Assembly (NCBI GenBank): GCA_938035125.1
Contig: CALHNS010000014.1
Location: forward strand, 1 to 64,000
Direction: 5' to 3'
From: an uncultured Granulosicoccaceae bacterium
Lineage (GTDB): Bacteria; Pseudomonadota; Gammaproteobacteria; Granulosicoccales; Granulosicoccaceae
DNA: 64,000 nucleotides
Shown here: piece after piece, positions 1-64,000 of the stretch
How the letters are laid out: every line of letters begins with the position of its first letter
Numbering within the stretch: the first letter of the stretch is position 1
Made by a program: the position numbers and the translations under genes
Notes under the pieces: generated by a model
Told to the model about the DNA's origin: nothing
The model's input: the letters and a program-made list of their open reading frames with translations, nothing else
Database searches by the model: none

Positions 1-1
1 G

Positions 2-1180
2 GCCCGTAATCACGGTACGCCCTTGTATGTGTACAGCCGAGATGTTCTAGAGAAAAATTGGTTAGCGTTTGACAGCGCCTTTGGTGATTATCCTCACCGG
101 GTTTGTTACGCCGTGAAAGCAAATTCTAATTTAGCGGTGCTGAGTGTTTTAGAAAAGCTGGGTTCAAGCTTTGACATTGTTTCGGGTGGAGAACTGAAAC
201 GCGTATTGGCTGCAGGTGTTGCAGCCAACAAAGTGGTGTTTTCTGGGGTTGGGAAAACAGCCGATGAAATGGCAGAAGCATTAGAGGCCGGTATTAACTG
301 TTTCAATATTGAGTCAGTGGCAGAAAGTGTGCGGCTAGGTGATGTTGCTAAAGCACACGGATCAATCGCGCCGGTATCTTTTCGAATCAATCCGGATGTG
401 GATGCGCAAACGCACCCCTATATTTCAACTGGATTAAAAGAGAATAAGTTTGGTATTGCCATGGAAGAGGCAAGAGAGGCCTATCAAAATGCGGCAAGCC
501 ATGCGCATTTATCGGTGTGTGGAATCGATTGTCATATCGGTTCACAGCTTACAACGGTTGATCCGTATGAGGCGGCATTTGAGAAAATGATAGACATGGT
601 TGATCAATTGTCTGCAGATGGAATTGAATTGCAACACATCGATTTTGGTGGTGGCCAAGGCATTAAATACAGCGATGAAACCCCATTAGATACCAATCAA
701 TTAGCAAAAGCGGCAATTGATGCCGTGGGTTCTAGAAACTTAGAAATCTGGATGGAGCCCGGTCGTGCCATTGCTGGCCCTGCTGGCGTGCTGGTAACCA
801 AAGTAGAGTATTTAAAGAGTAACACCGAGAAGTCGTTTGCGATTGTGGATGGTGCAATGAACGATTTAATTCGCCCTGCGTTATACAGTGCTTGGCAGAA
901 CATCGTGCCAGTGAGCGAACAAGATCGAAAAAAGCAGAACTATGATGTTGTGGGTCCTGTGTGTGAATCGGCTGATTTTCTAGGTAAAGACCGAGAGCTG
1001 GCAATTGATGCTGGCGACTACTTAGCGGTATTAGATTCAGGTGCCTACGCCTTTGTGATGAGTTCAAATTACAACACTCGAGGCCGAGCGGCGGAAGTGA
1101 TGGTCAGTGACGGGCAAGCTCATGTTGTTCGTCAGCGAGAATCGGTTGAATCCTTGTTTGAATTGGAATCGCTTGTGTAA
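2..1180 (+). CDS. lysA: Diaminopimelate decarboxylase (5' end cut by window)
   Basis: Final step of lysine synthesis: PLP-dependent decarboxylation of meso-diaminopimelate to L-lysine in the cytoplasm. The open frame continues to the window edge: the codons before the TTG at 23 read ARNHGTP, matching the family's N-terminal 'GTPLYVY' region, so the true start lies upstream and TTG-23 is not the start. Visible motifs are the PLP lysine in YAVKANSN, the HIGSQ motif, the phosphate-binding GGGQG loop, EPGRAI, and the substrate/interface CESADFLGKDR. The C-terminal barrel (GAYAFVMSSNYN) is complete. The stop codon TAA shares its last base with the ATG of dapF, so the two lysine-pathway genes are translationally coupled. 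Confidence 0.97.
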   Translation, partial: ARNHGTPLYVYSRDVLEKNWLAFDSAFGDYPHRVCYAVKANSNLAVLSVLEKLGSSFDIVSGGELKRVLAAGVAANKVVFSGVGKTADEMAEALEAGINCFNIESVAESVRLGDVAKAHGSIAPVSFRINPDVDAQTHPYISTGLKENKFGIAMEEAREAYQNAASHAHLSVCGIDCHIGSQLTTVDPYEAAFEKMIDMVDQLSADGIELQHIDFGGGQGIKYSDETPLDTNQLAKAAIDAVGSRNLEIWMEPGRAIAGPAGVLVTKVEYLKSNTEKSFAIVDGAMNDLIRPALYSAWQNIVPVSEQDRKKQNYDVVGPVCESADFLGKDRELAIDAGDYLAVLDSGAYAFVMSSNYNTRGRAAEVMVSDGQAHVVRQRESVESLFELESLV

Positions 1181-2085
1181 TGGACGTACCGTTTACCAAA
1201 ATGCATGGGTTAGGCAATGACTTTATGGTCATTGATAATCGGTCAAATTCCTACACGTTAAATTCAGCCGTTATAAAAAAATGGTCTGATCGAAACACAG
1301 GTATTGGATTTGATCAGCTTTTAATGGTGCAAGAGCCATCGGTAGAAGGTGCGTTGTTCGATTATCGAATTTTTAATGCCGATGGTGATGAAGTGGAGCA
1401 TTGCGGTAACGGTGCACGGTGTTTTGCACGCTATGTTACCGATCGAAATATGACGGATGCCACCTCCATTCCAGTGAACACCATGGCAGGCATCATTACG
1501 CTGCGGCTACAAGATAATGAAGAAGTAACCGTCGATATGGGCATCCCAAATTTTTCGCCTGCCAACATTCCCCTAAAAGCTGATGCAGAATATCTTCAGT
1601 ATCAATTGGATATTTCAAAGAGCAACGCGATTCAATCGAATTCCATCATTACTGAAAACTTTATAAACGCCGGTAATGATGTGTTACCAACGAATCAGCT
1701 CATGCACTTTGGATCGGTAAATATCGGTAATCCTCACGCCGTATTGTGGGTGAAAGACGTTCACACAGCTCCGGTAAATTTATGGGGTGCTGCGCTAGAA
1801 AATCATTCGGTGTTTCCAGCACGCGTAAATGTTGGGTTCATGCAACTATTGACAGATCAAGAAGTTCAGCTACGCGTTTTTGAACGTGGTGTGGGTGAAA
1901 CCAAAGCCTGCGGTACAGGCGCCTGTGCAGCGGTTGCTATTGGCATTCAGCAAGGTATTTTGCAGCGTGAGGTAGCAGTAAATCTGCTGGGTGGCAAGTT
2001 GAGAATTGTGTGGCCAAAAAACCACAAAAGCATTGAAATGACCGGACCATGTTCTACAGTCTTTGAGGGCCAGACAAGAATGTAA
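1180..2085 (+). CDS. dapF: Diaminopimelate epimerase
   Basis: Converts LL- to meso-diaminopimelate, supplying both lysine and the peptidoglycan cross-link residue. The two catalytic cysteines of this PLP-independent epimerase are in place: C75 in HCGNGARC and C244 in KACGTGACAA. The N-terminus (FTKMHGLGNDF) is canonical, supporting the ATG at 1180, which overlaps the lysA stop by one base. At 301 residues it is longer than the usual 270-280; the extra length sits around residues 135-175, a polar stretch between the two half-domains. Next gene starts 3 nt after the stop, so lysA-dapF-DUF484-xerC is probably one transcript. Confidence 0.97.
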   Translation: MDVPFTKMHGLGNDFMVIDNRSNSYTLNSAVIKKWSDRNTGIGFDQLLMVQEPSVEGALFDYRIFNADGDEVEHCGNGARCFARYVTDRNMTDATSIPVNTMAGIITLRLQDNEEVTVDMGIPNFSPANIPLKADAEYLQYQLDISKSNAIQSNSIITENFINAGNDVLPTNQLMHFGSVNIGNPHAVLWVKDVHTAPVNLWGAALENHSVFPARVNVGFMQLLTDQEVQLRVFERGVGETKACGTGACAAVAIGIQQGILQREVAVNLLGGKLRIVWPKNHKSIEMTGPCSTVFEGQTRM

Positions 2086-2088
2086 ACC

Positions 2089-2883
2089 ATGCACCCTGAA
2101 CAACAAGATTCTCCGAAGACGTTAGATCCGTCGATGGTACGTCAGTACCTAACGATGAACCCTGATTTCTTTACCGAGCATTCCGATGTACTTCCTCGTT
2201 TGCACATTCCACATGACGCAGGCGGTGGTACGGTTTCGCTAATTGAAAGACAAGTTAGCGTGCTGAGAGGTAAGTGCAATCGATTAGAAACCAGTCTTCG
2301 AGATTTGATCAGTGTGGCTCGTGAGAACGAGCGTTTACACATGCGCTTACATAGGCTCATCCAAGATATCGTATCCGCCGATTCAATGGATGCATTGGTG
2401 AATTCCAGCCGCGAAAGCTTGAAAGATAACTTTAAAGCAGACGATGTTCGACTGTTCTTAACGTCTAGCGACGAAAAGGACGGCGATGATAAGTCATTCG
2501 CCAGAGAGAAGAAATCTAACTACTTCACTTTATCTTCCAAAGACCCTGTGTTCGATATGTTTGCAAAGAATTTTGCCGACAACGAAACCTTCTGTGGGCC
2601 TTTGAACGATGAACAGCGCGCGTTGTTGTGTACAGGCTGTGAAACTGAACTCGCATCCGCTGCTGTAATCCCGCTTCAATATAACGGTCGGCAAGGCCTT
2701 TTGGTTATGGGAAGCTCAGACAGCACGCGATTCTCGGCCGGTAAAGGCGTCATGTTTTTAAACCAGTTGGGTGAAGTGCTTAGTCGCCGAGTGCAATCAT
2801 TTGAATTGCAGTCTTCCAAGCTGGTGCTAGGCAAACGACCGCGCAAAACAAAGAAGAAAGTTGGGGATTTGGCCAATGTCTAG
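2089..2883 (+). CDS. DUF484 family protein
   Basis: 264-residue cytoplasmic protein of the DUF484 family, regularly found between dapF and xerC in gammaproteobacteria. The N-terminus has the family signature (VRQYLTMNPDFFTEHSDVL, then IPH and VSLIERQVSVLR), followed by a short helical linker and a GAF-like domain (about residues 90-245). Its molecular role is not established; the GAF-like fold suggests ligand sensing or dimerisation. The C-terminus is very basic (KRPRKTKKK). It overlaps the xerC start by 8 nt, implying coupled translation. Confidence 0.9.
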   Translation: MHPEQQDSPKTLDPSMVRQYLTMNPDFFTEHSDVLPRLHIPHDAGGGTVSLIERQVSVLRGKCNRLETSLRDLISVARENERLHMRLHRLIQDIVSADSMDALVNSSRESLKDNFKADDVRLFLTSSDEKDGDDKSFAREKKSNYFTLSSKDPVFDMFAKNFADNETFCGPLNDEQRALLCTGCETELASAAVIPLQYNGRQGLLVMGSSDSTRFSAGKGVMFLNQLGEVLSRRVQSFELQSSKLVLGKRPRKTKKKVGDLANV

Positions 2884-3793
2884 TTTTGAACTGGCTATTG
2901 AGTCTTATCTGGAAGAGCTTCGCGTTGCCAGACGTTGCTCCCCTCACACGGTAAGCAATTACGCTCGTGATTTGCGATCAGTAGCAGGGTCTGCACAGGC
3001 GCGTAACTTATCCGATTGGGATCAGGTTGAGCCAGCAGACGTTCGATCCATTATTGCTGAACAACATCGCGAAGGGATATCGGGCCGAAGTTTAGCCAGG
3101 CGTTTGTCTGCTGTAAGAGGGCTGTACAACTACTTAATTAAATTGGGTCAGGCGAAGATAAATCCTGCCATTGATATTTTGGCGCCAAAAGATAAAAAAT
3201 CACTGCCAGCCACATTGAACCCTGATGAAGTGAGTCGTTTACTCAAACAAAATATATCCGACCCTATGGTGTGTCGTGATATCGCTATGTTTGAATTAAT
3301 GTATTCCTCTGGTTTACGGTTAGCTGAATTAGTGAGCTTAAATTTAGCCGATTTAGACTTAAGCGTTGAACAAGTTCGGGTAACAGGTAAAGGCGGCAAA
3401 ACTCGCGATTTGCCGGTTGGAAAACCTGCTATTGATGCCATTAATAAATGGTTGGGTTTTCGGCGCAGTTTACCTGGTGCCGATGATTCAGCCGTGTTCT
3501 TAAGTTCTCGTGGAAAGCGCATCGCTCCGCGAACCGTGCAAATGCGTTTGAAAAAATTAGCAGAATCACAAGGGCTTAAGCGAGATTGTTACCCACATAT
3601 GCTTAGGCACTCTTTTGCTAGCCATATGCTGGAGAGCAGTGGGGATTTACGTGCGGTTCAAGAGCTACTTGGGCACAAAGACATCAGCACCACACAAATT
3701 TATACCCATCTTGATTTTCAGCATTTGGCTCGTGTGTACGATGAATCGCATCCTCGTGCGCGATCTAACCCACAAGCACCAGAGAAAGGCTAA
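2876..3793 (+). CDS. xerC: Tyrosine recombinase XerC
   Basis: Site-specific recombinase that with XerD resolves chromosome dimers at dif. The ATG at 2876 (MSSFELAIESYLEEL) is preferred over the in-frame TTG at 2861 because it gives the family's normal N-terminus and 305 residues. N-terminal SAM-like DNA-binding domain about 1-90; catalytic domain about 105-300 with the complete active-site set R148, K172, H241, R244, H267 and nucleophile Y276. The position directly after dapF-DUF484 is the conserved gammaproteobacterial housekeeping location, so this is not a mobile-element integrase. The stop lies inside an inverted repeat shared with the convergent gene. Confidence 0.96.
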   Translation: MSSFELAIESYLEELRVARRCSPHTVSNYARDLRSVAGSAQARNLSDWDQVEPADVRSIIAEQHREGISGRSLARRLSAVRGLYNYLIKLGQAKINPAIDILAPKDKKSLPATLNPDEVSRLLKQNISDPMVCRDIAMFELMYSSGLRLAELVSLNLADLDLSVEQVRVTGKGGKTRDLPVGKPAIDAINKWLGFRRSLPGADDSAVFLSSRGKRIAPRTVQMRLKKLAESQGLKRDCYPHMLRHSFASHMLESSGDLRAVQELLGHKDISTTQIYTHLDFQHLARVYDESHPRARSNPQAPEKG

Positions 3794-3822
3794 GCCAAGA
3801 TAAGTAGCGTTGTCTTAGCCTT
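3786..3822. terminator. Possible bidirectional hairpin between convergent genes
   Basis: Inverted repeat of 9 bp (aaggctaag at 3786-3794, cttagcctt at 3814-3822) with a 19-nt loop between xerC and the convergent unknown gene. It includes both stop codons. No long T run follows on either side, so termination activity is inferred only from location and symmetry. Confidence 0.4.
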
Positions 3823-5305
3823 CGCTTAAAATAAATTGGCTGAACATACCGTTCGATTGCAAGCACTGCCCCAGTTTAATCTGCTTCTTTCTAGAAGCTT
3901 GGCTTGCAGTTAACCTATCGCCGGTGTGGAATCGATATCCGGGTAGTAAAATAGTTTGAGTCACTTTGCCGTTGATTTTGCAAGCGATGATTAATGCCTC
4001 GTCGGTTACGCCATCTTCGGCATTGTCTCGGGTTAGTTCAACAGGTACAACTTCGTTAGATAAGTTTTCCATTCCAAAAAGAAGCGTGCCATCTTCACGT
4101 GCGTGTACCCAGCGGGTTACACCAAGCGTGCTAGTTTCGTCGTCCTCTTTAACCGCAACAAGTTCGCCTACTTGCACAGTGCCAGCGTTGGCTTCAATAG
4201 AGGAAAACGCTGCCCCGTTGGGAGAACGATTGATGCATGTCCAATGGGTAACGTGAGCCTGTTCATCAAAGAACTGCATTACGTCAATATCACGCAATAA
4301 TTGGTTGCTTATTTGTTGATGCCCAAACGATAAATTAGCATCGGTATAGCTTACGCAGCGAGCTACTTTTCGTTCACGATGATTGGTGAATTCAAAATTC
4401 AGCCGGCTTAAGGTTTGTCTTTCCAGTGTGTCGGCACCCAAGGTTACCGATAGCGTGGTGCGCGTTTTGGCTAAACGTGTTTCGATTGCTTCAACCAGTG
4501 CGGAAAAATCTATCCAGCGCAATGACTGGGCAGTAATTTCACCCAAGTAACTTGATGCAGGTGCAGGCTTATCGGTTGAGTGCAAATTAATTACGTAGTT
4601 TGTTTCGCGCCATACGCCACTTGGTGCGGTGGCATCTAATGTCACTTTATCGAATTGATCGGCGAGAAAAGAGAGTGTTAAATCCAATTGCTTTGCTCGA
4701 ATTTGGCGCAAATTCAGTGTGGCTAAAGTGATGATGCCTGCGTAGGATTTTCGTAGGTTCGCTTTGGTTGCATCGCGTGCATCAAAGCCACTTTTTCCAG
4801 TGGTTAGTAAGCCTCTGTCTTCGGCCAATGCGTAGATATGGTTTGCATCGCGCATACAATGCTTAGGCACTTCTCGATATTGTTGCACCGCAGCCTTGGC
4901 CAATCGGTACAGCGCCGTTAGCGCCTGATTGGCATCATCAAGTTCAGGATTGTCGCTGTAGGAAAGTAAGATCTTCCAGGCGTTCGCCTCCTCTCTTAAC
5001 AGTTCATCCAATAGTGCGGATGCGTGCCGAAATGAGGCAGCCATCGGTAGCGGTTGAGGGCTGATGGATTGACTCAAGTTCATAGTCAGTGTGTTCAGTA
5101 CAGGGCGAAATTCTTCAATTACTGAGCGCCTACTTTCGGTGTCGCTAGTCAGCCGATTACTGTGTCGCAACCCTCGAAGCAGCTCTGAGGCGTCATCGGG
5201 TGAATCTGATGGGTTTAGATTGTTCAGCCAAGCGCGAACAGCGTCACGATTTTGTGGGAAGCTGCTGGAATTTGGGGCAGTTTGTGGTGGTAAAGCAAGA
5301 AGCAT
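3815..5305 (-). CDS. Uncharacterised 496-aa protein, PilZ-like C-terminal region
   Basis: I do not recognise a named family. The protein is soluble-looking with no signal peptide or membrane segment. The first ~300 residues are helical with many Leu/Ala; the C-terminal ~170 residues are beta-rich and carry a pattern reminiscent of PilZ-type domains (RNHERKVAR early, then NRSPNGAAF, VGELVAV and LGVTRWVHA). A cyclic-di-GMP-binding or divergent PilZ role is therefore possible but weak: the RxxxR-type arm is not clear. It is transcribed divergently from hslV and converges on xerC, so it is probably monocistronic. Confidence 0.75.
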   Translation of the reverse strand: MLLALPPQTAPNSSSFPQNRDAVRAWLNNLNPSDSPDDASELLRGLRHSNRLTSDTESRRSVIEEFRPVLNTLTMNLSQSISPQPLPMAASFRHASALLDELLREEANAWKILLSYSDNPELDDANQALTALYRLAKAAVQQYREVPKHCMRDANHIYALAEDRGLLTTGKSGFDARDATKANLRKSYAGIITLATLNLRQIRAKQLDLTLSFLADQFDKVTLDATAPSGVWRETNYVINLHSTDKPAPASSYLGEITAQSLRWIDFSALVEAIETRLAKTRTTLSVTLGADTLERQTLSRLNFEFTNHRERKVARCVSYTDANLSFGHQQISNQLLRDIDVMQFFDEQAHVTHWTCINRSPNGAAFSSIEANAGTVQVGELVAVKEDDETSTLGVTRWVHAREDGTLLFGMENLSNEVVPVELTRDNAEDGVTDEALIIACKINGKVTQTILLPGYRFHTGDRLTASQASRKKQIKLGQCLQSNGMFSQFILSEG

Positions 5306-5370
5306 TGATAGTGGGATTAGAGGTGGGTTAGGCCTGAGAGGAAAGAGGCTATCACAGTCACCTCACACCG

Positions 5371-5386
5371 GGCTCAGATGTGAGCC
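5371..5386 (+). promoter_or_regulatory. Short inverted repeat upstream of hslV
   Basis: ggctca-gatg-tgagcc hairpin about 40 nt before the hslV start, followed by a TATAGT hexamer at 5400-5405 that could be a -10 box. I could not find a convincing heat-shock (sigma-32) promoter here. It could be an operator or 5'-leader hairpin of the hslVU transcript; evidence is weak. Confidence 0.25.
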
Positions 5387-5425
5387 GGTACACTGCGAAT
5401 ATAGTCAATTTTAACGAGGAATAAC

Positions 5426-5968
5426 GTGGATCAGTATCGAGGCACGACGATTTGCTCTGTGAGAGTGGGAAACACGGTGGTGATGGGCGGCGACGGCCAA
5501 GTGAGCTTGGGCAACGTTGTGATGAAAGGCAATGCCAAGAAGGTGCGGCGCCTGTACCGAGATCAGGTTATCGCAGGCTTTGCTGGCGGTACGGCCGATG
5601 CGTTCACCTTGTTTGAGCGATTTGAGGCAAAACTGGAGGCCCATAACGGTCAACTGACGCGCGCGGCGGTAGAATTGGCGAAAGACTGGCGCACAGATAG
5701 AATGCTGCGCCGATTGGAAGCCTTATTGGCCGTGGCTGATAAGGAAGCCTCGTTGTTAATTACGGGTAATGGGGATGTGATTGAGCCAGAACATGGCCTG
5801 ATTGCGATGGGTTCAGGTGGTGACTATGCCAAGGCTGCTGCCATGGCGCTGCTCGATCACACCGAACTGGATGCAGAATCCATTGTGAAGTACAGCCTGC
5901 AAACGGCTGCTGGAATCTGCATTTATACCAACACCAATTTATCGATAGAAACATTAAGTAGCGATTAA
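5426..5968 (+). CDS. hslV: ATP-dependent protease subunit HslV
   Basis: Proteolytic core of the HslVU (ClpQY) protease; forms a double hexameric ring with N-terminal threonine active sites. Start is GTG at 5426, with an aacgagga ribosome-binding site just upstream. The catalytic TTICSVR begins at residue 7, so six residues (MDQYRG) must be removed to expose Thr7, unlike E. coli where only Met precedes the Thr. Core motifs GGDGQVSLG and the C-terminal [10 protein letters not shown] are canonical; length 180 aa is normal allowing for the propeptide. hslU follows 2 nt after the stop. Confidence 0.97.
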
Positions 5969-5970
5969 CC

Positions 5971-7299
5971 ATGTCACACATGACCCCCAGAGAAATCGTG
6001 CAAGAGCTGGATAAGCACATCATTGGTCAGAACGCTGCAAAGCGTGCCGTTGCCATTGCGCTGCGAAACCGGTGGCGCCGTCAGCAGTTAGACGAATCCT
6101 TACGAAATGAAGTCACGCCCAAAAACATTTTGATGATCGGCCCAACCGGGGTGGGAAAAACCGAAATTGCACGTCGTTTAGCCAAGCTTGCCAATGCCCC
6201 GTTCATCAAAGTGGAAGCCACCAAGTTCACTGAAGTGGGTTACGTTGGCCGTGATGTGGAATCTATCATTCGAGATTTGGCCGATGTCTCGTTGAAAGAG
6301 ACTCGTGAGCGTGAAAAACTTCGTGTGCGAAATCGCGCAGAAGACGCGGCTGAAGATCGCGTGTTGGATGTGTTGCTGCCTCAGCCTTCTGGCTCTGCAC
6401 AAGTTGTGGAAAGTGAAGAGAGTTCCACACGGCAAAAATTTCGTAAAAAATTACGTGAAGGCGATTTAGACGACACAGAAATTGATATTGAGATTTCAGC
6501 GCAACCTGCTGGGGTAGAGCTTATGACGCCTCCCGGTATGGAGGAGATGTCTCAACAGTTACAGGGTTTATTTCAAAATCTTGGATCTGAACGCACTCAA
6601 ACTAAAAAGATGCGTGTGGCTGATGCTATGAAGCTATTGGTTGATGAGGAAGCTTCAAAGCTTTTGAACGAAGATGAACTAAAAACCAATGCGTTAAATA
6701 ACGTTGAACAAAATGGCATTGTGTTCATTGATGAGATCGACAAGGTGGCTCGTGGCACCGACAGAGGGCAGGGCGGGGAAGTATCCCGTGAGGGCGTGCA
6801 ACGTGACTTACTGCCATTGGTAGAAGGCTGTACGGTATCAACCAAGTTTGGCATGGTGAAAACTGATCACGTGCTGTTCATTGCCTGTGGTGCGTTCCAT
6901 GTATCAAAGCCTTCAGATCTCATACCTGAGCTGCAAGGCCGATTGCCCATTCGTGTGGAACTGCAAGCACTAACCTCCAACGATTTTGTGCGTATATTAA
7001 AAGAGCCTGATGCCTCATTAACGGAGCAGTCTTCAGCGCTACTAGCCACAGAAAACGTATCGCTTGCGTTTACTGACGACGGATTAACACGTATTGCCGA
7101 AGTGGCCTATCAAGTAAACGAAACCACAGAGAACATCGGTGCAAGACGACTGCACACAGTGATGGAGCGGCTTTTAGAATCGGCCTCGTTCGATGCTGCG
7201 GATAATAGTGGCAGTGAAATAACGGTGGATGCCGATTATGTGAACAGTAATCTGGGCGATCTCGTACAAGATGTAGATCTCAGTCGGTACATACTCTAA
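5971..7299 (+). CDS. hslU: ATPase subunit HslU
   Basis: AAA+ unfoldase that feeds substrates to HslV. Walker A GPTGVGKT, the pore motif GYVGRDVES, Walker B IVFIDEID, sensor and arginine regions ([14 protein letters not shown]) and the C-terminal SRYIL tail that docks into HslV are all present. The intermediate (I) domain spans roughly residues 110-230, containing charged repeats. 442 aa is the standard length. The stop TAA overlaps the ATG of the DUF971 gene by one base. Confidence 0.98.
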
Positions 7300-7667
7300 T
7301 GCCAAGACCTGTTGAAATAAAGCTGCATCAAAAGAGCCGCGTACTGGAACTGAAATTTGATGATGATTTCAGTTGTAATTTAACGTGTGAGTATTTAAGA
7401 GTGATGTCTCCTTCTGCGGAGGTGCAAGGCCATGGCCCCGGCCAAGAAGTGCTGCAAGTGCATAAAGAAGAGGTGGGTATTACAGAAATTGCACCTGCCG
7501 GTAACTACGCCATAAAGATTCATTTCGACGATGGCCACAACACCGGTTTATATACTTGGGATTACTTACATGGATTGGGTAAGCATTACGAAGAGCATTG
7601 GCAGAACTACCTTGCCAAGCTAAAGGCTGCTGGCGTTGAACGCCAAGCTGATACACACCGAGATTAA
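7299..7667 (+). CDS. DUF971 domain protein
   Basis: 122-residue cytoplasmic protein resembling the N-terminal domain of gamma-butyrobetaine hydroxylase (DUF971), with the family pattern of a beta-rich N-terminus (LKFDDDFSCNLTCEYLRVMSPSAEVQGHG split over two strands) and a C-terminal YTWDYLHGLG. The stand-alone form commonly follows hslU and precedes ubiE in gammaproteobacteria. Function unknown; related domains occur in iron-sulphur carriers. Start overlaps the hslU stop. Confidence 0.9.
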   Translation: MPRPVEIKLHQKSRVLELKFDDDFSCNLTCEYLRVMSPSAEVQGHGPGQEVLQVHKEEVGITEIAPAGNYAIKIHFDDGHNTGLYTWDYLHGLGKHYEEHWQNYLAKLKAAGVERQADTHRD

Positions 7668-7688
7668 ATTCGCGAAAGGCGCATCACA

Positions 7689-8438
7689 ATGACAGATGAC
7701 AACACCACGCATTTTGGTTACCAAACGGTTGATGCTGAAAAGAAAGCGGATATGGTTGCAGGCGTGTTCCATTCCGTAGCCGCTAAGTACGATGTCATGA
7801 ACGATGTGATGTCGTTTGGCGTGCATCGCATTTGGAAGCAACTCACTATTGATCAAAGTGGTGTGCGCCCAGGCCAGCATGTGCTTGACTTGGCAGGTGG
7901 CACGGGCGATTTGGCCATAAAATTATCAAAACGTGTGGGCCCAACAGGCTCTGTAGTGTTGTCTGATATCAATGCCTCTATGTTGTCTGTGGGGCGAGAC
8001 AGGCTTACCGATAAAGGCATAGTGGGCAATGTAACTTATGCACAAGCCAACGCAGAAGCTTTGCCGTTTGATGATAATTCTTTTCACTGCGTTACTATGG
8101 CCTTCGGGCTTCGAAACGTTACCGATAAAGATAAAGCGCTAGCGTCTATTTTTCGCGTGCTGAAACCGGGCGGGCGATTGTTGGTGTTGGAGTTTTCAAA
8201 ACCTGTGTTGCCGCTTTTAAGTAAAGCCTACGATGCGTATTCGTTTAGTGCTTTACCTGCAATGGGAAAGCTAGTTGCTAATGATGCTGAAAGTTATCGT
8301 TATTTAGCTGAATCTATTCGCATGCACCCCGATCAAGAAACATTGAAAGGCATGATGGAAGCTGTTGGTTTTGAGAACGCCAGCTATCAGAACTTTACCG
8401 GTGGAATTGTGGCGCTACATAAAGGGTTTAAACTGTAA
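7689..8438 (+). CDS. ubiE: Ubiquinone/menaquinone C-methyltransferase UbiE
   Basis: SAM-dependent methylase that adds the C-methyl group to 2-polyprenyl-6-methoxy-benzoquinol (and demethylmenaquinone). SAM-binding motif [14 protein letters not shown], the UbiE signatures [17 protein letters not shown] and [14 protein letters not shown], and [17 protein letters not shown] are all clear. 249 aa is the normal size. First of the ubiE-ubiJ-ubiB cluster, 3 nt before ubiJ. Confidence 0.98.
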
Positions 8439-8441
8439 ATC

Positions 8442-9074
8442 ATGGCGTTTCCTGCCCCATTATTGTTGCCGATATTACTGCCATTAGAAAAGCTTGTGAA
8501 TGCTGCGCTTTCATCAGATGAAATCAGTCGAAATCGGTTGGGTGAATTAAACGATAAGGTGATTGCGGTTCACGAAACTACGTTCGATGTGTGTATTGGG
8601 ATTTCCATTGTGTCGAATGAGGTTCAAATTCTGAATGAATTTGATGGCGAATCCGATGTAAAGCTAACCGGTGAGCTTTCATCGTTAATGGGGCTTATGA
8701 AATCTTCCGATGCCCTTTATGGCTCTGGAATTCGCATTGAAGGCCAGCTTAGTGTTGCCGAGCATTTAAGAAGCATTGTTAGCCAATTGGATATCGACAC
8801 TGAATCATTGTTGGCACCTATTGCCGGTGGAACTGTGGCCCATCAAGCCGGTCGTTTTGTTGATTTAGCCTCTTCTTGGTTTAAAAGTACGTCAGAGAAA
8901 ACAAAGCTAAATACGAAAGAGTATTTGCAGGAAGAAGCTAACGTTTTGGTTCCTCCTGCATTGGCTGAAGAATTCACAGAGCATGTAACCGAATTACGAG
9001 AAGGGGTGGATCGGCTTGATGCACGGCTTCGAAGGCTTGAGCAACAGAAACTGGCTGAGCGCAAACCGTTATGA
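8442..9074 (+). CDS. ubiJ: Ubiquinone biosynthesis accessory factor UbiJ
   Basis: SCP2-like lipid-binding protein that scaffolds the aerobic ubiquinone complex. The N-terminal ~110 residues show an SCP2-type beta/alpha pattern (VKLTGELSSLMGLM, IEGQLSVAEHLRSI), and the C-terminal ~45 residues form a predicted coiled coil (heptads through FTEHVTELREGVDRLDARLRR). Position between ubiE and ubiB is diagnostic. The ATG of ubiB overlaps its stop by 4 nt. Confidence 0.93.
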   Translation: MAFPAPLLLPILLPLEKLVNAALSSDEISRNRLGELNDKVIAVHETTFDVCIGISIVSNEVQILNEFDGESDVKLTGELSSLMGLMKSSDALYGSGIRIEGQLSVAEHLRSIVSQLDIDTESLLAPIAGGTVAHQAGRFVDLASSWFKSTSEKTKLNTKEYLQEEANVLVPPALAEEFTEHVTELREGVDRLDARLRRLEQQKLAERKPL

Positions 9075-10711
9075 TTTCTAGTTTAATGCGTATGTTTCGT
9101 ATTGAACGAGTATTCGTTAAATACGGTTTAGATGAATTGTTTTTGCAAGGTACTAAAGCCAACGCACTTCGTTATATCTTTTTGCTATCACCTACGCGCT
9201 GGTTAAATAAAGAATTGCGCGAAAGGCCTCGTGGCGAACGTATTCGTTTGGCTTTGGAAGAGCTTGGGCCCGTGTTTGTAAAGCTGGGCCAAGTGCTCTC
9301 TACACGTCGTGATCTTTTACCCGACGATATATACCAAGAACTTGCTTTATTACAAGATAAAGTGAAACCCTTTGATGGAGAAGTGGCTCGTTCGGCGGTA
9401 GAAGCTGCACTAGGAAAAAGCACCGATGAGTTATTTGCATCGTTTGATGTACAACCCATGGCGTCTGCATCGATTGCTCAAGTGCATCCAGCGGTATTAA
9501 AAACTGGTGAAGAGGTCGTTGTAAAAGTTCTTCGCCCCGATATCGCGCAGTTAATCGATCGCGATGTGGGTTTGATGTACACCATGGCCTCATTTGCATC
9601 AAAAATACTAGAAGATGGCAAGCGCTTGCGCCCAGTTGAGGTGGTGAGTGAATATGATAGAACCATTCACGATGAATTGGATTTGGTTTTAGAGGCCACC
9701 AATGCATCGGTATTGAAGAAAAATTTTGATGAATTTGACACGCTTTATATTCCAGAAGTGTATTGGGATTTAACCCGCACTAATGTGATAACACTTGAGC
9801 GTATCTATGGCATTCCGATTCGTGATGTGGATGCCATGCACGCTATCAACATGGACATGAAGAAGTTGGCAGAACACGCGGTTGAGATTTTTTATACGCA
9901 AGTGTTTCATCACAATTTTTTCCACGCCGACATGCACCCTGGAAACATTTTTGTTTCAGACAAAAACCCCTCTCATCCTCAGTTTATAGCGGTAGATTTC
10001 GGCATCATTGGCTCCCTCACAGAAGAAGACCAGCGCTACATAGGCGAGAACATGTTGGCGTTTTTTAATAGAGATTATCGCCGTGTAGCTCAACTGCATG
10101 TAGATTCTGGATGGGTGCCAAGAGATACCAGAGTCAGTGAATTTGAGACCGCCATTCGTTCGGTGTGCGAGCCCATTTTCGATAAACCCTTAATTGAAAT
10201 ATCATTTGGGCAAGTGCTTATGCAGTTGTTTCAAACGGCTCGCCGATTTGAAATGGAAGTGCAACCGCAATTGGTGCTATTGCAGAAAACCTTATTAAAC
10301 ATCGAAGGGCTGGGGCGGCAGTTGTATCCCGATTTGGATTTATGGGCCACCGGTAAACCCTTTCTAACCGATTGGATGCTGAAACGTAACGACCCCAAAG
10401 TCATTGGCAAAAAACTGATGAGTTCAGTGCCAGATGCTTTAAAACTTCTGCCCGATATGCCCAATTTAGTGCACGGATTTTTGGCCGAACAAGGAGAAAG
10501 TGGGCAAAGACGACGGGCTGAGGAGCAGGCTGCGTTATTAAAAACCCAACAATCCACGCGCCAAACCATCGTCGGTGGCAGTGTCACTGTGGCGTCAGCG
10601 GCCCTTAGCGCAGGTTCTATGGCAGCTTCTGGCTCTGCTGGAATTCCGACACTGGGCATCATCGGCATCGTGATTGGCAGCGTAATGTTACTGCGCGGTT
10701 TGTGGCAGTGA
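9071..10711 (+). CDS. ubiB: UbiB, ADCK-family ATPase of ubiquinone synthesis
   Basis: Atypical kinase-like ATPase required for ubiquinone synthesis, membrane-associated. The ADCK signature KLGQVLSTRRDLLP, the Ala-rich nucleotide loop with ASIAQVHPA, the catalytic-loop region FFHADMHPGN and the metal-binding DFG (VAVDFGIIG) are visible. Two hydrophobic segments at the C-terminus (about residues 496-543, Gly/Ala-rich) form the membrane anchor typical of UbiB. 546 aa matches the family. Last gene of the ubi cluster. Confidence 0.97.
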   Translation: MISSLMRMFRIERVFVKYGLDELFLQGTKANALRYIFLLSPTRWLNKELRERPRGERIRLALEELGPVFVKLGQVLSTRRDLLPDDIYQELALLQDKVKPFDGEVARSAVEAALGKSTDELFASFDVQPMASASIAQVHPAVLKTGEEVVVKVLRPDIAQLIDRDVGLMYTMASFASKILEDGKRLRPVEVVSEYDRTIHDELDLVLEATNASVLKKNFDEFDTLYIPEVYWDLTRTNVITLERIYGIPIRDVDAMHAINMDMKKLAEHAVEIFYTQVFHHNFFHADMHPGNIFVSDKNPSHPQFIAVDFGIIGSLTEEDQRYIGENMLAFFNRDYRRVAQLHVDSGWVPRDTRVSEFETAIRSVCEPIFDKPLIEISFGQVLMQLFQTARRFEMEVQPQLVLLQKTLLNIEGLGRQLYPDLDLWATGKPFLTDWMLKRNDPKVIGKKLMSSVPDALKLLPDMPNLVHGFLAEQGESGQRRRAEEQAALLKTQQSTRQTIVGGSVTVASAALSAGSMAASGSAGIPTLGIIGIVIGSVMLLRGLWQ

Positions 10712-10758
10712 GCTTGCATAACCACCGGTAACGTAAATCTTAAGTACTGGTTTTTTCC

Positions 10759-11067
10759 ATGCAACAACTTATGTCTGCCCCTTTGTGGGACGAAGGTATT
10801 TCATTATTTTTGAATGGCGAATACGATAAACGCCAAGAGCCGTTTTCCATTGAAGACCTACGCGGTTTTGCCAATGAAAATGCGATTCGCATTGGCGATA
10901 TTCTAGAAACCTTGTTTCTGATGTCCATTTATGGTGAATGGAAGTTCACTGACAATGACGGCGTTGAGCAAGAGCTGGACGAAGATGCGCTGAACGAGCT
11001 TTACGCTAAAGGCCGATTGAGCGATGAAGACTTAAAAGCGTTTGAAGGATTGTGGCAACCGGTTTAA
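10759..11067 (+). CDS. Hypothetical 102-aa acidic protein
   Basis: Small acidic protein with no recognised domain. It contains GEWKFTDNDGVEQELDEDALNELY followed by a helix ending GRLSDEDLKAFEGLW, suggesting a compact alpha/beta fold. Start could be ATG 10759 or ATG 10771; neither has a good ribosome-binding site. It sits between ubiB and uvrD, 48 nt after ubiB. Confidence 0.7.
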   Translation: MQQLMSAPLWDEGISLFLNGEYDKRQEPFSIEDLRGFANENAIRIGDILETLFLMSIYGEWKFTDNDGVEQELDEDALNELYAKGRLSDEDLKAFEGLWQPV

Positions 11068-11138
11068 TTGCCAAAATGCTCGAATTGGGGGTTCAATAGG
11101 GGTACTAGATATATAACCAGTTAGTGTTACCATACCCC

Positions 11139-13313
11139 ATGGACGTCTCAGACCTAATAAATCCGCTTAACGAATCCCAGCGCGAAGCGGTCACAGCGGG
11201 CCTAAATCCCGTACTGGTGCAAGCTGGAGCCGGCAGCGGCAAAACTCGTGTGTTAACTCATCGCATTGCCTGGTTGCATCGCGTTGAGAACGTATCGCCC
11301 TTTGCGATATTGGCCGTTACCTTTACCAACAAAGCGGCGCGCGAAATGCGCCAGCGCGTTGAAGACATCCTTGGCCAATCCTTAGGCGGGATGTGGATAG
11401 GCACCTTCCATGGCATAGCTCATCGATTCCTACGTTCGCACTGGCAAGAAGCCAAGTTGCCTCAAGCCTTTCAAATTCTAGACAGTGATGATCAGCTGCG
11501 TTTATTAAAGCGCACTATGCGAGGCCTAGAGTTGGATGAGGCGCAATACCCGCCAAGGCAAGTGCAATGGTTTATCAATGGCCACAAAGATGAGGGCCGT
11601 CGCCCACAGCACATCGATGACCAAGGAGATATGATTACCCAGCAGTACGTTCGTGTGTACACCGCATACCAAGCCGCTTGTGAAAGGGCTGGGGCAATTG
11701 ATTTTGCAGAGATGTTACTTCGTGCATTAGAAACACTTCGTGATTCACCAGAACTGCTTGAACACTACCGAAAGCGATTACGTTATTTATTAATCGATGA
11801 GTTTCAAGATACCAACACCATTCAATATGCATGGATACGTTTATTAGCAGGTGACACAGGCACCGTGTTCGCGGTGGGTGATGATGATCAATCTATTTAT
11901 GCATGGCGCGGTGCACGCATAGAAAACATACTGAATTTCAGTAAACATTACCCTAATGCGCAATCGATTCGATTAGAGCAAAACTATCGCTCATCAGGCA
12001 ACATTTTAGCAGCGGCTAATGCGTTAATTGAAAAGAACGATGGACGTTTAGGAAAAAACCTCTGGACAGCAGATTCAGACGGTGAATTAATCACTTTATA
12101 TAACGCTTACAACGAAACAGATGAAGCTCGATTCATTGTAGAAACCATTTTAGATTACACAGCCGATGGCGGTGATAGACGCGACTGCGCCGTGTTATAT
12201 CGATCTAATGCACAATCTCGTGCCATAGAGGAATACTTAGTAGCATCCGGGGTTAATTATCGCGTTTATGGGGGTTTGCGCTTTTTCGAACGCGCTGAAA
12301 TCAAGGATGCTTTGGCGTACCTAAGGCTTATTAGTCACCCCAGTGATGATGTATCGTTCGAACGTATTGTGAATCAACCCCCGCGAGGTATCGGTGATAA
12401 AACCGTTTCATTGGTGCGTGATGAGGCGCGAGGTCGAAACATCACTATGTGGCAAGCTGCAACAGAATTGGTGGCAGCAAAACGGCTAAGTGGACGAGCA
12501 AACACCGCGGTTGGAAATTTTTTAAACCTAATCACACAGCTTCAAGATGATTTAGCCGAACAAGAATTGCCTCAAAAAGTAGAAGTTCTCATTGAAGCTA
12601 GTGGCTTACTAGATCATTTTAGAAAGGATAAAAGTGAACGTGGTGAGGCGCGCATTGAGAACTTAGAAGAATTAGGCAATGCTTCACGGGCGTTTATGTT
12701 CGCTAATGAAGAAGATCCGGATATCGATCGGGTGGACAACTTTCTGGCTCATGCTGCATTAGAGGCTGGTGAAGGACAAACCGAAGGCGATGACAACGCC
12801 GTTCAATTAATGACTTTGCATTCAGCCAAAGGGTTGGAATTTCCTGTGGTTTTTATGGCGGGTATGGAGCAAGGGCTTTTTCCACATCAAAGAAGCATTG
12901 AAGATCCTGCCAAATTAGAAGAAGAACGTAGGCTTTGTTATGTTGGTATTACGCGGGCAGAGAAAAAGTTGTATATGTCGATGGCGGAGCAACGGCGAAT
13001 GCACGGTAGGGATCAATACAATCCGCCGTCTAAATTTGTTGGCGAATTACCGGCAAGTTTATTAGATGAAATTCGCCCTCGAATGAACGTCAGTGTGCCA
13101 GTTTACGAATCCACGCGATTTCAACCCATTGAGCAAGAAAACCAATACGGCGGCATTCAGATTGGGCAAATGGTGGAACATGGCAAATACGGCGCTGGCA
13201 TGGTGATTAGTTTTGAAGGGGGTGGTAAAAACGCCCGTGTGCATGTGAATTTCGAGGATGCAGGCAGTAAGTGCTTGATTATGGCTTATGCGAATCTTAC
13301 GCCCATGGGGTAG
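11139..13313 (+). CDS. uvrD: DNA helicase II UvrD
   Basis: 3'-5' SF1 helicase of nucleotide excision and mismatch repair. The ATG at 11139 gives MDVSDLINPLNESQREAV, which matches the UvrD N-terminus; the in-frame GTG at 11124 adds only a poor extension. Walker A AGAGSGKTR, motif Ia TFTNKAAREM, motif II LIDEFQDTN, motif III DDDQSIYAWRGA, motif IV QNYRSSGNIL, motif V LMTLHSAKGLEFP and motif VI YVGITRAEKKL are present. The C-terminal Tudor-like region (GQMVEHGKYGAGMV) distinguishes UvrD from Rep. 724 aa, standard length. It precedes the light-repair genes, also DNA-damage related. Confidence 0.97.
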   Translation: MDVSDLINPLNESQREAVTAGLNPVLVQAGAGSGKTRVLTHRIAWLHRVENVSPFAILAVTFTNKAAREMRQRVEDILGQSLGGMWIGTFHGIAHRFLRSHWQEAKLPQAFQILDSDDQLRLLKRTMRGLELDEAQYPPRQVQWFINGHKDEGRRPQHIDDQGDMITQQYVRVYTAYQAACERAGAIDFAEMLLRALETLRDSPELLEHYRKRLRYLLIDEFQDTNTIQYAWIRLLAGDTGTVFAVGDDDQSIYAWRGARIENILNFSKHYPNAQSIRLEQNYRSSGNILAAANALIEKNDGRLGKNLWTADSDGELITLYNAYNETDEARFIVETILDYTADGGDRRDCAVLYRSNAQSRAIEEYLVASGVNYRVYGGLRFFERAEIKDALAYLRLISHPSDDVSFERIVNQPPRGIGDKTVSLVRDEARGRNITMWQAATELVAAKRLSGRANTAVGNFLNLITQLQDDLAEQELPQKVEVLIEASGLLDHFRKDKSERGEARIENLEELGNASRAFMFANEEDPDIDRVDNFLAHAALEAGEGQTEGDDNAVQLMTLHSAKGLEFPVVFMAGMEQGLFPHQRSIEDPAKLEEERRLCYVGITRAEKKLYMSMAEQRRMHGRDQYNPPSKFVGELPASLLDEIRPRMNVSVPVYESTRFQPIEQENQYGGIQIGQMVEHGKYGAGMVISFEGGGKNARVHVNFEDAGSKCLIMAYANLTPMG

Positions 13314-13427
13314 TTCGTCAATCTGTTGCGAATGAGCCTTATTTTTATACTTTTGCATAAGTTCAGCGGCTAAAAATCGATCAATTACGAAGATACAGTC
13401 GCTCATGTGGGCCGTAAAAGGTTCACT

Positions 13428-14552
13428 ATGCTTGCGAAACCACTCTATGAACCTAGGCTGATTCCAGCCGATAAGCCCTTCCAAGGCACGATTGACGATG
13501 TGTTGATCCGTATTGATGGCATTGATCCCAATCGATACGAAAAAACTCGAAATTACCTCGATGGGGCTGTGACTTGGCTTAGCCCGTATATAACCCATGG
13601 GGTAATCAACACAACCACTGTGGCCGCTCGGCTGCTTGAAAAACATAACCCCGAGGCATGCTACCAATTGCTGTACGAACTGGCGTGGCGTGAGTATTTT
13701 CATCGAACCTGGCAAAAGTTTGGTGATGATATTTTTGATGACATCTATCACCCTCAAGCTGGTGTAGAGAGCACTCATATACCCCAACCGTTTATTGATG
13801 CAGAAACTGGAATCTTGGTTCTAGACGATGGCATCAAGACCGTAAAAGATACGGGTTTTATGCACAACCATTTACGCATGTGGATAGCCGGCACGCTGTG
13901 TAATGTGGCGCATACCCATTGGAAGCAACCGGCGCGTTGGCTTTATTATCATTTATTAGATGGAGACTTAGCCAGTAATACCTTAAGTTGGCAATGGATA
14001 GCAGGCACCTTCAGTCATAAACAATACATTGCGAATCAAAACAATTTAAACACTTACAGTCGCTCGAAACAGCATGACACTTGGCTAGATAGGGATTACG
14101 AATCTTTAGCCAAAATCGCTACGCCAGTTGAGTTACAGCAACGCTGTGAAGATCTACATTTAAGTCAAAACACTCTTGGGTCAGACGTGCCTAATCGGGT
14201 GAATGGAAAAATAGCATTACGATCTCTGTGGAATTTAAACCCCAATTGGGCGCCTAGCCGCCCGGTAGATGAAACGGTATTGTTCATTGAACAATCTCAA
14301 ATTGATGAATGGCCTATGGCGCAGCATCGTTGGGATTTCATTGAACATTGGGTGAAGCAACTGGGTATTGAGGTTTGGCGTGGTTCAGTAGAAGAGCTAA
14401 ACCAGTTAGCTAATCAAGGAGTTCAGTTCGTTCATGAGGAATACCCCGCTTGTGCTCATTGGCCAGGGGATGTTACCGAGCGAACCTTTTATTATGATTT
14501 GCCTGAGAAAAATTTCCGTAGCTTCTCGCAGTTCTGGAAGCAAGTGAAGTGA
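13428..14552 (+). CDS. Photolyase-like FAD-binding protein lacking the N-terminal alpha/beta domain
   Basis: Begins directly in the helical FAD domain of the photolyase/cryptochrome superfamily ([45 protein letters not shown], then [21 protein letters not shown]). No N-terminal antenna-binding Rossmann domain is encoded. After the FAD domain the last ~110 residues form an alpha/beta segment ([35 protein letters not shown]) that resembles an alpha/beta domain moved to the C-terminus. ATG 13428 is chosen over GTG 13407 because an aaagg site precedes it. Its GTG/TGA overlap with the next gene indicates one operon with DUF2256 and a full photolyase. Repair activity is inferred, not shown. Confidence 0.9.
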
Positions 14553-14746
14553 GCCGAAGGCCCAGTGCTAACGCTGGTGTTAACACATCACGAAAAAAAC
14601 ACAGCGCAAAAGACATCCGATTAGACAGTAAAGTTTGTCCTGCTTGCATGAAACCGTTTCAAAATAGACGTAAATGGGAAGCTCGCGGTTTATGGGAATC
14701 CATTGTCTATTGTTCTGAGCGATGCAGAAGATCGACTAGATCGTGA
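14549..14746 (+). CDS. DUF2256 mini-protein
   Basis: 65-residue protein starting with GTG that overlaps the previous stop (gtga). It has a basic N-terminus and a treble-clef-like zinc module: [14 protein letters not shown], then YCSERCRR. This CxxC...CxxxC pattern is the DUF2256 family, commonly found beside photolyase-related genes. Function unknown; four cysteines suggest Zn binding, and the basic character could suit nucleic-acid contact. Its stop overlaps the photolyase start by 4 nt. Confidence 0.88.
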
Positions 14747-16380
14747 AAGAACGTTGGCTATGGTGGGCAAAGCGTGACTTAAGAATTCATGACAATGCCG
14801 CATTGCGCCATCTAGTCGATAGTGATCATGAATGTTTAGCTCTGTTTGTGTTCGAACCTTCATTAGGGGAGGCTGCTGAAACTTCTGCGTTTCATGCCTT
14901 GGCTCAAGGTGAAGCGTTAACCGAATTACAAAGCAATCTGAATGCTCTTGGCACTCAGTTGATGATCGCTAATGGAGAGGTGGTTGATGTTCTAGACGCT
15001 ATAAATCGCTGCGCACCATTTACAGGCATCGTAAGCCATGAGGAGACAGGCTCTGACATCACGTTTAAGCGAGATAAGGCTGTGGCACGTTGGGCTAAGA
15101 ATAATCGTATCCAATGGTTGGAGTTTCCACAAAATGGCGTGGTGCGAGGCTTAAAAAGTCGTGACCATCGGCAGAAGGTAATTTGGCAAAGAATTTGGGA
15201 TACCCCAATTCAGCGGGCGCCACGAAAAATCCTTCCTTGGTCTATCGAAACAAGAAAAATCAATGAATCTTTAAGTACAAATTCTGACGCCAACAAGCTT
15301 AATGCTTCTTTTCTTTCTGAGTGGGCGCAATCTAACGGACACCCACTATCGGTTAATCATAAATACGATGTTTTACTGGGTAGGCAGCAAGTCGATGAAT
15401 CAACAGCTAGGGCTGAGCTAAAAGATTTTCTGAACTATCGTGGGTTAGGTTATTCAGGTGGAATATCGTCTCCTAATAAGGCGTTTCAATCGGGGAGCCG
15501 TTTGTCAACGCATCTTGCTTGGGGAACGTTAAGTATTAGAACAGCTTTTCACGAAACGATGGATCGTATGGGACATTTGAAAGAAGATAAAAGCTCTGAG
15601 GCAATCCAATGGAAGAGAAGCTTACGTGGTTTTCAAGCTCGATTGCATTGGCATGATCACTTTATACAGCGCTTGGAATCAGCGCCGTCTATGGAATTTA
15701 CTGCATTGAATCCAGCTTATTCGCGCATTCAATATTTAGCAGAAGGCGATGAATATCAGCGTAGGCTAAGTGCGTGGCGCGAAGGCAAAACGGGTATTCC
15801 AATGGTGGATGCTTGTATGCGATGCCTCATGACAACGGGTTATTTAAATTTTCGCATGCGGGCCATGCTTACAACTACAGCGTGCTTTGGGTTGCAATTG
15901 CACTGGAAAGACCTGCTTCACCCATTGGCGCAAGTGTTTGCCGACTATGAACCAGGTATTCATATATCCCAAATTCAAATGCAGGCGGGCATTGTGGGGA
16001 TTAATACACTCCGAGTGTACAGCCCGCATAAACAATTGATTGATCAAGACCCAAATGCAGCGTTTGTTCGGCGCTGGATTCCAGAGTTGGAAAAATATAA
16101 TGCAGCTGAAATTGCAAACTACGAACATCAAGCTTTAGGCGATTACCCTCGGCCCATAACTGATATTGCCAGTAACGCCAAAGGAATTAAAGATCAGTTG
16201 TATGCGGTTCGGCGTAGTGTTGAAGGTAAGGCGGCTGCGAAAACAACGCTTGAATTGCACGGTTCAAGATTATCTAACAATGATCGCAACCGTTCTTCTA
16301 GTAAAGCTAGAGGAACGAAAACAAAGAAAAAGAAAAACAATCCGCGAGGCTCTAGTTCTCAGTTAAGTTTTGACTGGTAA
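14743..16380 (+). CDS. Deoxyribodipyrimidine photolyase / cryptochrome family protein
   Basis: Full two-domain photolyase-family flavoprotein: N-terminal alpha/beta domain ([16 protein letters not shown]) and C-terminal FAD domain with [31 protein letters not shown], the [23 protein letters not shown] core and [19 protein letters not shown]. Predicted role is light-driven repair of pyrimidine dimers or blue-light sensing; sequence alone does not separate these. GTG start overlaps the DUF2256 stop. The last ~50 residues are a basic Ser/Arg/Lys-rich tail ([11 protein letters not shown]) that could bind DNA. Third gene of the light-repair operon downstream of uvrD. Confidence 0.93.
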
Positions 16381-16386
16381 TTTGGG

Positions 16387-17259
16387 TTATACCGCTGCAG
16401 CTAACATAAGCCCAATAACCACAACACCCATCCATATGGCTCTTGAGCGGCCTATTTTTTCACCTAACCAGTAACTGGTAACAATAGCGGTAACCGCTGC
16501 AAAGGCTGAAAAGCCAATAGAGGCTCCAATTCTTCCATCACCTTCACTGCCAATCAAAAAGAATCCCAAGGCCATAGCTTCTAAAGTGGCTTGTAAAACG
16601 ATTAAACCCCAAATGGATTTATGGGGCCATTGAATAGAAGGGTTCTTTACTACTAAATAGGTTACCAATGCTGATGCGGCAATAAGTGCAAATACGCGGT
16701 TTAAATACAAGGCTTTTACAGGTCCTAAAACCACGCCTGCGTCTTGAGCTAGAAACATCCGTAGTGCCACAGCAGCCGCTGCAGCTAAACCGATTAGTGC
16801 TGTTTTTCTTATCCATTGATTGTCGTAGTTGTCATCTACACCGGGGTTATTGTTCTTTTTGGCTAACATCACGATGCCTGTAAAAACCAACACCACGGCA
16901 ATAAGTTGGCTTATGGCGAATGGTTCGCCTGCTAAAGCATTTAAGAAAACCAGCATAATGGTGAAAGTGGACGCGGCAGGTGAGGCTACGCTAACTGGGC
17001 CTCGTCTTAGTGCAAGATATAAAAAGTACAGCACAACAATGTTCAAGCTGCCGGATATGGCTGAGGCTATCCAGGCCGTTAGATGCCATTCTGGCCACTC
17101 ACCGTATACGATAAACCCTGCAGTCATTCCCAGGGTAGACAATGCCATAACGCATAGCGTTAAAACATTAAGATCAGAATGTTGAGAAGTTTTTCTTGCG
17201 ATGGCATCGGATGTACCAACAAAAACGGCGGCTAATAAGCCCCAAAGCACTGCAATCAT
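16387..17259 (-). CDS. EamA/DMT-family membrane transporter
   Basis: Ten hydrophobic segments in two EamA-like halves (first half from MIAVLWGLLAAVFVGTSDA, second from about residue 155). Family members export or import small metabolites; the substrate cannot be told. The longer frame from 17376 is rejected: its first 39 residues are charged and non-family, and it would overlap the divergent gene. ATG at 17259 gives 290 aa, the usual size. It converges on the photolyase gene with 6 nt between stops. Confidence 0.9.
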   Translation of the reverse strand: MIAVLWGLLAAVFVGTSDAIARKTSQHSDLNVLTLCVMALSTLGMTAGFIVYGEWPEWHLTAWIASAISGSLNIVVLYFLYLALRRGPVSVASPAASTFTIMLVFLNALAGEPFAISQLIAVVLVFTGIVMLAKKNNNPGVDDNYDNQWIRKTALIGLAAAAAVALRMFLAQDAGVVLGPVKALYLNRVFALIAASALVTYLVVKNPSIQWPHKSIWGLIVLQATLEAMALGFFLIGSEGDGRIGASIGFSAFAAVTAIVTSYWLGEKIGRSRAIWMGVVVIGLMLAAAV

Positions 17260-17354
17260 GATGAACACCGACCCGCGTAAAATACGTTCTAGCGGTTCGC
17301 CGAACGGGCCTTTATTATACTTGAACTGCCTACAAAGCTTATAATAACGGGTAA

Positions 17355-17765
17355 GTGAATAATAAAACTGACACAATCGATACGCAAAATGAAGCCAACT
17401 CTAGCTCAATGTTAGGGGTTGTGGTTCTGTGTTTGTGTTGCGTGGCAATCGGCTGGATGGCAAGCTTTAGCTGGATTAAACGCACAGAAATCGCGGATTT
17501 GTTATTGCAGTCCAGCCAGCAAAAATACCTAACGATGACAGGTGAAGCAGGGCCTGTAACCTATTTGGTTCAGCACACGGGGTATAAAGAACTTGAAGCT
17601 TTTACTCTTGAATACGATGACGTGTTAGGTATTGAAGTGTATGAATTTCCTGATAAGGCAGCTGTTGCTTTTAATCGAGCAGATGCAAGCAGTATCAATA
17701 AGCTTAAAAATTCGCCCTATGTGTTAGCTATGAAGCAACAAATTATTCCTATGATGTGTCATTAA
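17355..17765 (+). CDS. Hypothetical single-pass membrane protein
   Basis: 136 residues: a polar N-terminus, one transmembrane segment (about 19-38, MLGVVVLCLCCVAIGWMASF) and a ~95-residue C-terminal domain that probably faces the periplasm. No family recognised. GTG 17355 lacks a strong ribosome-binding site; ATG 17409 is a possible alternative that would begin at the membrane segment. Divergent from the EamA gene. Confidence 0.6.
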   Translation: MNNKTDTIDTQNEANSSSMLGVVVLCLCCVAIGWMASFSWIKRTEIADLLLQSSQQKYLTMTGEAGPVTYLVQHTGYKELEAFTLEYDDVLGIEVYEFPDKAAVAFNRADASSINKLKNSPYVLAMKQQIIPMMCH

Positions 17766-17813
17766 GCGGTGCATGCCTTGCTAGTAAATGGTGCAAAACT
17801 AATAGCCCAGAAT

Positions 17814-18050
17814 CTACAAACGATTAGCGTTTTTAAGTAATACTTCTATGTCGTCTGCCATGCCATGGTCTGTGTCTAGCGCATAAACATAAGCATTGGT
17901 AAGGTAAAAATAGGCCGCAGTTTCATCGTGTTTCAAAGTAAGCGTATAAGCTTGGTAGTACAAATCTACTAATAGATATATTTTTAAAGAGTCTTTGCCA
18001 GCCTGTTCATGTGCGATCAGAAGTGCATGGTTCAATTCAGACAACGTCAT
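17814..18050 (-). CDS. Hypothetical 78-aa protein
   Basis: Small helical protein with many aromatic residues (KIYLLVDLYYQAYTL, AAYFYLTNAYVYALD), reminiscent of a TPR-like helical pair. No family recognised. It lies 34 nt downstream of the Rieske oxygenase gene on the same strand and may be co-transcribed with it. Confidence 0.6.
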   Translation of the reverse strand: MTLSELNHALLIAHEQAGKDSLKIYLLVDLYYQAYTLTLKHDETAAYFYLTNAYVYALDTDHGMADDIEVLLKNANRL

Positions 18051-18084
18051 GATTATATTTTGTGTTGACGCGTAATTGAAATAT

Positions 18085-19242
18085 TCAGTTTGAAGAATCC
18101 GTAGTCATTTGTGTGGCCACCCAATGATGAAAATTGTGTGTGGGTGAATCCATTGCCGGTGAAAATCTGCCGCCATCAAAGTGTTCCCCATGGCGACCTC
18201 GCTGCATTCCTTCAACAACAAAGATGTCTTCTTCAAACACTGTTTTCCAGAGTTTAGCGTTTTCAGCTCTTAAGTTTTCGCGTTCAGTGGATAGCTTGGG
18301 GTCTTCTGCGTAGTAAAGTTCAATATGTTCTTTTGTTTGATCATTTGCCAATGGTTCTAACACAATGCCAAACAAGTGATCACGGTGCGCACCTAACAAT
18401 ACATTGGGGTAAACAGCAATATATTCAGCGCCTTTGTCCCAGTGTTCAGATAATTCCTTGAAGTCAGGAAAATTGTCACCGTCTTTATTTTCAAGTTGCT
18501 GGTATACCAATGTGCCTTGCCCTGAATATAAATTGGGCTCTTCAATGTGGTAATGATCTTCTAAACGTGAGTAGCTGTTTAATCCTGGGTGCACCCAAGG
18601 AAGGTGATAGCTTTCGCAGTAATTCTCTACCGCTAATTTCCAGTTAGTTTTTACTGTCAGTTTAAACGACGATTTCTCACCGCCGTGATAGGCCGGTTGA
18701 GCGAATTCTTTCCAGCGCTCCATTAGTTCTTTATTTATTACATCAAATGGTTCTGCGTTCCCATCAATGTTTACAAAGACCACATCGTGCCAAACGAAGG
18801 TGCGAATGGTGAACAAGCTGAGATCTTCAGTGCAAATATTCTCATGCGTGTTTTGCCCTGGGCCACCCACATGAGGTGTGGTTTTTAAGTTGCCATTTAA
18901 GTCATAGCACCAGCTGTGATACGGGCAACGAATAACCTTTTTAACGTTCTTAGGTTCGTCCACCAAAATCATGCCGCGATGCCTGCACGTATTTTGAAAT
19001 ACTTTAACCTCACCTTCAGGGCTTCTAACCAGTAATAACGGCATGCCAAGAAATGTAATAGGCTTTACATCGCCTGGGTTCGGTACGTCTTTAGCGAACC
19101 CGATGCCCGACCAATTGGCAAACAATACTTTGCGTTTTTCAAGATCAAACGTTGCCTGGCTGGTGTAATGCTCGTTAGGTAAGCCCCGAGCGTTTTTTAC
19201 CTCTTGCATGACTTGCGACAATTCAATTGTTTGGTCTTTCAT
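18085..19242 (-). CDS. Rieske-type oxygenase alpha subunit, quaternary-amine type
   Basis: Rieske [2Fe-2S] centre C86-x-H88 and C106-x2-H109 (CRHRG, CPYHSW), followed by the mononuclear iron site H213, H218 and D339. The electron-bridging position, usually Asp, is Glu (E210 in CESYH). That Glu is a known feature of carnitine monooxygenase CntA and related oxygenases acting on quaternary amines, so a substrate such as carnitine, betaine or a relative is plausible. 385 aa is typical of this group. No FAD/ferredoxin reductase gene lies nearby, so the electron donor is elsewhere. Upstream, 102 nt away on the same strand, is a flavodoxin-like gene. Confidence 0.92.
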   Translation of the reverse strand: MKDQTIELSQVMQEVKNARGLPNEHYTSQATFDLEKRKVLFANWSGIGFAKDVPNPGDVKPITFLGMPLLLVRSPEGEVKVFQNTCRHRGMILVDEPKNVKKVIRCPYHSWCYDLNGNLKTTPHVGGPGQNTHENICTEDLSLFTIRTFVWHDVVFVNIDGNAEPFDVINKELMERWKEFAQPAYHGGEKSSFKLTVKTNWKLAVENYCESYHLPWVHPGLNSYSRLEDHYHIEEPNLYSGQGTLVYQQLENKDGDNFPDFKELSEHWDKGAEYIAVYPNVLLGAHRDHLFGIVLEPLANDQTKEHIELYYAEDPKLSTERENLRAENAKLWKTVFEEDIFVVEGMQRGRHGEHFDGGRFSPAMDSPTHNFHHWVATQMTTDSSN

Positions 19243-19344
19243 CGTAATCGGCTCAAATGAGGCAAATTGAATGGATGGAATTGTCGCATTTCATGGTGGG
19301 CTGTCAATAGCTCATGACCCAAAACTTGTAGACCGAGTCGCCGT

Positions 19345-19812
19345 TTAGTAAATTCCAGCTTCAATTCCTGCTGAGACAGTCATACCTAGTTCAAAACAGG
19401 TATCGATAAATTCACTGTTAAAATCCCCGCTGAGTAGAGTTGCCGGCTGTACGGGTTTCCAACGTAATCCGGTAACGATTCTTTCAACCGAGGTTCTTGC
19501 CCCCTCACCATCGTTGCCCGCTTTTACGTACAACGCATAGGGCATTCCTTCGGTGTGTTCTAAGCAGGGGTAGTAAATTCGCTCTAAAAAATCCTTCATC
19601 AAGCCACTCATGTACCCAAAATTCTCTGTGGTTCCTAATACAATGCCAGAAGCTGTTAACACATCATTTGCTGTTGCCTCTAACGGCGTCTTAAAAATGG
19701 CGGTGACGTGTTCAATTGCTTCATCAGAGGCACCGTTATAGGTTGCTTGGGCTAGCTGTTCTGTGTTTGGTGAAGGGGTGTTGCATACGATTAATAAGGT
19801 TTTAGAAGTCAT
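19345..19812 (-). CDS. Flavodoxin-like / NAD(P)H-dependent oxidoreductase family protein
   Basis: 155-residue flavodoxin-fold protein: first strand KTLLIVCNTPSPNTEQLA gives the FMN phosphate loop, and GIVLGTTENFGYMSGLMKDF resembles the second FMN loop of this family. A role as a small flavin reductase or electron carrier is inferred. The chosen ATG (19812-19810) overlaps the ATG of the divergent BtuF-like gene at 19811; a further ATG two codons upstream is possible. It is in line with the Rieske gene. Confidence 0.8.
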   Translation of the reverse strand: MTSKTLLIVCNTPSPNTEQLAQATYNGASDEAIEHVTAIFKTPLEATANDVLTASGIVLGTTENFGYMSGLMKDFLERIYYPCLEHTEGMPYALYVKAGNDGEGARTSVERIVTGLRWKPVQPATLLSGDFNSEFIDTCFELGMTVSAGIEAGIY

Positions 19813-20635
19813 GAACAAAGTTATCTATGATGGGTGTGCCCAGTATCCAAACCGTATTGTATGCCTAACAGAAGAAACCACAGAAACATTATATCTGCTC
19901 GGCGAGCAGGATCGAATAGTGGGTATTTCAGGGTTCACGGTTCGCCCACCACAAGCCAGGAAAGAGAAGCCAAAAGTATCGGCGTTCACGTCTGCAAAAA
20001 TTGACAAAATTATCGCACTAGAGCCTGATCTTGTTATTGGGTTTTCAGATCTACAAGCGGATATTGCAAAGGATCTGGTGGCAGCGGGTATTAACACCTT
20101 AGTGTTCAATCAGCGTTCAGTTCAGGAAATTCTGAATATGATTTTAACTTTGTCAGGAATAGTGGGCTGTAGTGATCGGGGGCAGCAGCTGGTTGATGGT
20201 TACATTGATCGTATAAAGCGTATTCGCTCAGCTGGGGAGGCGTTGGCTCGTAAACCCAAAGTGTATTTTGAAGAATGGGATGAGCCTATGATTTCGGCTA
20301 TTCAATGGGTGTCCGAACTAATTGAAATTGCCGGAGGTGAAGATTGTTTCTCTCAATTAGGGCAAGAGTCACACGCAAAAAATAGAATTATTGCAGAGCC
20401 ACAACGGGTTATTGATGCTAACCCGGATGTGATTATTGGTTCATGGTGTGGCAAGAAATTCAGGCCTGAAAAAGTGGCTGCGCGCCCAGGTTGGAATGAG
20501 ATTAACGCCGTTAAGAACAATGCGCTGCATGAAATCAAATCACCGTTAATATTACAGCCTGGGCCTGCAGCATTAACTGACGGCTTAGATGAATTGCATA
20601 AAATTATCAGTAGCGTTGTGCAGATATACCCTTAG
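19811..20635 (+). CDS. BtuF/TroA-like binding protein without signal peptide
   Basis: Two-lobed periplasmic-binding-protein fold of the cobalamin/iron-siderophore class III type: RIVCLTEETTETLYLLGEQDRIVGIS, KIIALEPDLVIGF, VIDANPDVIIGSW. It lacks any export signal from either start (19763 TTG/ATG frame or ATG 19811) and has no transporter genes beside it, so it probably acts in the cytoplasm. Stand-alone cytosolic cobalamin-binding-like proteins are known; ligand is not shown here. The ATG at 19811 was preferred as it aligns with the conserved first strand. Confidence 0.82.
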   Translation: MNKVIYDGCAQYPNRIVCLTEETTETLYLLGEQDRIVGISGFTVRPPQARKEKPKVSAFTSAKIDKIIALEPDLVIGFSDLQADIAKDLVAAGINTLVFNQRSVQEILNMILTLSGIVGCSDRGQQLVDGYIDRIKRIRSAGEALARKPKVYFEEWDEPMISAIQWVSELIEIAGGEDCFSQLGQESHAKNRIIAEPQRVIDANPDVIIGSWCGKKFRPEKVAARPGWNEINAVKNNALHEIKSPLILQPGPAALTDGLDELHKIISSVVQIYP

Positions 20636-21666
20636 AATTCAATATTTACAGAGGAGCTTGGGTTATCAGGGTTTAATATAATGGTGTTTACGGCACTGCT
20701 CTCACTGATGTTGAAATTCAACTCTGAGTATCTTCCTGCATCGTCGCTCAATAAATAATTACCTACCGGCACATTCTGAAAATTCGTTATAGGTAAGTCG
20801 TTGGTTATAGGGCTGAACGATAGAGTTGGAAGTGATTCACTACTGTCAAAAGCTGCATCAGGTGTTAACACGAGTGTTGATGATACGTTAGGGTCACCGG
20901 CTAACCCTGTTGATGCAAAGCGTATAGGCAACACCCCATTGTTTGCCGATTCGTTAAAAGACGGCATAGCTAGCAGCCTGATTCCTGCGCTAGTTTCACT
21001 GAAAATTAACAGCGATATTGAGTCGTCAACAGCGGCTAGTGGGTCGATTGTTATTTGATTGATTCGCACACCTTGGCCATTAATAAAGTCAACAAACAAT
21101 GCTTCTGAAGTTAGCGGAAGAACGCCCACGCTTATGCTGTTAGGTTGTATCGTCAGTATCGATTGAGCATCACCGTCTTGAGAATCGAATAGGTTAACGA
21201 TATTGTCAGAACGATTCGAAAACACCACCTGTGCTGGTTGTGTTGGCGAATTATTCAATGCAAATGTATTAGTAAAACTTAATGAGCCGTTAATGCTTGC
21301 CGCTGCGTGTTCTGTCGCCACGAAACTCTCTGTCGTGTTATCAAGCGGTTGTGGGCTAGAGATTGAGGAACTCGGTGGAATCGCATCCGGTGTATCTCCT
21401 GCACTTTCAGTTGGGGTATCGACCGTGTTCGAATCCTCAACTGAATCTACGTCATCACCTGTACTGTCAGCATCGCCTGCTGCATCCAAATTATCTGAGC
21501 CGGATATATCCGCATCGGCTGTTGATGATCCGTTGATAATTAAGGAGTCGGAACCGCCGTCTCCTGTACCGAATATTCCGCCGTCGCAGGCGCTAATAAA
21601 TAAACAAATGCCGGTGATATAAAACGTATTGAGTATGTTTTTTATCAATTTACTGTTCACTGTCAT
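20632..21666 (-). CDS. Secreted lipoprotein of unknown function
   Basis: Lipoprotein signal (hydrophobic segment ending LFISAC, Cys about residue 27), then a long acidic Ser/Thr/Asp-rich linker to about residue 105, followed by beta-rich domain(s) to the C-terminus. The repeated pattern resembles Ig-like or DUF4397-type folds but I cannot assign it. ATG 21666 is preferred to ATG 21690 because it places the hydrophobic segment correctly. Start overlaps the end of the DUF6502 gene by 17 nt, and its stop overlaps the convergent BtuF-like gene by 4 nt. Confidence 0.8.
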   Translation of the reverse strand: MTVNSKLIKNILNTFYITGICLFISACDGGIFGTGDGGSDSLIINGSSTADADISGSDNLDAAGDADSTGDDVDSVEDSNTVDTPTESAGDTPDAIPPSSSISSPQPLDNTTESFVATEHAAASINGSLSFTNTFALNNSPTQPAQVVFSNRSDNIVNLFDSQDGDAQSILTIQPNSISVGVLPLTSEALFVDFINGQGVRINQITIDPLAAVDDSISLLIFSETSAGIRLLAMPSFNESANNGVLPIRFASTGLAGDPNVSSTLVLTPDAAFDSSESLPTLSFSPITNDLPITNFQNVPVGNYLLSDDAGRYSELNFNISESSAVNTIILNPDNPSSSVNIEF

Positions 21667-22462
21667 GCTCCTGCTTTCCAGCATCTTCAATTAAATACAA
21701 ACCCAACCCAACGCGATTGGTTTTTTGTTTCGATGCTGTCTTCGCACCAAGATCATGGGGTTTTAGCCATTCATCTAATTCTCGCAATAGCACCATCGAT
21801 TTATCGCGCGCCAATATGCGAAATTCAACAAGTGCATCATCACTTACATTGTCATAAGCTACGCTAAGTTGAAGACGGTTGTTATCAACATCACTGATGT
21901 TGTAATCCAATGTTTCCAATAAATCGGTTGCACTGGTGGCCATAAGATCCAACATAGCGTCTTTACTTTCGTAAGGTATGTACCCCGATGTGAGTAGCTT
22001 TATGTTGTCGCCATCTTGCTTAACGGTGCCTACCCGAATGAGTTCATCCAATAGCGCGCGCGCAGGTACGTCTCCACCGTAACGACGAACCAGTTCATTG
22101 AATTCGTCATCGTTCGAGCCATAGCTTAGTGTGGCAGGGTCGCCATTGTCATTATGGAAATTAGCATCTTGTAGCCAACCGGTAACGACCCGAAGCGCTC
22201 GGTTGTGTTTAGCAATGGCAGGCTCAATTTCAGCAGGTAATTCTAAAAGCCGTTTAACTTCTTTGCGATTGATGCCGGTAATTATCGCAATGCGAGAGAC
22301 GGTAGGCTTCTTCCCATCGATGCCAAAATTTGTCGAAGCTTCGGCCACATAGGCTTGTTTTGCCCAGCTTGAAAATTCGCCGTGCGAGACACCATGACGC
22401 AATAAAAGTCGTACTAAGGGCGATAAAACACGTGTGATCGCCTTTTGTAGTGTTGTCGACAT
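21650..22462 (-). CDS. DUF6502 family protein
   Basis: 270-residue cytoplasmic protein with the DUF6502 pattern: VRLLLRHGVSHGEFSSWAKQAYV followed by a helix-turn-helix-like stretch TVSRIAIITGINRKEVKRLL. The HTH-like part suggests DNA binding, but targets are unknown. It precedes and overlaps the lipoprotein gene, so the two may be a regulated pair. Confidence 0.85.
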   Translation of the reverse strand: MSTTLQKAITRVLSPLVRLLLRHGVSHGEFSSWAKQAYVAEASTNFGIDGKKPTVSRIAIITGINRKEVKRLLELPAEIEPAIAKHNRALRVVTGWLQDANFHNDNGDPATLSYGSNDDEFNELVRRYGGDVPARALLDELIRVGTVKQDGDNIKLLTSGYIPYESKDAMLDLMATSATDLLETLDYNISDVDNNRLQLSVAYDNVSDDALVEFRILARDKSMVLLRELDEWLKPHDLGAKTASKQKTNRVGLGLYLIEDAGKQEHDSEQ

Positions 22463-22560
22463 AAATTTGCGGGTAATTTATAGTTGGGAATATTATCCCA
22501 TATGGCGGCGGGCTTGTCTTTAAATTGAACTCTGATTTGTGATCTTGCAGCCAAATAGGC

Positions 22561-22606
22561 CATCGGGGCGCTTGCTCATGCGGTGTGAGCAAGCGCTTTT
22601 CCGATG
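22561..22606 (-). terminator. Long hairpin downstream of the TRAP operon
   Basis: Perfect 10-bp inverted repeat cgcttgctca (22569-22578) / tgagcaagcg (22586-22595), 7-nt loop, extended by an outer catcgg/ccgatg pair. It lies 53 nt past the dctM stop on the - strand. There is no U-tract, so it may be a transcript-stabilising or rho-associated structure rather than a classical terminator. Confidence 0.5.
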
Positions 22607-22658
22607 GAATGAGTGCGAGGGTTTGAGTTCCAGTGGATGAAAACCCCAAACCGTGTTG

Positions 22659-24773
22659 CTAGTTCTCAGGTAATAGATCAGGTAAGAACGTAGTGATTTG
22701 CGGGAAATGCCACAAAATAAATAAACCCACGACTTGAATGATGACAAAGGGCCAAATTCCGCGATAGATATCGCCAGTGGTAACCGATGGTGGCGCAACC
22801 CCGCGTAAATAAAACAGAGCGAAGCCAAACGGTGGCGTGATAAACGATGTTTGTAAGTTCACCGCTATCAAAATGGTAATCCATTCTGGTGGCATCAAGG
22901 CTGGGTCGGCTGCGTATATTACTGGCCCAACGATGGGGATAACGATAAAAATAATTTCAATAAAATCGAGCACAAAGCCCAACACAAATAAAACACCCAT
23001 CACCACAAGTAATAGAACTCGTGGGTCTTCAATGGATCGTAACGCCTCTTGTATGTAGTGCTCACCACCGTAACTTCTAATGGTTAAACTTAAGAACAAT
23101 GAGGCGATTAAAATCATGAACACCATGCTGGTGACTTTGGTGGTTTCTCTAACCACCTGCGACATAACCCCTTGCATCGCTAAAATGATGCATGAAAACA
23201 CTAAGCCGAAGATGGCTACGTGATAGGCGACTATCGTCACCCAAATAGCGATTTGGTTTTCGGTAGAAATATCATCTAATGTCATGCGCAAATCGAAGTT
23301 CCCGCGCATTAGTAACATCACAACCACCGCGAACGAGGCCATAGTGATAACTCGCGCCGCACCTTTTGCCCCCGTGTTGTTATTTCCTGATAATCGAGCG
23401 GCCGCTAGCATGATGGCACCCGCTGCCCCTAATGCAGCGGCAGGCGTTGGGCTGGTTATTCCACCAAGGATAGATCCCAACACAGAGACGATAAGAATAA
23501 CCGGAGGTGCAACAACCCTTAGTACTTCAATATTATTTAAACGAGCAATACCGCTCTTCATTCCATAAAGAATCAATACTGTTGGTATTGCGTAGTACAA
23601 GAAGGTTTTACCTGGTGCTTCAGCAGGGCCTAATACCAATACATCCACAGCTACGTAGGCAGCTACACCAATAAGACCGATCAATAAGGGTGTTGCGCTA
23701 AATTGCGGTTGAAAAAACAACGCCAGTAGTAATACAAATACCGATACAACGGCTATGAACATCGTGCCGTGTGATATTAGTGCAGTATCACCTGCTAGCG
23801 TTTGAGAGCTGATTAAACCAGAAGAGGTTAAGCCGATCCACGCAGCAATGAGTGCCGCGATTGGTGCAAGTGCAAGAAACACCATTAAGCCGGTTCGATG
23901 ATTGTAGTGCGCGCCTACATCGAATTCACCCGGTGCGCGTTCAATCAATGCTATAGGCGGTGCTGCAGAGGGTTTTAATAGTGCATAAAACAATGCGTAC
24001 AAACCGTATAAAAGCGCAAGTACAACCCCGGGAATAAAGGCTGCTTTAAATAAAGTGCCTGTGGAGAGAACGGCGGGTTCGCCCAGCATCTCGATAACGG
24101 TTACGCCCAGTTCGTTAGCGCGATTCTCTTGGCCGATGGAATACATGTCGCCAACAATGGACCCCAATAGCACGATAACGATAGAGGGTGGAATGATTTG
24201 CCCTAAGGTTCCAGAAGTTGCGATAACACCTGTGGCCAGTGATTTTGAGTAACCCGCTCGAAGCATGGTGGGTAAGGCAATGAGCCCCATAGTGACAACG
24301 GTTGCACCAACCACGCCGGTGCTCGCTGCCAGTAAAGTTCCTACAACCACAACAGAGATAGCCAAACCACCAGGCATGGCACCAAAGGTTCTGGCCATAG
24401 TGGTAAGAAGATCTTCTGCAATGCGAGAGCGTTCTAACGCAATCCCCATTAATACAAATAAGGGTACGGCTAAAAGCACCTCAACGTTACCGCCAAACGC
24501 GCGTGTAAATATTCCTTGCGCCCAGGTGGACAGGGTTGACAACATGGCACCGTCCCAGCCTTTGGGTAAGACGGGCACGATTTCCTCAGCACCGTTAAAC
24601 GTTTCTAAGGTGTACAACAACCCATGATGGCTCATGATGGCGATTACGCCAAAACTAAGCACTGCAGATCCTGCAATGGCGAACGCCACGGGAAACCCGG
24701 ACATAATGCCGAAAAACAAAAAGGCGAATGTGATGATCAGTGATATTTCTACACCGTTTAAACCGAAGAACAT
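22659..24773 (-). CDS. dctM: TRAP transporter large permease (DctM family), extended
   Basis: Main ion-coupled permease of a TRAP uptake system. Typical DctM sequence is seen at both ends (FAFLFFGIMSGFPVAFAIAG, LSTWAQGIFTRAFGGN, ATSGTLGQIIPPSIVIVLLG; and at the C-terminus FIEIIFIVIPIVGP, VNLQTSFITPPFGFALFYLRG). At 704 aa it is much longer than the usual ~430: an additional hydrophobic block lies between about residues 260 and 530. Such long forms accompany some alpha-keto-acid-type TRAP systems. Starts 1 nt after the dctQ stop. Confidence 0.95.
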   Translation of the reverse strand: MFFGLNGVEISLIITFAFLFFGIMSGFPVAFAIAGSAVLSFGVIAIMSHHGLLYTLETFNGAEEIVPVLPKGWDGAMLSTLSTWAQGIFTRAFGGNVEVLLAVPLFVLMGIALERSRIAEDLLTTMARTFGAMPGGLAISVVVVGTLLAASTGVVGATVVTMGLIALPTMLRAGYSKSLATGVIATSGTLGQIIPPSIVIVLLGSIVGDMYSIGQENRANELGVTVIEMLGEPAVLSTGTLFKAAFIPGVVLALLYGLYALFYALLKPSAAPPIALIERAPGEFDVGAHYNHRTGLMVFLALAPIAALIAAWIGLTSSGLISSQTLAGDTALISHGTMFIAVVSVFVLLLALFFQPQFSATPLLIGLIGVAAYVAVDVLVLGPAEAPGKTFLYYAIPTVLILYGMKSGIARLNNIEVLRVVAPPVILIVSVLGSILGGITSPTPAAALGAAGAIMLAAARLSGNNNTGAKGAARVITMASFAVVVMLLMRGNFDLRMTLDDISTENQIAIWVTIVAYHVAIFGLVFSCIILAMQGVMSQVVRETTKVTSMVFMILIASLFLSLTIRSYGGEHYIQEALRSIEDPRVLLLVVMGVLFVLGFVLDFIEIIFIVIPIVGPVIYAADPALMPPEWITILIAVNLQTSFITPPFGFALFYLRGVAPPSVTTGDIYRGIWPFVIIQVVGLFILWHFPQITTFLPDLLPEN

Positions 24774-24774
24774 A

Positions 24775-25707
24775 TCAATTGCTCCTTGGCGCTAGGTCGA
24801 TATCAACATCAACATTGTGTATGTCATCGTATGTTTCTGCTGCTAGATTTTTTTCAAGCAGTTCATCGACAACATCAGGGGTAAACTTGGGGTGTGATTC
24901 CACATCCGGTTCTAACATTCCCCATAGATTTCTTAACATGAACGCTACCGCTTGAATAAAAAGAAGCGCTGCAAAAACTAAAATGATGGCTTTAAATGCC
25001 CATACCCAAGTAAATTCTGCCGTACCTGATGACTCCCATTTGAATCCTCGCCAGCTGGCTTTATCACTGAAGATATTTATAGGCCGTTGTTTGAAGGCAG
25101 AATTCGTAGCAATTGGCCAAGCAAACCACCAAATTAAAATAGTGGTGGGTAGCATGAATATGATGGAGCCTAAAAAGTCCATGAAGCGTTTAGCTTTGTA
25201 GCTTAAGCCGCCATAAACCAAATCAACTCGCACGTGGCCACCCTCAATGAAGGTGTAGCCTGAAGCCATCGCAATTAAAATGGCATTGTAAAATTTTAAT
25301 TGCCCTGAAAGCCATTGCAATTCGTTATCCGCTAGTTGCATGCCAAACGGGGCAAACAATAATTCATTGCCTCGGAACACTTGCCCCATAACGATGATAA
25401 GTACTTGTTGAAACATTAATAGCAATACGAACCATGACGCGAAATGCCCAACCGAGCGATTGAATCCTTCAAGCCCTAGAACTGTAGCCTTAAGAAAGCG
25501 TCGGCTGATTAGGCTGAGAATAAAGATGATGAGTAGTAATGCCATCATCATGTATAAAAAATCTAAAGACTGACCTGCAAGTGTTAAGGCCGTCATTTTT
25601 TCTTTTAAGGTTTCTAGTTGCCACCATTGGTTGATGGTGCTTGGCAGCATGGCAAGATTTACCGCGCCATTCACTAACCCTTTTAAGACTTCAAGAACAA
25701 GGGACAC
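24775..25707 (-). CDS. dctQ: TRAP transporter small permease (DctQ family)
   Basis: Four or more transmembrane segments with the DctQ pattern (FASWFVLLLMFQQVLIIVMG, EGGHVRVDLVYGGLSYKAK). At 310 aa it is larger than the usual ~170, with extra N-terminal and C-terminal sequence (acidic tail after about residue 260), as seen in the subgroup that pairs with long DctM proteins. It lies between dctP and dctM in the normal order. Confidence 0.93.
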   Translation of the reverse strand: MSLVLEVLKGLVNGAVNLAMLPSTINQWWQLETLKEKMTALTLAGQSLDFLYMMMALLLIIFILSLISRRFLKATVLGLEGFNRSVGHFASWFVLLLMFQQVLIIVMGQVFRGNELLFAPFGMQLADNELQWLSGQLKFYNAILIAMASGYTFIEGGHVRVDLVYGGLSYKAKRFMDFLGSIIFMLPTTILIWWFAWPIATNSAFKQRPINIFSDKASWRGFKWESSGTAEFTWVWAFKAIILVFAALLFIQAVAFMLRNLWGMLEPDVESHPKFTPDVVDELLEKNLAAETYDDIHNVDVDIDLAPRSN

Positions 25708-25727
25708 AAGGTTCTCCGATAACGAAA

Positions 25728-25761
25728 AAAGGCGCGCCCCCTATTAGGGAGACACGCCTTT
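25728..25761 (-). terminator. Hairpin between dctP and dctQ
   Basis: aaaggcg (25728-25734) / cgccttt (25755-25761) with an inner ccct/aggg pairing. It lies between the binding-protein gene and the permease genes. Such hairpins commonly lower permease expression relative to the binding protein or protect the upstream transcript. The run of A before the hairpin gives T's on the - strand, so partial termination is plausible. Confidence 0.6.
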
Positions 25762-25803
25762 GGACTACTTCAAAATGAAACAGCAAAGCTGCACATTGGT
25801 TGC

Positions 25804-26901
25804 TTAGCCGCGAACGCGATCGCGCTGCGCAGTGTATGCACTGTCAGACAGTCCAGTCCAGCGAGAAGATAGCTTCATGCTTGCCTGTACCGAGTCATTA
25901 ATCTTGGCGAACATTTCATCATCCATGTTCTCATCCAAGACTTCCTGAGAAGCTTTACCAAACGCATCCCAAACATCATCAGGAAATTGCAGAGTTTCTA
26001 CACCGCCAGCTGTCAAGCGATCAAGAGCTTGAGAGTTGTTAGCAAGGAATTGATGCAATGTGTACTGATTAGATTCAGCGGCTGCGATTTCAATCATTTT
26101 CTGATGTGATGGCTTTAGGCCGTTGAAGCGATCAGCGTTAACAGCTACTGATAAACCAGCACCTGGCTCATGGAAGCCTGATGTGTAGAACTTCTTAGTA
26201 ATTTCTTGGAAGCCTGCTTTTTCATCAGCCCATGGACCGATCCATTCTGTGCCGTCGAGTGCGCCAGAAGCTAGAGCTTGATACACCTCAGAACCTGGAA
26301 TGGCTTGTACTGATGCACCTAACTTGCCCAGTGCTTTGCCGCCTAAACCTGGCATACGGAATTTCAAGCCTTTGAAATCGTCTGCGCTTTTGATTTCTTC
26401 ACGGAACCAACCGCCAGCCTGCGCACCGGTGTTACCGGCTAAGAATGACACTAGGCCAAATTCTTCACCCAGCTCACGATGCATTTCGTGCCCACCCATG
26501 TGGTAGTACCAGTTGTGCAGTTCAGGAGCTGTCATGCCGAAAGGCACAGCGGTGAAGAATGCAAAACCTGGGTGTTGACCCACGTAGTAGTAATCGGCTG
26601 CGTGGTACATATCGGCCTGACCAGACGTTACAGCGTCAAATTGGCCAAAACCTGATACCAATTCGCCATTGGCTTTTAGATCGATTTCTAAGGTGCCATC
26701 GGACATGGCATTAACAGAATCAGCAAAACGCTGAGCTGCATCGTGAACACCAGCAAGGCCTCGGCCCCAACTAGTAACAAGAACAAGCTTCTCACGACCT
26801 TGTGCGATCGCGGGAGCTCCAGTGATTACGCCAGTACCGGCTACTGCAGCGGTTGCCGCGGCTGCGCCAGCACTGCCTTTGAGAAACTTACGTCTAGACA
26901 T
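25804..26901 (-). CDS. dctP: TRAP transporter substrate-binding protein (TakP-like)
   Basis: Periplasmic solute receptor of the TRAP system. A twin-arginine signal is clear (SRRKFLKGS followed by an Ala-rich hydrophobic stretch, cleavage near AIAQG). The body has features of the TakP/DctP group that binds alpha-keto acids as dimers: FTAVPFGMTAPELHNWYYHM, GGWFREEI, KFRMPGLGGKALGKLG, and SGALDGTEWIGPWADE. The exact ligand is unproven. First gene of the dctP-dctQ-dctM operon; the ~270 nt upstream of it contain no gene. Confidence 0.95.
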   Translation of the reverse strand: MSRRKFLKGSAGAAAATAAVAGTGVITGAPAIAQGREKLVLVTSWGRGLAGVHDAAQRFADSVNAMSDGTLEIDLKANGELVSGFGQFDAVTSGQADMYHAADYYYVGQHPGFAFFTAVPFGMTAPELHNWYYHMGGHEMHRELGEEFGLVSFLAGNTGAQAGGWFREEIKSADDFKGLKFRMPGLGGKALGKLGASVQAIPGSEVYQALASGALDGTEWIGPWADEKAGFQEITKKFYTSGFHEPGAGLSVAVNADRFNGLKPSHQKMIEIAAAESNQYTLHQFLANNSQALDRLTAGGVETLQFPDDVWDAFGKASQEVLDENMDDEMFAKINDSVQASMKLSSRWTGLSDSAYTAQRDRVRG

Positions 26902-27171
26902 GACTCGCCCTTCTCCAAATTAGTGTTTTATTTTGAACTATCGAATTTCAGCATTTAGGCCAAGACAAAAGCCTATGCTGGACCGTACAAGATACCGCAT
27001 GTGATCGGACCTAGTCCAGCTAAATCCTTTACGAAGCAGATTGAAATTCGCTGATGGAGTGATATTTTCAGGCTGTGAACGAAAAAATCAGTGATTTTTA
27101 AAAATTCTTCTGTGAGAACTGCGTCAACGATTTTCTTCGGTGTTCGCCACAGATGTCGCTGAGGGTTGCCT
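26902..27171. other. Intergenic region between the TRAP operon and a secreted-protein gene
   Basis: No open frame of interest. It must hold the dctP promoter (read leftwards) and the 3' end of the secreted-protein transcript. I see no clear hairpin terminator or promoter hexamers. Confidence 0.5.
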
Positions 27172-27765
27172 CTAACGAGCCTGATTTTCTGGAAAGGAGA
27201 GGTTGATGGTGATGTTCTGAGGGTTGCCTTTCGCATCAGGCTGAAGTACCTCATTGGGCAATTCGATATTAATCGTCAGCCCCTTTGTAGTCGAGGGGTT
27301 AGATGCCCCAATCGCATTAACGAATACCTTCGGCTGAGTGAAAGCGCTGCCATCGTTCTTATTTTCTGATTTTGACAAGGCCGTCAATTTCTGGCTGTGA
27401 GTATTGATTAGAGCGCGGTGGGCCAAGGCTGATGCCGCTAGCTGGGCGTTGGCTTGTTGGGCAGCGGTTAGCGTTCCATAAGACGCGGCAGCGCTTGGGA
27501 CAGCTGCGCCAATTCCAGGTTCTTGAGCGTACATTGCCTGCCCAGCCAATATCGAGGACACCACACTGATGGCGTTATCTTGGTGTGGTTGCTTTTGCTG
27601 TGATGAGGAATAGCCCAGAGCCTTAGCGTCGTTTGTCTTAGCCGAAGGAGGGTCACATTCCAAAGGCATGTCCAGCTCATTAGCTTGAACCGGCGTGCAC
27701 AGAATCACGGCAACTATGGCGTAGGCCAAAGCGGAGGTCGGGCCTAATCTAGAAATCGAGCTCAT
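27172..27765 (-). CDS. Secreted protein of unknown function with a weak RebB-like stretch
   Basis: 197 residues with a signal peptide (hydrophobic segment ALAYAIVAVILCTPVQA, cleavage after QA). The middle region is Ala/Gln-rich: GQAMYAQEPGIG..., then TLTAAQQANAQLAASALAHR, a pattern loosely like the R-body/killing-trait RebB family. The C-terminus is beta-rich (GLTINIELPNEVL, ITINLSFPE). RebB proteins normally lack a signal peptide, so the resemblance may be coincidental. It is monocistronic and lies between the TRAP operon and a LOG gene. Confidence 0.7.
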   Translation of the reverse strand: MSSISRLGPTSALAYAIVAVILCTPVQANELDMPLECDPPSAKTNDAKALGYSSSQQKQPHQDNAISVVSSILAGQAMYAQEPGIGAAVPSAAASYGTLTAAQQANAQLAASALAHRALINTHSQKLTALSKSENKNDGSAFTQPKVFVNAIGASNPSTTKGLTINIELPNEVLQPDAKGNPQNITINLSFPENQAR

Positions 27766-27864
27766 TCAACCCTTCCCAAGTATGTTAACAACAGGTGTGT
27801 ATTGGAAAACGGCTTGCCGAGGTTGATACTGAAGTGCGAGGGTATCTGGTGAGAGGAAAATGCG

Positions 27865-27890
27865 AATCAGACCACACATGTGGTCTGATT
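27865..27890 (-). terminator. Perfect palindrome, likely terminator of the LOG gene
   Basis: 12-bp arms aatcagaccaca / tgtggtctgatt separated by 2 nt, 38 nt past the end of the LOG gene. On the - strand it is followed by CGCATTTTCC, a short T run. It might instead serve as an operator for the gene beginning at 27765. Confidence 0.55.
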
Positions 27891-27928
27891 CTGTGGCTAT
27901 GAAGTTCGATTTACAGAAAATCGATATC

Positions 27929-28651
27929 TTACAAATCCATAGACAGTTGAGAGGCATCGATGAGGCTGTCTAAATCCACGCCTTCGTAGAAGTCGAAGAT
28001 GGTATCAACCACAGTTTGAACATCATCAGTAACCGTGAATAAATTCATATCATCCGGGCTGATAGTGCCCATCTCAATCAACGAATCTTGAAACCATTGC
28101 AGTAAGCCATCCCAAAACTGGGTTCCAAATAAAATGATGGGGATTTTCTTCGTTTTACCGGTTTGCACCAATGTAAGAATTTCGGCCATTTCATCCAGTG
28201 TGCCAAACCCACCTGGCATCACCACATAAGCGGACGCGTACTTAACGAACATGACTTTTCGAGCGAAGAAGTATTTAAAGTTGATGCCAATATCTTGGTA
28301 AGCGTTACCCGATTGCTCGTGTGGCAATTTTATGTTCAAACCCACGCTTGCAGACTTTCCTGCAAAAGCACCTTTGTTAGAGGCTTCCATAACCCCTGGG
28401 CCACCACCGCTAACCACTGCAAAGCCAGAATCGGATAATAATCGCGAAAGTTCTTCAGAGACTTTGTAATACTCGTGGTCGGGTTTGAATCGTGCTGAGC
28501 CAAAGATGCTTACCGATGGGCTAACGTCTGCCATCTGTTGAAAGCCGTCCACAAATTCAGCCATGATTTGGAACACTTTCCAAGAGTCCCGAGTGAGGGC
28601 TTTGTCGCGAGCATCGGCGCGCATCTGATTATGTGTAGGAAGTTGTCGCAT
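27929..28651 (-). CDS. LOG-family Rossmann protein (TIGR00730 type)
   Basis: Nucleotide-monophosphate phosphoribohydrolase family related to plant LOG. Signature motifs SGGGPGVMEASNKGAF and VVMPGGFGTLDEMAE are intact. Often mis-called lysine decarboxylase. 240 aa is somewhat longer than the 190 aa core because of an N-terminal extension. The cellular substrate is unknown. Divergent from polA with ~97 nt between the starts. Confidence 0.93.
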   Translation of the reverse strand: MRQLPTHNQMRADARDKALTRDSWKVFQIMAEFVDGFQQMADVSPSVSIFGSARFKPDHEYYKVSEELSRLLSDSGFAVVSGGGPGVMEASNKGAFAGKSASVGLNIKLPHEQSGNAYQDIGINFKYFFARKVMFVKYASAYVVMPGGFGTLDEMAEILTLVQTGKTKKIPIILFGTQFWDGLLQWFQDSLIEMGTISPDDMNLFTVTDDVQTVVDTIFDFYEGVDLDSLIDASQLSMDL

Positions 28652-28748
28652 GGTTTGCTGTGTCGCTTAGTTAAGTTGTGTCTAAGTAGTTTTTAAAGGT
28701 GCATCTGGCGGTACACTTATCGAACCAGTAACCCTATAAGGTGCGGGC

Positions 28749-31535
28749 ATGCCCAGCCAGTCGAATAAACCGATCATCTTAGTGGATGGTTCTTCCTATC
28801 TCTATCGTGCATTCCATATTCCCAGCTTGCAGAGATTGACCAATCCTGAGGGCCAGCCCACCGGCGCCATATACGGCGTGATCAATATGATGCGCAGTTT
28901 ATTTCGTGAATACCAACCGACCAGCTTGGTGATGGTGTTCGATGCGAAAGGCAAAACTTTCCGAGATGATCTGTATAAAGAGTATAAGGCGAACCGGGCC
29001 TCAATGCCCGATGATATGCGTGTGCAGATAGAACCTCTTTACGCGATCATCGAAAACATGGGTATCCCATTGTTGATTGAATCGGGTGTGGAAGCTGATG
29101 ACGTCATTGGAACCCTTGCAGCCCAAGCAACAGAAAAAGGATTAAAAACAGTCATTTCCACTGGCGACAAAGACATGGCTCAGTTAGTCAATGAGCACGT
29201 CACTCTCATTAATACCATGACCAATACAGTAATGGATGAGGCTGGGGTGGTAGAAAAGTTTGGTGTTCGTCCTGATCAAATTATCGATTACTTAGCCCTT
29301 GTGGGTGACACCTCAGACAACATCCCGGGTGTACCCAGTTGTGGCCCTAAAACGGCTGTGAAGTGGCTGGCTACTCACAATGATTTGGCAACGGTGATGG
29401 CAGAGGCCGATTCTGTAAAAGGAAAAATTGGTGAAAAACTACGCGCAAGCTTAGATCATCTGCCTTTATCGCAAACGCTAACCACCATTAAAACCGATGT
29501 GCCTATGGCGCTTTCGATTGATGAGCTTGTATTTAAAGATCACGATCCGAAAAAATTAGCCGAATTGTACGCACAGCAAGGGTTTAAAACTTGGGGTCGT
29601 GAGATAGATGCTGGCAAAGGTTCGGTTGCTGATATTTCAGCTGCCGATTCTGTTAGTGCTAGCGGTGATAAAGATTCAAAAGAAGCTGGCTCTGATGCAT
29701 CAAGTTCTGACGTTGCAAAAGTAAGCTCAGAAAAATATGAAACCATAACCACAAAAACTGCGCTTAAACAATGGATAAAAAAATTAGAAAAAGCCGATGT
29801 TTTTGCATTTGATACCGAAACCACCAGCTTAGATTACATGCAAGCAAGCGTTGTTGGGGTGTCGTTTGCTGTAGCTGAAGGAGAGGCTGCCTATGTGCCA
29901 TTGGCACACGATTACGAGGGTGCACCTAAGCAGTTAGATCGTGATGAAACATTACAAGCGTTGCAACCACTGCTTGCCCGTAAACAATGTAATTTAGTTG
30001 GGCAGCACATTAAGTACGACATTAACGTGTTGCGCAATCACGGCATCGAGTTATCCAATGTTGCGCACGACACCATGCTTGAATCTTATATTTTAGATTC
30101 AACCGCAACAAGACACGACATGAATTCGTTGGCCAAAAAATACTTAGGCGTTAGCACCATAAAATTTGAAGACATTGCTGGCAAGGGTAAGAAGCAATTA
30201 ACGTTTAATGCGATAGAAATAGAACCCGCAGCAACTTATGCCGCTGAGGATGCTGACATTACTTTGCGCTTACATAATGTTCTGTGGGAGAAGCTGCAGA
30301 AATTTCCAGAGCTTGTAAAGTTATATCAAGAACTTGAATTACCTTTACTCAAAGTACTTTCGCGCATTGAGCGAGATGGTGTGTGTATTGATGCGGCCAT
30401 GTTGCAAAAACAGAGTAAGAAGGTATCCGCCAGTTTGGAATTAATTGTGGCTGACGCCTATGCTGATGCTGGTAAAGAATTTAATTTGTCATCACCAAAA
30501 CAAATTCAAGAAATCTTTTTCGCAGAAAAGCAATTTCCCATCATTCGTAAAACCCCTAAAGGGCAGCCATCAACCGCAGAAGATGTGCTGGAGCAGTTGG
30601 CGCAAGATTACGAACTGCCGCGATTAATCTTAAAGCATCGTAGTTTGTCGAAATTGCTGTCAACCTATATCGATAAATTGCCGTTGCAGGTGGATGAGAA
30701 TACGCAAAGGGTTCACACCTCGTATCATCAAGCAGTCGCGTCCACTGGGCGTTTGTCTAGCACCGATCCTAATTTGCAAAACATACCCATTCGAACAGAA
30801 GAGGGTCGCAAAATTCGTGAAGCGTTTGTTGCTGAAAAAGGTCAGCGATTACTCGCTGCCGATTATTCTCAAATTGAACTCAGAATAATGGCGCATTTGT
30901 CCGGTGATGCCGGATTGAATGATGCCTTTGCTAAAGGGCTGGATGTGCATCGTGCTACGGCGGCTGAAGTATTTGGTGTGGGTGTAGAACATGTTGAAGA
31001 CGATCAGCGCCGCGCTGCGAAGGCCATAAACTTTGGTTTGATTTATGGCATGTCAGCTTTTGGCCTTGCAAAGCAGCTGAACATAGCTCGCGGTGAAGCT
31101 CAGGATTACATCAACGTGTATTTTGATCGTTATCCTGGGGTTCGCGATTACATGGAAAGTACTCGGGAAAAAGCACGCGAGACAGGTTTTGTGGAAACGG
31201 TGTTCGGCAGGCGCTTGTATCTGCCCGACATTAACGCCCGGAATGCACAGCTAAGAAACTACGCAGAACGCATCGCCATCAATGCCCCCATGCAAGGCAC
31301 AGCTGCCGATATCATCAAGCGCGCCATGTTATCGGTGGATGCCTGGTTAGAATCCAATTCAGTGCCAGCTAAAGTCATTATGCAGGTGCATGATGAATTG
31401 GTACTGGAGGTTGAATCTGGTGAGCTTGAGTCTGTGGGCGAAAGCATAAAAGATCTTATGGTGCAGGCGGCAAGCCTTAGCGTACCCTTAGAGGTTGATG
31501 TGGGGATTGGTAATAGTTGGGAAGAGGCCCACTGA
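28749..31535 (+). CDS. polA: DNA polymerase I
   Basis: 928 aa, standard length, with three domains: 5'-3' exonuclease (ILVDGSSYLYRAFH, VFDAKGKTFRDD, GVEADDVIGTLA), 3'-5' proofreading exonuclease with an intact first motif (FAFDTETTSLD) and third motif YAAEDADIT, and the polymerase domain with LLAADYSQIELRIMAHLSGD, RRAAKAINFGLIYGMSAFGL and MQVHDELVLEV. Between the 5' nuclease and proofreading domain lies a Ser/Asp-rich linker (about residues 290-335). Confidence 0.98.
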   Translation: MPSQSNKPIILVDGSSYLYRAFHIPSLQRLTNPEGQPTGAIYGVINMMRSLFREYQPTSLVMVFDAKGKTFRDDLYKEYKANRASMPDDMRVQIEPLYAIIENMGIPLLIESGVEADDVIGTLAAQATEKGLKTVISTGDKDMAQLVNEHVTLINTMTNTVMDEAGVVEKFGVRPDQIIDYLALVGDTSDNIPGVPSCGPKTAVKWLATHNDLATVMAEADSVKGKIGEKLRASLDHLPLSQTLTTIKTDVPMALSIDELVFKDHDPKKLAELYAQQGFKTWGREIDAGKGSVADISAADSVSASGDKDSKEAGSDASSSDVAKVSSEKYETITTKTALKQWIKKLEKADVFAFDTETTSLDYMQASVVGVSFAVAEGEAAYVPLAHDYEGAPKQLDRDETLQALQPLLARKQCNLVGQHIKYDINVLRNHGIELSNVAHDTMLESYILDSTATRHDMNSLAKKYLGVSTIKFEDIAGKGKKQLTFNAIEIEPAATYAAEDADITLRLHNVLWEKLQKFPELVKLYQELELPLLKVLSRIERDGVCIDAAMLQKQSKKVSASLELIVADAYADAGKEFNLSSPKQIQEIFFAEKQFPIIRKTPKGQPSTAEDVLEQLAQDYELPRLILKHRSLSKLLSTYIDKLPLQVDENTQRVHTSYHQAVASTGRLSSTDPNLQNIPIRTEEGRKIREAFVAEKGQRLLAADYSQIELRIMAHLSGDAGLNDAFAKGLDVHRATAAEVFGVGVEHVEDDQRRAAKAINFGLIYGMSAFGLAKQLNIARGEAQDYINVYFDRYPGVRDYMESTREKARETGFVETVFGRRLYLPDINARNAQLRNYAERIAINAPMQGTAADIIKRAMLSVDAWLESNSVPAKVIMQVHDELVLEVESGELESVGESIKDLMVQAASLSVPLEVDVGIGNSWEEAH

Positions 31536-31683
31536 TCTCTTTGCTTTACCAAGAATTTTGCGCGTTCTTGAATTGAGGTGTTTTTGTGGCCTTATTTCTC
31601 TGACCCATTGACAGAAGCGCTACAAAATGGGGAAATGGTGGTCTGAATCCTTACCTATCTTGAGCAACAGCGGAGCACACAAC

Positions 31684-32946
31684 ATGCATTACGTGGTTAT
31701 CGGAGCCGGTCCAGCGGGCGTTAACGCAGCAGAGCACCTTCGAAAAAACGATCCGTCTGGGGAAATCACTTTGCTTGCGGCTGAAGATGCGCCGCCTTAT
31801 TCGCGCATGGCGCTGCCGTATTTTCTGGTGGGTAATATCTCGGCCGAAGGCACCTATTTGCGAAAAGATGCAGATCATTACTCTCGGCTGGGTATTAATG
31901 TTCGACATGCGCGGGTCAGTTCGGTAGATACCGGAGCAAAATCCATCCAATTGTTAGGCGGCGATAGTTTGGCGTACGACAAGCTGCTGGTCGCTACGGG
32001 TGCAACCGCTGTGAAACCGCCCGTGCCTGGTATTGATTTGGAAGGTGTTTACAACTGCTGGTCTTTGGCTGATGCCCACAAAATCATTGATCGCGCAGCG
32101 CCTGGGTCGAATGTCATTCTGATGGGTGCAGGCTTTATCGGTTGCATCATTCTAGAGGCACTAGCGGCTCGAAAAGTTAACTTAACGGTTATCGAGATGG
32201 AAGATCGCATGGTGTCGCGCATGACCAATGAAACCATGGGCAACATGATTAAGTCATGGTGTGAAGATAAAGGCATCACGGTGCTTACCGGTACCCGAGT
32301 TGATTCCATCGAAGAAAATGGTGGCGCTTTATCGGTCGCAACGAACACCAGCAAGACTCTGCCCGCCGATTTGGTGATCTGCGCCACTGGCGTGCGTTCC
32401 AATACCGCGTTTTTAGATAAAAGCAATATAAAAATTGACATGGGCATAGTGGTTGATGACTTCATGCAAACCAGTGTTGCCGATGTGTACGCCGCTGGCG
32501 ATGTGGCCCAAGGCAAAGATTTATCAACGGGCGACTATTACGTGCAAGCTATTCAGCCCACCGCGGTTGAGCATGCAAAGCTTGCTGCTTGGAGTATGGT
32601 TCATGGTCATACCAGCCCAACTCCGGGTAAGTTGAATATGAACGTTCTCGATACGGTGGGTCTTATCTCCACATCGTTTGGTTTGTGGATGGGCACCGAC
32701 GGTGGTGAAGAGGCGGAACTGGTCGACACAGAGCGGTATAAATATCTAAATTTGCAGTTCAAAGACGATGTTTTAGTGGGTGCCAGCAGTTTAGGCATGA
32801 CGCAGCATGTAGGATGTATGCGAGGTCTTATCCAAACCGGTGCTCGTTTGGGCGATTGGAAAGATAAATTGCTGGAAGAGCCGAATCGTTTGCCAGAAGC
32901 CTATCTTGCTAGTGCGCAGGCTCAGAACAAAACGCTGGAGCGTTAA
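31684..32946 (+). CDS. aorC: FAD/NAD(P)-dependent oxidoreductase, AorC-like
   Basis: Pyridine nucleotide-disulphide oxidoreductase fold. FAD-binding GAGPAGVNAAEHL at the N-terminus, second dinucleotide site LMGAGFIGCIILEAL about residue 150, and the FAD-binding YAAGDVAQG about residue 280. ATG 31684 is taken because it places the FAD loop at the N-terminus and a cggag site precedes it; the frame from 31627 adds a non-family leader. 420 aa fits the FAD subunit of bacterial aldehyde oxidoreductase, which passes electrons to NAD. The assignment rests on size, fold, its MoaD/MoaA neighbours and the AOR genes downstream; alone it would be called a generic nitrite-/rubredoxin-reductase-like flavoprotein. 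Confidence 0.85.
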   Translation: MHYVVIGAGPAGVNAAEHLRKNDPSGEITLLAAEDAPPYSRMALPYFLVGNISAEGTYLRKDADHYSRLGINVRHARVSSVDTGAKSIQLLGGDSLAYDKLLVATGATAVKPPVPGIDLEGVYNCWSLADAHKIIDRAAPGSNVILMGAGFIGCIILEALAARKVNLTVIEMEDRMVSRMTNETMGNMIKSWCEDKGITVLTGTRVDSIEENGGALSVATNTSKTLPADLVICATGVRSNTAFLDKSNIKIDMGIVVDDFMQTSVADVYAAGDVAQGKDLSTGDYYVQAIQPTAVEHAKLAAWSMVHGHTSPTPGKLNMNVLDTVGLISTSFGLWMGTDGGEEAELVDTERYKYLNLQFKDDVLVGASSLGMTQHVGCMRGLIQTGARLGDWKDKLLEEPNRLPEAYLASAQAQNKTLER

Positions 32947-32959
32947 TTAAGTAAACCCT

Positions 32960-33214
32960 ATGCAAATAACATTGAAACTTTATGCCACGTTGTCTGATCT
33001 GCTGCCTTCGGGCGCGGTTAAGAACGCTGCCAAAATTTCGGTGGACGAAGACGTAACACTGAACCGCATCATTGATCAATACAAAGTGCCACGAGAATTA
33101 GCCCACTTGGTTTTGGTTAATGGTCATTTTGTTTGTGATACCGATCGCGATCAAACCGGTGCCTTGGTAGAAGGTGATGTACTTGCTATTTGGCCACCCG
33201 TTGCCGGTGGATAA
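32960..33214 (+). CDS. MoaD/ThiS-family sulphur carrier
   Basis: 84-residue beta-grasp protein that ends in the Gly-Gly tail (WPPVAGG) which is activated to a thiocarboxylate. MoaD proteins donate sulphur to form the dithiolene of molybdopterin. Here it lies beside a dedicated MoaA and an AOR oxidoreductase gene, suggesting a pathway-specific copy for a tungsten cofactor. 13 nt after the FAD gene. Confidence 0.9.
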   Translation: MQITLKLYATLSDLLPSGAVKNAAKISVDEDVTLNRIIDQYKVPRELAHLVLVNGHFVCDTDRDQTGALVEGDVLAIWPPVAGG

Positions 33215-33220
33215 TATTTT

Positions 33221-33514
33221 ATGACTGCCGAGAATTTTTCTAAAGAGATGGGTGTTAGCCACGCCGATTTTTTTCGCCTTTTGCCGCGCGCCATGGGGGA
33301 TACCCCTTTTACGGTTCAAGGTATGAAAGTAATGGGGGAATTATCCGGTGGTGGTGCGGTAACCATTGAGATCGGCGAGCAACAGGTTCGACGAATTGCA
33401 CTGATGGCCATTCCATTTGCCGAGGTTAGTTTTTCATTTACTAACGTGAGTGAAGATGATCGCACCCAGTTTATGCAGTACTTCGACTTACGTTTTCAAC
33501 GTGGTGGTGGTTAA
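33221..33514 (+). CDS. Unknown 97-aa protein with C-terminal Gly-Gly-Gly
   Basis: No family recognised. The start MTAENFSKEMGVSHADFF leads into a compact alpha/beta sequence (GGGAVTIEIGEQQVRR, ALMAIPFAEVSFSFTNVS). It ends in RGGG, a free flexible glycine tail like that of ubiquitin-like carriers, though the beta-grasp pattern is not evident. Embedded 6 nt after moaD-like and 5 nt before moaA, it is very likely part of the same cofactor/AOR unit. Confidence 0.82.
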   Translation: MTAENFSKEMGVSHADFFRLLPRAMGDTPFTVQGMKVMGELSGGGAVTIEIGEQQVRRIALMAIPFAEVSFSFTNVSEDDRTQFMQYFDLRFQRGGG

Positions 33515-33519
33515 GCGCT

Positions 33520-34554
33520 ATGAGTGATGAAAGCATGCAAAACCCAAGCACTGTGGTGGATAAACTCTATCGCCCATTGCATGATTTGCGTGTATCAGTG
33601 ACCGATCGATGCAATTTTCGCTGTGTGTATTGCATGCCTAAATCGGTTTTCAATAAAGACTACAAATTTTTAAATCGTGATGAAATTCTGTCTTGGGACC
33701 ACATCGTTGATGTGGTAAAGGCTGCAGCCCCTTTGGGGGTTCGAAAGGTTCGATTAACCGGTGGCGAGCCGCTGATTAGAAATGACTTAGAAGAGCTTAT
33801 AGATCGCATTGTCTCGGTTGATGGCATCACAGATATCAGCATGACAACCAATGCCGCTTTGTTAACACGTAAGCGCGCCGAATCATTAAATCAAGCTGGG
33901 CTCAAAAGAATTAACGTAAGTTTGGATGCGATGGACGATAAAACCTTTCGCGCCATGAACGACATGAACGTTGATGTCTCTTCTGTGCTAACCGGTATTG
34001 ATAACGCTGTGGCGGCAGGCATTGAAAACGTCAAAGTAAATATGGTGGTTAAGAAGGGGCTGAACGATCACAGTATTTTGCCCATGGCCCAGCATTTTCA
34101 TGGCACCAATCAAACATTACGTTTTATTGAATTTATGGATGTTGGGAATTCCAATGCTTGGGATTTAACCGATGTGGTGACAAGCCAGCAAATTGCCGAT
34201 GCAATCAATCAGGAATTACCGATTGAACCGGTTGAGGCGAACTATCGCGGCGAAGTTGCAAAGCGCTGGCGTTACGTCGATGGTGGTGGTGAAATTGGCA
34301 TCATCAGCTCGGTGTCCGACCCCTTTTGCGGTGATTGCAGCCGAGCTCGATTGTCAGCCACCGGTAGCATATACACCTGCCTATTTGCCAGTGAAGGCCA
34401 TGATCTACGATCTGTTTTAGAAAAAAACGATGCGCAGTTGTTAGAGAATCATCTGAAGCGAATTTGGCAGGTGCGTGAAGATCGTTATTCAGAAACTCGC
34501 ACACAAGTGGTCACCTTGCGCCCTAAAGTGGAAATGTCCTTTATCGGCGGCTGA
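33520..34554 (+). CDS. moaA: GTP 3',8-cyclase MoaA (radical SAM)
   Basis: First enzyme of molybdenum/tungsten pterin cofactor synthesis. Radical-SAM cluster motif DRCNFRCVYCMP, GGEPLIR, and the second cluster region FCGDCSRARLSATGSIYTC, ending in the family's catalytic Gly-Gly (FIGG). 344 aa is normal. No moaC, moaE or mogA lies nearby, so this copy may serve the local AOR-type enzyme with the rest of the pathway encoded elsewhere. Confidence 0.96.
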   Translation: MSDESMQNPSTVVDKLYRPLHDLRVSVTDRCNFRCVYCMPKSVFNKDYKFLNRDEILSWDHIVDVVKAAAPLGVRKVRLTGGEPLIRNDLEELIDRIVSVDGITDISMTTNAALLTRKRAESLNQAGLKRINVSLDAMDDKTFRAMNDMNVDVSSVLTGIDNAVAAGIENVKVNMVVKKGLNDHSILPMAQHFHGTNQTLRFIEFMDVGNSNAWDLTDVVTSQQIADAINQELPIEPVEANYRGEVAKRWRYVDGGGEIGIISSVSDPFCGDCSRARLSATGSIYTCLFASEGHDLRSVLEKNDAQLLENHLKRIWQVREDRYSETRTQVVTLRPKVEMSFIGG

Positions 34555-34693
34555 GCGCGCAATGCGCTTATGCCAATAGCTTCACATTTTCGCTCAAATT
34601 TTTTTAAGAGCTTCCAGACGTTTACTGTGGTTGTTAAAGCGCCGTTTCAAAAATGCAACTGTGCCTTTGGCCTATCGATAAAAATTTTGTCTT

Positions 34694-34706
34694 ACCGATG
34701 GTCGGT
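34694..34706 (+). promoter_or_regulatory. Possible operator before the sugar ABC operon
   Basis: accga-tgg-tcggt inverted repeat, 11 nt upstream of a TAGTAT (34717-34722) that could be a -10 box. About 90 nt before the binding-protein start. A repressor site for the sugar operon is possible; unsupported beyond symmetry and location. Confidence 0.25.
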
Positions 34707-34793
34707 CGATTTGCGCTAGTATCTAAGCGACGTAGATTCGAAGCCCGTTTTCGTATCTGTTCGAAAGTAAATTAATTTCTTGGAGGAAGAAAT

Positions 34794-36023
34794 ATGCAAA
34801 AACATGTTAAAGCACTAGGGCTATCAATGGCCTTGGCCGTACCCCAAATGGCCACATCAGCTGATCTTGAAGTCACCCATTGGTGGACATCAGGTGGAGA
34901 GGCTGCTGCGGTAAAAGAATTCGCCAAAGCATTTAATGCAACCGGCAATAATTGGGTTGACGGCGCTATTGCAGGTTCTGGTGGAACCGCTCGTCCGATC
35001 ATTATCAGTCGTATTCTGGGTGGTGACCCCATGGCGGCAACTCAATTAAATCATGGTCGGCAAGCAGAAGAATTAATCGAAGCAGGCCTTATGACTGACC
35101 TTACCGAGTTGGCTGAAAAAGAAGGTTGGAAAGATATTGTTAATCCGTCGTCTTTACTAGATTCGTGCACGTTCGAAGGGCGCATCTATTGTGTTCCAGT
35201 CAATATTCACTCTGGCCAGTGGATTTGGTTAAGCCACGGAGCATTTGAAACGGCAGGATTGGATGTACCTGCAGATTGGAATGAATTTGTCGCCGCCGCA
35301 CCAAAATTAGAAGAAGCTGGCATTTTGCCGCTAGCAATGGGGCAGCAAGGTTGGCAACAGAATCTTGCATTCGGCGCAATCACCATTGGTGTTGCAGGTA
35401 TCGATGCTTGGCGAAAAGTTTCGGTTGAGCGAGATGCATCGGCAGCTGCTGGCCCTGAATACAAGGCCGTTTTCGAAGCGGTAGCCGCAGCGCGTGAATT
35501 AGCGCGTGAGTCGAACGTTCAAGATTGGAACCAAGCCACTAACTTAGTCATCACCAATAAAGCGGGTGGTCAAATCATGGGTGATTGGGCTCAAGGTGAA
35601 TTTCAAGTTGCAGGACAGGTTGCTGGTAAAGACTACACATGCTTACCAGGGCTGGGTATTAATGAAATCCTAGATACGGGCGGTGATGCTTTCTATTTCC
35701 CCGTTGTTAAGGATGAAGAAACTAAAAAAGCACAGTTAGAGCTAGCCTCTTTGTTGATTTCACCTGAAGTTCAAGTGGCGTTTAACTTAAAGAAAGGCTC
35801 GTTGCCGGTTCGTGGCGACATCGACTTATCTTCAGCCAATGACTGCATGCAGAAAGGGTTAAAGATTTTGGCCGATGGAAACGTCTTGCCATCTGGTGAT
35901 CAAAACTTATCTCCTGATACGCAAACCCAGATTGAAGATTTAATGGCTGAATTTTGGTCTTCAACTATGAGTGCTGCCGATGCTCAAGAAGCCTACGTAG
36001 CGATCATTGCTGATTCTGAGTAA
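34794..36023 (+). CDS. ABC sugar transporter substrate-binding protein
   Basis: Periplasmic receptor of a CUT1-type carbohydrate importer. Signal peptide at residues 1-23 (cleavage near ATSA/DLE), ggaggaag ribosome-binding site directly upstream. Motif-like features LEVTHWWTSGGEAAAV and PVNIHSGQWIWLSHGAFETAGL resemble glucose/mannose and glucoside receptors. First gene of a six-gene sugar operon; the attenuator-like hairpin follows. Confidence 0.93.
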   Translation: MQKHVKALGLSMALAVPQMATSADLEVTHWWTSGGEAAAVKEFAKAFNATGNNWVDGAIAGSGGTARPIIISRILGGDPMAATQLNHGRQAEELIEAGLMTDLTELAEKEGWKDIVNPSSLLDSCTFEGRIYCVPVNIHSGQWIWLSHGAFETAGLDVPADWNEFVAAAPKLEEAGILPLAMGQQGWQQNLAFGAITIGVAGIDAWRKVSVERDASAAAGPEYKAVFEAVAAARELARESNVQDWNQATNLVITNKAGGQIMGDWAQGEFQVAGQVAGKDYTCLPGLGINEILDTGGDAFYFPVVKDEETKKAQLELASLLISPEVQVAFNLKKGSLPVRGDIDLSSANDCMQKGLKILADGNVLPSGDQNLSPDTQTQIEDLMAEFWSSTMSAADAQEAYVAIIADSE

Positions 36024-36050
36024 AACACGCTTTGTGTCGTAGCGATGAGT

Positions 36051-36078
36051 GTGCCTTGCGCGGTTGCGCGCAAGGCAC
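36051..36078 (+). terminator. Strong hairpin between binding-protein and permease genes
   Basis: 11-bp perfect inverted repeat gtgccttgcgc (36051-36061) / gcgcaaggcac (36068-36078), 6-nt loop. It separates the receptor gene from the permeases. No T-run follows, so it more likely stabilises the upstream transcript than terminates it fully, giving more receptor than permease. Confidence 0.6.
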
Positions 36079-36109
36079 ATCATTTCAATAACCTGAGCCA
36101 TTATATTCA

Positions 36110-37012
36110 GTGAATCAAACAAACCATTCGAAGCGGCCTCCGCAGCTTTTTAAAAACTTATCGGCGAAAATTGCGTCCATTCCTATGATTCTCACCACTA
36201 TGGTGGTGTTTGTCGGCGGTACCACTTGGACGGTGGTTCATTCGTTTACTAATTCAAAGTTACTGCCGAAATTAAACTTTGTTGGCTTAGACCAATACGA
36301 GCGCTTGTGGAGTTCTCGTCGTTGGTTGATATCCATTGAGAATTTAGCGGTATTCGGGTTTTTCTCGTTAATTCTAATGATGGTGATCGGTTTCTTCCTG
36401 GCCACCTTGTTAGATCGGAAAGTGCGCGGTGAGAATATATTCCGCACCATTTTCTTATACCCGTTTGCGCTGAGTTTCATTGTTACAGGCTTGGCTTGGC
36501 AGTGGATATTGAACCCAGATTTGGGTTTGCAGCAAGTCATGCATGACCTAGGTTGGACAAGTTTTGAATTTAATCCACTGAACAGTGGCGATACAGTGAT
36601 CTACGGATTACTGATTGCAGCGATGTGGCAAGGCACCGGGCTAATCATGGTAATCATGTTGGCGGGTTTACGCGGCATTGATGATGACATTTGGAAAGCT
36701 GCGCGTGTGGACGGAATCGGTACCGTTAAAACGTACATAAAAATTATCATACCGATGATGCGCCCCGTGTTTGTTACTGCCTTGGTTATTGTTGCTAGTG
36801 GCATTATCAAGCTATATGACTTGGTGGTTGCGTTAACGAACGGCGGGCCTGGTTTGTCCTCTGAAGTACCTGCTAAGTACGTCATTAATTACATGTTTCG
36901 AGCTCAAAACTTAGGTCAAGGTTTTGCAGCTTCCACCATGATGTTGGTAACGGTGGCCATAATTTTGATTCCTTGGGCCTATTTGGAATTTGGAGGAAAA
37001 GATAATGGCTGA
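36110..37012 (+). CDS. ABC sugar transporter permease
   Basis: 300-aa, six-TM MalF-type permease. The EAA loop reads ....IWKAARVDGIGTVKTYIKII and the C-terminal part ALTNGGPGLSSEVPAKY is typical of glucose/mannose CUT1 permeases. GTG start at 36110; no better start exists. Overlaps the next permease start by 8 nt. Confidence 0.94.
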   Translation: MNQTNHSKRPPQLFKNLSAKIASIPMILTTMVVFVGGTTWTVVHSFTNSKLLPKLNFVGLDQYERLWSSRRWLISIENLAVFGFFSLILMMVIGFFLATLLDRKVRGENIFRTIFLYPFALSFIVTGLAWQWILNPDLGLQQVMHDLGWTSFEFNPLNSGDTVIYGLLIAAMWQGTGLIMVIMLAGLRGIDDDIWKAARVDGIGTVKTYIKIIIPMMRPVFVTALVIVASGIIKLYDLVVALTNGGPGLSSEVPAKYVINYMFRAQNLGQGFAASTMMLVTVAIILIPWAYLEFGGKDNG

Positions 37013-37898
37013 TGCGCTCACTGGGCCGTCAGGGCCACCACCTAAAAGAATTTTTTCTCGTACCAATATCATGCTGTACGGCACTTTGTTGGTAGTGTCG
37101 ATATATTACTTGCTGCCGTTGTATGTCATGGTGGTTACATCCCTTAAAGGGATGCCTGAAATTCGACTAGGTAATATTTTTGCACCCCCGTTGGAGGTTA
37201 CGTTTGAGCCTTGGGTTAAAGCCTGGTCAGAAGCGTGTACTGGTATAAATTGCGATGGCTTAAGTCGTGGATTTTGGAATTCGGTAAAAATATTAGTTCC
37301 CTCTTGTGCGCTTTCTATTGCCGTTGCTTCTGTCAACGGATATGCGCTGGCTCGCTGGAAATTCAAAGGCTCAGAATTATTTTTTAGTATTTTAATTGTG
37401 GGCGCTTTCATTCCCTATCAAACTATGTTGTACCCACTCGTAATCATTTTGCGCGAGTTGGGCCTTATGGGAAAATTAGGCGGTCTTGTGCTGGTGCATA
37501 CGGTTTTCGGCATGCCCATCCTTACGTTGTTGTTTAGAAATTACTTTGCAGGAATCCCAGAAGATCTTTTCAAAGCGGCGCGAGTGGACGGTGCAGGGTT
37601 TTGGGGTATTTATTTTCGAATCATGTTGCCGATGTCATTACCGATATTTGTTGTGGCTTTAATACTTCAAGTTACGGGTATTTGGAATGACTTTTTATTT
37701 GGTGTGATTTACACCAAGCCTGCAACGTATCCGATGACCGTGCAGCTGAATAATATCGTTAACTCAGTGCAAGGTATAAAAGAATACAACGTCAATATGG
37801 CTGCAACTCTATTAACGGGTGGCGTGCCACTTATTCTTTATTTTATATCTGGAAAATTATTCGTGCGCGGTATTGCCGCTGGTGCGGTAAAGGGATAG
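37005..37898 (+). CDS. ABC sugar transporter permease (second)
   Basis: 297-aa MalG-type permease with six TM segments and the EAA loop FKAARVDGAGFWGIYFRIMLP. ATG 37005 has an ideal ggagg site at 36992-36996; an upstream in-frame GTG is less likely. Overlaps the previous stop by 8 nt, as usual for coupled permease pairs. Confidence 0.94.
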   Translation: MADALTGPSGPPPKRIFSRTNIMLYGTLLVVSIYYLLPLYVMVVTSLKGMPEIRLGNIFAPPLEVTFEPWVKAWSEACTGINCDGLSRGFWNSVKILVPSCALSIAVASVNGYALARWKFKGSELFFSILIVGAFIPYQTMLYPLVIILRELGLMGKLGGLVLVHTVFGMPILTLLFRNYFAGIPEDLFKAARVDGAGFWGIYFRIMLPMSLPIFVVALILQVTGIWNDFLFGVIYTKPATYPMTVQLNNIVNSVQGIKEYNVNMAATLLTGGVPLILYFISGKLFVRGIAAGAVKG

Positions 37899-37914
37899 GG
37901 GCAAAGGCTTCACT

Positions 37915-38985
37915 ATGAATTCTGTTGAAATTAGAGAGCTGGATCTGTCTTTCGGTACGGTTAATGTTCTTGCTGGGTTAAATCTTGATATTGCTCAAGG
38001 GGAATTTTTAGTTCTTCTGGGTTCTTCAGGGTGCGGGAAGTCAACCTTATTAAATTGCATTGCTGGTTTGTTGGATGTATCGGCTGGGCAAATTTTCATA
38101 CAAGGTAAGAATGTCACCTGGGCGCAACCTAGTGAGCGCGGCATTGGCATGGTATTCCAAAGCTATGCGTTGTATCCGCAAATGACGGTAGAAGGTAATT
38201 TATCGTTTGGTTTGAAAAACCAACGTATGGATAAAGAAGAAATAAAGAAAAGAGTCAGTAAGGCTTCTGAAATACTTCAAATTGAATCGCTGCTTAAGCG
38301 TAAGCCCGCTGCATTGTCAGGTGGGCAGCGCCAGCGAGTCGCTATTGGGCGGGCGTTAGTGCGCGATGTCGATGTATTTTTGTTTGATGAACCTTTGTCT
38401 AATTTAGATGCAAAACTTCGAACCGATTTACGGGTTGAGTTAAAGCTATTGCATCGTAAATTAGGTAACACCATGATTTATGTGACTCACGATCAGGTAG
38501 AGGCAATGACTCTTGCTGATCGCATAGCGGTTATGAAAGATGGTGTCATTCAACAGCTAGGCGACCCCAACACTATTTATTCAAAGCCCACTAATAAATA
38601 CGTTGCAGATTTTATCGGTTCTCCGTCAATGAATTTTTTCAAAGGCCCTGTGGAAAACGGAGCCATGCAAATCAATAACGAATCGGTTAGTTTGGCTAAA
38701 TACGATTTTCATAAACCCTATAACGGTTTAGCCTGGTTGGGTATCAGGCCAGAGCATGTTCGTTCTGGTTCTGATGCAAACGACTGTGACTTTAATGCCA
38801 CAGTGGTGGTTGATTTGGTTGAGCCAATGGGGGCAGATACCCTAGTTTGGTCAACCCTTCAAGATAATCCCTTTCGTTTTCGGGTGGAAGGTCAAACCGA
38901 TATTAAACAGGGCGATAAAATTTCAATTGGCTTTGAAATTGAGCGAACATCGTTATTTGATATAGACACTGAAATTCGCCTTTAA
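37915..38985 (+). CDS. ABC sugar transporter ATP-binding protein (UgpC/MalK type)
   Basis: 356 aa. Walker A GSSGCGKST, Q-loop VFQSYALYPQMT, signature LSGGQRQRVAIGRAL, Walker B DVFLFDEPLSNLDA, H-loop YVTHDQVEA. The C-terminal ~110 residues form a TOBE/OB-type regulatory domain (LGIRPEHVRSG). It energises the preceding two permeases. Confidence 0.96.
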   Translation: MNSVEIRELDLSFGTVNVLAGLNLDIAQGEFLVLLGSSGCGKSTLLNCIAGLLDVSAGQIFIQGKNVTWAQPSERGIGMVFQSYALYPQMTVEGNLSFGLKNQRMDKEEIKKRVSKASEILQIESLLKRKPAALSGGQRQRVAIGRALVRDVDVFLFDEPLSNLDAKLRTDLRVELKLLHRKLGNTMIYVTHDQVEAMTLADRIAVMKDGVIQQLGDPNTIYSKPTNKYVADFIGSPSMNFFKGPVENGAMQINNESVSLAKYDFHKPYNGLAWLGIRPEHVRSGSDANDCDFNATVVVDLVEPMGADTLVWSTLQDNPFRFRVEGQTDIKQGDKISIGFEIERTSLFDIDTEIRL

Positions 38986-39010
38986 TTTATTTCGGTTAAG
39001 TACTCAATTT

Positions 39011-39042
39011 TCATTAACTCATTAACTCATTAACTCATTAGC
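39011..39042 (+). repeat. Four tandem 8-bp units
   Basis: tcattaac three times perfectly, then tcattagc, immediately before the isomerase gene (ATG at 39061) and 25 nt after the ATPase stop. Short-period repeats can change copy number by slippage; because it is in a leader it would change spacing, not frame. Confidence 0.8.
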
Positions 39043-39060
39043 TTATAGGTTTGTTGCGTA

Positions 39061-39807
39061 ATGGTCGTATCCTTCCAATTGTATTCTGCTCGTTCAATGC
39101 CCGATCAGTATTCTTTTTTAAAAGAGCTGGCTAGCTTGGGTTACACACAGGTTGAAGGGTATCCGGGCGTTTTTGAAGATTCTGTTCGTTATAAAGCCGC
39201 GCTGGATGAGGCTGGGTTGTCTATGCCTTCTGCGCACATAGCGTTAGATTCATTAGAATCTGATTTGGATAGCCAGATAAAAATATGCAATACATTGGGC
39301 ATTAAACAGGTTTACGTTCCTTATCTAGATGCAGATAAACGACCCGTTGATAGCGAAGGATATAAAGGTATTGCTCAGCGCATGTCGGTATTGTTAAAGG
39401 CGCTTAGCGATCAGGGAATAAGCTTAGGTTGGCACAATCATGAATTTGAAATGGTGGCCTTGGATGATGGCGGAATCCCAATGGAAGTAATGCTGAATGA
39501 AGCACCCGAGATGAGTTGGGAGGCAGATTTAGCGTGGGTAGCCTTTGCAAAGGCTGATCCGTTTGCTTATGTGGAAAGTTGGGGTTCAAGAATCAGTGCG
39601 GTTCACGTTAAGGATTTAGCCGTTGCCGGTGAAAAAACTGATGAAGATGGTTGGGCTGATGTGGGTGAAGGGGTTATCGGTTGGAAAGCATTGAGTGCAA
39701 AAGTTTGCGAATGTGCGCCCAAGGCATTGCATGTTATGGAGCACGATAATCCTTCTGATGTTATGCGCTTTGCCTCCAAAAGCATTAACAACTACAACTC
39801 CTACTGA
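39061..39807 (+). CDS. Sugar phosphate isomerase/epimerase (xylose-isomerase-like TIM barrel)
   Basis: 248 aa TIM-barrel metal-dependent enzyme: FQLYSARSMPDQYSFLKEL, ISLGWHNHEFEM, SWEADLAWVAFA, VHVKDLAV, EHDNPS. The metal ligands typical of this group (His/Glu/Asp) are apparent in these motifs. Such enzymes in sugar clusters act on keto-sugars or as epimerases. It follows the ABC genes and precedes a dehydrogenase, consistent with catabolism of an imported sugar or glycoside. Confidence 0.9.
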   Translation: MVVSFQLYSARSMPDQYSFLKELASLGYTQVEGYPGVFEDSVRYKAALDEAGLSMPSAHIALDSLESDLDSQIKICNTLGIKQVYVPYLDADKRPVDSEGYKGIAQRMSVLLKALSDQGISLGWHNHEFEMVALDDGGIPMEVMLNEAPEMSWEADLAWVAFAKADPFAYVESWGSRISAVHVKDLAVAGEKTDEDGWADVGEGVIGWKALSAKVCECAPKALHVMEHDNPSDVMRFASKSINNYNSY

Positions 39808-39826
39808 TATCTAAAGGCTCAATTAA

Positions 39827-40954
39827 ATGACTACCAATCTCGGTGTTGGCATTATCGGATGCGGAAATATTTCAAGCGCCTATATGTCGCTAGGGCCTTT
39901 ATTTAAAGGCATTGATGTTAAAGCCTGCGCCGATATGAATATCGACGCTGCCAAAGCGCGTAGTGAAGAATTTGGTATTGATGCGTTAAGCGTTGATGCG
40001 CTTCTCGCTCGTGAAGACATCGATATTGTTGTCAATCTAACGGTCCCTGCTGCCCACTTTGAAATCGGCATGCGGGTTTTAGATGCGGGTAAGCATCTTT
40101 ATTCTGAAAAACCGTTTGTGTTAAGTGTTTCTGAAGGTGAGCAGCTATTAGCAAAAGCATCGGCATCTGATTTACGCATAGGCTCTGCGCCAGATACTTT
40201 TCTTGGAGGCTCACACCAATTGGCTCGTCACTTAATCGACCAAGGAGAGGTTGGTAAAATTCTATCGGGCACCGCAATTGTGCAAGGTCATGGCATGGAA
40301 GATTGGCATCCTAATCCCGATTTTTTCTTTTTGCCTGGTGCAGGGCCTGTGTTGGATATCGGCCCTTATTACATATCCAATCTGGTGCAGTTAATTGGTC
40401 CTGTTAAAGAAGTGCTGGCGATGTCCAGCACGGCGCAAAGTGAAAGAACCATTGGTAATGGTCCGCGATTAGGTGAACAAGTGCCTGTAAAAACGCCCAC
40501 AACTATCCACGCAATCTTGCGCTTTGAGAACGGCGCTCAGATAACGTTATTAACGTCTTGGGATGTGTGGTCGCATTCGCATAGCAATATGGAGTTGTAT
40601 GGGGAGCTCGGGAGTTTGTTTATTCCCGATCCGAATTTTTTTGGTGGTGAGGTTCACGTAACTAAAAAAGCGGAGAATGTGGCTTTACCCACTTGGGAAC
40701 ACCCATTTTTGAAAGAGAACTTTGGAGACGACAACGAGCACGCCAACTACCGAGGCGCAGGCTTATCGGATATGGCGTTAGCGATCCAAGAAGATCGTGC
40801 CCATCGCTGTTCGGCAGAATTCTCTCATCATGTTGTGGATGTCATGACGTCCATTCTTACAGCGGGAGAGACGGGCGGTCTAGTTTCTATCAGCACGCGT
40901 TGTGAGCGGCCCGAGCCGTTAGATGGTTCGGCTGCGGTTGCTTTAATGGTGTAA
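39827..40954 (+). CDS. Gfo/Idh/MocA family NAD(P)-dependent oxidoreductase
   Basis: N-terminal Rossmann domain (GVGIIGCGNISSAYMSL), followed by EKPFVLSVSEGEQLL (the EKP motif with catalytic-region Lys) and a C-terminal beta-sheet domain with GPVLDIGPYYISNLVQL. Members oxidise sugars or glycosides at a hydroxyl carbon. 375 aa is typical. End of the sugar operon; together with the isomerase it suggests oxidation of an imported carbohydrate to a 3-keto or related product (inference). Confidence 0.92.
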   Translation: MTTNLGVGIIGCGNISSAYMSLGPLFKGIDVKACADMNIDAAKARSEEFGIDALSVDALLAREDIDIVVNLTVPAAHFEIGMRVLDAGKHLYSEKPFVLSVSEGEQLLAKASASDLRIGSAPDTFLGGSHQLARHLIDQGEVGKILSGTAIVQGHGMEDWHPNPDFFFLPGAGPVLDIGPYYISNLVQLIGPVKEVLAMSSTAQSERTIGNGPRLGEQVPVKTPTTIHAILRFENGAQITLLTSWDVWSHSHSNMELYGELGSLFIPDPNFFGGEVHVTKKAENVALPTWEHPFLKENFGDDNEHANYRGAGLSDMALAIQEDRAHRCSAEFSHHVVDVMTSILTAGETGGLVSISTRCERPEPLDGSAAVALMV

Positions 40955-40959
40955 GTTAA

Positions 40960-40989
40960 TTGACGTAAGGTGCCCGCACCCTCTATCAA
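40960..40989 (+). promoter_or_regulatory. Candidate sigma-70 promoter for the ferredoxin/AOR genes
   Basis: TTGACG (40960-40965) and TATCAA (40984-40989) separated by 18 nt, located ~95 nt before the ferredoxin start in a 128-nt intergenic gap. Suggests that the ferredoxin/AOR pair can be transcribed independently of the sugar operon. Confidence 0.35.
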
Positions 40990-41082
40990 AATAACCCTAT
41001 TTCTCTTGTGGTTAGTACCCATTCTCTGATATCTTCGGGAAAACGCAAAATAAATAAGAAATTTAACTGGAGGAAAGCACAC

Positions 41083-41556
41083 ATGCAAAAGTCCCTGCAC
41101 ATTGATCCAGGCAAGTGTACTGGTTGCCTGCAATGCGAATCGGCTTGTTCGCTTGAAAACGAAGGGCTCTTCAACCCTTCAAAATCCCGAATTAAGGTTT
41201 TTACCTTCCATGATGAGGGCCGTTTCGTTCCTTATACCTGCACTCAATGCGATGAAGCCTGGTGCATGCAAGCCTGCCCGGTGGATGCCATTGTTCTGAA
41301 CCCCCTTAATGGTTCGAAAGATGTGAAATCCGATGTATGCGTAGGTTGTAAGGTCTGCACCATCGCCTGCCCGTTCGGTACTATCAACTACAACGCCGAT
41401 ACCGGCAAAGTAATCAAGTGCGATCTTTGCGGCGGAGATCCTGCGTGTGCGACAGCATGCCCAACCGATGCCATTTCTTACATTGACGCCAATGCAACTG
41501 GCCTCGATAAAATGCGTGCGTGGGCGGCTAAAACCGACAACACAGCTAACGCCTAA
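41083..41556 (+). CDS. aorA: Four-cluster ferredoxin subunit, AorA-like
   Basis: 157 aa with 16 cysteines in four groups: C12/15/18/22, C53/56/61/65, C86/89/92/96 and C113/116/122/126, enough for four [4Fe-4S] clusters. This matches the electron-transfer subunit of bacterial aldehyde oxidoreductase. ATG 41083 has an excellent ggagg site; the open frame upstream from 41008 is rejected. Directly upstream of the catalytic subunit gene. Confidence 0.93.
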   Translation: MQKSLHIDPGKCTGCLQCESACSLENEGLFNPSKSRIKVFTFHDEGRFVPYTCTQCDEAWCMQACPVDAIVLNPLNGSKDVKSDVCVGCKVCTIACPFGTINYNADTGKVIKCDLCGGDPACATACPTDAISYIDANATGLDKMRAWAAKTDNTANA

Positions 41557-41573
41557 TAACCGGAGACACAAGC

Positions 41574-43430
41574 ATGGCCTGGACAAGAAAACTCCTGCGC
41601 GTGAACCTCACCGCTGGCACCATCACCGAAGAAGCGCTCAATATGCAATGGGCGAACGACTACCTCGGGCAACGTGGTTTAGCCACACGCTACTTAGTTG
41701 AAGAAATCGACCCTACCTGCGACCCATTAGGGCCCGACAACAAATTCATCATGGCAACCGGCCCCTTAACCGGCACCAATGCATCCACAGCAGGGCGTTA
41801 CTCCTGTTTGTGTAAAAGCCCACTAACCAACGCGCTTGCGTGTTCGAATTCTGGTGGTTTTTTTGGTGCTGAAATGAAGTTTGCTGGTTGGGACATGATC
41901 ATTTTCGAAGGCAAAGCCTCCAGCCCGATGTACATGAACATCGAAAACGACAAAGCAGAATTGCTACCAGCCGATGATATGTGGGGAAAATCGGTGTGGG
42001 AAGCGGACAAAATGCTACGTACCAAGCACACAGACCCCCAAGTTCGTATCGCAGCCGTGGGTCGAAGCGCTGAAGAAGGCAATTTATACGCAGCGGTGGT
42101 TAATGACTTGCATCGTGCGGCAGGTAGAAGTGGTGTGGGCACGGTTATGGCGTCCAAAAACCTTAAAGCGGTGGTTATTCGTGGCACCAAAGGCGTTGGT
42201 AATGTCGATAACCCGAAAGCCTTTATGGAAACCACTAACGCAGGTAAAGCGGTATTAGCTGAAAACCCTGTTACTGGGCAAGGCCTACCCACTTACGGCA
42301 CGCAAGTGTTGATGAACGTAATCAATGAGGTTGGCGCGTTGCCTACTCGCAACATGCGTGAAACGCAATTCGAGGGTGCGGCTGATGTTTCGGGTGAAGC
42401 AATGCACGAACCTAGAAAATCTGATGGTAAGCCAAACTTAACCACCAACGGTGCGTGTTACGCCTGCACCATTGCGTGTGGTCGAATATCTACTATCGAT
42501 CGAACTCACTTCTCGGTAAAAGACAAGCCTGAATACTGGATCGCCTCTGGTGGGCTTGAGTATGAAGCCGCTTGGGCTTTGGGCCCCGATACGGGAGTGG
42601 ATGATATAGATGCACTCACCTACGTTAACTTCTTGTGCAACGAAGACGGTATGGATCCAATCTCATTTGGTTCAACCGTTGCCGCTGCCATGGAATTGTT
42701 TGAAGAAGGCGCCATAACGACAGAGCATACCGGTGGGGTTGAACTGAAATTTGGTTCTGCTGAAGCACTGTGTTGGGCAGCTGAAATGACAGCCAAGGGC
42801 GAGGGCTTCGGTAAAGACATTGGCCTGGGTTCAAAGCGTTTATGTGAAAAGTACGGCCGACCTGAATTATCCATGACGGTTAAAGGGCAAGAATTTCCCG
42901 CCTACGATCCTCGTGGCATTCAAGGTATGGGCTTGGCTTATGCCACATCAAACCGTGGTGCGTGTCACTTACGTGGTTACACAGTTGCCTCTGAAATTTT
43001 GGGTATTCCTGAGAAAACCGATCCACTGGAAACTGCTGGTAAGCCGGGTTTGGTTAAGGCCTTCCAAGATGCTACTGCGGCCGTTGATTCAGCTGGTCTG
43101 TGCGTGTTCACTACCTTTGCATGGACGATGGATGACATCGCGCCACAGGTTGATGCCGCGTGTGAAGGCGATTGGTCTGCTGAGCGCATGATGGAAGTGG
43201 GTGAACGTATCTGGAATATGGAACGTGTGTTCAATGCCGCAGCCGGTGTGGGTGGTGATCAAGATACCTTGCCACCACGACTACTCAATGATGGCGCAAA
43301 TTCTGGGCCTGCAAAAGGTAAGGTCTCTGGCTTGAAAGAGATGTTGCCTGAGTATTATGAACTTCGTGGTTGGAACGCCGATGGTTCTGTTTCAGATGCC
43401 ACTAAGCAAAAGTTCGGACTGCCTGCATAG
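41574..43430 (+). CDS. aorB: Aldehyde:ferredoxin oxidoreductase catalytic subunit, AorB-like
   Basis: 618 aa, the size of the catalytic subunit of bacterial AOR. N-terminal domain with the family's AGRYSCLCKSPLTNA and RAAGRSGVGTVMASKNLKAV. [4Fe-4S] ligands C295, C298, C302 (CYACTIAC) and a probable fourth at C510. H465 (GACHLRGY) matches the position of the active-site His. Known members bind a bis-pterin tungsten cofactor and reversibly oxidise aldehydes to acids. Starts 17 nt after the ferredoxin gene. A strong terminator follows. Whether metal is W or Mo cannot be told. Confidence 0.94.
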   Translation: MAWTRKLLRVNLTAGTITEEALNMQWANDYLGQRGLATRYLVEEIDPTCDPLGPDNKFIMATGPLTGTNASTAGRYSCLCKSPLTNALACSNSGGFFGAEMKFAGWDMIIFEGKASSPMYMNIENDKAELLPADDMWGKSVWEADKMLRTKHTDPQVRIAAVGRSAEEGNLYAAVVNDLHRAAGRSGVGTVMASKNLKAVVIRGTKGVGNVDNPKAFMETTNAGKAVLAENPVTGQGLPTYGTQVLMNVINEVGALPTRNMRETQFEGAADVSGEAMHEPRKSDGKPNLTTNGACYACTIACGRISTIDRTHFSVKDKPEYWIASGGLEYEAAWALGPDTGVDDIDALTYVNFLCNEDGMDPISFGSTVAAAMELFEEGAITTEHTGGVELKFGSAEALCWAAEMTAKGEGFGKDIGLGSKRLCEKYGRPELSMTVKGQEFPAYDPRGIQGMGLAYATSNRGACHLRGYTVASEILGIPEKTDPLETAGKPGLVKAFQDATAAVDSAGLCVFTTFAWTMDDIAPQVDAACEGDWSAERMMEVGERIWNMERVFNAAAGVGGDQDTLPPRLLNDGANSGPAKGKVSGLKEMLPEYYELRGWNADGSVSDATKQKFGLPA

Positions 43431-43490
43431 TGTCAGTCTGTTAGGTGTGTTCGGATAAATTCTTAATTTGCCGAACACAATGTACGTGTA

Positions 43491-43521
43491 AACGGCCCTT
43501 CATAGTAAGGGCCGTTTTTTT
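43491..43521 (+). terminator. Rho-independent terminator after the AOR genes
   Basis: aacggccctt (43491-43500) / aagggccgtt (43507-43516), 6-nt loop, followed by a T run to 43521. Textbook intrinsic terminator closing the AOR-type genes. Confidence 0.93.
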
Positions 43522-43600
43522 GTCTTTAATTTACTGAGGTTTCATGGCCCTAGATGGGGCTTAATGGCGTCGAAACGGGTAGATGTGATAACGTTTCCCC

Positions 43601-43948
43601 ATGAGTACACAAACACCAATGTCCAAAGATTTAGTCAGGCCCTCAAGCATTCTTGATGGAGTGGCAGCTGATACATGGCAGGCATACAACGCTATGCAAA
43701 CCACTAAACAACGCCATTACGATTTGCTACAAATATTAGAAAATAAGAAGAAGAAATTTAATCTTGATCCAACAGAAAATGATCGAGTGTTGCTACAAAA
43801 TCTTTTATCAGACCATGATGCGCAAGTGAAACGATTTACCGCAGCCAGTAATGAATTGAAGACACAAGACGCACCCGCCCATACGGCTTTGTTTGTTTAT
43901 ATTGGGCAAGTAGCGGCATTAACCGCTGATGGGGAAGTGCACCACTAA
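43601..43948 (+). CDS. Hypothetical 115-aa protein
   Basis: No family recognised. A helical, Lys-rich middle (ILENKKKKFNLDPTENDRVLLQNLLSDHDAQVKRF) suggests a small coiled or helical bundle. Predicted cytoplasmic. Lies after a terminator, with its own promoter likely, and converges on the OmpA-like gene with 3 nt between. Confidence 0.65.
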   Translation: MSTQTPMSKDLVRPSSILDGVAADTWQAYNAMQTTKQRHYDLLQILENKKKKFNLDPTENDRVLLQNLLSDHDAQVKRFTAASNELKTQDAPAHTALFVYIGQVAALTADGEVHH

Positions 43949-43951
43949 TAT

Positions 43952-45187
43952 TTACTGATTTTTTTGAATGAGCGTTAGTTCAATACGGCGATTGCCTAAG
44001 CGGCCATCGCTGGTGGCGTTATCAAATAAAGGAAACTGTTCGCCATAACCTTTTGCACGTATTTGATTTGGATTGACCCCGCGCAATAAAAGGTAATACC
44101 GCACGGTTTCTGATCGCTTCTTTGCAAGTGCAAGATTGGTGTCAACTTGTCCTGCGTTATCAGTATGTGCGCCAATTTCGAAATGCTGATCTGTACGTTG
44201 TAATGCTTCAGCCAATCGATCTAATGCTTCTCTTGAGCCAATATCCAAATAACTGAAACCACTGGGGAATCGAACGTCTTTTAAAACGATGTTAGTCATA
44301 TCATCACAACCCAATAAACGGGTCCAAGATGATGTTTCGGTTTCAAGATTTTGTGTTGCTGTGTGTTTGTTGGCAGGGTGGGCAGTTGCGTTAGCCGCAA
44401 TTTCTGCTTTGGGTTCTGCAATAGGTTCTGCGTTGATTGTTAAGGCATCAACACTAGACTGATTCGTATGCGTTTCCCTGCACACATCGCGATAATCTGG
44501 CACAGAATCATTGTCGATATCTTTTGCACATAAATCAGGGTTGTCGGGTGTTGGAAAACAAAATACGTTGTTAACTTCGGCTTGGCTAAGTTTTTTTCCC
44601 GTAGGTTGCTTACTTGTCGTTTTGTATTCGATGGTTAAGGTAACGGCGAAGCGCTCTGTTTGTTCATACGATAATTCGTTCTCGCTGAGTTGCCATCTAC
44701 CCATATCCTCAGATATAGCGCTATAGCTGGTTAATTCAATGCTGTTTGGGAATACCCATGTGTAGCTTGAGCGTGTGATGTCGCCATTTTCCACAGCAAA
44801 ATTTTGAGGTAACGAAGGGATGGATAGCTGAAAAGTATTGGGGCCGGTTTGTAAGAGTTCGTCTTCGTACTGGTATTGATAGCGAATTAAGGCAACGCCA
44901 TCCCACAGCTGAATAGGATTCGTTCGCTCAAATGCATTTTCTTGATGCATCGCTTTGTTAGGCCCGAGGAAGCGTAGATGTCTGGCATCTGGCTCTACGG
45001 GAATATCGAGGGCCACCAGAGGGCCATCCGAGGCGATAGTATGTTGCACCGTAACGCTTCTTCCATCATCACTCACAATGAATAAAGCATCGCTGGTAGC
45101 CGATGCTGCGAATAGAGGCTGTGCAATCATTGCGCAAATCAGTAGGTTGCCAGTGCCGGTGATCAGTCGTAATAAAAAACGTGGCAT
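43952..45187 (-). CDS. OmpA-domain envelope protein
   Basis: Signal peptide at residues 1-28, an unknown beta-rich N-terminal domain, a Ca-binding-like [12 protein letters not shown] stretch (thrombospondin type 3 pattern) about residue 225, and a C-terminal OmpA/peptidoglycan-binding domain ([41 protein letters not shown]). Anchors the outer membrane or a periplasmic complex to peptidoglycan. Divergent from trpS. Confidence 0.9.
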
Positions 45188-45257
45188 GGGTGGGTTCTCG
45201 ACTTACTTGTGGGTCAGTTTTGTGTCTGAAGTTACTGGCGGCGTTACAATACCAAAT

Positions 45258-46262
45258 ATGACGTCTAAACAAACTTACTTAACGGGAATAACTACCACGG
45301 GTACGCCGCATTTAGGTAACTACGTGGGTGCGATTCGTCCCGCCATTCAAGCTAGTGAAATGCCAGGCAATGAGAGTTATTTTTTCTTAGCCGATTATCA
45401 CGCACTGATAAAGTGCCAAGATCCTGAGCAGGTTAGGCAATCTCGGCGCGAGATTGCAGCCACTTGGCTGGCTTTGGGGCTCGATCACAATAAAGTCACT
45501 TTTTATCGACAATCCGACATTCCTGAAATTATGGAATTAAATTGGATATTGTCTTGTATGGCCGCCAAGGGCTTACTTAATCGAGCACACGCCTATAAAG
45601 CGGTAGTACAAGCGAATGAAGAAAATGGCGGCTCTGATCCTGACAAAGGTATCACCATGGGGTTGTTCAATTACCCCGTACTGATGGCGGCCGATATATT
45701 AATGTTCAAGGGTACTAAAGTGCCTGTTGGGCGAGATCAAGTTCAGCACTTAGAAATGGCACGCGATATTGCGCAGCGTTTTAACCACCATTATGGGGAA
45801 ATTTTAGTAGCACCCGAAGTGGTTGTTTCTGAGCAAGCGGTATTATCAGGGCTTGATGGACGCAAGATGAGTAAGAGCTATGGCAATACCATTCCATTGT
45901 TTGATACTGAAAAGAAATTGCGAAAAGGCTTTATGAAAGTGAAAACCAATTCACAGGAGCCTGGCGAACCCAAAGACACAGAAGACAACACTGTATTCGA
46001 ATTGTATAAAGCGTTTGCAAGCCCCGAACAAGTTACCGAATTTGCCAAAGCCTATGCCGATGGTATTGGATGGGGAGATGCTAAGCAGCAATTGTTTGAA
46101 TTGGTAAACGGTATTCTTGCAGAACCTAGGGAGCGGTATGCTGAATTAATGGCAAAACCTGAGGACGTGGAAGTGATATTGAATCAAGGTGCTGAAAAAG
46201 CTCGGGCTGAAAGCGTGCCTTATTTGAATCAAATAAGAAGCGCTGTCGGTATCGCCTCTTAA
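45258..46262 (+). CDS. trpS: Tryptophanyl-tRNA synthetase
   Basis: Class I aminoacyl-tRNA synthetase. HIGH-type motif [10 protein letters not shown] and KMSKS motif in [10 protein letters not shown], with [20 protein letters not shown] 45258 gives 334 aa, the family standard; the longer frame from 44955 is an artefact overlapping the divergent OmpA-like gene. Confidence 0.97.
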
Positions 46263-46295
46263 CTGTATTTAAGCCAAAGCCGTGAATTTCCCCTC

Positions 46296-47327
46296 ATGAA
46301 TCCAATTTTAGTCAATTGTTGGCGCGGTTCGGCCATAGAAAGTCGGCATCGTGGTGCGGTTGCTGTGGTGAATGCTGCGGGCCGTGCAGTGTTAACGGTG
46401 GGTGATGTTCAACAAGCTGTGTTTCCGCGTTCAAGCATTAAGTTTTTACAAGGTCTTAATTTTGTAAAATCTGGCGCTATTGAGCACTATGACTTAGACA
46501 ATCGCCATATTGCTATGGCCTGTGCATCACACAATGGTGAACCTGAGCACGTTGATATAATTAACGATTGGTTATCACGATTAAAGTTGGATTTAAACGA
46601 CTTAGAGTGTGGTGCAGAGTTGCCGTCCCACCGAGCAACCGCTTTTGAATTGATGGGTGAAGGTAAAGCCCCAACTCGTGCACATCACAATTGTTCTGGC
46701 AAACATCTGGGTATGTTGTCCACTTGTTGTCATAAAGAATTAGGCACCAAAAACTACCGATTGTATCAACACGATGTTCAGCGACGTTGGTTCGAGGATA
46801 TGGAACGTCTGTGTTCAGTGCGCGCAACGTCCTTACCGTGGGGTTACGACGGTTGTGGTATTCCGTGCATAGCCATGCCTTTGCAGCGATTGGCATTAGG
46901 TATGGCAAGATTTGCTGATCCATCAGGCTTACCGCAAGATGATCAAGATGCGGTTGCAAAGATCAGTGCAGCGGTAACTGAAAACGCGTATCTCATTGCC
47001 GGTAAGGAACGTTTTTGCACTGAGCTTGCGCAGCAATTAGCACCCAGGGTGCTTGCAAAGATCGGTGCCGATGGCGTGTACGCAGCCTGTGTACCTGAGA
47101 AGGGTTTGGGTATTGTTGTGAAGGTGGACGACGGCAGTATGAAAGCTGTGAACGTGGTATTGGGTGCGGTGCTTAATGCTTTAGGCGAAATCGATGAATC
47201 TACGCACCGAGCGCTTCAACATTACATCGCTCCTACATTAAACAATTCACGTGGTGAAGCTATCGGGCGAATGGAAGCTTCATCGGAATGGGAATCGGTT
47301 ACCGTTCGAGAAGATTGGCTATTGTAG
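46296..47327 (+). CDS. Asparaginase (PF06089-type)
   Basis: 343 aa. Hydrolyses L-asparagine to aspartate plus ammonia, in the family typified by thermolabile Rhizobium asparaginase, unrelated to EcAII. Motifs PRSSIKFLQG, CASHNGEPEHV, HNCSGKHLGML and YDGCGIPC contain the conserved Ser/Lys/Cys active-site residues. Start MNPILVNCWRG is typical. Convergent with pta, 15 nt between. Confidence 0.92.
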   Translation: MNPILVNCWRGSAIESRHRGAVAVVNAAGRAVLTVGDVQQAVFPRSSIKFLQGLNFVKSGAIEHYDLDNRHIAMACASHNGEPEHVDIINDWLSRLKLDLNDLECGAELPSHRATAFELMGEGKAPTRAHHNCSGKHLGMLSTCCHKELGTKNYRLYQHDVQRRWFEDMERLCSVRATSLPWGYDGCGIPCIAMPLQRLALGMARFADPSGLPQDDQDAVAKISAAVTENAYLIAGKERFCTELAQQLAPRVLAKIGADGVYAACVPEKGLGIVVKVDDGSMKAVNVVLGAVLNALGEIDESTHRALQHYIAPTLNNSRGEAIGRMEASSEWESVTVREDWLL

Positions 47328-47342
47328 AAATTTGGCAGGTAC

Positions 47343-48335
47343 TTAATCTTTTACCTGAGCCGCTGTAACGGCTATTAAATTCACAATGTCGTCTGCAGAG
47401 CACCCGCGGCTTAAGTCATTCACTGGCTTATCAAGCCCTTGCAGAATTGGGCCTACAGCTTGTGCCCCACCAAAACGCTCAATGAGCTTATAGCCAATAT
47501 TACCCGCATCCAGATTCGGAAAAATTAAGGTATTACAAGGGGTATTGGATGCGTGTTCTGGGAACTTTGACGCTAAAATTTCTGGCACCACAGCCGCATC
47601 TAATTGCACATCACCCACGATACGCCAGTGAGGTTTTTTCTTAACTAGTAAATCGGTTGCTTCGCGCACTTTGGTAACCAGTGGATGGCGAGCACTGCCG
47701 TTGGTGGAAAACGATAGCATAGCCACTTCGGGTTTCATACCGAATAACGTTTCTGCGCTGTTGCCTGTGGCTTCTGCGATAACGGCTAATTCTTCAGCGC
47801 TTGGGTCTACCATTAATCCGCAATCACCGATTAACATCAGGTCTTTAACGGGATGGTGTTCAGCCATGCGCATGGCAAAAAAACTGGAGACCAGTGATAC
47901 GCCTTCAGCAGTTCCAACGTAACGCAATGCACTTCGAATAACATTGGCTGTTGCGGTTATTGCACCTGCCACACAGCCATCGCCTTGATTGTCTCCGAGT
48001 AACAAACAGGCAACGCTAACTGGGTCTTGAAGTGCTTGTTCAATATCAGAAGGTTTAACAGGCTTTGGTGCTCGTTTGGCTACCATGACGTTGCCCAAGT
48101 GCTCGCATAAAGCTGCATCATTGATATCGATGATTTCAATTTCGCCTAGATCAATGTTAGCTGTGCTGGCAGCTTGTTTAATTGATTCAGGACTACCCAC
48201 TAACACAGGGATGGCTGTACCTTGATTCTTAGTGGTAACAGCCGCTTCAAGTACTCTGATATCTAAGCTTTCAGGCAATAGAATTTTACGTGGCGTTGCT
48301 TTGGCTTTCTCAAACAGCTGATCAAACTTCGACAT
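47343..48335 (-). CDS. pta: Phosphate acetyltransferase
   Basis: Interconverts acetyl-CoA and acetyl phosphate. 330 aa corresponds to the short, PTA-domain-only form. Motifs KILLPESLDIRVLEAA, CVAGAITATANVIRSALR and LIGDCGLMVDPSAEELAVIA are typical. No ackA adjoins it. 43 nt downstream of the GMC oxidoreductase gene on the same strand, so co-transcription is possible. Confidence 0.92.
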   Translation of the reverse strand: MSKFDQLFEKAKATPRKILLPESLDIRVLEAAVTTKNQGTAIPVLVGSPESIKQAASTANIDLGEIEIIDINDAALCEHLGNVMVAKRAPKPVKPSDIEQALQDPVSVACLLLGDNQGDGCVAGAITATANVIRSALRYVGTAEGVSLVSSFFAMRMAEHHPVKDLMLIGDCGLMVDPSAEELAVIAEATGNSAETLFGMKPEVAMLSFSTNGSARHPLVTKVREATDLLVKKKPHWRIVGDVQLDAAVVPEILASKFPEHASNTPCNTLIFPNLDAGNIGYKLIERFGGAQAVGPILQGLDKPVNDLSRGCSADDIVNLIAVTAAQVKD

Positions 48336-48378
48336 AAGGTAATCTATTTATATTGGTTCGTTTGAGAAGGATCGATGA

Positions 48379-49974
48379 TTATCGATCTGCCAAAATCATA
48401 TCAGCAGCCTTCTCACCGATCATAATGGCTGGAGCATTAGTATTACCAGATACGATTTCCGGCATGATTGAGGCGTCTGCCACGCGAAGCCCATTCACCC
48501 CTTTCACGCGCAATCGCTCATCAACCACCGCAAACTCATCTACACCCATGCGGCAAGTACTGGTGGGGTGATAAATGGTGTTGGCAATGTTTCTGGCTTG
48601 TTCCAATAATTCTGCATCAGTTTGTGCTGTTGGGTCAGGCAAATGTTCACATTTTATGTGACCACTCATGGCTTTGGTTTCCATGATTTTTCGTGTGAAC
48701 CTTAAGGATTCAACCGCTGTTTGGCAATCTAACTCGGTAGACAAATAATTTGCTTGAATGGATGGATGATCCATCGCGTTGTTTGATTGAATGTTGATTT
48801 CGCCACGGCTTTCAGGCCTCAGTTGGCAAACCGAGGCGGTAAACGCCGAAAATTTATTCAAGCCTTCCCCGGGTGAATCTGAGCTTAACGGTTGAAAGTG
48901 GTATTGAATGTCGGGCCGGTTATTCGACAGCCTGGTTTTACAAAACGCATACACCTGACTTGCAGCCATACTTAACGGCCCCTTACGTTGCAGAATGTAT
49001 TGTAATCCTGCGCCCATTTTTTGTAGAGGGTTAGACAATTGATCATTTAACGTAACGGGTTTATTGGTTTTATAAACCGTGCGAATTTGTAAATGATCTT
49101 GTAGGTTTTTACCCACCTCTTTGGCATGGTGTTCCACTTTAATGCCGTGTTCTTGTAATAAATCAGCTGGGCCAATGCCCGACAATTGCAGAATTTGTGG
49201 CGAACCAATCGCGCCGGCACTTAACACAATCTCTTTATTTGCGATAATTTCTGAAGGCTCACCTTTTCGTGTGATGTGCACGCGATCGGCTGTTTTATCC
49301 GTAAAGCCAATGCGGTGCACCATGGCGTGGGTAATGATGGTTAAATTTGGGCGGGAGCGCGCAGGGTTTAAATAGGCCACCGCTGAACTGCAACGTCTGC
49401 CATTTTTCGTGGTGAGTTGGTAGTAACCCACACCTTCTTGCGTTGCGCCATTAATGTCATGATTTATCGGTGTGCCGTTTTCGGCCACAGCGTTTAGAAA
49501 ATCATCGCAAATGGGCCTACTGAATGTCATGTTGCTTACACTTAATGGCCCCCCAACTCCGTGATATTCATCTTCGCCATTCACCTGGTTTTCTGCGCGC
49601 TTGAAAAAAGGCAGCACTTCTTCATACGACCAACCTGTGCAGCCCAGTGATGCCCAATGATCGTAGTCTTCTCTCTGGCCTCGAACGTACAGCAGCCCGT
49701 TTATGGAGCTGGAGCCGCCGAGCACTTTGCCGCGTGGCCATTTCAATGAGCGCCCGTTTAAACCCGGATCAGGTTCCGTGCTGTAGCACCAATCGGTATT
49801 CGGGTTATGGATGGTTTTGAAATAACCTACGGGTACGTGAATCCAAGGATTCCAATCGCGCCCTCCAGCCTCCAATAAGGCTACAGTTGATGTACCATCA
49901 GCTGACAGGCGATTCGCCAGCACGCACCCAGCCGAACCACCTCCAATTACTACATAGTCAAATTGACGTGTCAT
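48379..49974 (-). CDS. GMC oxidoreductase, choline-dehydrogenase-like
   Basis: 531 aa FAD enzyme. FAD loop [20 protein letters not shown] signatures [20 protein letters not shown] and a second signature [16 protein letters not shown], plus the C-terminal His/Asn active-site region ([29 protein letters not shown]). Likely an alcohol or choline-type dehydrogenase. The substrate is unknown. It may be regulated by the divergently encoded IclR protein. Confidence 0.94.
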
Positions 49975-50030
49975 AGGTTGTCTCGCGAGTTAGAGCGCCA
50001 TTTTTGAGCAAATCGCCAGTAGCGAACCTG

Positions 50031-50046
50031 CATTATTACAATAATG
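50031..50046. promoter_or_regulatory. Candidate IclR operator
   Basis: Palindrome cattatt-ac-aataatg in the 107-nt gap between the divergent GMC oxidoreductase and IclR genes, with a third cattatt copy at about 50060. Location and symmetry fit a binding site for the local IclR regulator. Confidence 0.4.
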
Positions 50047-50081
50047 GTACTTAAATTCTCATTATTGATACAGTAATCTCT

Positions 50082-50861
50082 ATGACAGAGTCTGACAACC
50101 GAACAGCGAAAGGGTCTACAGTCTCCCGTGTTTTAGACATTCTAACCACTGTAACAGCGGCAGAGCAGCCTGTTACCGCCACAGAATTGTCCGAATCGCT
50201 GAATATCCCTAAGGCAAGCGCTCATCGACTGTGCGCCACTTTAGAGGACGCTGGGTTCTTAAAATCTCGTTTGAACGCTAGAGGCTTGGTTGCAGGGCCT
50301 CAGCTTCAGCAAATGGCGTTCGATGTGCTGTCTCGAGGGGATTTGAATGCCGACCACCGTGCAATTTTGCAGCGACTGTCCTCAACGCTCGGTGAAACCT
50401 GCAATTTGGCTGTGCCTCACGGCACCGAAATGATTTACTACGATCGCGTGGAAACCCACTGGCCGGTAAGAGTGCAATTGCAAGTGGGCAGCCGAGTGCC
50501 GCTGCATGCCACGGCCAGCGGGAAAATGTACATGAGTTCTTTAACACCGGCTCGGCGGGAGCAGTGGGTGGATTCGTTAGAGCTTATCCCGTGCACGGCC
50601 AATACCTTGACTGATCGTGATGCACTGCTCACCGAGCTGCTTGAAATTGAGAAAAATGGCTATTCAACCGATAAAGAAGAGTACATCGACGGGATGGTGG
50701 CCTTAGCGGTGCCGGTAACCGATGCAAACGGAAGGTTGTATGCAACATTGTCGTTTCAAGCGCCGGTTATGCGTATACCTATTGAGTCACTTACTGATTT
50801 TTTGCCTGCGGTTAAAGCTGCCAGCGCGGATTTATCGAACATCATTCAAAAATTGCCATGA
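50082..50861 (+). CDS. IclR family transcriptional regulator
   Basis: N-terminal winged helix (TVSRVLDILTTVTAAEQPVTATELSESLNIPKAS in two helices) and C-terminal effector domain (VPLHATASGKMYMSSL, GYSTDKEEYIDGMVALAVPV). 259 aa. Divergent from the GMC oxidoreductase and overlapping the aminotransferase start by 4 nt, so both genes are likely targets. Confidence 0.94.
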   Translation: MTESDNRTAKGSTVSRVLDILTTVTAAEQPVTATELSESLNIPKASAHRLCATLEDAGFLKSRLNARGLVAGPQLQQMAFDVLSRGDLNADHRAILQRLSSTLGETCNLAVPHGTEMIYYDRVETHWPVRVQLQVGSRVPLHATASGKMYMSSLTPARREQWVDSLELIPCTANTLTDRDALLTELLEIEKNGYSTDKEEYIDGMVALAVPVTDANGRLYATLSFQAPVMRIPIESLTDFLPAVKAASADLSNIIQKLP

Positions 50862-51931
50862 CGAGTTTTCAGTCTAAGTTAGTGAGCCGTTTAAGCCCTT
50901 ACGTGCCGGGTGAACAGCGACATGGTGCTGATGTGGTGAAGCTTAATACCAATGAGAACCCGTATCCTCCTTCACCACAAGTAATGCAAGCGATCGCTAA
51001 CATCGAAGGGGACGATTTACGGCGTTACCCCGACCCTGAAGCGTCCGCATTGTGTAAAGCCTTAGCCGATTATGAAGGCGTTGAATCTAATCAGGTTTAC
51101 GTAGCAAACGGTTCGGATGAAACTTTAGGTTTAGCCTTCATGGCCTTTTTTACCGACAAAGCCGCATTGCAATTTCCCAATATCAGTTACAGCTTTTATC
51201 CGGTCTACTGCAAACTGTTTGATATTCAAGCCAGCCCAGTGGCATTGAACCCTGATTTTTCCTTAGATGTAAACGCCTTTACAGATGATGCAGGCGGGAT
51301 TTGTTTTCCGAATCCTAACGCGCCCACAGGCTTAAGCTTGCCACTAACTGACATAGAACAGTTATTGCAGCGATACACCCAAGGTGTGGTGTTAGTTGAT
51401 GAGGCCTATTCAGATTTCGGTGCAGAGTCGGCTATATCTTTGATCGATAAGTATCCTAATTTACTGGTTACGCGAACATTTTCAAAAGGTCGTTCTTTGG
51501 CGGGTATGCGTGTGGGGGCAGCATTTGGCAATGTGGAATTAATTCGCGCCACAGCGGCTGTAAAAAATTCTTTTAATTCCTACCCCCTTGATGCTGTTGC
51601 TCAAAGCGCTGCGATTGCCTCTTTGGCCGATGAAGCCTACTTCCAAAACTGCAAACAAAAAATAATACATACCCGAAATACTCTGGCAAACGCTTTGCAA
51701 TCTCGTGGGTTCACCGTGCTAGACAGCTCGGCAAATTTTATTTTTGTTTCGCCAAAGAGCGTACCTATTGATGCTAAAACGTTATATGAAGGTTTAAATA
51801 ACCTCAACGTGCTCGTTCGTTATTGGCCTAAAGACCCTATACAAGACTGGCTGCGAATAAGCATTGGCACGGATGAAGAGATAACCTTGTTGTTAAACGC
51901 CATCGATCAAGTCGTCACCGAGCATGGTTAA
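50858..51931 (+). CDS. hisC: Histidinol-phosphate aminotransferase family (HisC-type)
   Basis: Class I/II PLP aminotransferase. PLP lysine K210 in TFSKGRSLAGMRVG, with D181 and Y184 in VDEAYSDF and NTNENPYPPSP near the N-terminus. 357 aa. No other his genes nearby, and it overlaps an IclR regulator (ATGA), so it could be a second copy acting on another amino or aromatic substrate rather than the his-pathway enzyme. Confidence 0.88.
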   Translation: MTSFQSKLVSRLSPYVPGEQRHGADVVKLNTNENPYPPSPQVMQAIANIEGDDLRRYPDPEASALCKALADYEGVESNQVYVANGSDETLGLAFMAFFTDKAALQFPNISYSFYPVYCKLFDIQASPVALNPDFSLDVNAFTDDAGGICFPNPNAPTGLSLPLTDIEQLLQRYTQGVVLVDEAYSDFGAESAISLIDKYPNLLVTRTFSKGRSLAGMRVGAAFGNVELIRATAAVKNSFNSYPLDAVAQSAAIASLADEAYFQNCKQKIIHTRNTLANALQSRGFTVLDSSANFIFVSPKSVPIDAKTLYEGLNNLNVLVRYWPKDPIQDWLRISIGTDEEITLLLNAIDQVVTEHG

Positions 51932-51951
51932 GCTTTAGCAATCAACTTAAT

Positions 51952-53007
51952 ATGACCAGTCACCGCAACGAAAATTCGTATAAGAACAATAGAAACAGGC
52001 AATGCTTGTTTGTGTTTTTACTGTCTATTTTTATGCTGTTGCCGATCTCATCAATGGCCCAAAGTGATGAGAACGCTGATTCGAAAGATAGTGTTGATTC
52101 CAATACCACTGTTCCTGCTTCTGTTTTTAACAACGTAGGTTCTCTTGCCGACAATGCACAAGCTGCAACCACTGATAGGTTTAATCGGTTTGTGTTGTCT
52201 ATTGATGATTTTTTTGGCGGTGCTGAATCGAATGGTGAATCTAATAGAAGTTGGGGGCGGCTTCGCTTCGATGGTGTTGATCCTGATGATGACAGCGTTG
52301 AACTAAAAGCTCGATTGAAATTACGTGTTGTGTTGCCGCAGGCGCAGCGCCGATTGCGGTTGTTGTTAAGTACCGAAGACGATGATGTTAATGGCGGGCG
52401 AGGTCGCAGTAGTGTGGATGCGAATGCCAACGAACAAGATGTGGCGTTGGCGCTTCGATTTGTTCGAACGCTAAACGATAAGCTAAGCCTAAATTTTGAT
52501 TTGGGTGCACGAGTTAGAGATCGTAAAGGGCAAGTATTTGGAAGAATTTCAGCATCGAATGTGAAGAAGCTGCGTTGGAATATTGAACAACAAATCAGTA
52601 ATAACTTCTTCCTATTTTCTGCATCGGGCTATCAAAATCGCCTAACTTACGATATCAGACGATCGTTACAAGACTCTGTGAATGTATTTTTACGCAGTTC
52701 CACCACATTAGAGAGCCAGAAAGGTATCGGTGGGCTAGTAATCAATGAGACACTTGGTTTATACGCTGATTTAAGTTCCCGCACAGCGATAGCGTTCGAG
52801 GGGCTGTTCAGTTTTGTAACATCAAAAGATGATCAGTTTGATGAGAACTTTTTAGGATCTGAATATCGTGTTCGATTTCGTCAAAATATATGGCGACCGT
52901 GGTTTTACTATGAAATTTGGCCCACGGTATCGTTTCCAGTTTCTTCGAACTTTGAAAGAGAGTTCGGCGGGCGTATTCGAATTGAAATGCTGTTTGGCCA
53001 ATTCTAG
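51952..53007 (+). CDS. Probable outer-membrane beta-barrel protein
   Basis: Signal peptide (hydrophobic LFVFLLSIFMLLPISSMAQ), an acidic Ser/Asp linker, then amphipathic strands with alternating Arg/aromatic pattern (LRVVLPQAQRRLRLLLSTED, LNFDLGARVRDRKG, WNIEQQISNNFFLFSASGYQ) and a C-terminal Phe, the typical barrel signal. No family name recognised. 351 aa. Confidence 0.75.
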   Translation: MTSHRNENSYKNNRNRQCLFVFLLSIFMLLPISSMAQSDENADSKDSVDSNTTVPASVFNNVGSLADNAQAATTDRFNRFVLSIDDFFGGAESNGESNRSWGRLRFDGVDPDDDSVELKARLKLRVVLPQAQRRLRLLLSTEDDDVNGGRGRSSVDANANEQDVALALRFVRTLNDKLSLNFDLGARVRDRKGQVFGRISASNVKKLRWNIEQQISNNFFLFSASGYQNRLTYDIRRSLQDSVNVFLRSSTTLESQKGIGGLVINETLGLYADLSSRTAIAFEGLFSFVTSKDDQFDENFLGSEYRVRFRQNIWRPWFYYEIWPTVSFPVSSNFEREFGGRIRIEMLFGQF

Positions 53008-53016
53008 GGAAGTGGC

Positions 53017-53655
53017 GTGAGGCTCGTTTGTATCAGTGATACCCATGGCGATCATGCACAAGTTGAGGTGCCCGACGGTGATGTACTCATCCATGCTGGC
53101 GATATAACAGGGCATGGAACGAAAGAGAACGTAAAGGATTTTTTGGAATGGTTTGACGGCCACCCACACCAACATAAAATGTTTGTTGCGGGTAATCATG
53201 ATGGTTTTTTAGAAAATTCTTCAGCTGAAGCGAAACAATACGTTGATAAAACCAATATCGTTTGGTTGAACGATTCTGGTGTTGTTATTGAAGGCGTGCA
53301 GTTCTGGGGCTCACCAATCACGTTACGTTTTCACGACTGGGCGTTCATGCGTAATCCCGGTGATGACATTGCTCAGCACTGGAAGCTAATTCCCAAAAAC
53401 ACTCAAGTGCTAATTACTCATGGCCCGCCTTTTGGCATTCTTGATTATGTACGCCGTGCTGATGGCAGTGAGGAGCAAACCGGTTGTCCGCAGCTGCTTG
53501 AAACAATTCTCAACACTCAGCTGAAAACGCATATTTTCGGGCATATTCATGAAGAATATGGATCAATCCATCGTGATGGCATTGATTTTCTCAATGTTAG
53601 CACCATGAATCAGTCATACCGAATTGCGAATCAACCGGTTATCTATACACTTTAA
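53017..53655 (+). CDS. Metallophosphoesterase
   Basis: Calcineurin-like fold with the canonical metal-binding motifs: ISDTHGDH, HAGDITGHG, GNHDG, THGPPFG and FGHIHEEYG. 212 aa. GTG start 10 nt after the preceding stop. Related to eukaryotic-type MPPED proteins. The in vivo substrate is not known. Confidence 0.92.
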   Translation: MRLVCISDTHGDHAQVEVPDGDVLIHAGDITGHGTKENVKDFLEWFDGHPHQHKMFVAGNHDGFLENSSAEAKQYVDKTNIVWLNDSGVVIEGVQFWGSPITLRFHDWAFMRNPGDDIAQHWKLIPKNTQVLITHGPPFGILDYVRRADGSEEQTGCPQLLETILNTQLKTHIFGHIHEEYGSIHRDGIDFLNVSTMNQSYRIANQPVIYTL

Positions 53656-53713
53656 GTTTATGACCTTGCTTGGCAACACGCTTTTTAACCCTTAAACGGA
53701 AAAAGGATATGTA

Positions 53714-54334
53714 ATGCACCTAAGAATGATGAAAAATACCTGGCTACATACGGCCGCATCAGGTCTTATATGCGGTGCGGTGGTTGTGTTGCCTGCCACT
53801 GTGGTTGCGCAGGAAAGTAAAGAAGACACTATCGCTGCGTGCGAAGAGGCTGCAAGGCTTTTAGAAGCCGACGATATAGATGGCGCATTGGATGAGGCCG
53901 AATGGTGTCGAGAAGGTTTACTGCAAATGAAGCAGTCTGAAACCTTGGCTGTGTTCCCAGATAACGTGGGTGGCTATTCTGGCACTGATGTCACCAGTGA
54001 GAACGTATTGGGTATGGTCACCATGGGGCGCCAGTATAAAAATGGCGCTAAAACGATTGATTTACAACTCGTTAGTGGTGGCGTGGCAGGTTTAGGATCA
54101 CTTGGGCAGCTGTTCAATTCACTAGGAACTTTAGCGGGTACTGAAGGAGAGAAATTGCGAATTCAGCGCCGAACCGTATTGAACACCAGCTCGAACGGTA
54201 ATGCCTCTTTGGCGGTTACGTTGAAAAGTGGGGGCACATTATCGGTAAAATCAACCAGCGTATCGGGTGATGAAGCGATTGAATTTTTAAAAGCTTTTCC
54301 TATTAAAGAGTTGGATGAAGCTTTAGGCAAGTAA
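53714..54334 (+). CDS. Secreted protein of unknown function
   Basis: 206 aa with a signal peptide (about residues 1-32, ending VVLPATVVAQE). Two helices with CEEAARLLEADDIDGALDEAEWC follow, containing a cysteine pair that may form a disulphide, then a Gly-rich beta domain. No family recognised. Terminated by a strong hairpin. Confidence 0.75.
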   Translation: MHLRMMKNTWLHTAASGLICGAVVVLPATVVAQESKEDTIAACEEAARLLEADDIDGALDEAEWCREGLLQMKQSETLAVFPDNVGGYSGTDVTSENVLGMVTMGRQYKNGAKTIDLQLVSGGVAGLGSLGQLFNSLGTLAGTEGEKLRIQRRTVLNTSSNGNASLAVTLKSGGTLSVKSTSVSGDEAIEFLKAFPIKELDEALGK

Positions 54335-54405
54335 CCTATCGAATAGAGTTTGAGACTACTGCTTGTAAGGCGTGTTATCGATTTTTTATAAACCGTATAA
54401 GGCTT

Positions 54406-54443
54406 AAAGGGTGTTGACGATTTACACGTCAACACCCTTTTTT
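54406..54443 (+). terminator. Rho-independent terminator after the secreted-protein gene
   Basis: aaagggtgttgacg (54406-54419) / cgtcaacacccttt (54427-54440), 7-nt loop, followed by T's to 54443. May also act on the - strand for the cytochrome c4 transcript. Confidence 0.92.
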
Positions 54444-54515
54444 ACTTTCTAACTTTGCCATTGCCCTATGCCATCACCGCAGGGGCGGTTACGCTTAAGT
54501 ATTGCAGAGCTTGGC

Positions 54516-55151
54516 TTAGTACAAGCCTTGAATGTAATTTGCCAATGCTTGAATTTCTGCATCGGTTAAACGCTCAGCAATGCTGCGCATCATGGCGTTT
54601 GGATCGTTTGCGCGATCTTTAGAGCGAAAATGTTGTAATTGAAGCGTTGTGTAGTTGGCGTTTTGACCGGCCAGAGCTGGCCACGTTGCTGCCGGATTGC
54701 CATTACCTGCTGCTCCGTGGCATCCAGAGCAAGCCGGAATGCCAGCTGCGGTTATACCGCCACGATAAATATTTTGACCTAATTCTAAGTTTTCCTCATT
54801 TGCAATTCCTGTCACAGGAGGCAAGCTAGAGTAATAAGCGCTGATGTCTTCAATATCTTGTTCAGACAAAGCCGCAGACATGCCTGCCATGATGGCGTTA
54901 GCGCGTTCACCCGATTGGTAATTTTGCAGCTGCTTGGCAATGTAGCTGGCGTGTTGGCCGGCTAAATTGGGGTATTCAGGTATTAATGCTTTACCGTCAG
55001 TTCCGTGGCAGCCTGCACATGCGGCCGCTTTAGCTTTACCTGCTGCGGCATCACCTTCGGCCATAGCGGGGGCTGCACCCAGTAAGAGGGCTGAAGCGAT
55101 TAGCGGTGCGCTCATGCGGCAAACGGCTGAATTTAACAACGCCTTGAACAT
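54516..55151 (-). CDS. Cytochrome c4-type di-haem protein
   Basis: 211 aa with signal peptide (to about residue 31) and two haem-binding CxxCH motifs (CAGCHGTDGK, CSGCHGAAGN), one per half of a duplicated cytochrome domain. Axial Met ligands appear in each half (MAGM, MMRS). Periplasmic electron carrier to terminal oxidases. Divergent from engB, the arrangement known in Pseudomonas. Confidence 0.95.
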   Translation of the reverse strand: MFKALLNSAVCRMSAPLIASALLLGAAPAMAEGDAAAGKAKAAACAGCHGTDGKALIPEYPNLAGQHASYIAKQLQNYQSGERANAIMAGMSAALSEQDIEDISAYYSSLPPVTGIANEENLELGQNIYRGGITAAGIPACSGCHGAAGNGNPAATWPALAGQNANYTTLQLQHFRSKDRANDPNAMMRSIAERLTDAEIQALANYIQGLY

Positions 55152-55256
55152 GGAAAATTCCTAAATAGTAGAAAGCTATAAACTAGTGGGGTTTCGCCCA
55201 ACTATCAATCCACTAATTTTATCAGACTGTGGCCGCATCCAAGTGGCACGAACCCC

Positions 55257-55871
55257 ATGAATCAAGCCTACTTTTCCGCCAGTTTCGTCCAAAGTGCTGA
55301 TGCGCTGCCTCGTTGTCCTGCTGCGTCACGAGAAGTGGCCTTTGCTGGGCGCTCGAATGCCGGCAAATCCAGTGCGATCAACACCATCACTCGGCAGAAG
55401 AAATTGGCTCGAACCAGTAAAACACCGGGCCGAACACAGTTATTGAATTACTTTGCGGTGGGCGATGATCAGCACTTTTTGGTTGATTTGCCAGGTTATG
55501 GCTTTGCTGAGGTGTCAAAATCGAAGAAAAAGGCATGGCAGGCTGCCATGCAGCGTTATCTCACACAGCGCGATCCACTGGTAGGCGTGGTTCTCGTGAT
55601 GGATATTCGCCACCCACTGACCGATTCGGATTGGCAAATGATCGAGCTACAGCAACAAGGCGATACTGAATTGCACGTGTTGCTAACAAAAGGCGATAAA
55701 TTGGCGCGTGGGCCCAGAATTCAAACGGTTCGAAAGGTTCAGAACACCTTAGCTGAAGCAGGCGTTGAAGCCACCATTCAAGATTTCTCATCGCTGAAAT
55801 CTGAAGGAGTTTCGGATGCGCACGGCGTGTTAGACGCTTGGTTGTTTGGGTCCTCGTTAGATATCGAGTAA
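55257..55871 (+). CDS. engB: Ribosome-biogenesis GTPase EngB (YihA)
   Basis: 204 aa TrmE-Era-EngA-YihA-type GTPase needed for 50S assembly. G1 GRSNAGKSS, G2 region TSKTPGRTQ, G3 DLPGYGFAE, G4 TKGDKL (variant of TKxD), and SSLKSEG near the end are visible. ATG 55257 is canonical for the family. Confidence 0.96.
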   Translation: MNQAYFSASFVQSADALPRCPAASREVAFAGRSNAGKSSAINTITRQKKLARTSKTPGRTQLLNYFAVGDDQHFLVDLPGYGFAEVSKSKKKAWQAAMQRYLTQRDPLVGVVLVMDIRHPLTDSDWQMIELQQQGDTELHVLLTKGDKLARGPRIQTVRKVQNTLAEAGVEATIQDFSSLKSEGVSDAHGVLDAWLFGSSLDIE

Positions 55872-55912
55872 CAAACAGCACCTATGATCGCTGTTCAATG
55901 ATGTGCTTGCCG

Positions 55913-57409
55913 TCACTCGTCAAATAGATCGGCGTTCGGGCTGGGTGTTTTTTTACTTTCGGCCAATTCTTCAAACTTTGCCGCCATCGTAGGATTAGTG
56001 CGAGTCAGTTTTTTCACAGTAACTTTCTGCGCTTTTTCGTTGGCCAGCCGTAAATTTTTGTCGGTGCCCAGTAACGCTTCCTTGGTTTTCTGCAAGTGAT
56101 CGATGGATTTATCGATTTCATTAATAGCTGTTTGGAACCTTCTAGAGGCTAGGTCGTAATTCTTGGCAAATTGTGTTTTAAAAACATCCAGATCGTTTTC
56201 AAAATTTGTGATGTCTAAATTCTGTGCTTTAACGATGGCAAGTTCATTCTTATATTCAAGAGATTTCATGCTGGCATTACGCAGTAACGTAATCATGGGT
56301 AAAAAGAATTGTGGACGCACAACGTACATTTTTGGAAACCGATGAAACACATCCACGATGCCTGAGTTATACAGTTCGCTTTCTGGTTCAAGCAGCGATA
56401 CCAGCACGGCGTATTCACAGCCTTTAGCCGTGCGGTCTTTGTCCAATTCTTTTAGAAAGTCCTCATTTTTCTTTTTAGTGGCGGTTGTGTCCACTTCGTT
56501 TTTCATTTCAAACATGATGGAAATGATTTCTGTGCCATTTTCATCGGTATCTCGAAAAACGTAATCGCCCTTACTGCCTGCCTTAACTTCATTATCTTTC
56601 TCAAAATAAGCTCTAGGAAAAGCGGTTGAACGAATGCGATTGAATTCAGTTTCGCAATGCTGTTCTAATGTTTCTCCCACCATTTTCGTTGACATACGAG
56701 CTTTCATGTCTCGGAGTCGTTCAATGGCCTCATCTCGATCTTTAATTTGAGTTTCGTATTTATCTTTTAATGATTTTTCTGATAGTTCTTTTTCAAGTTC
56801 GGCTTGCTTGAACTTATTTTTCAGTTCATCACGTTCTTTTTCAACCGACCCTACGGCATTGATTAATGCAATTTTTTGTTCAGCTTCACTGGTGTGAAGT
56901 TTTGTCATTAAGTCTTTAAGCTCAATGTCTTTAGAGGCTGCCGTTTCTTGAAGGTCTTTAGCTCGCTTTGCTTCGGCAAGTTCTAGGGCAGCCTGTTTGT
57001 CGCGTTTGATTTGTTCAAGATCAGCTGCAAGAGAATCCCTTTCTTTCTCTATCTCACTCATGGCATCTTTAACCGCAAGCGATTTTGCCACCTCGCTTTT
57101 ATCGATTTGAGCTTTCAGTTGCTGAATTAACGCATCTTTTTCAGCCGCTAACGCCGCTTGCGTTTTTTCCATCTCAGCTTTTAGCGATTGAATTTCAGAA
57201 TCTTTGGATGCAGTAGCTTTTAGAAGATCACTATTGGCTTTGTTTATAGTGAGCTCAACTGCATTTGCTTTGTCTTTGTCGGCAAGCTCTAATCGTTCGC
57301 GCAGCTGGTTTTCAAATTCCTCATCGCGAACTTGCTTTTTAATATCTGCGTAACCGGATTCATCGATTTTGAAGGCTTTACGACAATTCGGGCAGATGAC
57401 CTCATTCAT
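55913..57409 (-). CDS. DUF2130 coiled-coil protein
   Basis: 498 aa. N-terminal zinc-ribbon-like CPNCRKAF, followed by a long coiled coil (about residues 30-240, Glu/Lys/Ala heptads) and the conserved DUF2130 C-terminal domain ([31 protein letters not shown], then [17 protein letters not shown]). The F-E-x-K pattern is PD-(D/E)XK-like. Function unknown; role in nucleic-acid binding or defence is speculation. Confidence 0.9.
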
Positions 57410-57494
57410 TTTTCATAACTCACAGACCAGGAAATCGAATCTTATTCGTTTCCTAACTTGCGAACAATGAGTAATCGCGGTTAATGCCTATGAG

Positions 57495-57530
57495 CGGCCA
57501 CTGTGCATTGTTTTCAATACGCAGTGGCCG
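57495..57530 (-). terminator. Long hairpin downstream of pilU
   Basis: 16-bp arms cggccactgtgcattg / caatacgcagtggccg with two mismatches (G-U compatible), 4-nt loop. No T run follows on the - strand. It separates pilU from the DUF2130 gene. Confidence 0.55.
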
Positions 57531-57553
57531 TTGAATTGATGCCCGTTGAAGGG

Positions 57554-58990
57554 TTAGCCGATTCGGCCCATTCCCATATTGCCCATGTCACCGTCATCCT
57601 CGCCTTCGCCTGGTTCTGGTTCTTCTGGCTCTGGATCAGGTTCCAATTCTAAGGACAGGCCACCCATAGATGCTGCGGGTTCTTCTGGCGCTGCGGGTTC
57701 TGCTGGGGGCGTTTTTTCCGCTTGCGCCGTCATGGCTGCATGAATGGCTTCAAGGCTATTGTCGCCATCTGGGTTGGTTGCTAGGGCTTCTTTCTGAGCG
57801 GCCCTTGCAGCTTTCAGTGCTTCCAATTTTTGCTGCGCAGAGGATGCAGCGGTTTTTGCTTTTGCTGCTGCTGCATCACTTGGCATCTGGCCTTTTTCAA
57901 GCGGATTGTCTTCCTCGGCTTCTGGGTCGCTCTTGCCACTGAGTTTGAAGCGTAGGCGTAAGTTATTAGCAGAATCTGCGTTTCGAAGCGCTTCTGCTTG
58001 CGTGATTTTACCTTCCATTGCCAGTTCAAACAAATGGCCGTCGAACGTCTTCATGCCTAAGTTGCCAGATTTTTCCATGGCTTCTTTTATTTCGTTCAAC
58101 TGACCCTTCATGATGATTTGTTTCACCGTGTGAGAGCCCAACAAAATTTCAATGGCTGCGCAACGCTTTCCATCGACAGTCGGTATTAATCGTTGTGAAA
58201 CGATTGCGCGAATGTTGTTACCTAAATCTTGCAGCAATTGTTTTCTTCGTTCGTCAGGAAAGAAGTTAATGATTCTATCAATGGCTTGATTGGCATTGTT
58301 TGCGTGCAAGGTGGAAATCGCTAAATGTCCAGTTTCTGCAAACGCTACTGCATGTTCCATGGTTTCTTGATCACGTATTTCACCAATTAAAATTACATCA
58401 GGGGCTTGGCGTAACGTGTTTTTAAGCGCTTTGTGATAGCTCAATGTATCTACGCCCACTTCACGCTGATTGATGATGCATTTTTTATGAGAGTGAACGT
58501 ATTCCACCGGATCTTCAATGGTAATAATGTGCCCGCCCTTACAAGAATTTCTATGATCAATGAGCGCAGCTAACGAGGTTGATTTACCAGAGCCTGTTCC
58601 ACCAACAAACAGAACCAATCCGTTCTTGGCTTCAATCACATCTTTTAATATCTCAGGTAATCCTAAATCGTCGAATTGAGGAATATCCGTTTGAATGTTA
58701 CGGGCAACAATCGATACTTCATTGCGTTGTTGAAAAATATTGATTCTGAAACGACCAATACCCTCTCTGGAAATTGCCAGGTTCATTTCCAGCTCTTCTT
58801 CGAATTCCTTTCGTTGGTCATCAGTCATGATGCTGTTGGCTATTTCCAGCACATCACCCTTTTTCAAAGGCTCGTCTGATAAAGGCGTTAAAGCACCTGA
58901 GAATTTCGCACTTGGTGGGGCCCCTGTCGATAAATATAGGTCAGAACCATCTTCATCGGCAAGGCGCTTGAGGTAGTCGAAAAAGCTCAT
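57554..58990 (-). CDS. pilU: PilU-type twitching ATPase with acidic C-terminal tail
   Basis: Retraction ATPase of type IV pili (PilT/PilU family). Walker A GGTGSGKST, Asp box IITIEDPVEYVH, Walker B LIGEIRD, His box GHLAISTLHANN. The FRINIFQQRNEVSIVAR and GLPEILKDV motifs and the FELAMEGKITQAEAL C-terminus favour PilU. Core ~370 aa; the last ~110 residues are an unusual low-complexity tail (Ala/Lys, then Pro/Glu-rich, then Gly/Asp/Met). pilY1 lies upstream on the same strand. Confidence 0.93.
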   Translation of the reverse strand: MSFFDYLKRLADEDGSDLYLSTGAPPSAKFSGALTPLSDEPLKKGDVLEIANSIMTDDQRKEFEEELEMNLAISREGIGRFRINIFQQRNEVSIVARNIQTDIPQFDDLGLPEILKDVIEAKNGLVLFVGGTGSGKSTSLAALIDHRNSCKGGHIITIEDPVEYVHSHKKCIINQREVGVDTLSYHKALKNTLRQAPDVILIGEIRDQETMEHAVAFAETGHLAISTLHANNANQAIDRIINFFPDERRKQLLQDLGNNIRAIVSQRLIPTVDGKRCAAIEILLGSHTVKQIIMKGQLNEIKEAMEKSGNLGMKTFDGHLFELAMEGKITQAEALRNADSANNLRLRFKLSGKSDPEAEEDNPLEKGQMPSDAAAAKAKTAASSAQQKLEALKAARAAQKEALATNPDGDNSLEAIHAAMTAQAEKTPPAEPAAPEEPAASMGGLSLELEPDPEPEEPEPGEGEDDGDMGNMGMGRIG

Positions 58991-59127
58991 GTTATCCGTT
59001 TTTAAAAGTCTTTGGAATACGTCTGATATCGTCTTAAATCGGAATTAATTGATGCATTAACTGTGAAATTGCAAGCTGATTCAGAAGATTGAGTTTTTTC
59101 AGCTTATCAGCGCAGAATCTGTTGAAC

Positions 59128-59162
59128 AAAAATGGGGCCGCTCAGGTATTGAGCTGGCCCCA
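59128..59162 (-). terminator. Rho-independent terminator of pilY1
   Basis: Hairpin tggggcc-gctca (59133-) / tgagct-ggcccca (to 59162) with a one-base bulge; on the - strand it is followed by TTTTT (59128-59132). Sits 34 nt past the pilY1 stop. Confidence 0.85.
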
Positions 59163-59196
59163 CAATGATGTAAGCGGACTTAATGGTGATTCGTGC

Positions 59197-62100
59197 TTAA
59201 CGCGCGTACCAATAAATGCGTCTTGATACACGATCAAATTTAGTCACGATTTCATTATCAACAAGAACCAGCACATCGTCGCTGGTCGGTGTGAACACCA
59301 CAACTGGCTGCGATAATATGCCATCGCCATTGACCGTAGAAAATCGATCTTCAGGTGTAAGGGCTGTGGTGCTGGCTGTACCTAATCCGCTGGTGTTAGG
59401 CAATGGCTGTGCTGTGGCCAGATCCATTCCATAGAAACGATTGGTTGATGTGAAACCGCAAGGATCCAGAAGAGTTGCAGCATCAAGGTCAAAAGTGGTG
59501 GCAAGGATTCTTCCTTCGAAAGTAACCAGCTGTGAAAGTGATTTTTCGTGAAGGCCCAGTTCAATAAACCAACCGTTCTTTCTATTCAATAACTCTCGTG
59601 CGATATCAGCAACTCTTTTATTGTCAGAGCCGATGTCATTGGATGTTGCATTAAATAAATCACGCGTATAAGTTCTGGTGAAGTTAGCAGGCAATGGCTC
59701 ATTAACATGACGATCTCGAATCATGTAAATTCGATCTTGCGAATTTGTCCGTAATGGATTAGTTCGATTACCCGAACCGATGGACACCGATAGGAAGTCA
59801 CCGTATACCGATGAATTCAGTGCAACACTGGGTGGGTAGAAAAATGTGGTGTGTGGTTGATCGCTAAAATCTGCGATTACCGTGGCTTCGGCACCGTTAC
59901 GGATATCATCAAAATCTACGCGCCAAATTTGACCGCCCAGGTCACCCACATAAATTCGATCGGTTAGTGAATCACCGTCTGTATCCACAACGGTTAAATC
60001 GGATGGTATGGCGTATTTCATGTCTCTTTCGGTGGTACCGTCGATGCGTAATACCAGTTCCCCGTTACGATCAACGAAATATATGGCGTTGCCTCGAACG
60101 TTTTCCACTCGTGACGTACTGCCGTCTAACGCTTTTGCATCGTAGCCACCAGCGAACGCTATGACTTGGGTTTTAACACCGTCTCTCTTAACGTTTACTA
60201 ATGTAGGTCGTGACCATGTCTCACCTAAACGGCCGAATTGTCCTTGGCCGCCATCGATACGCCACATATATCGAGGCGATCTTGGGTTGGTCACATCAAC
60301 GGCGTAATAATGATTACCGCCTCGTCGCATGCCGAATATCAGCATCGCTTTATCGTTACCATCAACAATGCCGTTTTGGTTGGCGTCGTCGTGCCAACGT
60401 ACCAAGGCACCGTCTAGCCCGTAGGTGCGTTGAATTGAAGGCACGTTTTCGTAGTGCTTAGGTAAATTTTTAAGTAGCTCTTTCGGCATGAAAGCAAACA
60501 GCTCTTCACCGCCCTGAATAGATCCATTAGGTCTTGTTGGTTCAGATGAATCTATTGCGTGCAAAAAGCCTTGATTGGTCATTACGAACATCACTTGTTG
60601 ATTGCCGTAATCTATTTGCACCGGTTGTGAATGCAAAGGATCGCCCATGGGAGCATTTTGAACCCAATCTAATACGGCATTCCGGTTGTTGGTGCCGCCT
60701 AATAAACCAGCGCTAATTCGGTTGTTACTAGCAACCAAATCGTGTTGACCCGATGTGGTTAAATTAACCCCTGCTCTAGGGATGTTGTTGCCGCCCGTGT
60801 AGGTGTAAAGATTGCGTTTACCCGATTGCATCAATTCGGTTGCACCGCCACTGAGCACATCGTCGCCATCAGGTGAGGCAGACCAAAAACTTTGTGCACC
60901 GTCTTTCATCAAACGAACACCGTTCATCACACTAGTGGCTTCAGCGTTGTTGATATCAGTTAGCCCGTTTTCGCGTAAGAAATAACCCTTTAAGTTACCG
61001 CTCCAGCTGCCACCTTCAGAAGGTTCAAACAACGAGTAAAACAGCCGATCGTCGTGAGATAGATTGGCTCTGTCCACATCAACAGCCAAGGGTGCAAAGC
61101 CTTGGCTGGTGGTGGATAACTCCATAAGAATTTGATCTAGCGCGTTCGATAAAGATTCAGGCGTTGTGGCGTGAAAAGAGTCGCCGTCGCCCAATTCGGC
61201 TATTCTGTCAAGATATATTTGAGCCGCACCCGGTGCGTTAAACCCAACCGTGTAAGTTCTTACTGTGCTGTCATCGATGCCTGGAACTTGCGGGTTATTG
61301 GCAAGGTATTCAGCTATTTCAGGGCCGCACCGGCCTGAATTTCGTGATCTTACGGTTTCATCATCGTTACCGTTGCCAAAAATCTCTGTTAAATCATCGC
61401 ATCCGTTTTGGCCCTTACCTATTAATTGTGCGGTATTCGCCTGATTTCTTTGAATGGTAGGAGTGCCGTCTGTTACTAAAATTATGGCGTTTACCTGGCA
61501 TTCTGCGTTGATGGGAGAATTATAAGTTGCCCCCGTCCATCTTTCCTGCGTGCTGTATCGGCATTGGCGACTTTGTCTGTTGGTGCGACCACCATCAAAT
61601 GTAACTGTACCTCTAGGTGCAATTCGGCAACCGGTTACCGGCAGGTTTGCACAATGATTAACTTCGTTCGGTACCGTGCCATTAATCGTGTAATCAAAGC
61701 ACGTTGAATAGAAAGAGCCATCACCGCCTGTTGCGCTATAGGCATCAACAGGTGAGTAACTTGCTGGTATGGCTGCATCGTGGTATCCGTTTATGATTTG
61801 CCCGGTCGCTGGATTGAACCTATCCGGCCTGTGGGATTCGGCGTGCTTTGTGTCAGAGCCGTTATGAAATACGCTAGCGCCTCCAAAGTATGCGGCAGCT
61901 TCTGTCAATGCATCAACGGTTGCGGTGGCGCCTAAAACCTGTCTTGAATCCAACTGGCGCGACATTATCTCAGCGGTGGTAATTCCTTCAGGGATGCTAG
62001 GATCGTAATCATTCGCATCGGCTGTTAGGTCGCTGATGGGCCACTGAACACCAGAGGGCGTAGTGCTGTACAAGCTACCAAATCCGATGTTAACTGAGCC

Positions 62101-62373
62101 TGCGTTATTCTTTAGCACCTGCCGCACAGCGCTTTTTAATATCGTAGCCCTTGACTGCTCGCCAGGCTGATCAGGATATGCTCCGTCGATGGCAAAATTC
62201 ATACTGCCTGAGTAATCAAGCACGAAGAGAAGATTGGGTGGCGCACTGTTGCGAATGTCACCACGATAAATTTCAGTATCGTCGGCCAATGCAGTGGTAG
62301 AGACCAATACTGCTGCAATTCCAGTCTGTACAGCTGACTTTGCCCATTGTTTCAGCAATAGTGGGGATCGCAT
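59197..62373 (-). CDS. pilY1: PilY1-like type IV pilus tip adhesin
   Basis: 1058 aa. Signal peptide at the N-terminus (SAVQTGIAAVLVSTTALA). N-terminal von Willebrand A domain with MIDAS motif (VLDYSGSM, VTDGTP) and a C-terminal PilY1 beta-propeller containing a Ca site (DANQNGIVDGND) and GDLGGQIWRVDFDD. ATG 62373 with an aaggat site is used; the longer frame from 62514 would add 47 non-signal residues. Family role: pilus biogenesis and surface sensing. No minor pilins are adjacent. Confidence 0.93.
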   Translation of the reverse strand: MRSPLLLKQWAKSAVQTGIAAVLVSTTALADDTEIYRGDIRNSAPPNLLFVLDYSGSMNFAIDGAYPDQPGEQSRATILKSAVRQVLKNNAGSVNIGFGSLYSTTPSGVQWPISDLTADANDYDPSIPEGITTAEIMSRQLDSRQVLGATATVDALTEAAAYFGGASVFHNGSDTKHAESHRPDRFNPATGQIINGYHDAAIPASYSPVDAYSATGGDGSFYSTCFDYTINGTVPNEVNHCANLPVTGCRIAPRGTVTFDGGRTNRQSRQCRYSTQERWTGATYNSPINAECQVNAIILVTDGTPTIQRNQANTAQLIGKGQNGCDDLTEIFGNGNDDETVRSRNSGRCGPEIAEYLANNPQVPGIDDSTVRTYTVGFNAPGAAQIYLDRIAELGDGDSFHATTPESLSNALDQILMELSTTSQGFAPLAVDVDRANLSHDDRLFYSLFEPSEGGSWSGNLKGYFLRENGLTDINNAEATSVMNGVRLMKDGAQSFWSASPDGDDVLSGGATELMQSGKRNLYTYTGGNNIPRAGVNLTTSGQHDLVASNNRISAGLLGGTNNRNAVLDWVQNAPMGDPLHSQPVQIDYGNQQVMFVMTNQGFLHAIDSSEPTRPNGSIQGGEELFAFMPKELLKNLPKHYENVPSIQRTYGLDGALVRWHDDANQNGIVDGNDKAMLIFGMRRGGNHYYAVDVTNPRSPRYMWRIDGGQGQFGRLGETWSRPTLVNVKRDGVKTQVIAFAGGYDAKALDGSTSRVENVRGNAIYFVDRNGELVLRIDGTTERDMKYAIPSDLTVVDTDGDSLTDRIYVGDLGGQIWRVDFDDIRNGAEATVIADFSDQPHTTFFYPPSVALNSSVYGDFLSVSIGSGNRTNPLRTNSQDRIYMIRDRHVNEPLPANFTRTYTRDLFNATSNDIGSDNKRVADIARELLNRKNGWFIELGLHEKSLSQLVTFEGRILATTFDLDAATLLDPCGFTSTNRFYGMDLATAQPLPNTSGLGTASTTALTPEDRFSTVNGDGILSQPVVVFTPTSDDVLVLVDNEIVTKFDRVSRRIYWYAR

Positions 62374-62542
62374 GAATTTATCCTTGTTATAAAGTGTACG
62401 CAGGCTCACGATTTCAACCGAGTCGAAAAAGAAGCCAAACCTCATCAAGTAGGTTGTCGACACCACCTTCCAGCACTTGAATACTTCAGTAAAGAACTGC
62501 TGTGCACTACTCAAGGGCGCACGCGGTTATCATGTGAGCATC

Positions 62543-63943
62543 ATGATCACGACATTGCTTAGAAATTGGGTGAAATCGCTGGCCACGCCGGTTCCAGGCT
62601 ATTCGGTGGCTGTATTTCGGATTGCGATGGGCGCCTTGCTACTTTTCGAAAGCGTGAACTACGGTGTGTTTCATTGTCTGGATTGCATTTATCGCGACCC
62701 GCAGATGGTGTTCAAATACCAATATTTCGATTGGGTGGCCGTACCGCCTGGAAGAGGGCTGGAACTGTTGTTATTTGTTATGGGGGTGGCATCCGTTGGC
62801 GTTATGTTGGGCCTGTGGTACCGCTTTAGTGTTGTGCTTGCAACCGTGTGCTTTGCTTGGTTTTTTCTGCTCGATGCATCGTTGTACTTAAACCACTATT
62901 ACTTAACGCTGTTGTTCTTAGGCATTCTGTGCTTCATTCCCGCCAATCGAGTTTGGGCTTTAGATGCCAAAAAATTTACATCCTCGTCGCCGTATATAAG
63001 GAATTGGTCGCGTGTGTGGCTAATCGTACAACTTGAGATTGTGTTGATTTGGGCGGGTATCGTTAAGCTCAACCCCGATTGGCTGCAATTAGAACCTCTA
63101 CGTTTTTGGATGACGCGGCACAGTGGCAACACCAGTGAATTAACACAATGGTTAACTCAAGATGCAGGCATTGCATTGGCGGCATACGGTGTCATTGTGC
63201 TGCATATAGTGGGCGCGCCATTGTTGTTGTGGTCTAAAACCCGATTGCCCGTGTTTTTTCTCTATCTGTGCTTTCATTCCATGAATGCCATCGTATTTAA
63301 TATTGGCATTTTTCCTTTCATGACCATTGCTGCTACAACACTTTTGTTTGCACCCGATTGGCCATTGAAGTTATGGGCAAAATTGAAATCTTCTCCATCG
63401 GATGCACTGGTAACCCCTCCAGTACCCGATTACTTCAATAGTGGCGGTGGGTTTTACAATGCAAAAGGCGTGTTCATTGTCTCGTTTGTTTGCCTGTGGT
63501 TGTTGGTGCAAGCATTGTTACCCACAAGGCCCTTATGGTACGAGGGGCCAGTGGCTTGGAATGAAGCCGGGCATTACTTCAGTTGGCGCATGAAGCTTCG
63601 TGATAAGCGCGGAGAAGCCAGTTTCATGATTCGTAATGAAAAAGAGAACAGCTTGCGTGTGGTGTACCCAAAAGATTATTTAAACCGCCGCCAAACTCAT
63701 CGTGTAACGTGTCGGCCCGATCTCATTTGGCAATTTGCACACTTTGTTGAGGCAAGGGTTGTTGAGGCAAGTAATGGGCTATACACCAACGACGATATAT
63801 TGGTGTACGGCAACATCAAGTGTTCATTAAACACACGTCCTGCACAAAAATTTTTACAACGTGTCGACATTACCTCTTTAGATAGGAGTACGCCAAGAGG
63901 TGAATGGCTAACCGAACTAACAACTGAACTGCCGAAGCGTTAA
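62543..63943 (+). CDS. HTTM / vitamin-K-carboxylase-like membrane protein
   Basis: 466 aa with several TM segments in the first ~330 residues (YSVAVFRIAMGALLLFESVN; LYLNHYYLTLLFLGILCFIP; HSMNAIVFNIGIFPFMTIA) and a soluble C-terminal part. The H...N.....IGIFPF pattern is typical of the HTTM domain. ATG 62543 is preferred over the open frame from 62477, which has no family match. Function in bacteria unproven. Divergent from pilY1. Confidence 0.88.
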   Translation: MITTLLRNWVKSLATPVPGYSVAVFRIAMGALLLFESVNYGVFHCLDCIYRDPQMVFKYQYFDWVAVPPGRGLELLLFVMGVASVGVMLGLWYRFSVVLATVCFAWFFLLDASLYLNHYYLTLLFLGILCFIPANRVWALDAKKFTSSSPYIRNWSRVWLIVQLEIVLIWAGIVKLNPDWLQLEPLRFWMTRHSGNTSELTQWLTQDAGIALAAYGVIVLHIVGAPLLLWSKTRLPVFFLYLCFHSMNAIVFNIGIFPFMTIAATTLLFAPDWPLKLWAKLKSSPSDALVTPPVPDYFNSGGGFYNAKGVFIVSFVCLWLLVQALLPTRPLWYEGPVAWNEAGHYFSWRMKLRDKRGEASFMIRNEKENSLRVVYPKDYLNRRQTHRVTCRPDLIWQFAHFVEARVVEASNGLYTNDDILVYGNIKCSLNTRPAQKFLQRVDITSLDRSTPRGEWLTELTTELPKR

Positions 63944-63947
63944 TCCG

Positions 63948-64000
63948 GTGCTTGATTCCGTTTTCGTTATTACAGGCATTCTTATGCCAGCGGTGTTTAT
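63948..64000 (+). CDS. Possible start of next gene, cut by window
   Basis: A GTG 5 nt after the HTTM stop opens a frame reading VLDSVFVITGILMPAVF to the window end: hydrophobic, so possibly a signal peptide or membrane segment. No ribosome-binding site is evident. Tentative. Confidence 0.3.
   Translation, partial: MLDSVFVITGILMPAVF

Follow-up and report, generated by a model that had tools for sequence, protein, structure and literature searches.

A small protein with a conserved glycine end encoded beside tungsten aldehyde oxidoreductase genes, a probable AorE-type maturation factor

The synthesis of the tungsten form of the pterin cofactor in cells is poorly known, and a short gene lodged among cofactor genes of an uncultured Granulosicoccaceae bacterium raises the question of whether its product takes part in this process. 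The window, i.e., the whole stretch of 64,000 nucleotides that was analysed, had been described in an earlier note as carrying a 97-amino-acid open reading frame (ORF) that ends in GGG and is packed between a MoaD-like gene and moaA with gaps of 6 and 5 nucleotides; the ORF itself and the matches of its neighbours to PF02597 and TIGR02666 agree with this description. We refer to the gene as X and consider that its product is probably the AorE of the NAD-linked, three-subunit aldehyde oxidoreductase (AOR) AorABC, that is, a maturation factor that would act with AorD in making or loading the pyranopterin of the tungsten cofactor.

Gene X and its surroundings

The product of X terminates in FQRGGG, directly followed by the stop codon. 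The stop of aorD is located at 33214 and the start of moaA at 33520. The features of the region are the following.

31684..32946, + strand: aorC, FAD/NAD subunit of AOR (Pyr_redox_2, E = 3e-56; located between AOR and MoaD in relatives)
32960..33214, + strand: aorD, MoaD/ThiS-like carrier ending in PPVAGG (PF02597, 28.8 bits)
33221..33514, + strand: gene X, proposed aorE, 97-amino-acid DUF1952-related protein (ORF; family alignments A1 and A2; family members or the family profile match PF09189 and 1V8C)
33500..33511, + strand: codons of the conserved C-terminal Arg-Gly-Gly-Gly (sequence; GGG in 78 of 79 intact homologues)
33520..34554, + strand: moaA, GTP 3',8-cyclase (TIGR02666, 368 bits, above cut-off)
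41083..41556, + strand: aorA, 4Fe-4S subunit of AOR, start codon inferred (ORF; 5' of AOR in relatives)
41574..43430, + strand: aorB, large subunit of the tungsten aldehyde oxidoreductase (ORF; 65-86% identity to the best AOR copies of the class)

X directly follows aorCD in the window and aorAB lies 8 kb downstream, whereas the aor genes are contiguous in most congeners read. Genes for sugar ABC transport and sugar metabolism occupy positions 34794-40954, between moaA and aorAB. X is present in a single copy in its own genome, which harbors three genes of the ThiS/MoaD type, aorD being one of them. A scan of genome contigs gave nothing beyond a lone 12-residue match that was discarded as spurious.

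Homologues of X were recovered from 19 of the 23 other genomes of the same genus that were searched, and comparison with the nearest congeners yields a dN/dS of about 0.1-0.2, although synonymous positions approach saturation; X is thus a real gene. The window protein has no match in Pfam and only chance-level matches in NCBIfam, so that the earlier statement that no family could be recognised is true of this sequence taken alone. Weak matches to DapD, to a capsid protein and to a protochlorophyllide reductase were judged to be due to chance. A single-sequence AlphaFold2 model of the window protein reached a pLDDT of 41, and neither a fold claim nor a fold search was based on it.

A family with a free glycine end

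X belongs to a real, widespread and hardly recognised family. Profile searches identified it in 33 of 274 genomes across the class, showed it to be sparse in the phylum sample, and recovered it from another genus, where 42 of 60 genomes carry it; several contigs in the genome sample are short. Plasmid searches with X returned no match. Among the intact homologues read, 78 of 79 end exactly in GGG, the sole exception ending in GLG, and the motif is kept at identities to the window protein as low as about 20-25%. By comparison, the same loci contain about 820 further non-overlapping ORFs with at least 80 amino acids, and only one of these ends in this way, which places the glycine end of X far beyond chance and bears out the importance that the earlier note had attached to it. 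Alignment A1 is invariant only at F88 and G95-G97. Arg or Lys precedes the glycines in the family alignments, and neither a conserved Cys nor a conserved His was found in them. The free GGG end would be the working part of the protein.

A free C-terminal Gly-Gly is the feature that X shares with the sulphur carriers MoaD and ThiS, and passages of a published study describe AorE of Aromatoleum aromaticum as resembling MoaD (PMC6365974). A second sulphur carrier of the beta-grasp (ubiquitin/MoaD) type, as considered in the earlier note, is nevertheless very unlikely. Indeed, X does not match the MoaD/ThiS (beta-grasp) sequence profile, the ThiS/MoaD Pfam models match none of the 41 family members tested, and hhalign gives a probability of 0.2% for X against the MoaD profile vs 91% for X, tail included, against the non-MoaD C-terminal part of 1V8C. 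This structure, a "MoaD related protein" from Thermus, is the best PDB match of the X family profile (E = 0.08; residues 124-168, including the terminal RGGG). With a composite MoaD+X profile, 1V8C became the top match (E = 2e-4) and outranked genuine MoaD structures; the alignment extends from PPVAGG, where MoaD ends, across the MoaD-X junction and through X. With alignment A2, the match of the X part alone to the C-terminal domain of 1V8C persists without the tail, as none of 20,000 shuffles reached the score. The corresponding Pfam family, PF09189 (DUF1952), has a cut-off of 22 bits, which is exceeded by one family member (L119, 25.8 bits) and narrowly missed by another (L040, 21.2 bits); the window protein does not match it. 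The term DUF1952 was not found in the literature searched.

As judged from these profile comparisons, X is the counterpart not of MoaD but of the second domain in a Thermus protein in which MoaD and X are naturally fused, and we infer that it does not adopt the beta-grasp fold. The fusion of both domains in Thermus may account for the resemblance to MoaD that has been attributed to AorE.

Association with the tungsten aldehyde oxidoreductase

The distribution of X follows that of AOR. Across the class, AOR of the window type is present in 36 of 274 genomes, X in 33 and both in 31 (Fisher p = 2e-33), and most neighbourhoods show the order 4Fe-4S protein, AOR, FAD oxidoreductase, MoaD-like protein and X (aorA-B-C-D-X), followed in the genus of the window by moaA. 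The link to AOR that the earlier note had proposed, and had suggested checking by co-occurrence, is thereby upheld: AOR accompanies X in 31 of its 33 genomes, and most operons place X after aorD. In the remaining two genomes, which lack AOR, X survives only as relics that adjoin moeB and lie near moaA; one genome has a frameshifted relic and the other a relic interrupted by a stop. AOR occurs without X in five genomes. In four of them, contigs stop before or at the expected site of X; the fifth, G277, carries a complete aorABCD without detectable X. Pairwise distances between X copies correlate with those between AOR copies (Mantel r 0.62, null maximum 0.27), and Mantel r ranges from 0.56 to 0.65 for AOR, the FAD subunit and MoaD (null maximum 0.35). 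Some AOR operons contain two tandem MoaD-like genes (L109, 3-694; L111, 3384-3966; L074, 3675-4565), one of which ends in EEGGFGG.

Such a strong link to the three-subunit operon could also be expected of a structural or electron-transfer subunit of AOR. Similarly, X is absent beside two-subunit AOR copies, including the second AOR of the window's own genome, which has a MoaD-like gene next to it, and no gene is annotated at the place of X in the two plasmid AOR loci that were read, one from Azospirillum and one from Cetobacterium. However, AorD and AorE were missing from the purified AOR of A. aromaticum, as stated in passages of PMC6365974, X has no conserved Cys for Fe-S binding, and it can be located away from AOR, beside tungstate transport genes; we consider a subunit role highly improbable. 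The MoaD-like gene after the second, two-subunit AOR (L116, 9836-10102; G000:C45) ends in PPIHAG, i.e., without a terminal Gly-Gly. A search for AOR on plasmids returned only records of less than 60% identity.

The transport genes in question were found in genome G089, where X overlaps an ABC transporter gene pair by 4 nt and AOR is encoded elsewhere. The permease and the ATPase scored best or nearly best with the tungstate models TupB, WtpC and TupC, below the equivalog cut-offs. G277 and G513 also have TupB-like genes close to their AOR operons. In G687, a transporter close to the operon appeared at first to be of the tungstate type, but it scores as molybdate ModB and was not counted. At another locus (L119, 430-879 and 2400-5240; G085:C94), X is separate from AOR and near a gene resembling a formate dehydrogenase subunit.

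X copies of a different kind were identified in five genomes of another genus, in an AOR-free operon with a carboxymuconolactone-decarboxylase-type gene 5' and a HAD hydrolase gene 3' of X. In these operons (L167, 8974-9282; L176, 8974-9282; also L168, L169 and L170), which include an AraC-type regulator, the protein ends in THRGGG. Divergent X copies are present in G022 and G031; the one in G022 (L086, 8968-9258; contig C30) ends in RCGGG and lies among universal-stress-type genes. The earlier note had looked to homologues without tail and without AOR or Moco genes as evidence against its proposal: copies free of AOR do exist, but they retain the tail. Both kinds of copies would suit a general small protein that serves several pathways, AOR being its main use in one lineage. 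We regard this as unlikely, since four of the five genomes with the AOR-free operon also have a second X of the usual kind, which gives the AOR-free copies the look of paralogues, and since AOR is found in 31 of the 33 X genomes of the class sample.

In A. aromaticum EbN1 (aorABCDE), aorD and aorE follow aorABC and are proposed, in passages of PMC6365974, as putative maturation factors of the tungsten cofactor. X takes the position directly after aorABCD in relatives and, by this operon position, is most likely AorE (WP_041646407 in A. aromaticum). This placement supports the role in cofactor assembly that had been suggested from the window alone. Expression data are available for aorD and aorE jointly, with one value per construct: AOR activity was 4.5 U/mg with aorABC and reached 16 U/mg when both genes were co-expressed, or 85 U/mg when tungstate was supplied as well; without the tungstate supply, their co-expression lowered W from 1.06 to 0.39, whereas P increased from 5.2 to 8.9 (PMC9295118). 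The native AOR enzyme is active at a P of only 5.1. By our arithmetic on the values of PMC9295118, activity per W increased roughly tenfold with aorDE, which points to the completeness of the cofactor rather than to metal insertion. The role in tungsten insertion proposed in the earlier note is hence not favoured, as aorDE raised activity without raising W. Against the assignment to AorE stand the absence of X from G277, the AOR-free operon of the five genomes and the divergent copy among stress-protein-like genes.

Possible role of the tail and comparison with known systems

As a maturation factor, X may be a small, probably non-catalytic partner of AorD dedicated to AOR, which would bind AorD and offer its flexible GGG end to the active site of a further protein. 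The most likely partner would be a MoeB-type E1 enzyme, activating the terminal carboxylate of X as it does that of MoaD, so that X would carry sulphur. Such activation is favoured by the exactly terminal position of the tail and by the presence of moeB nearby in several genomes. In two genomes moeB is the next gene 3' of X, in the same orientation, and a third has a moeB homologue convergent with X; the MoeB assignment exceeds the NCBIfam cut-off for three of these neighbouring proteins. On the other hand, AorD by itself would lead one to expect moeB neighbours.

Alternatively, the tail may dock non-covalently into a pocket of a pterin-synthesis enzyme or of AOR. X would then act as a chaperone or adaptor and hold AorD or apo-AorB, its glycines plugging the cofactor pocket without being activated, which is a finer variant within the maturation-factor explanation. 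Docking would agree with the profile comparison that sets X apart from the beta-grasp carriers, the known E1 substrate MoaD among them, and it would be consistent with the lack of conserved Cys and His, with the Arg or Lys ahead of the glycines and with the fusion of the X domain to MoaD in Thermus. Nevertheless, glycines that are exactly C-terminal in 78 of 79 copies go beyond the usual demands of docking, and we hold this variant to be possible without being probable.

An activated tail could even make X a sulphur carrier outside the beta-grasp fold, which would bear a thiocarboxylate beside AorD, two different carriers then building the AOR cofactor. Where X is fused to MoaD, as in Thermus, the X end would be the only free one. 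A precedent for E1 chemistry on substrates without the beta-grasp fold is provided by MccB, an E1-like enzyme whose substrate is a short peptide. Such a carrier is put forward here only tentatively. If the tail of X is indeed activated, the chemistry of E1 enzymes and carriers would reach past the beta-grasp carriers. The family as now defined is widely conserved and presents one obvious working feature, its free RGGG end; it has a relative of known structure (1V8C), and a published expression system is suited to testing the step.

Several known systems come close to X. AorE of A. aromaticum EbN1 shares its position after aorABCD and its putative role in maturation of the tungsten cofactor, but the passages of PMC6365974 describe it by its resemblance to MoaD, with mention of neither the GGG end nor DUF1952. 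Genes for MoaD and MoeB linked to AOR were noted in 2006, Thermus being among the organisms, and X is not mentioned in the corresponding passages (PMC1779556). The DUF1952 domain of Thermus 1V8C shares with X the family-profile match at residues 124-168 and the terminal RGGG; it is fused to MoaD, whereas X is a stand-alone gene and the window protein is not reached by the Pfam model. The sulphur carriers MoaD and ThiS are, like X, small proteins with free C-terminal glycines encoded beside moa or moeB genes, but they show no detectable sequence or profile similarity to X, for which bearing a thiocarboxylate is only putative. Finally, WorX is also small and has been assigned a putative part in processing the pterin of tungsten oxidoreductases, next to which it is encoded; being ThiS-like, it is the counterpart of AorD and not of X (PMC13328260).
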